From: a virus
Strand: one strand, 5' to 3'
Virus record (IMG/VR): IMGVR_UViG_3300042691_001848
Location: 1-20,293 of that record
Length of the DNA stretch: 20,293 nt
The notes below the pieces were generated by a model. The model made no database searches and was not told the origin of the DNA. It saw nothing but the letters and a program-made list of their open reading frames with translations. This document shows positions 1-20,293 of the stretch, one piece after another; the first letter of the stretch is position 1, and each line of letters starts with the position of its first letter. The position numbers were made by a program, and so were the translations under genes.

Positions 1-2
1 AG

Positions 3-3000
3 ATGAGTTACACGATTAAGAAGCATCGTGAACTTGCTAAACTTGGCACTGAAGGTGCACGCAAAGAGTTTGACCGCTTAGACCCAAATATTCAAGACCA
101 ATTGAAGTTTATGTTTAAAGATGCGGAGTACATGCAGGAAGCACCTGATGCTACTGACCGCTTTATGGGTGTCGTTAAAGGCGCTGCTAAGATTGTGGCT
201 TCTCCGCTTATTGGTTTATTTAAGTTGGGTGGACAATACAACCGTTTAATTAACGAGCCATACAAGGTTGCTCGTCAAGTTGCACAGGGTGCAGATTTAT
301 TTTCTGCTAAAACATGGACTGATGCATGGGATGGTAAGAACCAGTACGACCTAGGCGCATTAAAAGAAGCAACAGATTACTTTGGTAAGTTTGATGTTGA
401 GGTAGCAAAGGGATTACTTGCTGGTAAGACTCCTGGTGAGATTGTTCAGGACTACGGCAAGGTAGACCCTAACCTACTTAACTCAATTAAAAAAGCATAC
501 GATGACCCTGATACTTTTAAGAAAGTTATTGATGGCGTAAAGTATGCACAGGTTTCACCTGGTCGAGACATTGCTCGTATGCTTGACCGCAGACCACCTT
601 CAAGTGGAGTTAGCGGTAGCACTAAAAATGTTTCTGGTGTTATTGATTTTATTTATCAGATTGCAGTAGACCCTCTTACTTGGATGACAGGTGGATTAAG
701 CAAGGGTGTTACTAAGGGTGAGCGTATTGCTAACTCACTTACAGAAGCAATCAACAAAGGCGTTCCAATTGAGAAGGCTGTTGAGACTACATTTAAAGAC
801 CCACTAGTATTTAACTTGTGGGAAAAAGGTATTGGTCCTGCAATTAAAAGAGTTGCAGATTCAGTAAACCCAGGTGAAAAGTCATTAGCAATTGATAACA
901 TTGCTAAAAACTTTCCAGGATACAACGACCCTGTTGCTATCAAAACACTTAGTGAGTCTAAAGTATTTGATGCTGGTAGCGCACAAAAGTTTTTTGAAGA
1001 TGCTGGTAATTTAAATCTATTACTTGCTGGTCGTGTTGATGGCATTACTTATATGCGTAATGGCGTAGCAGTTGCTCGACAGAATCGTTTGATGTCTGAT
1101 GCAATTACACGCTCACTTGATAGTTTATTTAACAACATGTCTAAGACGGGTGCAGAGCGCGATGCCGCGCTAACACCTATTACAGCAGCATTGCTTAATA
1201 CTGAAGACGCTTTGCAGCGTCTGATTAATCCTGCATCTGACATGTCTGTTATTTTACAGGCTAACAAAGAGATTAAGGGTTGGAAGAAAGTTGGGCAGAT
1301 GGCTGCCCGCTCTCCACAAGGACTAGAAGTACGTATTGGTGTTAACGCAGTTGACACTGCTGGTAACTTTACAGCACGTGCTCGTCAGATTTTGCCTAAA
1401 GAAATGGCTCAAGCATTAACAGTACGCTTCCTTGAGTCATCTGCTGATGAACAGATTGTTATTTTACGTAACTTAGATGCTGCAACTATGTACTCAATGG
1501 GTCTTGGTGGCAGTGTTAAGGGTGAAGAACTAATTGTTAAAACGCTTCAGGACAAGTATGGTGACAAAGCAGGCTTTGCAACTAAAAGAGACCTAGCAAT
1601 TAACCCAGAACATGCTAAGTTTGCACCAGCAAACTCTGTGCGTGAATCTGAAACTGGATTTTTTGTTAACACAGAAGGTCCAATTCAGCCATACCAGACA
1701 ACTTGGGCTGTTGGTCCACTACCTTACGATACAATTGGCTCAACTGTTTGGGAAATTAAGTCTAAGAAGAACATTGTTAATGCACTTGGTGGTGCAACAC
1801 AGGGTTCTTTCTCAAAGAAACTAGTTGACACATGGTCTATCTTGACTTTGTTCCCACGTTTGGGTGTGCGTTCTGCAATTGATGAAGCAACAATGTATTT
1901 GTTGTCTGCACCTAATAAAGATTTGCGTCACTTTGCATCACTTGAAGGTTTTCGTTTAGGAAACATCTCTCGTGCTGCTACAGGTTCTAAGTCTGCTACT
2001 GGTCCAGTACGTCAAGGCATCCAGAAGGCATTAAGTTTTAAGCCTAAGTCTAATAAGCCTATGCGTATTGGCAAGCAGCCACGTTATTCACACGAAGAAG
2101 CGCTAACATTGTTAGACCGTCAAAATATTATTAACGCTAGGGCTGCTGAATTAGAAGTAGACCCAGCAATGTTGTCTAGTTTGGAAAAGCGTCAGGCTAT
2201 TTCTGACCATGTATCTCAAATGTATGGTCGTTACGTTGACCCTGAAACTGCTGGTTATTTAATGCAGGCATTTATTCATTCACCTGATGCGTTAAACTCT
2301 ATGGCTGCATCACTTGTGGCTAGCAGTGGTATTTCAGGTCGCTATGGCGATGAAGTTGCTGCATCAATTATTACACCATCTATGCTTGACATGGCTTTTG
2401 AAGCCATAGGCATTAAGATGGGTAAGGGTACACGTACCATTGATACTGGTATGCTATCAGAGCAAGAAGTTGCACTAGCGCATTTTGAAAAATGGTTTAA
2501 GATGCTTGCTGGTAACAAGATTAAGTTAACCGATGAGCGTACATTTAATCCAGCAGATATTTTCTTTAGATACAATGCGCTAAAGCCAGGCGAGATTGAC
2601 CCTCGCACTGGTAAAGAAATGATGGAACTAGCATTAGATGCTGGTATGCAGAAGATTGGCTTTGAGTTTAGTGATTTAACTAAGACTTGGGTTATTAGAA
2701 ATAACGAAGACCAAAAGGCTATCAATGCGTTTTTAGAACGCTCTATGTACACAGTACAAGCCCGTGCTAAAGGTTTAGATGATGAGCAAATTGTACGTGG
2801 ACAGTTGTTCCGTATGTTTACGGACATGTATGAGACATTCCACGGGGATGCAAACAAGTTTAATGAAACACTACTTGATGTAGTTAGAAGTAGTTATAAC
2901 GAACTATCACGTATGGGTGCTAATACTGGTCGTATTCCTTCATGGAATGAAGCAGTTGCTCGTATTCCACTAGATGAGTTCCAAGATGCAAGTAAAGGCT

Positions 3001-5015
3001 TCCGCATTAGCGGACCTATTAACACTGAACTAGCATTTGGTGACTTTGATATTGAGTCTGTATTTAGACGTGCTGGTAATACTATGATGGACTGGATGGA
3101 CCAGCAAGTAACTGGTATCTTCCGTCAGCCAGCAGTAATGGTTACATATGCTGCACTTCGTAAGAAGTACAAGGGTATTGAAAAAGAGTTTGTACGCCAA
3201 CAGGTAAAGAATGAACTAGGTCCTTTTGCTGGTGCTACACAAAAGCAAATTGATTCTATTACTGAGAAGTATAAAGCCATTGCAGAGAAGCGATTTACTG
3301 AATTAGCAGTGCGTGAAGCAGCAGATACTATCCTTAAGTTTGCTGATAACCCTAAGATTCGTTCTAACTTCTCATTTAGTTTACGTACTGTAGGTCGTTA
3401 CTACCGTGCAACTGAAGACTTCTATCGCCGTCTTTATCGTTTAAAGGATGTTGCACCACGTACGCTATACCGCCTGCGTTTATCTAATGTAGGTCTTGAG
3501 GCTAGCGGTGCTATCCATGAAGACCAGAATGGCGAACCATACGTAGTAATGCCTATGGACAATGTAATCTTTAAAGCAACTGATGGTGCGTTTCGCACGC
3601 TAACAGGTAACTTAGGATACAGTCAGCCGTTGTTTAATGAGTTTACATTTAAACTCCGTATGGTTAACCCATCATTTTCACAAGATGCTGGTCTTCCTAC
3701 GCTATCTGGTCCTGTTGCAGGACTAGGTGTTATTGGTATTAAAAACCTACTAGGTGTAGTACCAGGTAAGATTCCGTTTATTGGAGATACATTACAGCCA
3801 TACTCACAGCAATTAGGTGAGGGCATTGATACATTTGCACTAGGTAACATTGGTGATAACATAGATGTTATACGCGCTACCGTGCCTTCTTCACTACAAC
3901 GTGTATGGGGTATGTTGCCATTTAATGAGAAGTCTCGTCAAGAGACAACTGCTGCTATGCAGGCTATTGCTTACAATGCAGCGCATGGCGTGGGTATTGA
4001 CCCTAATGCTACTGATGAAGAAAAGGCTAAGTACCTAGATAACATTCGTATTTCAGCACATAACGTGTTGTTTATGCGTCACTTCTTAGGGCTATTCTCA
4101 CCAGTTGCTCCTACAACTATGGAGTCTGTAGGTGTTCCTGACTACATCAAGGACACAGGTATTACTAGCCTACGTTCAGAGTTCTTTGACATTCTTAATG
4201 GAATTACTGCTGCTAATCAGGGTGACATTACAGACCCATACGAAGAAGCATTGGCTACATACATTGGCACTAACCCAGGCAAACTTATCTACACAGTATC
4301 TCGTGAAGATAAGCAGACTAGAGTTCTTATTAAGAACACAGATAAGTTGAAGGACTGGGGCATTAGAAATGCCAAGTTGGTAGAGCAGTATGGCGAAGCA
4401 GCCTACATCTTTGCACCACAAATTGGTGACTTTAACGCTGCTACATACAACTGGATTCAGTCAGCAGGACTTGTTAAGAGCAAGAGCCTTGAGAAGTACT
4501 ACAAGGATTTACAGACAGCAGAAGATAAGCAGAAGTATTATGACATTGCACGTCAGGAAAAAGAAATCCTGAGCAACATGTCAGACCCAGAACTGCGTGC
4601 TAATGTTATTAAAGCAGCAACACAACAGCGCAATGCGCTTAAGGCTAACAACCCATTGCTTAACTCAGCACTAATTGGTGAAGGTAATACCATTGGTAAT
4701 GAAGCAGTGTTAATGAATAGTGTAGAGCAGATGATTGCTAACCCTAGTGTTGACATCAATCCAGCCACACGTCAGCGTATGGCGCTAGCCATCAAGATGA
4801 TGCGTGAGTTTATTGCATTCTCTACTGACCCAGAACTAAAAAATGTAGCCAATGCACCACAGTTAAAGGCTGCACGCAAAGCACAGATTGAGGCTAACTT
4901 GAATGAACTAATGCTGGGTGACTTGTATTTAACAGAAGCAAACCGAGCAATCTTTAGGTCAATCCTTAATTTTTATTCACGTGATTCATACTATGCTTAT
5001 AAGGAGTTAAAGTAA
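3..5015 (+). CDS. Very large virion-associated protein, putative internal/ejection protein (1670 aa)
   Basis: I do not recognise a catalytic domain. The protein is mostly predicted helical and charged. Hydrophobic or amphipathic stretches lie near residues 54-77 (VVKGAAKIVASPLIGLFKLG) and 1236-1262 (GLGVIGIKNLLGVVPGKIPF); these could touch membranes. A conserved-looking Arg/aromatic patch near residues 1120-1150 contains GRYYRATEDFYRRLYRL. Another block near residues 608-635 reads TLFPRLGVRSAIDEATMYLL. Large multidomain proteins of this kind occur among phage internal virion proteins that leave the head with the DNA. That role is inferred from size, from the lack of enzyme motifs, and from its place upstream of scaffold and capsid. 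The start is only two bases into the window, so its ribosome site cannot be seen and the true start may lie upstream. The stop overlaps the next ATG by one base. A tape measure is less likely, because there is no long regular coiled coil. Confidence 0.5.
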   Translation: MSYTIKKHRELAKLGTEGARKEFDRLDPNIQDQLKFMFKDAEYMQEAPDATDRFMGVVKGAAKIVASPLIGLFKLGGQYNRLINEPYKVARQVAQGADLFSAKTWTDAWDGKNQYDLGALKEATDYFGKFDVEVAKGLLAGKTPGEIVQDYGKVDPNLLNSIKKAYDDPDTFKKVIDGVKYAQVSPGRDIARMLDRRPPSSGVSGSTKNVSGVIDFIYQIAVDPLTWMTGGLSKGVTKGERIANSLTEAINKGVPIEKAVETTFKDPLVFNLWEKGIGPAIKRVADSVNPGEKSLAIDNIAKNFPGYNDPVAIKTLSESKVFDAGSAQKFFEDAGNLNLLLAGRVDGITYMRNGVAVARQNRLMSDAITRSLDSLFNNMSKTGAERDAALTPITAALLNTEDALQRLINPASDMSVILQANKEIKGWKKVGQMAARSPQGLEVRIGVNAVDTAGNFTARARQILPKEMAQALTVRFLESSADEQIVILRNLDAATMYSMGLGGSVKGEELIVKTLQDKYGDKAGFATKRDLAINPEHAKFAPANSVRESETGFFVNTEGPIQPYQTTWAVGPLPYDTIGSTVWEIKSKKNIVNALGGATQGSFSKKLVDTWSILTLFPRLGVRSAIDEATMYLLSAPNKDLRHFASLEGFRLGNISRAATGSKSATGPVRQGIQKALSFKPKSNKPMRIGKQPRYSHEEALTLLDRQNIINARAAELEVDPAMLSSLEKRQAISDHVSQMYGRYVDPETAGYLMQAFIHSPDALNSMAASLVASSGISGRYGDEVAASIITPSMLDMAFEAIGIKMGKGTRTIDTGMLSEQEVALAHFEKWFKMLAGNKIKLTDERTFNPADIFFRYNALKPGEIDPRTGKEMMELALDAGMQKIGFEFSDLTKTWVIRNNEDQKAINAFLERSMYTVQARAKGLDDEQIVRGQLFRMFTDMYETFHGDANKFNETLLDVVRSSYNELSRMGANTGRIPSWNEAVARIPLDEFQDASKGFRISGPINTELAFGDFDIESVFRRAGNTMMDWMDQQVTGIFRQPAVMVTYAALRKKYKGIEKEFVRQQVKNELGPFAGATQKQIDSITEKYKAIAEKRFTELAVREAADTILKFADNPKIRSNFSFSLRTVGRYYRATEDFYRRLYRLKDVAPRTLYRLRLSNVGLEASGAIHEDQNGEPYVVMPMDNVIFKATDGAFRTLTGNLGYSQPLFNEFTFKLRMVNPSFSQDAGLPTLSGPVAGLGVIGIKNLLGVVPGKIPFIGDTLQPYSQQLGEGIDTFALGNIGDNIDVIRATVPSSLQRVWGMLPFNEKSRQETTAAMQAIAYNAAHGVGIDPNATDEEKAKYLDNIRISAHNVLFMRHFLGLFSPVAPTTMESVGVPDYIKDTGITSLRSEFFDILNGITAANQGDITDPYEEALATYIGTNPGKLIYTVSREDKQTRVLIKNTDKLKDWGIRNAKLVEQYGEAAYIFAPQIGDFNAATYNWIQSAGLVKSKSLEKYYKDLQTAEDKQKYYDIARQEKEILSNMSDPELRANVIKAATQQRNALKANNPLLNSALIGEGNTIGNEAVLMNSVEQMIANPSVDINPATRQRMALAIKMMREFIAFSTDPELKNVANAPQLKAARKAQIEANLNELMLGDLYLTEANRAIFRSILNFYSRDSYYAYKELK

Positions 5016-6715
5016 TGGCTGACATTAGAGGTTTAGAAGAAGCCTTTGCTGCTGCTTCTGAAGAAGCGCGCCGTACGTATGACCGCCTTAATGGTACAGG
5101 TGGACGTGGTGGATTAGAACAAGATTATTTACTTGCTAAAGAAAAGTCAGAAAAAAATCCAGACGATAAAACGCTTAAGCAACGTTATAGCAATGTTAAG
5201 AAACTATACGATACTGCTGCTGCTGAATACAAGCGAGCACAAGATGCTAAGAACGCTGCACGTTTAGAACTCAATAGGGCTAACAAAACAAGCGAAAAAG
5301 AAAAAGGCGCTAAAGATTTAGTTGACGTATACAACAAAGCAGTAGATAAAGTTAAGAGTGCTGAAGCACTTATTCCTTCTCGTGGACAGGCTCAATACGA
5401 TGCTGCTGTTCAGGCTGCCTATGATGCAGCCGCTGCTGCTAAAGCAGCAGGCGGTAAGGTATCACCATTGCCACCACCTGCTACTGGCGTAAAGCGACCA
5501 GAGGATAAAACATCTAATGCTGCTGGTGACAGCCCAGAAATATTAGAAGAAGTAGCCAATAACAAATATAAAGATTATACAATTAAATCTGATGGCTCAG
5601 TTGTTGCGCCTGGTGGAAAGCGTATTTATTTTGTTATTGAAAAAGATGCAAACGGTAACTCTGAAGTACAACAATATGAAAGCGTTGCTACTGCTCGTGA
5701 TGCGTTCCTTAAGAACTATTCAGCACCAGGTGCTTTAGATAAACTAAAGCAACAGTTGCGTGCTAAGAATTATATTAGTGCAGAACAGTTAAAGACTGGC
5801 GATTGGATTCGTGGTCTTGATGACATGCTAGGTGATTACACCCGTGATGCTGTTACTGCCGTTAAGTATGGTGGGGCTAAAGAGTCGCCACTAATTGATG
5901 CATGGTTTGGTAAAGCAGTTGGTGGAACTGGTACAGGAGAAACTAGTAAGGCTGGTACCTGGAAAGATACAGGTCTTGACCTAACTACTGTTGGTGATGC
6001 ATACAGAGACATCAATGATTACATGATTGATGCGCTTGGTAGAGAAGCAACTCAAGAAGAAAAAGCCGCTTACTACAAAGACCTTAATGCTCGTGAGTTA
6101 AAGTCAGCAGTTGAGACTGTTGAAGTACGCGATGCAACTGGAAAGATTACTAAGTCTAAGCGCACAGGCGACTTTGTTACAGCAGAAGAAAAACTTAATT
6201 CTAAGAACGCTATTGTTCTTAAAGCATTAGAAGGCACAGATGCTGGGACAATACTTAAGTCTGCTAAAGGCAGCCAAGTAGCCGTACAAATTGGTCAGTT
6301 GCAAAAGGCTGCTGCTAGTTATGGTCAGCCAATTTCTGCTGGTGAAGCACTTAAGTATGTCATTGAAGGTGGCACACAGAAGGATGCTCTTGCTAAGCAA
6401 ACAGAACGTATGCGTCTTAACGCTATGACTATGTATGGCAACCTTAAAGACCACATCAAAGATGGTGGAAATGTTAAGGACATTGCAGACCAGTACGCCA
6501 TGCTTAAGGCTAAAAAACTAGGCATACCTATAACAGATGCATTTAATGATAAAGATGTACAAATGGCATTAACTAAAGACGGTGGTCTTATGAGCACCGC
6601 AGAGTTTACAAGACAGATGCAAGCAAACCCACTATGGCGACAGACAGAAGAAGCACGCGAAACTGCTGCTGATTTTGCTAACACCATACTTAAGTCGTTT
6701 GGATTCATGGGCTAA
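5015..6715 (+). CDS. Probable structural protein with coiled-coil N-terminus (566 aa)
   Basis: The function is not known. Residues 1 to about 115 are rich in Ala, Glu, Lys and Arg with helical periodicity, so a coiled coil is likely. An Ala-rich stretch (about 127-148) and a Pro-rich linker (SPLPPPATG, about 151-159) follow, then a longer mixed-helical domain. The C-terminus has the pattern GGLMSTAEFTRQMQANPLW, then ILKSFGFMG at the very end. From memory, this kind of tail (short acidic motif, a Trp, then a final FGF-G) is shared by virion proteins of actinobacterial phages. The start is set by TAATG overlap with the 1670-aa gene and by AAGGAG at 5001-5006. Its position between two other large proteins and before the scaffold suggests a packaged or neck-associated virion protein. 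There is no transglycosylase, peptidase or nuclease motif that I can see. Confidence 0.5.
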   Translation: MADIRGLEEAFAAASEEARRTYDRLNGTGGRGGLEQDYLLAKEKSEKNPDDKTLKQRYSNVKKLYDTAAAEYKRAQDAKNAARLELNRANKTSEKEKGAKDLVDVYNKAVDKVKSAEALIPSRGQAQYDAAVQAAYDAAAAAKAAGGKVSPLPPPATGVKRPEDKTSNAAGDSPEILEEVANNKYKDYTIKSDGSVVAPGGKRIYFVIEKDANGNSEVQQYESVATARDAFLKNYSAPGALDKLKQQLRAKNYISAEQLKTGDWIRGLDDMLGDYTRDAVTAVKYGGAKESPLIDAWFGKAVGGTGTGETSKAGTWKDTGLDLTTVGDAYRDINDYMIDALGREATQEEKAAYYKDLNARELKSAVETVEVRDATGKITKSKRTGDFVTAEEKLNSKNAIVLKALEGTDAGTILKSAKGSQVAVQIGQLQKAAASYGQPISAGEALKYVIEGGTQKDALAKQTERMRLNAMTMYGNLKDHIKDGGNVKDIADQYAMLKAKKLGIPITDAFNDKDVQMALTKDGGLMSTAEFTRQMQANPLWRQTEEARETAADFANTILKSFGFMG

Positions 6716-8019
6716 TGGCACAGACAGCAGCGCAAAAGGCAGCAGCAACAGCCTTAAAGCAAGCACAAGCATTGCTTGCTAAGCAGAAAAAACAATTGGC
6801 TGGTTTAGAGGCTGAACAAGAAACACTAAACCCTACACCTACCCGTGTTAATACAACAACGTTGCAAGGTATTATGGCGGCATCTGCTCGCCCTACTGCA
6901 CAGGAAATTGCAGACGATGAGTGGTCTAGAAAAAAAGTAGGAACAACTGGTAAGACTCAAGCGCAGTTAGATGCAGCAGCAGGTGCTGCTGATGTAGTTA
7001 AAAGCATTAATGAAAACTACAGTGGTTTGGGTATTACATCTAAAATTGACCCCAATACTGGCAAGGTTATTACAACACAAGGTAACAAAGTAATAACTAA
7101 CAATGCACCTGGTAGTCCGTTTGCTCCAGTTGTTTCTGTAGAAGATAAACCAGAAAAGAAAGAAATTAGCGATGCTACTCGTGATGCATTTGCTATGCTT
7201 ACAGATTTATTTTCATCGTATGGACTTGAAAGTTTAGCAGGTGAAATTGCTGATTACATGAAGCAAGGGTTTACTGCAACTGAAGCATTAATTAAGTTAA
7301 AGACTAATCCTACTGGCGCGTATGCTAAGCGCTTTGCTGGCAACTTTGCTCGTGTAAAGAATGGTCTTAATGCTATCTCCGAGGCTGAGTATATTAACCT
7401 TGAAAACTCATACGCTAATACGCTTAAGGCGTATGGCTTGGGTAACATGGTTAGCCTTAACCGTGAAGATAACTACAAGAAGTTTGCTGATTACATTGCA
7501 GGAGATATATCTGCTACTGAGTTTAAAGACCGTGTAGACACAGTTGTTACTCGTGTACAAAACTCTGACCCAACAATTAAAGCAACACTTAAGGCTTTTT
7601 ATCCTGAGATTACAGATGCTGACCTAGTTGGTTACTTCCTTAATCCAAAGGAAAACCTACCTAAGTTACAAGAGAAGGTAACGGCATCTGAGATTGGCGC
7701 TGCTGCTACAGGTGCAGGTCTTGGTACAAATGTTACTACAGCAACTGACCTTGCCAAGTTTGGTGTAGACCAAAAGATGGCTCGTGAAGGCTATTCAACA
7801 ATTGCTGGTGTATTGCCAGGTGCTACTAAACTTGGTGACATTTACAATGAGACTGGCGTTAAGTACGCACAGGCTGAAGGTGAAGCCGAAGTATTTAAGG
7901 GCAGCCAACAAGCAGCAACTAAGCGTAAGCGTTTAGCATCTATGGAACGCGCAGCCTTTGGTGGCAGCGCAGGAACAAATCAAGACAGCCTAGCAAGAAG
8001 CACGCAAGGCTTACTATAA
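6715..8019 (+). CDS. Probable internal virion/minor structural protein (434 aa)
   Basis: The function is not known. The N-terminal 40 residues are an Ala/Lys/Gln-rich helix. A low-complexity linker follows, and from about residue 145 a helical domain. It carries GAYAKRFAGNFARVKNGLNA and then ISEAEYINLENSYANTLKAYG, with EIGAAATGAGLGTNV later. This order (Y-RF-GN-R-GL, then S-EY-E-Y-GL, then EIG-A) is one I associate with a family of actinophage virion proteins encoded just upstream of scaffold and capsid. Its C-terminus, GGSAGTNQDSLARSTQGLL, looks like a natural end for that family, which supports the TAA at 8017. The gene starts by TAATG overlap with the 566-aa gene. It lacks the features of a portal protein. 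It probably acts in the head, perhaps as an ejected protein; this is inference. Confidence 0.5.
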   Translation: MAQTAAQKAAATALKQAQALLAKQKKQLAGLEAEQETLNPTPTRVNTTTLQGIMAASARPTAQEIADDEWSRKKVGTTGKTQAQLDAAAGAADVVKSINENYSGLGITSKIDPNTGKVITTQGNKVITNNAPGSPFAPVVSVEDKPEKKEISDATRDAFAMLTDLFSSYGLESLAGEIADYMKQGFTATEALIKLKTNPTGAYAKRFAGNFARVKNGLNAISEAEYINLENSYANTLKAYGLGNMVSLNREDNYKKFADYIAGDISATEFKDRVDTVVTRVQNSDPTIKATLKAFYPEITDADLVGYFLNPKENLPKLQEKVTASEIGAAATGAGLGTNVTTATDLAKFGVDQKMAREGYSTIAGVLPGATKLGDIYNETGVKYAQAEGEAEVFKGSQQAATKRKRLASMERAAFGGSAGTNQDSLARSTQGLL

Positions 8020-8144
8020 ACAGAATCCAGAGCGGACCCACCAGCCCCGCCTGCGTATAAGACTGGTAGCAGAAGCCAGACGGTATTCCCCAATGCCGAG
8101 CCTGTGGTCTGCGATTCAACTAATGAGATGGGAGAACGGTTGCT
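8020..8144 (+). other. GC-rich intergenic segment before the scaffold gene
   Basis: This 125-nt stretch separates the 434-aa gene from the scaffold gene. From 8021 to 8110 it is about 60 % GC (54 of 90 by count), clearly above its neighbours. CTGGT at 8063-8067 can pair with ACCAG at 8040-8044 upstream or with GCCAG at 8075-8079 downstream, so two hairpins compete. A TATAAG at 8056-8061 resembles a -10 element, but no convincing -35 lies at the right distance. GGGAG near 8130-8134 is a plausible ribosome site for the ATG at 8145. It may hold a promoter or RNA element for the scaffold-capsid unit; nothing here proves it. Confidence 0.4.
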
Positions 8145-8621
8145 ATGAGCAACAACTACTGGGACGAAGACGAAGACGACATCGATACAACTCCAAACAC
8201 TGAAGAAGGCGCAATGAAACAATTGCGCAAGGCTAAGCGTGCGGATGAAAAACGTATCAAGGAGTTGACCGACAGGCTTGACGAGTTCACTAAAGCGCAA
8301 CGTGAATCAATTATCAAGAAAGTCCTAGAATCAAATGGCGTTAGCCCCAAGGCTGCACGTCTAATTTCAAGAGAACTAGAAGGCGATATTACAGAAGAGG
8401 CAGTCGTTGACTACCTTACTGATAACGCAGAAGTTTTTGGATTAGAAGTTCAGTATGAGCAAACGCCTGCAAACACCCTTGACCGTGCTGCATTACGTCA
8501 GCAGGACATGGTAACACAGCAGGCGTTGACGCCTGATGCCGAACAAAATCTGGCATATCAAGTAGACAATGCTTCGGAAGAAGAACTGCTTGCCATGATT
8601 TATTCAGGCAAAATTAATTAA
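8145..8621 (+). CDS. Scaffold protein for capsid assembly (158 aa)
   Basis: This is the likely assembly scaffold that directs the capsid protein into a procapsid and is removed before DNA packaging. The N-terminus is strongly acidic (YWDEDEDDIDTT). A charged helix, probably a coiled coil, runs from about residue 24 to 55 (MKQLRKAKRADEKRIKELTD). The next part, with ESNGVSPKAARLISRELEG, then VVDYLTDNAEVFGLE, matches the layout I know from actinophage scaffolds: a helix, a short Leu-rich motif, then a (V/F)FG motif and a polar tail. The size (158 aa) and position directly before the capsid gene are also typical. The start ATG at 8145 has GGGAG about 10 nt upstream. The short 40-nt gap to the capsid gene suggests co-transcription with it. 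No protease domain is seen in this protein. Confidence 0.8.
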   Translation: MSNNYWDEDEDDIDTTPNTEEGAMKQLRKAKRADEKRIKELTDRLDEFTKAQRESIIKKVLESNGVSPKAARLISRELEGDITEEAVVDYLTDNAEVFGLEVQYEQTPANTLDRAALRQQDMVTQQALTPDAEQNLAYQVDNASEEELLAMIYSGKIN

Positions 8622-8646
8622 CAACAACCGAATCTAATACCCTCAT

Positions 8647-8655
8647 AAGGAGGTG
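8647..8655 (+). promoter_or_regulatory. Very strong Shine-Dalgarno sequence of the capsid gene
   Basis: AAGGAGGTG, preceded by T, is a complete match to the 3' end of bacterial 16S rRNA. It sits six bases before the ATG at 8662. It is the best ribosome site in the window and fits the need for hundreds of capsid copies per virion. Confidence 0.9.
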
Positions 8656-8661
8656 CAATAA

Positions 8662-9837
8662 ATGGCTAATGCATATACAACCACTGGCTCCAACTCGCTT
8701 GGAGGTACCATTGGCGGTGCTGGTCTCGTACAGAAGGCGTATGACCGTCTTGTAGAGTTCGCACTCCGTGCACAACCACTAATCCGTTCAGTTGCCGATA
8801 AGACACCTGCACGTCAGAGCATCCCTGGTTCATCAGTTGTTTTGCAGCGTTATGTTGACTTAACAAAGAAGACAGCAACACTCACAGAAACAGTTGACCC
8901 AGATGCAGTAGCGTTGGCAACACCAACCTACACAACAATTACTCTTGCAGAGTATGGTAACGCAGTACTTGTAACACGTGCTTTGGAACTCTTCAGCCTT
9001 GCTGATGTAGACCCAGCAATTGCTAACATCATTGCGTTCAACATGGCAGACTCAATTGACGAAGTTGCTCAGACAGTGCTACGCGCTGGCGACAATGTAC
9101 TTCGTGGCGGAACTGCTACATCAACAGCAACTCTTGCTTCATCTGATGTATTTACATCAGCGCTAGCACGTAAGGCAACTGCAAAGTTGCGTGCTAACAA
9201 GGCTATCCCACGCAAGGGTTCACTCTACTGGGCTGGTATCCACCCAGAAGTTTCACATGACCTTCGCGCTGAAACAGGCGTAGGTTCATGGCGTCAGCCA
9301 CATGAGTATCAGTCAAATGATGCTATCTGGGCAGGCGAAATTGGTACATACGAAGGTGCTTTCTATGTAGAGTCACCACGTTTGTACAACGACAAGGTAG
9401 GTGCTAACCGCACTACTTCAGGTACAACAACAACTGCATCAGCAGCGTCAGGAGCAACAACACTTGCTCTTACATCTACTTCAGGCATCAATGTTGGCGA
9501 TGCAATCATGGCAACAGGATTGACAACATCAACAACATATGTAACTGCAATTGATGGACTAAACGTAACAGTATCTCCAGCAGTTCTATCTGCTGGTGTT
9601 ACATCAGGTGCAGCAGTAACAATCACTCCAATTACAAAGGTATTCAACACATACTTTGCTGGACAGCAAGCACTTGCTGAGGCAGTTGCTGAAGAGCCAC
9701 ACGTTGTAATCGGACCAGTTGTTGACAAGTTGATGCGTCACCGTCCACTCGGATGGTACGGCGTACTTGGTCACGCTATCTACCGTCAAGAAGCGCTTTA
9801 CCGCGTTGAGACATCTTCATCAATTGACTTTGTGTAA
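8662..9837 (+). CDS. Major capsid protein, N4-gp56 family, HK97 fold (391 aa)
   Basis: This protein forms the icosahedral shell. Family-typical features run in order: an N-terminal arm and the helix LVQKAYDRLVEFALRAQPLI; a strand region with GSSVVLQRYVDLTKKTATL; ITLAEYGNAVLVTRALELFS, which corresponds to the family's conserved YG motif; a central helix with DSIDEVAQTVLRAGDNVLRG; and a C-terminal part with GPVVDKLMRHRPLGWYGVLG, then YRQEALYRVETSSSIDF. Residues about 250-324 form an extra Thr/Ser/Ala/Val-rich beta segment (SGATTLALTSTSGINVGDAI onward), absent from shorter family members as far as I recall. It lies between EGAFYVESPRL and the helix FNTYFAGQQALAEA, so it probably projects from the capsid surface. 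The ATG follows an excellent ribosome site. The gene is preceded by the scaffold gene and followed by a hairpin that may end or reduce transcription. Confidence 0.92.
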   Translation: MANAYTTTGSNSLGGTIGGAGLVQKAYDRLVEFALRAQPLIRSVADKTPARQSIPGSSVVLQRYVDLTKKTATLTETVDPDAVALATPTYTTITLAEYGNAVLVTRALELFSLADVDPAIANIIAFNMADSIDEVAQTVLRAGDNVLRGGTATSTATLASSDVFTSALARKATAKLRANKAIPRKGSLYWAGIHPEVSHDLRAETGVGSWRQPHEYQSNDAIWAGEIGTYEGAFYVESPRLYNDKVGANRTTSGTTTTASAASGATTLALTSTSGINVGDAIMATGLTTSTTYVTAIDGLNVTVSPAVLSAGVTSGAAVTITPITKVFNTYFAGQQALAEAVAEEPHVVIGPVVDKLMRHRPLGWYGVLGHAIYRQEALYRVETSSSIDFV

Positions 9838-9855
9838 GCAATAGTTAACTGACGA

Positions 9856-9888
9856 CAGAGCAGGGGTTGCATGTGCGCCCCTGCTTTG
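9856..9888 (+). terminator. Terminator-like hairpin after the capsid gene
   Basis: An 11-bp stem pairs 9856-9866 (CAGAGCAGGGG) with 9878-9888 (CCCCTGCTTTG), with one G-T pair and an 11-nt loop. It lies 18 bases after the capsid stop. No long U tract follows (TAGTAAG), so it may act as a weak terminator or as a 3' stabiliser of capsid mRNA rather than a full stop. A hairpin here would raise capsid output relative to the genes downstream. Confidence 0.65.
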
Positions 9889-9911
9889 TAGTAAGTCAAC
9901 TAAGGAGACTA

Positions 9912-10172
9912 ATGACTAAGTATTACCTAACAACTCCTACAGAGGAGTACGGTCCAGCAGGCGGTGGACGTTTGTTTATCCGCTATCGCTTGACACGTGG
10001 AGTCAGTCTCATGCGCAATAATGGCGTTTGGTCTGAAACTAGATTTCCAACTGAAAATGTAATTGCAGAGGCTGACCATTTTTATTTAGGTGGCAGTGAG
10101 TATGAAATTAAACAAGACATATATCAGTCATTAATTGACCAAGGATTTGGTGAATACGTAAGGGCGGAATAG
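9912..10172 (+). CDS. Small conserved-type phage protein (86 aa)
   Basis: The function is unknown. The protein begins MTKYYLTTPTEEYGP and has a core RLFIRYRLTRGVSLMRNNG, then a C-terminal part with GGSEYEIKQDIYQSLIDQGF. It looks like one compact beta-then-helix domain. A longer reading from an ATG at 9867 is possible, but that start lies in the loop of the capsid-gene hairpin and has no ribosome site. The ATG at 9912 has AAGGAG at 9902-9907, four bases upstream, so I use it. Small proteins of this type often follow the capsid gene in actinobacterial phages. A virion or head-completion role is possible but only inferred. The stop TAG overlaps the next GTG start. Confidence 0.75.
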   Translation: MTKYYLTTPTEEYGPAGGGRLFIRYRLTRGVSLMRNNGVWSETRFPTENVIAEADHFYLGGSEYEIKQDIYQSLIDQGFGEYVRAE

Positions 10173-10615
10173 TGGAGCATCAGCATATTAGCAAGGTGCT
10201 TGAATGGGGATTCAGCGCAGACCATAACTTTGAAGCAACCCTTTGGGGTTGCGTGTTATGTGATGTAACAGCAGATAAGCCGTTTGAGTATGAAGAGATT
10301 TCAATTGACCACACGGCGTGTGATGATGATTGTTTTGGTTGTAAGGCTAAAGGTTTACAACTAGCAACAGGAGATGCATCTGGCAAAATTATTGCTAGCG
10401 GTACTACTCAAAAAAAATGGGACAAAGAATTGGCTTTCTATAAAGAGGCTAGAGCACAAGGGGTACAACCCGAAGGCACTAATCGCAAGGCTATAGAAAA
10501 AGCATTAGATGCATCAGCGGTTTTAAATCAAGCCTATGATGCAGGAAAGATGCCTAAAGCCAAGGATATAAATAAAGAAACCGTAGCAGTAATGAAAGAG
10601 ATAGGACAAATCTAA
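10172..10615 (+). CDS. Cys/His-rich putative zinc-binding phage protein (147 aa)
   Basis: The start is GTG, overlapping the previous TAG by one base. The N-terminal half holds a probable zinc site: WGCVLCDVT (CxxC, residues 27-30), a His in SIDHTACDDDCFGCKAK, and Cys at three further places in that segment. The C-terminal half is helical and has KKWDKELAFYKEARAQGVQP, then GTNRKAIEKALDAS. This two-part layout (Cys knuckle, then W-EL--Y--AR-QGI-P) is one I know from many actinophages, where it sits near the capsid and has no assigned function. It could bind nucleic acid or a partner protein in the head. The zinc claim rests on residue spacing alone. The gene ends in TAATG with the following small gene. 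Confidence 0.75.
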   Translation: MEHQHISKVLEWGFSADHNFEATLWGCVLCDVTADKPFEYEEISIDHTACDDDCFGCKAKGLQLATGDASGKIIASGTTQKKWDKELAFYKEARAQGVQPEGTNRKAIEKALDASAVLNQAYDAGKMPKAKDINKETVAVMKEIGQI

Positions 10616-10821
10616 TGCCAGCAATGAAGAAGAAGGCAGCCGCTATGTCAATGAAAAAAGACATGGCACAGGATGCAAAGATGATGAAGGGCATGAAGCC
10701 AGCGCAGAAGTCCGCCTTCAAGAAGGCTGACAAAAAGATGGATGTTAAGAAGCCATCTGCTAAGGCAGACATGCGTATGGACATGGCGCTTCGTAAGCGC
10801 ATCATGAAGAAGGGCAAGTAA
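10615..10821 (+). CDS. Lys/Met-rich small basic protein (68 aa)
   Basis: By count, 20 of 68 residues are Lys and 13 are Met, spread along the whole chain (for example MKKDMAQDAKMMKGMKPAQK). There is no hydrophobic core or known domain, so it is probably disordered or forms a charged helix. The start is fixed by TAATG overlap with the preceding gene. The composition suggests nucleic-acid contact or charge balancing inside the capsid. It is the first of a run of Lys-rich genes up to 13214. The function is unknown; a DNA-condensing virion peptide is one reading, and an uncharacterised small early or late protein is another. Confidence 0.65.
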   Translation: MPAMKKKAAAMSMKKDMAQDAKMMKGMKPAQKSAFKKADKKMDVKKPSAKADMRMDMALRKRIMKKGK

Positions 10822-10823
10822 TT

Positions 10824-11018
10824 ATGTGCACAGCATGCGGATGCAAGGACACAGCAGTAACTATTGACGCACCAGTGCGTAACAGTACAAAGCCAGCAGC
10901 AGGAGCAATCCCTGGCTACACACAAGGTTCATCAATTGGTGGACAAGAACTTCATCGCTCAGATGCAAGTGTAATTAAAGGTTGGAATGTTCCAGCACCA
11001 TACGGAAAAGGAAAGTAA
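10824..11018 (+). CDS. Small hypothetical protein with N-terminal CTACGC motif (64 aa)
   Basis: The protein starts MCTACGCKDTAV, with Cys at 2, 5 and 7, then a Gly/Pro/Ser-rich tail with IPGYTQGSSIGGQE and ends in PAPYGKGK. Three closely spaced Cys at the very N-terminus may bind a metal or join to another chain, but there is no fourth ligand nearby, so this is uncertain. It lies two bases after the Lys/Met-rich gene and has AAGGGCAAG upstream as a modest ribosome site. No family is recognised. It belongs to the cluster of small genes after the capsid. Confidence 0.6.
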   Translation: MCTACGCKDTAVTIDAPVRNSTKPAAGAIPGYTQGSSIGGQELHRSDASVIKGWNVPAPYGKGK

Positions 11019-11020
11019 CA

Positions 11021-11251
11021 ATGGCTAACGAATACATGAAATCAAATGAGACAGCAGCAGGTCTTGTTATTCCTGCAAAGGTACGTAAGGCTGCTACAGA
11101 CAAGTCCTCTTGGGGCAAAGACTTTGGCGGTGGAGTAGGTCCAGGACAGGCTCCAATGTCAGCACCACGTTCAGGCAAGGGTACATCTAGTGGACCTGCA
11201 CAGGTTATCAAGGGTGTATACACACAGCCTGAAGGCGGACGTAGACCTTAA
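11021..11251 (+). CDS. Small hypothetical Gly/Lys-containing protein (76 aa)
   Basis: I place the start at ATG 11021 (MANEYMKSNETAAG). AAGGAAAG lies a few bases upstream, and the start comes just after the previous stop (11016-11018). A longer reading from 10982 would overlap the previous gene by 37 bases and has no ribosome site. The protein has a short basic helix (IPAKVRKAATDKSSWGKDFG), a Gly/Pro-rich middle and ends VYTQPEGGRRP. No family is recognised. Its small size, basic charge and position place it with the neighbouring Lys-rich genes. Confidence 0.6.
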   Translation: MANEYMKSNETAAGLVIPAKVRKAATDKSSWGKDFGGGVGPGQAPMSAPRSGKGTSSGPAQVIKGVYTQPEGGRRP

Positions 11252-11253
11252 TT

Positions 11254-11559
11254 ATGGCTAACATGAAAAAGCCAGCGATGAAGAAGCCTACAGTATCTCG
11301 CGCTCCCGCAAAGAAAGTTCCTTCTGGAATGAAAGTTAATATGCCTAAAGTTTCAGGCGCTAAGCCTGGAGTTAAAAAGCCAATGCCAAAGGTTACAGGC
11401 GTTAAGCCTTCTACAAGAGTGCAAATGCCTCTTACAGGACCAGCAGCAATTAAAGCAATTCAAGACCGCACATCACCTAGTGGTGTAAAAAAGGCTGAAG
11501 CAGGTGCTAAGAAGGCAATTGATAAAAAGTATCCAGGTCTTTATAAGAAGAATAAGTAA
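11254..11559 (+). CDS. Lys/Pro-rich basic protein (101 aa)
   Basis: The N-terminal two thirds consist of short degenerate repeats of Lys, Pro, Val and Met (KKPAMKKPTVSRAPAKK; MKVNMPKVSGAKPGVKKPMP; KVTGVKPSTRVQMP). The repeats recall histone H1-like tails, as seen in DNA-binding disordered proteins. The C-terminal third is a short helix ending KKAIDKKYPGLYKKNK. This end resembles the motif KKAGRKYPNL in the 52-aa protein encoded at 11833. The ATG is two bases after the previous stop. DNA binding or condensation is inferred from composition; no domain is recognised. Confidence 0.6.
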   Translation: MANMKKPAMKKPTVSRAPAKKVPSGMKVNMPKVSGAKPGVKKPMPKVTGVKPSTRVQMPLTGPAAIKAIQDRTSPSGVKKAEAGAKKAIDKKYPGLYKKNK

Positions 11560-11569
11560 GGTTAAATAA

Positions 11570-11833
11570 ATGGCTAACTCCGACCCACGTCTTAAGCGAG
11601 CAGGTGTATCAGGCTACAACAAGCCAAAGCGTACACCGTCACATCCAAAGAAGTCACACGTTGTTGTGGCTAAAAAAGGTAGTCAGGTTAAACTGATTCG
11701 TTTTGGACAGCAAGGCGTGGTCGGAGACCGTAAGCCAACTGCACGACAGGCTTCATTTAAAGCCCGTCATGCTAGCAACATTAACAAAGGCAAGATGAGT
11801 GCCGCATACTGGGCAGACAAGGTTAAATGGTAA
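11570..11833 (+). CDS. DUF6321-like small phage protein (87 aa)
   Basis: The sequence has the marks of a widespread phage family that I recall as DUF6321: TPSHPKKSHVVVAKKGSQVK, then LIRFGQQGVVGDRKPT, then SFKARHASNINKGKMSAAYW and the end ADKVKW. The family is found in varied tailed phages, has no settled function, and is usually about this length. The middle is a likely beta hairpin (KLIRFGQQGV), the end a basic helix. Net charge is strongly positive, as in the neighbours. The gene starts 10 bases after the previous stop with a weak ribosome site (TAAGG) and overlaps the next small gene by one base (TAATG). The family name is from memory; the motif match is clear. Confidence 0.75.
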   Translation: MANSDPRLKRAGVSGYNKPKRTPSHPKKSHVVVAKKGSQVKLIRFGQQGVVGDRKPTARQASFKARHASNINKGKMSAAYWADKVKW

Positions 11834-11991
11834 TGGCTAAAAAAGTTTGGGAAACACCTAACCCAAAAAAGAAATCAACACCATTGTCACCTGCTGCTAA
11901 AGCATCAGCAAAGGCTGCCGCTAAAAAGGCTGGTAGAAAATATCCTAATCTTGTAGACAATATGAGGGCAGCACAAAAGAGGGGCAAATAA
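11833..11991 (+). CDS. Very small basic protein with YPNLVDNMRA motif (52 aa)
   Basis: The reading runs from the ATG in TAATG at 11833 to TAA at 11989-11991, which itself overlaps the next ATG. It begins MAKKVWETPNPKKKST and ends AGRKYPNLVDNMRAAQKRGK. The motif SPAAKASAKAAAKKAGRKYP, then NLVDNMRAA, is one I know from small phage proteins in several tailed phages, where it has no assigned function. The one-base overlaps on both sides and the conserved end support a real gene despite its length. Lys and Ala dominate, and a helix is likely from residue 18 to 50. It is probably translated by re-initiation. Confidence 0.75.
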   Translation: MAKKVWETPNPKKKSTPLSPAAKASAKAAAKKAGRKYPNLVDNMRAAQKRGK

Positions 11992-13214
11992 TGGTGCGCA
12001 CAGGGCAAGCGGCACAAAGAATTAAAAAAGAAACTGATGCTAAACCTAAAGTAGGTTTTAAAAAACTTGCTAAAGATGCAGCACTTAATGCCGTAATGAT
12101 TGCAGGACCAGGTAAGTTTGTTAAAGGTGCTAAAGTTGCTGAACAAGGAGCCGTTGCTGCTGCACGATTAGCACGCAGAGCGCGTGGTGGTAGTGGGACA
12201 GCAAGCCGTATGCAAAAGGCTTCTAAGTCAACTGACGCATCTCGCCGTGAGGCTAAGCGCCGTGCAGAAAATGCAGCCAAAGAAACACGTGTAGAAAAAG
12301 CAGAAATACCTAGTCCATCTAAAGTTGTTAAACTAGCACCGCGTAAACCACAGCCTGCATCTGAAACATTTAGAGTTGCTCAACGCAACATTCGTAGAAA
12401 TGTTGCTGGTGTTGATAAACCAAAGGCTAAGATTCCAACTAGTGAAGCACAGGCTATTGCTAAAGAAGCAGGACGTAGACCTATTGCTCCGCGCCCAAGA
12501 GATGTTAAAAAGGGTAGCGAAACTAAATTAACACCACGCGAAACGCTTTATGAAAAGTTAGGCAAAAAAGCACCTGTTAAGGTAACAAGAAAAAAGCCTA
12601 TGTCACAAGCAGAGATTGCTGTAATTAAAAAATCTGAACAAGAATCTAAATTGGCTAAACTTGCTCAAAGACCTGCTAAGCCTAAAAGTGGCAAACTTGA
12701 AGATAAAAACTTTAAACTGCCTAAGCATAAGGTTAATGTTGGTACGCCAAAGATTGTTAAAAAAGAAACACCAAAAAAAATAAAGGTTACTAGACCTGCA
12801 CGTGGCAATAAAGTAGAGTCTGCGGATATTGTTAAGGGTCGTCCAACTGGTTGGAAGAATTGGTCTGAACCTAAAAAGCAACGCTGGCTTGAGAAGCGTG
12901 ACCGCCAACGTGATACTGCTGCTGCAAAAGCAAATCCAAATAGATACTCTGGTCCTAAAAAAGAAACGGGCAATCGCCTTGCTACAGAACGCAATCTTGA
13001 AATTGGTCTTGTTGATGTTAAAAAAACTATGCAAAAAAACGAAGCAAGGTTTGCTAAGAAAAATGCTGCCAAGGTAGATGCAACTTTAGCCAAGGCTAAA
13101 CAAGCACGTCAAGGTCGCAGTTTGCAAAATACATTTAATAAGCCAATATTTAAACGCAAGCCTTCAACTGGCAAGTTAACAGTTAAGCGACCTATTAAGC
13201 CAACTAAGGAGTAG
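11991..13214 (+). CDS. Large Lys/Arg-rich, probably disordered virion protein (407 aa)
   Basis: By count about 72 Lys and 39 Arg in 407 residues, against few acidic residues; this is a highly basic chain. Residues 20-65 include a short hydrophobic segment (ALNAVMIAGPGKFV) and an Ala/Arg helix. From about 90 on, the chain is Pro/Lys/Ala low-complexity with no clear fold, apart from one patch (about 280-300) with PTGWKNWSEPKKQRWLEKRD that may fold. The composition is like histone H1 or nucleoid proteins, so DNA binding or condensation in the head is a fair guess, not shown. The start is by TAATG. A long antisense reading here is a codon-bias shadow. The gene closes the Lys-rich run before the adaptor genes. 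Confidence 0.7.
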   Translation: MVRTGQAAQRIKKETDAKPKVGFKKLAKDAALNAVMIAGPGKFVKGAKVAEQGAVAAARLARRARGGSGTASRMQKASKSTDASRREAKRRAENAAKETRVEKAEIPSPSKVVKLAPRKPQPASETFRVAQRNIRRNVAGVDKPKAKIPTSEAQAIAKEAGRRPIAPRPRDVKKGSETKLTPRETLYEKLGKKAPVKVTRKKPMSQAEIAVIKKSEQESKLAKLAQRPAKPKSGKLEDKNFKLPKHKVNVGTPKIVKKETPKKIKVTRPARGNKVESADIVKGRPTGWKNWSEPKKQRWLEKRDRQRDTAAAKANPNRYSGPKKETGNRLATERNLEIGLVDVKKTMQKNEARFAKKNAAKVDATLAKAKQARQGRSLQNTFNKPIFKRKPSTGKLTVKRPIKPTKE

Positions 13215-13216
13215 GA

Positions 13217-13549
13217 ATGACTACATATGGAACTGCAACTTACAATGGAACTAGTTATACCTTGTATGGTCGTCCTGGGTCTACACTTCGTGACGAACTC
13301 AATCGCCTTGCTAACGGTGGCGAGTATCCAGCGTACACAGAATACCTTGATGAAGACGGAGCAGTTAACAACTGGGTAGGAACTCCAGCGGGTACACCGC
13401 TGGCATCTGCTCTTAATCTTAAGTCTGACCCTAACCGCCCCTATACAGCATACAAAGGCAACAATGCTGCTGCATGTGAGATTGCTGGCATTACAGACCC
13501 AGCAAAATACATTGAGATTGTTACTGCACTAAGAACGGTTGCTTCCTAA
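13217..13549 (+). CDS. Hypothetical phage protein before the adaptor gene (110 aa)
   Basis: The ATG at 13217 has AAGGAG at 13206-13211, five bases upstream. The N-terminus is a small beta segment (MTTYGTATYNGTSYTLYG). The rest has a pattern of short repeats around LRDELNRLANG, NNWVGTPAGTPLASALNLKS and ACEIAGITDP. I associate this kind of sequence (L-N-LAG, then N-WAGT, then ALN) with small actinophage proteins encoded just upstream of the head-tail adaptor, of unknown role. It overlaps the adaptor gene by TAATG, which implies coupled translation and perhaps a joint job at the head vertex. That last point is inferred. Confidence 0.65.
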   Translation: MTTYGTATYNGTSYTLYGRPGSTLRDELNRLANGGEYPAYTEYLDEDGAVNNWVGTPAGTPLASALNLKSDPNRPYTAYKGNNAAACEIAGITDPAKYIEIVTALRTVAS

Positions 13550-14442
13550 TGACAACACTAGATAATTTAATTGATGACGTACAGTTAGACCTTGCAGGTT
13601 TTACGTACCGTCAAGACCGAGCAACTTACTTAGTATCTGCTGCTACCAGTTCAGACCTAGTACTTAACGTTGCTACCACCGACAATATTGCTAAAGGCAT
13701 TATTGAAATTGATGATGAAATGATGTGGGTAGATTCTTATGACCGTCAAGCAAACACTGTTACTATCGCTCCTTTTGGGCGCGGATACAATGGCACTACT
13801 CCTGCTGCTCACGCTACTAATACAAAAGTAGTTATTACTCCTACCTTTCCACGTCAAGTTGTTAAGCGTGCAATTAACGATACAATTGGTGCAGTATACC
13901 CAAAGGTATTTGCAACTGGCTACACAGGTGTTACATTCTTGGCTAGCCGTACAACATACGCAGTACCAGCAGAAGCCATTCAGATTCTTTCAATGGCATG
14001 GCAATCGGTGGGACCAACAAAAGAATGGCTACCAATTCGCCAGTGGCGTTGGGACCCTATTGCTTACCCATCAGCATTTCCTACAGGTAAGACTGTATCA
14101 ATCTACGACAATGTACTTCCAGGTCGTACTATGAATATTATTTATTCACACTTGCCAGTGCCATTAGCAAATAACTCAGATGACTTTGAGACTGTATCGG
14201 GACTACCATCTTCAATGCGCGATGTAATTATTTATGGTTCTGCTTGGCGTTTGTCTTCATACCTTGACCCAGCACGTAACTCTATTACTACACCTGCATC
14301 AGATGAAATTGATACAAAGCGTCCGTATGGCACAGGCACTACAGTTACAAAAAACTTGCAAGCGTTGTACTTACAACGCCTTGAAGAAGAATCCCTGAAG
14401 CAAAAACTTCAGTTCCCTACCCGCGTCCACTATTCACGATAG
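13549..14442 (+). CDS. Probable head-tail adaptor / connector protein (297 aa)
   Basis: The N-terminal helix TTLDNLIDDVQLDLAG and the later helix QVVKRAINDTIGAVYPKVFA are of the kind seen in adaptors that dock on the portal ring. The C-terminal part has SSMRDVIIYGSAWRLSSYLD, a helix that in adaptor proteins of short-tailed phages packs against the ring, followed by YLQRLEEESLKQKLQFPTRV. Between the helices, residues about 30-102 form a beta insert (SSDLVLNVATTDNIAKGIIE, IDDEMMWVDSY, GRGYNGTTPAAHA). The insert resembles a module in the fibre and capsid proteins of this window. The place downstream of the capsid and upstream of fibres fits. A tail tubular protein A-like (T7 gp11-like) role is my best guess; an alternative is another neck protein. 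Confidence 0.55.
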   Translation: MTTLDNLIDDVQLDLAGFTYRQDRATYLVSAATSSDLVLNVATTDNIAKGIIEIDDEMMWVDSYDRQANTVTIAPFGRGYNGTTPAAHATNTKVVITPTFPRQVVKRAINDTIGAVYPKVFATGYTGVTFLASRTTYAVPAEAIQILSMAWQSVGPTKEWLPIRQWRWDPIAYPSAFPTGKTVSIYDNVLPGRTMNIIYSHLPVPLANNSDDFETVSGLPSSMRDVIIYGSAWRLSSYLDPARNSITTPASDEIDTKRPYGTGTTVTKNLQALYLQRLEEESLKQKLQFPTRVHYSR

Positions 14443-14450
14443 GCGAATAA

Positions 14451-17162
14451 ATGACAGTACGTAAGTATACCTCCCGTTCACAGCAAACAACACTGTCATC
14501 AGCAGTTACCTCTGGTGCTACTGTTATTCCAGTAACAAACGCTTCTACGTTACTTGCTGGTACAACTATCTCTGCTGGTCAAACCTTTGTAGTTGTTATT
14601 GACCCAGATACAGCCCTTGAAGAAATTGTAGAAATTACGGCTGCTTCGTCTAACAACCTGACAGTAACTCGCGCTGTTGACATGTCTGGTGCATCAGCAC
14701 AAGACCACTCATCAGGTGCTGTAGTGCGTCACATGGTTATTGGTCGTGACCTTCGTGAGTCTAACCTACACATTGAGGCAACTGGTGCTTATAATGATGG
14801 TACTGGTACTCATGCTATGCACGGTTTAGGTGCATCTGATGGTGTAGTAGTTGGAACTGCTGCAACACAGACACTCACAAATAAGACATTTACGACACCT
14901 ACAGTCAATGGTGCTACTTTGTCTGGTACAATTACTAGTACAGCAACAGTTACAGGTGGCACCATTACGGGTGCCACTATAACAGGTCTGTCTAGTGCAG
15001 GTATGGTTAGTTCATCTGCTACTCCTAAAGACTATGTAGATGCTATTCTTGGTTCAGCAACAGCAGCAGCAACCAGTGCTGCTAGCGCAGCAACAAGCGC
15101 TACGGCTGCAGCCACATCTGCTTCATCCGCAGCAACATCGGCAACAGCCGCTGCTACATCTGCTGCATCTGCTCTTACATCACAAACCGCAGCAGCAACT
15201 TCTGCAACTAGTGCAGCAACTTCTGCTACCGCAGCGGCTACTTCAGCAACATCTGCTGCTGCATCTGCAACTGCTGCAGCAACCAGCGCTACCAGCGCTG
15301 CTGCTTCTGCTACCGCTGCTGCAACTAGTGCTACTTCTGCTGCAGCCAGTGCTACAACTGCTGCAAACTCTGTGGCTACTATAGCCTCATACGCAACTAC
15401 TGCTTCTAACTCTGCTGCTGCTGCTGCAACTTCGGCTACAAGTGCCGCTGCAAGCGCTACAGCAGCCTCTACAAGCGCGACTAGCGCTGCTGCTAGTGCA
15501 ACTGCTGCCGCTACCTCTGCAACCTCAGCAGCGGCTTCTGCGACTGCAGCAGCCACAAGTGCTGCTTCAGCCCTGACTAGTCAGACCGCTGCTGCTACAT
15601 CAGCATCTAGTGCTGCAACCTCAGCCACTGCTGCTGCTACAAGTGCAGCAGATGCCCTGACATCAGCCAACAGCGCAGCAACAACTTACGACAACTTTGA
15701 TGACCGTTACTTAGGTGCTAAGTCATCTGCTCCTACAACAGATAATGACGGCAACCCACTACTTACTGGTGCGTTGTACTTTAACTCTGTTTTGGCTGCT
15801 ATGTATGTATGGACTGGTACTGCTTGGTCTGTTATGGCAACAAGCGGTGACATTGAATCAGTAACTGCAGGCACAGGATTAACAGGTGGTGGTGCAAGCG
15901 GTGCAGTTACTGTAGCCCTTGACACATCAAGTGTGTATGTAGTTCCTGCGCAGTCTGGTCAAACTGGCAAATATTTAACTACTGATGGTACCTCTGCTTC
16001 TTGGGGAACTGTTGCTGGATACCTAGCACCTACAATTGGTACAACTACAATTACATCTGGTACCACGGTATCTACATTGACATCTGTTGCTTTAAGCAAC
16101 GCATCATTAACAGGTACAGTTACTGCTGGTGGTTCTGCTGGAACTAGCGGATACGTATTATCTACTACTGGTACTGGCGTACAATGGGCTGCTGTTGCAG
16201 GTTCTCTTGCACAACCAACTGAACCAACATCTCCTAGTGATGGACAAATCTGGGTAGACACAGATGGCACAGCACTTATCAATCAGTTGCTACGCTGGTC
16301 TAAGGCACCCGCTAATGGAACAACAACTCTATCTGGCAATGATGATAACTCAGTACCGCTGACCTACAGCGTAGGTTATGAGCAGGTATTCCAAAACGGT
16401 GCATTACTTGCACGAGGTTCTGACTACACAGCAACAAGTGGTACAAGTATTACATTGACTAACGCCTCTGTAACTGGAGACATTTTTGAAGTCTTTGCTG
16501 CACAACCTGTAGCAATCTCTGATGTGTACACACAGACTCAGGCTAACTCAGCGTTTATCAGCAAATCTCTGACTACTACTACTGGTGACATTATCTACGC
16601 GTCAGGTGCTAACACACCTGCTCGTCTAGGTATTGGTTCTACTGGTCAAACTTTATCCGTATCTGGTGGAGTTCCTGCTTGGGTTTCTCCTGGATTAACA
16701 AAAATTATGTCAGCAACTTTTAGTGGTGTAGCCAATACAGGTACTACTTTTGACGGAGTATTTAGTAGCAGTTACAATAATTATGTGATTGTTTTTTCTA
16801 ATTTATTTGCATCAGGCAATGTTAATCTTTTGTTTCAGTTAAGGAAAGCAGGACCAACAACACAGGCAAGTGCTTATTATGGAACAAGATTATCAGGAAA
16901 TACATTAGCAACAACAACAAATGGAACTTCTTTTGACTTGTTTCCGTGCAGCACAGAGTCATCGGCTGGTCAAATATTATTGGCTACAGATGCAACACCA
17001 ACTCAATTAAGTTACACAATGTTTGGCAGACAGTTAAACCAAGCAATAATTGGCGGCTTTATGAACGACTCAGTCGGTGCTAATGCAGCAACAGGATTTA
17101 TTTTATCCCCATCAAGCGGAACAATAAGCGGCTTTGTGGCTGTTTATGGATTGGCAGACTAA
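14451..17162 (+). CDS. Tail fibre protein 1 with long Ala/Ser/Thr repeat (903 aa)
   Basis: Probable trimeric tail fibre. Order of parts: residues about 10-95, a beta module (SGATVIPVTNASTLLAGTTI, later DHSSGAVV), probably the virion-attachment end; residues about 120-180, the common phage motif GTAATQTLTNKTF followed by TVNGATLSGTITSTATVTGG; residues 202-412, the Ala/Ser/Thr repeat; residues about 413-463, the fibre domain with DDRYLGAKSSAPTTDNDGNP and MYVWTGTAW; residues about 614-690, a domain with GYEQVFQNGALLARGSDYTA, also widespread in phage fibres; residues about 711-744, the linker GDIIYASGANTPARLGIGS; residues about 747-903, the C-terminal receptor-binding candidate. The ATG follows AGGCG closely. 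The gene overlaps the small protein after it by TAATG. The terminal domain is paralogous to that of fibre 2. Confidence 0.85.
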   Translation: MTVRKYTSRSQQTTLSSAVTSGATVIPVTNASTLLAGTTISAGQTFVVVIDPDTALEEIVEITAASSNNLTVTRAVDMSGASAQDHSSGAVVRHMVIGRDLRESNLHIEATGAYNDGTGTHAMHGLGASDGVVVGTAATQTLTNKTFTTPTVNGATLSGTITSTATVTGGTITGATITGLSSAGMVSSSATPKDYVDAILGSATAAATSAASAATSATAAATSASSAATSATAAATSAASALTSQTAAATSATSAATSATAAATSATSAAASATAAATSATSAAASATAAATSATSAAASATTAANSVATIASYATTASNSAAAAATSATSAAASATAASTSATSAAASATAAATSATSAAASATAAATSAASALTSQTAAATSASSAATSATAAATSAADALTSANSAATTYDNFDDRYLGAKSSAPTTDNDGNPLLTGALYFNSVLAAMYVWTGTAWSVMATSGDIESVTAGTGLTGGGASGAVTVALDTSSVYVVPAQSGQTGKYLTTDGTSASWGTVAGYLAPTIGTTTITSGTTVSTLTSVALSNASLTGTVTAGGSAGTSGYVLSTTGTGVQWAAVAGSLAQPTEPTSPSDGQIWVDTDGTALINQLLRWSKAPANGTTTLSGNDDNSVPLTYSVGYEQVFQNGALLARGSDYTATSGTSITLTNASVTGDIFEVFAAQPVAISDVYTQTQANSAFISKSLTTTTGDIIYASGANTPARLGIGSTGQTLSVSGGVPAWVSPGLTKIMSATFSGVANTGTTFDGVFSSSYNNYVIVFSNLFASGNVNLLFQLRKAGPTTQASAYYGTRLSGNTLATTTNGTSFDLFPCSTESSAGQILLATDATPTQLSYTMFGRQLNQAIIGGFMNDSVGANAATGFILSPSSGTISGFVAVYGLAD
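15054..15686 (+). repeat. Degenerate seven-residue Ala/Ser/Thr coding repeat in fibre 1
   Basis: In frame, 211 residues (202-412 of fibre 1) follow a seven-residue pattern of the type A-A-[T/A]-S-A-[T/A]-[A/S], broken once near the middle by a less regular part (VATIASYATTASNSAA). The unit is kept in protein but not in DNA: Ala, Ser and Thr codons vary freely between copies. It probably forms an extended shaft in the trimer. Confidence 0.9.
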
Positions 17163-17407
17163 TGACAACTAAAGCAGAAAAAATTGCAGCATTTAAGGCA
17201 GAATATCCAACCCTTAAAGTTGGAAGCGATGAAACAGGTTACACAGAATTAAATGCTGATGAATATGAAGCAAAGATTTCTGAATGGGCTGACAATATAT
17301 TGGCTAAAGAAGCAGAAGAAACAGCCAAGGCTGCTGCAAAGCAAGCACTCCTAGATAAACTAGGCATTACAGAAGAAGAAGCACAACTACTCCTAGGAGG
17401 AAACTAA
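17162..17407 (+). CDS. Small acidic protein after fibre 1, putative fibre assembly chaperone (81 aa)
   Basis: This acidic, Ala/Glu/Lys-rich, probably helical protein begins MTTKAEKIAAFKAEYPTLKV. The C-terminal 22 residues (about 60-81) read KQALLDKLGITEEEAQLLLG, then GN. The 72-aa protein after fibre 2 ends almost the same way, so the two are paralogues or share a module. Small acidic proteins encoded right after fibre genes are often fibre assembly factors or fibre-bound proteins; that role is inferred from place and composition. Translation is coupled by TAATG to the fibre 1 stop. The final codons carry the ribosome site of the next gene. Confidence 0.7.
   Translation: MTTKAEKIAAFKAEYPTLKVGSDETGYTELNADEYEAKISEWADNILAKEAEETAKAAAKQALLDKLGITEEEAQLLLGGN
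17395..17400 (+). promoter_or_regulatory. Shine-Dalgarno AGGAGG that decides the TTG start of fibre 2
   Basis: AGGAGG lies eight bases before the TTG at 17409, inside the codons for the conserved Leu-Gly-Gly end of the 81-aa protein. No ATG lies close by in that frame, so this site supports TTG as the true start. Confidence 0.8.
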
Positions 17408-17408
17408 C

Positions 17409-18179
17409 TTGGCAACCATAAGCAATACACCAAGACCAGGCTATGTCTGGGATGCTACAGATAATGTCTGGTATCCAATCGGAGTAGGTGCTCATCAGCA
17501 TACTAATGCTGCCGATACTCCAGCGGTTATTCCTAATGCGCTAGTAGATGCTAAGGGAGATTTGCTTACTGCTACTGCGGACAATACCCCAGCACGCCTT
17601 GCCGTGGGTAGCAACGACCAGGTGCTTACCGCTGACTCAAGTACGGCTACAGGATTGAAATGGGCTACACCTGTTGCCAGTGGAATGACTTTATTATCAA
17701 CAACAACAATGAGTGGAACCTCTACAACAATATCAGGTATTAGCGGAGCATACAATCAGTTGGTTATTACAGTATCTGATTTTTACCCATCACCAACACA
17801 AGGTTCTTTTTACTTTAGACTTAATTCAGATTCAACAGCAAATGCTTATCGTTATTTAGAACAGCAAGGCGATAGCGGTTCACCTTACTCAACAGCATCT
17901 CCACAATGGTTTTTTAATGCTAATGGTTTTTATTTTGATGCAACTCAAAACAATGCAGATAGTAATGCTTTTGCTTGGATTGAATTACCTAATTATGCAG
18001 ATACAACTGTTAATAAGTTTGCTCGTTTTCAATCATCTTGGACTAATTTTGGCGGTAACAAGCAAACTATTTTTGGTCACGGTTTTTGGGAAAATACATC
18101 AGCAGTAACATCAATACAGTTTAGCCATAATGGTCAAACTACTGCTGCAGGAACTATTAAGATTTGGGGAGTTAAATAA
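17409..18179 (+). CDS. Tail fibre/receptor-binding protein 2 (256 aa)
   Basis: The start is TTG, supported by AGGAGG at the right distance, one base after the previous stop. The N-terminus has RPGYVWDATDNVWYPIGVGA, a common short fibre entry motif. Residues about 35-88 carry a well-known phage fibre linker (ALVDAKGDLLTATADNTPAR, then LAVGSNDQVLTAD and GLKWATP). Residues about 93-256 form a C-terminal domain (MTLLSTTTMSGTSTTISGIS, then AYNQLVITVSDFYPSP) that parallels the end of fibre 1 (LTKIMSATFSGVANTGTTFD, then YNNYVIVFSNLFASGNVNLL). It is probably a short fibre or receptor-binding protein that shares an attachment platform with fibre 1. There is no long shaft. The stop overlaps the next ATG (TAATG). 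Confidence 0.8.
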   Translation: MATISNTPRPGYVWDATDNVWYPIGVGAHQHTNAADTPAVIPNALVDAKGDLLTATADNTPARLAVGSNDQVLTADSSTATGLKWATPVASGMTLLSTTTMSGTSTTISGISGAYNQLVITVSDFYPSPTQGSFYFRLNSDSTANAYRYLEQQGDSGSPYSTASPQWFFNANGFYFDATQNNADSNAFAWIELPNYADTTVNKFARFQSSWTNFGGNKQTIFGHGFWENTSAVTSIQFSHNGQTTAAGTIKIWGVK

Positions 18180-18397
18180 TGACAACACCTATAGTAAAAG
18201 TTCACAATGTTGAAACAGGTGAAGAAACAGAACGCCCAATGACTGCAGAAGAATTTGCTCAGTGGGAGATTGATATAGCAGCATCTATTGCTAGAGAACA
18301 AGCAAAAGAAGAACAAGCATTAGCAAGGGCTGCATTGTTAGAGCGACTTGGTATTACTGCAGAAGAAGCAGCCTTACTACTTGGAGGTAACAACTAA
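18179..18397 (+). CDS. Small acidic protein after fibre 2, paralogue of the 81-aa protein (72 aa)
   Basis: The protein begins MTTPIVKVHNVETGEETERP, then MTAEEFAQWEIDIAASIARE, which resembles small phage tail or fibre assembly proteins with a beta strand followed by a helix. The C-terminus ALLERLGITAEEAALLLGGN, plus a final Asn, matches the end of the 81-aa protein after fibre 1 (14 of the final 17 comparable positions by eye). The N-terminal halves differ. The role is likely to match its paralogue: help for, or attachment to, the fibre encoded just before it. Translation is coupled on both sides by TAATG. Confidence 0.7.
   Translation: MTTPIVKVHNVETGEETERPMTAEEFAQWEIDIAASIAREQAKEEQALARAALLERLGITAEEAALLLGGNN
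18383..18388 (+). promoter_or_regulatory. Shine-Dalgarno GGAGGT for fibre 3, inside the LLGGN codons
   Basis: GGAGGT lies eight bases before the ATG at 18397, within the codons for Gly-Gly of the conserved end of the 72-aa protein. The arrangement copies the one before fibre 2. Confidence 0.75.
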
Positions 18398-19404
18398 TGA
18401 CCAGAGCCTATAACACAGCCACTACTCAGCAAAACTCTGGTGGTCCAGTAGCAGGTGTAACTGCTGGTAAGAACCTAGTAATTAATGGCGCATTTGATAT
18501 TTGGCAACGTGGTACAACATTTACAAACCCTGGTTCAAACATTTATGGTCCAGATAGATGGACTATTGGTGATAACACAGGTTGTGTGTATACACGCCAA
18601 TCATCAGATGCACCAACTGGATTCCAATACTTTTTAAGAGCGTTTCGCACAGCAGGAACAAGCAATACTTCAAATATAAATGTTGTGCAAAGCATAGAAA
18701 CAATTAACTCAATTCCTTTTGCTGGTAAAACAGTTACATTATCTTTGTACCTTCGTAAAGGTGCTAATGGACCATCAAACCTAAACATTGCTTTGGTTTG
18801 GGGAACTAACACAGATGGCTCATTGTGGTCAGGTGGGGGTAACGGAGGAACAATTGCTGGAACATCTCAAGCAATTACTACTTCTTGGACACGGTATACA
18901 TATACTGGAACAGTGCCATCTAATGCAACTCAACTATTTGTTTGGGCGTATTATTCAGCAAGTGGAACTTCCCCAGCAAATGAATACTTTGACATCACAG
19001 GCGTTCAACTAGAAATAGGCTCAGTAGCCACACCATTTAGTCGTGCTGGTGGTACTATTCAGGGTGAACTTGCTGCGTGCCAGAGGTATTATGCTAGTTT
19101 TGGCGGTACAAATTACAATGCAATTGGTACTGGCGTCTATGTATCAAGTACGGTTTGTAGAATTTTTATTCCAATGCCTGTATTTATGCGAACAGCGCCA
19201 ACATTAAGTAATAGCGCCGCTAGTAATTTTGGAATTTTTAATGGTTCTGGTAATGACCAAGCATCGGGTCTTAGTGCAAACAGTTTAGATATTAATAGCG
19301 CAGCGTTAGACATAACAGTTACATCAAGAACTGCTGGTTATGGTGGCATATTGAATACTCGTACAAATCCAAGCGCATACATTGCGTTTAGTTCGGAGTT
19401 ATAA
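18397..19404 (+). CDS. Tail fibre protein 3 with carbohydrate-binding-like domain (335 aa)
   Basis: This protein has a familiar phage tail-protein layout: GKNLVINGAFDIWQRGTTFT near residue 24, GPDRW near residue 50, a jelly-roll-like body (GKTVTLSLYLRKGANGPSNL; TSWTRYTYTGTVPSNATQLF), then FDITGVQLEIGSVATPFSRA near residue 200 and GELAACQRYYASFGG near 225. Domains of this type look like carbohydrate-binding modules and sit in tail fibres and collar fibres that touch glycans on the host. The last hundred residues form a separate small domain. It does not share the linker and C-terminal family of fibres 1 and 2. The gene starts by TAATG after the 72-aa gene and ends by TAATG with a 53-aa gene. 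Confidence 0.85.
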   Translation: MTRAYNTATTQQNSGGPVAGVTAGKNLVINGAFDIWQRGTTFTNPGSNIYGPDRWTIGDNTGCVYTRQSSDAPTGFQYFLRAFRTAGTSNTSNINVVQSIETINSIPFAGKTVTLSLYLRKGANGPSNLNIALVWGTNTDGSLWSGGGNGGTIAGTSQAITTSWTRYTYTGTVPSNATQLFVWAYYSASGTSPANEYFDITGVQLEIGSVATPFSRAGGTIQGELAACQRYYASFGGTNYNAIGTGVYVSSTVCRIFIPMPVFMRTAPTLSNSAASNFGIFNGSGNDQASGLSANSLDINSAALDITVTSRTAGYGGILNTRTNPSAYIAFSSEL

Positions 19405-19565
19405 TGACAACTTATGAAGAAGTAACAACAGACACAGGTTCACAATTTATTAAGCGTACAAATGAGGACGGTTCTATTAACTGGATTCCAGTAAATGAAT
19501 CCAACTCAGACTATCAACGCTATCTAAACCCAGAAGCGGAACAATCCACACCTACGTTTAACTAA
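19404..19565 (+). CDS. Small tail-associated hypothetical protein (53 aa)
   Basis: The reading begins at ATG 19404 in TAATG and ends TAA at 19563-19565. It encodes MTTYEEVTTDTGSQFIKRTN, a Trp-Ile-Pro turn, then NESNSDYQRYLNPEAEQSTP. The pattern SIxWIPxxxxNSDYQRYL is one I know from very small proteins next to fibre genes in many phages; no function is established. The overlap with the fibre 3 stop, the conserved motif and the ribosome site for the next gene just after it support the call. It may take the same place for fibre 3 that the 81-aa and 72-aa proteins hold for fibres 1 and 2. Confidence 0.75.
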   Translation: MTTYEEVTTDTGSQFIKRTNEDGSINWIPVNESNSDYQRYLNPEAEQSTPTFN

Positions 19566-19575
19566 GGAGTAGCCC

Positions 19576-20293
19576 ATGGCTGGCAGAGACATAACCGATG
19601 GTCGCGCTACCCGCGCCATTGCCGTTGACCTTGGTATTGGTACAGGTACTATTTGGCAAAACTCAGGCGTAGCCTATGATGTAGCCATTGCTGGTATTCC
19701 GTTCTTCTTAGCAATTAAAGATGAGCGCCCTTACGAGCGTGGTACTGCACCATTTCGTAAAGAACAGTTTGATTCACAAACTAATCCAGGTGAGCAATCG
19801 CTTACTGGTTGGTGGTTGCGTAGTCAAAACTCTTTCCACACTGGTGAGGGCATTAAGTTCTATGACCCATTATCTAACCCATACGCTGCAACTATTTCTA
19901 CCAACTCGTACCGAGTTGCTGAGGTACGCGGTGTAGATGTGTGGGTACCAGGTGAAGTCACGCTATTGCATGATGTTACACAAGGACATAATGTACTAAC
20001 AACTATTGCAGCCAACAAACGTGTATCACAAACCATGCGTGCTATTCAATGGAATAACACTAATGGTTATTTATTACATGATGGTTATGATGTTGACCGT
20101 ATTCATGCAGATGGAACTGTAGACCATTGGGTTGATTATACTGCTGGTACTAATGACCCTGTGTATGCAATTACAGATGATGGTCAGTTTGCATATTGGG
20201 TAACTAATGACACCGTAGGTGGCAAGTTAGATGTACGCAAGAAAGCATTAAGTGCAGCAGCAACATCAGCATCTACATCTATGTTTACAACTC
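19576..20293 (+). CDS. Probable tail protein, N-terminal 239 residues (cut by window end)
   Basis: The ATG at 19576 has AAGGAG at 19564-19569, six bases upstream. The N-terminal part reads MAGRDITDGRATRAIAVDLG, then a beta-rich region with GEQSLTGWWLRSQNSFHTGE, then GIKFYDPLSNPY, YRVAEVRGVDVWVPGEVTLL, and beta-propeller-like strands (AIQWNNTNGYLLHDGYDVDR; YAITDDGQFAYWVT). Proteins with this WWLRSQ-SFH-G-(I)KF-P pattern and repeated blade-like strands are encoded among tail genes of actinophages. A tail tube, nozzle or minor tail role is likely. The reading is open at the window end, so domains after residue 239 are unknown. No peptidase or lysin motif is visible in this part. Confidence 0.6.
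   Translation, partial: MAGRDITDGRATRAIAVDLGIGTGTIWQNSGVAYDVAIAGIPFFLAIKDERPYERGTAPFRKEQFDSQTNPGEQSLTGWWLRSQNSFHTGEGIKFYDPLSNPYAATISTNSYRVAEVRGVDVWVPGEVTLLHDVTQGHNVLTTIAANKRVSQTMRAIQWNNTNGYLLHDGYDVDRIHADGTVDHWVDYTAGTNDPVYAITDDGQFAYWVTNDTVGGKLDVRKKALSAAATSASTSMFTT

What the first reader, a model, noticed from the sequence alone, without database searches (positions are those of the whole stretch)
15147..15605. Fibre shaft repeat: identical protein segments written with almost entirely different codons
The 20-residue segment AAATSAASALTSQTAAATSA occurs twice in fibre 1, at 15147-15206 and 15546-15605. All 20 residues match, but only 4 of 20 codons do (one aca, one gct, one acc, one gca). The match continues for 14 more residues with one change. 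The copies are 399 nt apart, which is 133 residues or 19 units of seven, so they are in phase with the repeat. The protein pattern is held while the DNA is scrambled, even though identical DNA repeats would arise naturally from duplication. This suggests selection against recombination or slippage between repeats, or an old duplication with strong protein constraint.
Basis: seen in the sequence. Interest (0 to 1): 0.7.

Follow-up and report, generated by a model that had tools for sequence, protein, structure and literature searches.

The report
Phage fibre repeat avoids DNA repeats
A virus of (probably) freshwater actinobacteria builds a long tail-fibre rod from about 30 near-identical seven-residue units, and across its family those units are spelled with fewer repeated DNA words than chance allows, which would keep the gene from recombining with itself; the one pair of copies that drew attention is not unusual on its own.

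Summary
That pair proves nothing alone: synonymous shuffles give 6.2-6.5 shared codons (P = 0.17-0.21), and similar motif pairs in related phages share 2-10 of about 21 codons. Relatives keep both copies in place, so the duplication is old.

A naive shuffle shows no avoidance, but it is the wrong null. This phage contains no AGCT, GATC, GGCC or CCGG (AGCT: 0 against about 133 expected), and naive shuffles put about 16 AGCT into the shaft. With these sites forbidden, the window's shaft has fewer repeated words than expected (longest repeat 14 nt against 19; P = 0.02). In 68 related shafts without AGCT, repeated 12-, 15- and 18-mers run at about 0.7, 0.5 and 0.5 of expectation. The deficit reappears in loci fetched later, in 13 nearly unrelated shafts, and under Markov and heptad-exchange nulls. 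Words shared between different phages are not depleted; related fibres of AGCT-containing phages show an excess.

Most likely, exact direct repeats are purged because recombination between them would change the rod's length. That cause is inferred, not shown.

The parts
14451..17162 (+). Tail fibre gene (903 aa) that contains the shaft
   Evidence: ORF; PHROG 38058 'tail fiber protein', E = 9.9e-128, best stretch 161-464; no Pfam match
15036..15692 (+). A/S/T-rich shaft, 219 aa, about 30 heptads that alternate in pairs (14-residue period)
   Evidence: AlphaFold2 on an 8-row alignment predicts two long helices, residues 192-304 and 308-419, at pLDDT mostly 60-73
15147..15206 (+). Copy 1 of AAATSAASALTSQTAAATSA
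   Evidence: orthologous copy in L085 shares 17 of 20 codons
15546..15605 (+). Copy 2 of the same segment, 4 of 20 codons in common with copy 1
   Evidence: orthologous copy in L085 shares 13 of 20 codons
15348..15410 (+). Interruption of the repeat (SATTAANSVATIASYATTASN) that shifts the 14-residue phase by one heptad; the predicted helix breaks here
   Evidence: unit layout; helix break at residues 304-308 (15360-15374)
15192..15226 (+). The longest exact DNA repeat in the shaft: GCAGCAACTTCTGC (14 nt) at 15192 and 15213, 21 nt apart
   Evidence: site-aware null mean 19.3 +- 3.2 nt, P = 0.02

Best explanation
The shaft is a long helical rod whose protein sequence must stay repetitive and whose length must stay in register with its heptads. 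Exact direct repeats in the DNA let the gene recombine or anneal with itself and lose or gain units. In this family of AGCT-free phages, variants carrying such repeats are therefore purged, and synonymous codons end up spread so that exact matches longer than about 12-14 nt between units are rare. Shown: the protein repeat, the lack of exact repeats in the window, their depletion across the family, and the confinement of the depletion to within single genomes. Also shown: the heptad-quantised rod lengths and the total absence of AGCT, GATC, GGCC and CCGG, which further limits codon choice (NNA-GCT is forbidden). Inferred: that recombination-driven length change is the cause. The cited pair is an ordinary example of two old units whose synonymous sites are saturated.
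For: Window, site-aware null: longest repeat 14 against 19.3 nt, repeated 15-mers 0 against 11.6 (both P = 0.02). 68 shafts without AGCT: repeated 12-mer pairs 1233 against 1783, 15-mers 191 against 403, 18-mers 47 against 103. Same measure between different phages: 1.1-1.2 of expectation, and 1.18 (12-mers) to 1.9 (18-mers) for pairs without flank homology, so codon context is not the cause. Matched-peptide test without a shuffle: identical 5-residue stretches in one shaft share DNA 62 times against 176 at the between-phage rate, ratio 0.35 (0.24-0.49). Loci fetched later, n = 22: ratios 0.69, 0.41, 0.21 for 12-, 15-, 18-mers. Second-order Markov null 0.55/0.32/0.25; heptad-exchange null 0.50/0.23/0.12. 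13 nearly unrelated shafts: 12 of 13 below expectation for 12-mers, 13 of 13 for 15-mers. Anchored shaft lengths fall in only two classes modulo 7 (22 and 9 of 31). Shifted matches of 30 nt or more between phages are mostly offset by whole heptads (119 of 169).
Against: A plain synonymous shuffle without the site constraint shows no deficit. Units exactly 21 nt apart are not depleted (ratio 1.27, CI 0.78-1.92) and the deficit does not weaken with distance up to 700 nt, unlike replication slippage. No clean deletion between two direct repeats was found among near-identical shafts; the one candidate pair, L266/L273, was not a simple deletion. Related fibres in AGCT-containing phages show an excess of repeats, so the effect is lineage-specific and the reason is unknown. 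The window alone is only P = 0.02.
Confidence: 0.6

Rival explanations
1. Nothing but age: units duplicated long ago, synonymous sites drifted to saturation, and protein selection kept the residues. No repeat avoidance.
For: Codon identity at residue-identical in-phase sites (0.311) is close to random codon choice (0.326). Paralogous copies are far older than the split from L003/L085. The plain shuffle over 82 shafts gives 15.85 observed against 15.77 nt expected for the longest repeat.
Against: Saturation predicts a ratio of 1 against a correct null. Observed ratios are about 0.7 for 12-mers and 0.5 or less for 15- and 18-mers, confined to within-genome comparisons, and replicated.
Confidence: 0.22
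2. By-product of restriction-site avoidance: forbidding AGCT, GATC, GGCC and CCGG (and perhaps further unknown motifs) shapes codon order and so changes word sharing.
For: The window has 0 AGCT, GATC, GGCC and CCGG. GCA-GCT codon pairs are 14-fold suppressed in shafts. The deficit is seen only in AGCT-free phages.
Against: Forbidding sites shrinks the set of allowed words and raises expected sharing (12-mer pairs in the window's shaft: 25.8 under the plain null, 43.7 under the site-aware null), so an unmodelled forbidden motif should produce an excess, not a deficit. Between-phage sharing under the same sites is not depleted.
Confidence: 0.08
3. Mosaic assembly: each shaft is patched from segments of different phages by recombination, so units in one shaft have different histories and look scrambled.
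For: 169 exact matches of 30 nt or more between phages sit at shifted positions, mostly whole heptads; L152 carries 26 nt identical to part of the window's copy 1 at an offset of 133 residues.
Against: Random draws from the pool would share words at the between-phage rate. The heptad-exchange null, which does exactly that, expects 2702 repeated 12-mers and 925 15-mers; 1362 and 210 are seen. Mosaicism may supply variety, but a purge of repeats is still needed.
Confidence: 0.1

Closest known systems
A/S/T-rich heptad shafts of phage tail fibres (PHROG 38058 and similar families)
   Same: Profile match E = 9.9e-128; alternating heptads, predicted long helices, conserved domain after the shaft
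   Different: No difference in kind at protein level; what stands out is the DNA spelling
Codon scrambling / codon diversification in gene engineering (Tang and Chilkoti algorithm, as described and extended in PMC12365220)
   Same: Same protein repeat written with different codons so that identical DNA stretches are short, which prevents recombination between repeats
   Different: Here it is a statistical property of natural genes, partial rather than maximal, and its effect on stability has not been measured
Tests for selection against direct repeats (for example PMC4417187, mammalian mitochondrial DNA)
   Same: Same question, tested against sequences randomised under codon usage
   Different: That study found no selection against direct repeats in mtDNA; here there is roughly a two-fold deficit of 15-mers in a gene whose protein forces repetition
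Restriction-site avoidance by phages (PMC6286503)
   Same: Complete loss of 4-bp palindromes; complete or nearly complete elimination is reported for about a tenth of viral genomes
   Different: Four sites at once in the window and five in relative OX376640 (39 kb); the host and its enzymes are unknown here

Membership tests
Phage tail fibre (PHROG 38058) | Profile match over shaft and neighbouring domain | tested here: met
   E = 9.9e-128, three stretches, best 161-464; much of it is low-complexity shaft, but the N-terminal and post-shaft domains have many relatives of their own
Direct-repeat avoidance (natural codon scrambling) | Protein strongly repetitive | tested here: met
   Identity 0.79 at lag 14 and 0.61 at lag 7
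Direct-repeat avoidance (natural codon scrambling) | Fewer exact DNA repeats than synonymous, site-aware nulls | tested here: met
   Window P = 0.02; family ratios 0.69 and 0.47 for 12- and 15-mers, replicated
Direct-repeat avoidance (natural codon scrambling) | Confined to comparisons within one genome | tested here: met
   Between-phage ratio 1.1-1.9; matched-peptide ratio 0.35 at five codons
Direct-repeat avoidance (natural codon scrambling) | Repeats actually destabilise the gene | not testable with these tools
   Needs an experiment; no clean deletion event was found in the sequences
Recent tandem duplication | Long identical DNA stretches between units | tested here: not met
   Longest exact repeat in the shaft is 14 nt
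Restriction-site avoidance | Site absent where many are expected | tested here: met
   AGCT 0 against 133, GATC 0 against 47, GGCC 0 against 30, CCGG 0 against 14
Restriction-site avoidance | Host carries matching restriction enzymes | not testable with these tools
   Host not identified; nearest hint is an Actinomycetota MAG contig with a related capsid gene

The most novel reading that the evidence does not exclude
A natural gene family in which synonymous codons are kept scrambled because exact direct repeats above roughly 12-14 nt are selected out, giving a natural measure of the homology length at which recombination harms a phage.
Probability: 0.5. Interest if true: 0.65.

Novelty: new variant of a known kind. 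Interest (0 to 1): 0.5.

Why it matters
Genes for repetitive proteins are expected to be unstable, and engineers scramble codons to stabilise them. This family suggests that phages do the same through selection, to a degree that can be measured word length by word length. The contrast between depleted (AGCT-free) and enriched (AGCT-containing) lineages makes the link to host recombination testable. The case also shows a trap: ignoring absolute site avoidance in the null hid the signal completely.

Tried and rejected
Plain synonymous permutation as the decisive test: rejected because it creates about 16 AGCT sites in a shaft that has none. Clustering by flank words with single linkage: it lumped 60 of 68 shafts into one cluster and gave uninformative intervals, so graded redundancy cuts were used instead. 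Search for deletion events between near-identical shafts: L266/L273 is not a simple deletion, and L048/L058 differ by one heptad with a compensating change. Searching with the shaft alone: low complexity, one relative returned. Assembly artefact: short-read assembly could hide long repeats but should not cause a lack of 12-18-mers (reasoning, not tested). Adjacent identical codons (lag 1): an excess under the plain null, explained by AGCT avoidance (0.519 observed, 0.506 under the site-aware null). Literature: no paper in the searched library reported natural codon scrambling in phage fibres; subscription journals are mostly missing from it.

Full report
WHAT WAS CLAIMED AND WHAT IS THERE. The window is a 20,293-base virus record carrying head and tail genes: a major capsid protein at 8662-9837 (PHROG 1357, E = 1e-75) and, at 14451-17162, a 903-residue tail fibre (PHROG 38058, E = 1e-127). 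Residues 196-414 of the fibre are a shaft made almost only of Ala, Ser and Thr in heptads that alternate in pairs. AlphaFold2, at moderate confidence (pLDDT mostly 60-73 in the shaft, pTM 0.32, monomer only), draws the shaft as two long helices with a break at residues 304-308, inside the non-repetitive interruption. That fits a fibrous coiled-coil rod, but the oligomeric state was not tested.

THE CITED PAIR. Shuffling synonymous codons within the shaft gives 6.2 +- 2.0 shared codons for this pair (P = 0.21); with the phage's forbidden sites respected it gives 6.5 (P = 0.17). The same ALTSQT-type motif occurs two or three times in ten other shafts, at whole-heptad spacings, and across all eleven 2-10 of the 16-22 identical residues share a codon. 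Relative L003/L085 has both copies at the same places. There the orthologous copies share 17/20 and 13/20 codons with the window, so the two copies were already different before these phages split. The pair is old and ordinary.

WHY THE OBVIOUS TEST MISLEADS. A plain synonymous shuffle over 82 non-redundant homologous shafts finds no avoidance: mean longest repeat 15.85 observed against 15.77 nt expected. But the codon-pair table shows GCA-GCT at 0.07 of expectation, and the reason is that AGCT is absent from the whole window (0 against about 133-141 expected), as are GATC, GGCC and CCGG. The plain shuffle puts about 16 AGCT into the window's shaft. A permutation that keeps codon counts and forbids these sites reproduces the adjacent-codon statistic (0.506 against 0.519 observed) and raises expected word sharing. 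Against it the window's shaft is low: longest repeat 14 against 19.3 nt, repeated 15-mers 0 against 11.6, both P = 0.02.

FAMILY-LEVEL RESULT. In 68 shafts lacking AGCT, repeated 9-mers are at 0.97 of expectation, 12-mers at 0.69, 15-mers at 0.47, 18-mers at 0.45. The loss is in register with the heptads (12-mers 772 against 1365); other in-frame matches are not reduced (461 against 419). Controls: (a) words shared between different phages at non-corresponding places run at 1.1-1.2 of the same null, and 1.18 (12-mers) to 1.9 (18-mers) for pairs without flank homology; (b) without any shuffle, identical 4-, 5-, 6- and 7-residue peptides within one shaft share DNA at 0.63, 0.35, 0.24 and 0.17 of the rate between unrelated phages, while shuffled shafts score 1.1 on this measure, although shared ancestry inflates the between-phage rate for the longer words; (c) loci fetched afterwards give 0.69, 0.41 and 0.21 for 12-, 15- and 18-mers (n = 22); (d) first- and second-order Markov nulls and a null that swaps real heptads between phages all give deficits; (e) thinning to 13 shafts sharing at most 3% of 16-mers leaves 12 of 13 below for 12-mers and 13 of 13 for 15-mers. 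Related fibres from AGCT-containing phages show the opposite, an excess growing with word length (1.6, 2.5, 4.5 in the later set), as expected from ordinary duplication.

MECHANISM. The deficit is as strong at 300-700 nt as at 42 nt and absent at 21 nt. Replication slippage should be worst at short distance, so pairing or annealing of homologous stretches during recombination fits better. Shaft lengths between fixed anchors fall into two classes modulo 7, and matches shifted between phages are mostly offset by whole heptads (119 of 169); both suggest that units can be exchanged but that length and register are constrained. The proposed chain, that repeats recombine, units are lost, the rod is wrong and the variant is lost, is inferred from these facts. 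I found no direct deletion event.

RELATION TO KNOWN WORK. Writing a repetitive protein with varied codons to stop recombination is an established engineering method (PMC12365220, which adapts the Tang and Chilkoti algorithm). A search for selection against direct repeats in mitochondrial DNA found none (PMC4417187). Elimination of restriction sites by phages is well known and can be complete (PMC6286503). I did not find a report of natural codon scrambling in phage fibres, but the library holds open-licence papers only.

HOST. The capsid protein's nearest named relatives are Streptomyces phages (about 55% identity) and two unannotated 39-kb phage records, one of which (OX376640) lacks AGCT, GATC, GGCC, CCGG and CATG altogether. 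A capsid relative lies on a contig binned as Actinomycetota that also lacks these five sites. An actinobacterial host is likely, not shown; a freshwater habitat is my inference.

LIMITS. The shafts are related, so P values from pooled tests overstate independence; the thinned set of 13 is the fairest. The window alone would not establish the effect.

Noticed in passing
window 1-20293: Complete absence of four 4-bp palindromes: AGCT (0 against about 133), GATC (0/47), GGCC (0/30), CCGG (0/14); TCGA and CATG are also low (3/13 and 49/97).
   Followed up: partly
L163 (OX376640.1, 39112 bases): A relative lacks five 4-bp palindromes over its whole record: AGCT 0/177, CATG 0/127, GATC 0/125, GGCC 0/62, CCGG 0/39. 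Among 136 shaft loci the number of missing sites varies from none to seven.
   Followed up: partly
L039, L026, L051, L046, L021, L025, L033: Phages with many AGCT outside the shaft have none inside it (for example L039: 50 outside, 0 inside against 17 expected), as if the shaft had been acquired from an AGCT-free lineage.
   Followed up: no
window 15054-15686 and 67 related shafts: Neighbouring heptads (21 nt apart) share codons slightly more than expected over the set of 68 shafts (0.36 against 0.32), unlike larger distances.
   Followed up: partly
window 15032-15556, minus strand: A 174-codon open frame opposite the shaft, rich in Ala, Val and Glu; probably only a by-product of the shaft's codon composition.
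   Followed up: no
window 1-20293: CGACG/CGTCG is absent on both strands (6.8 expected), possibly a further avoided site.
   Followed up: no
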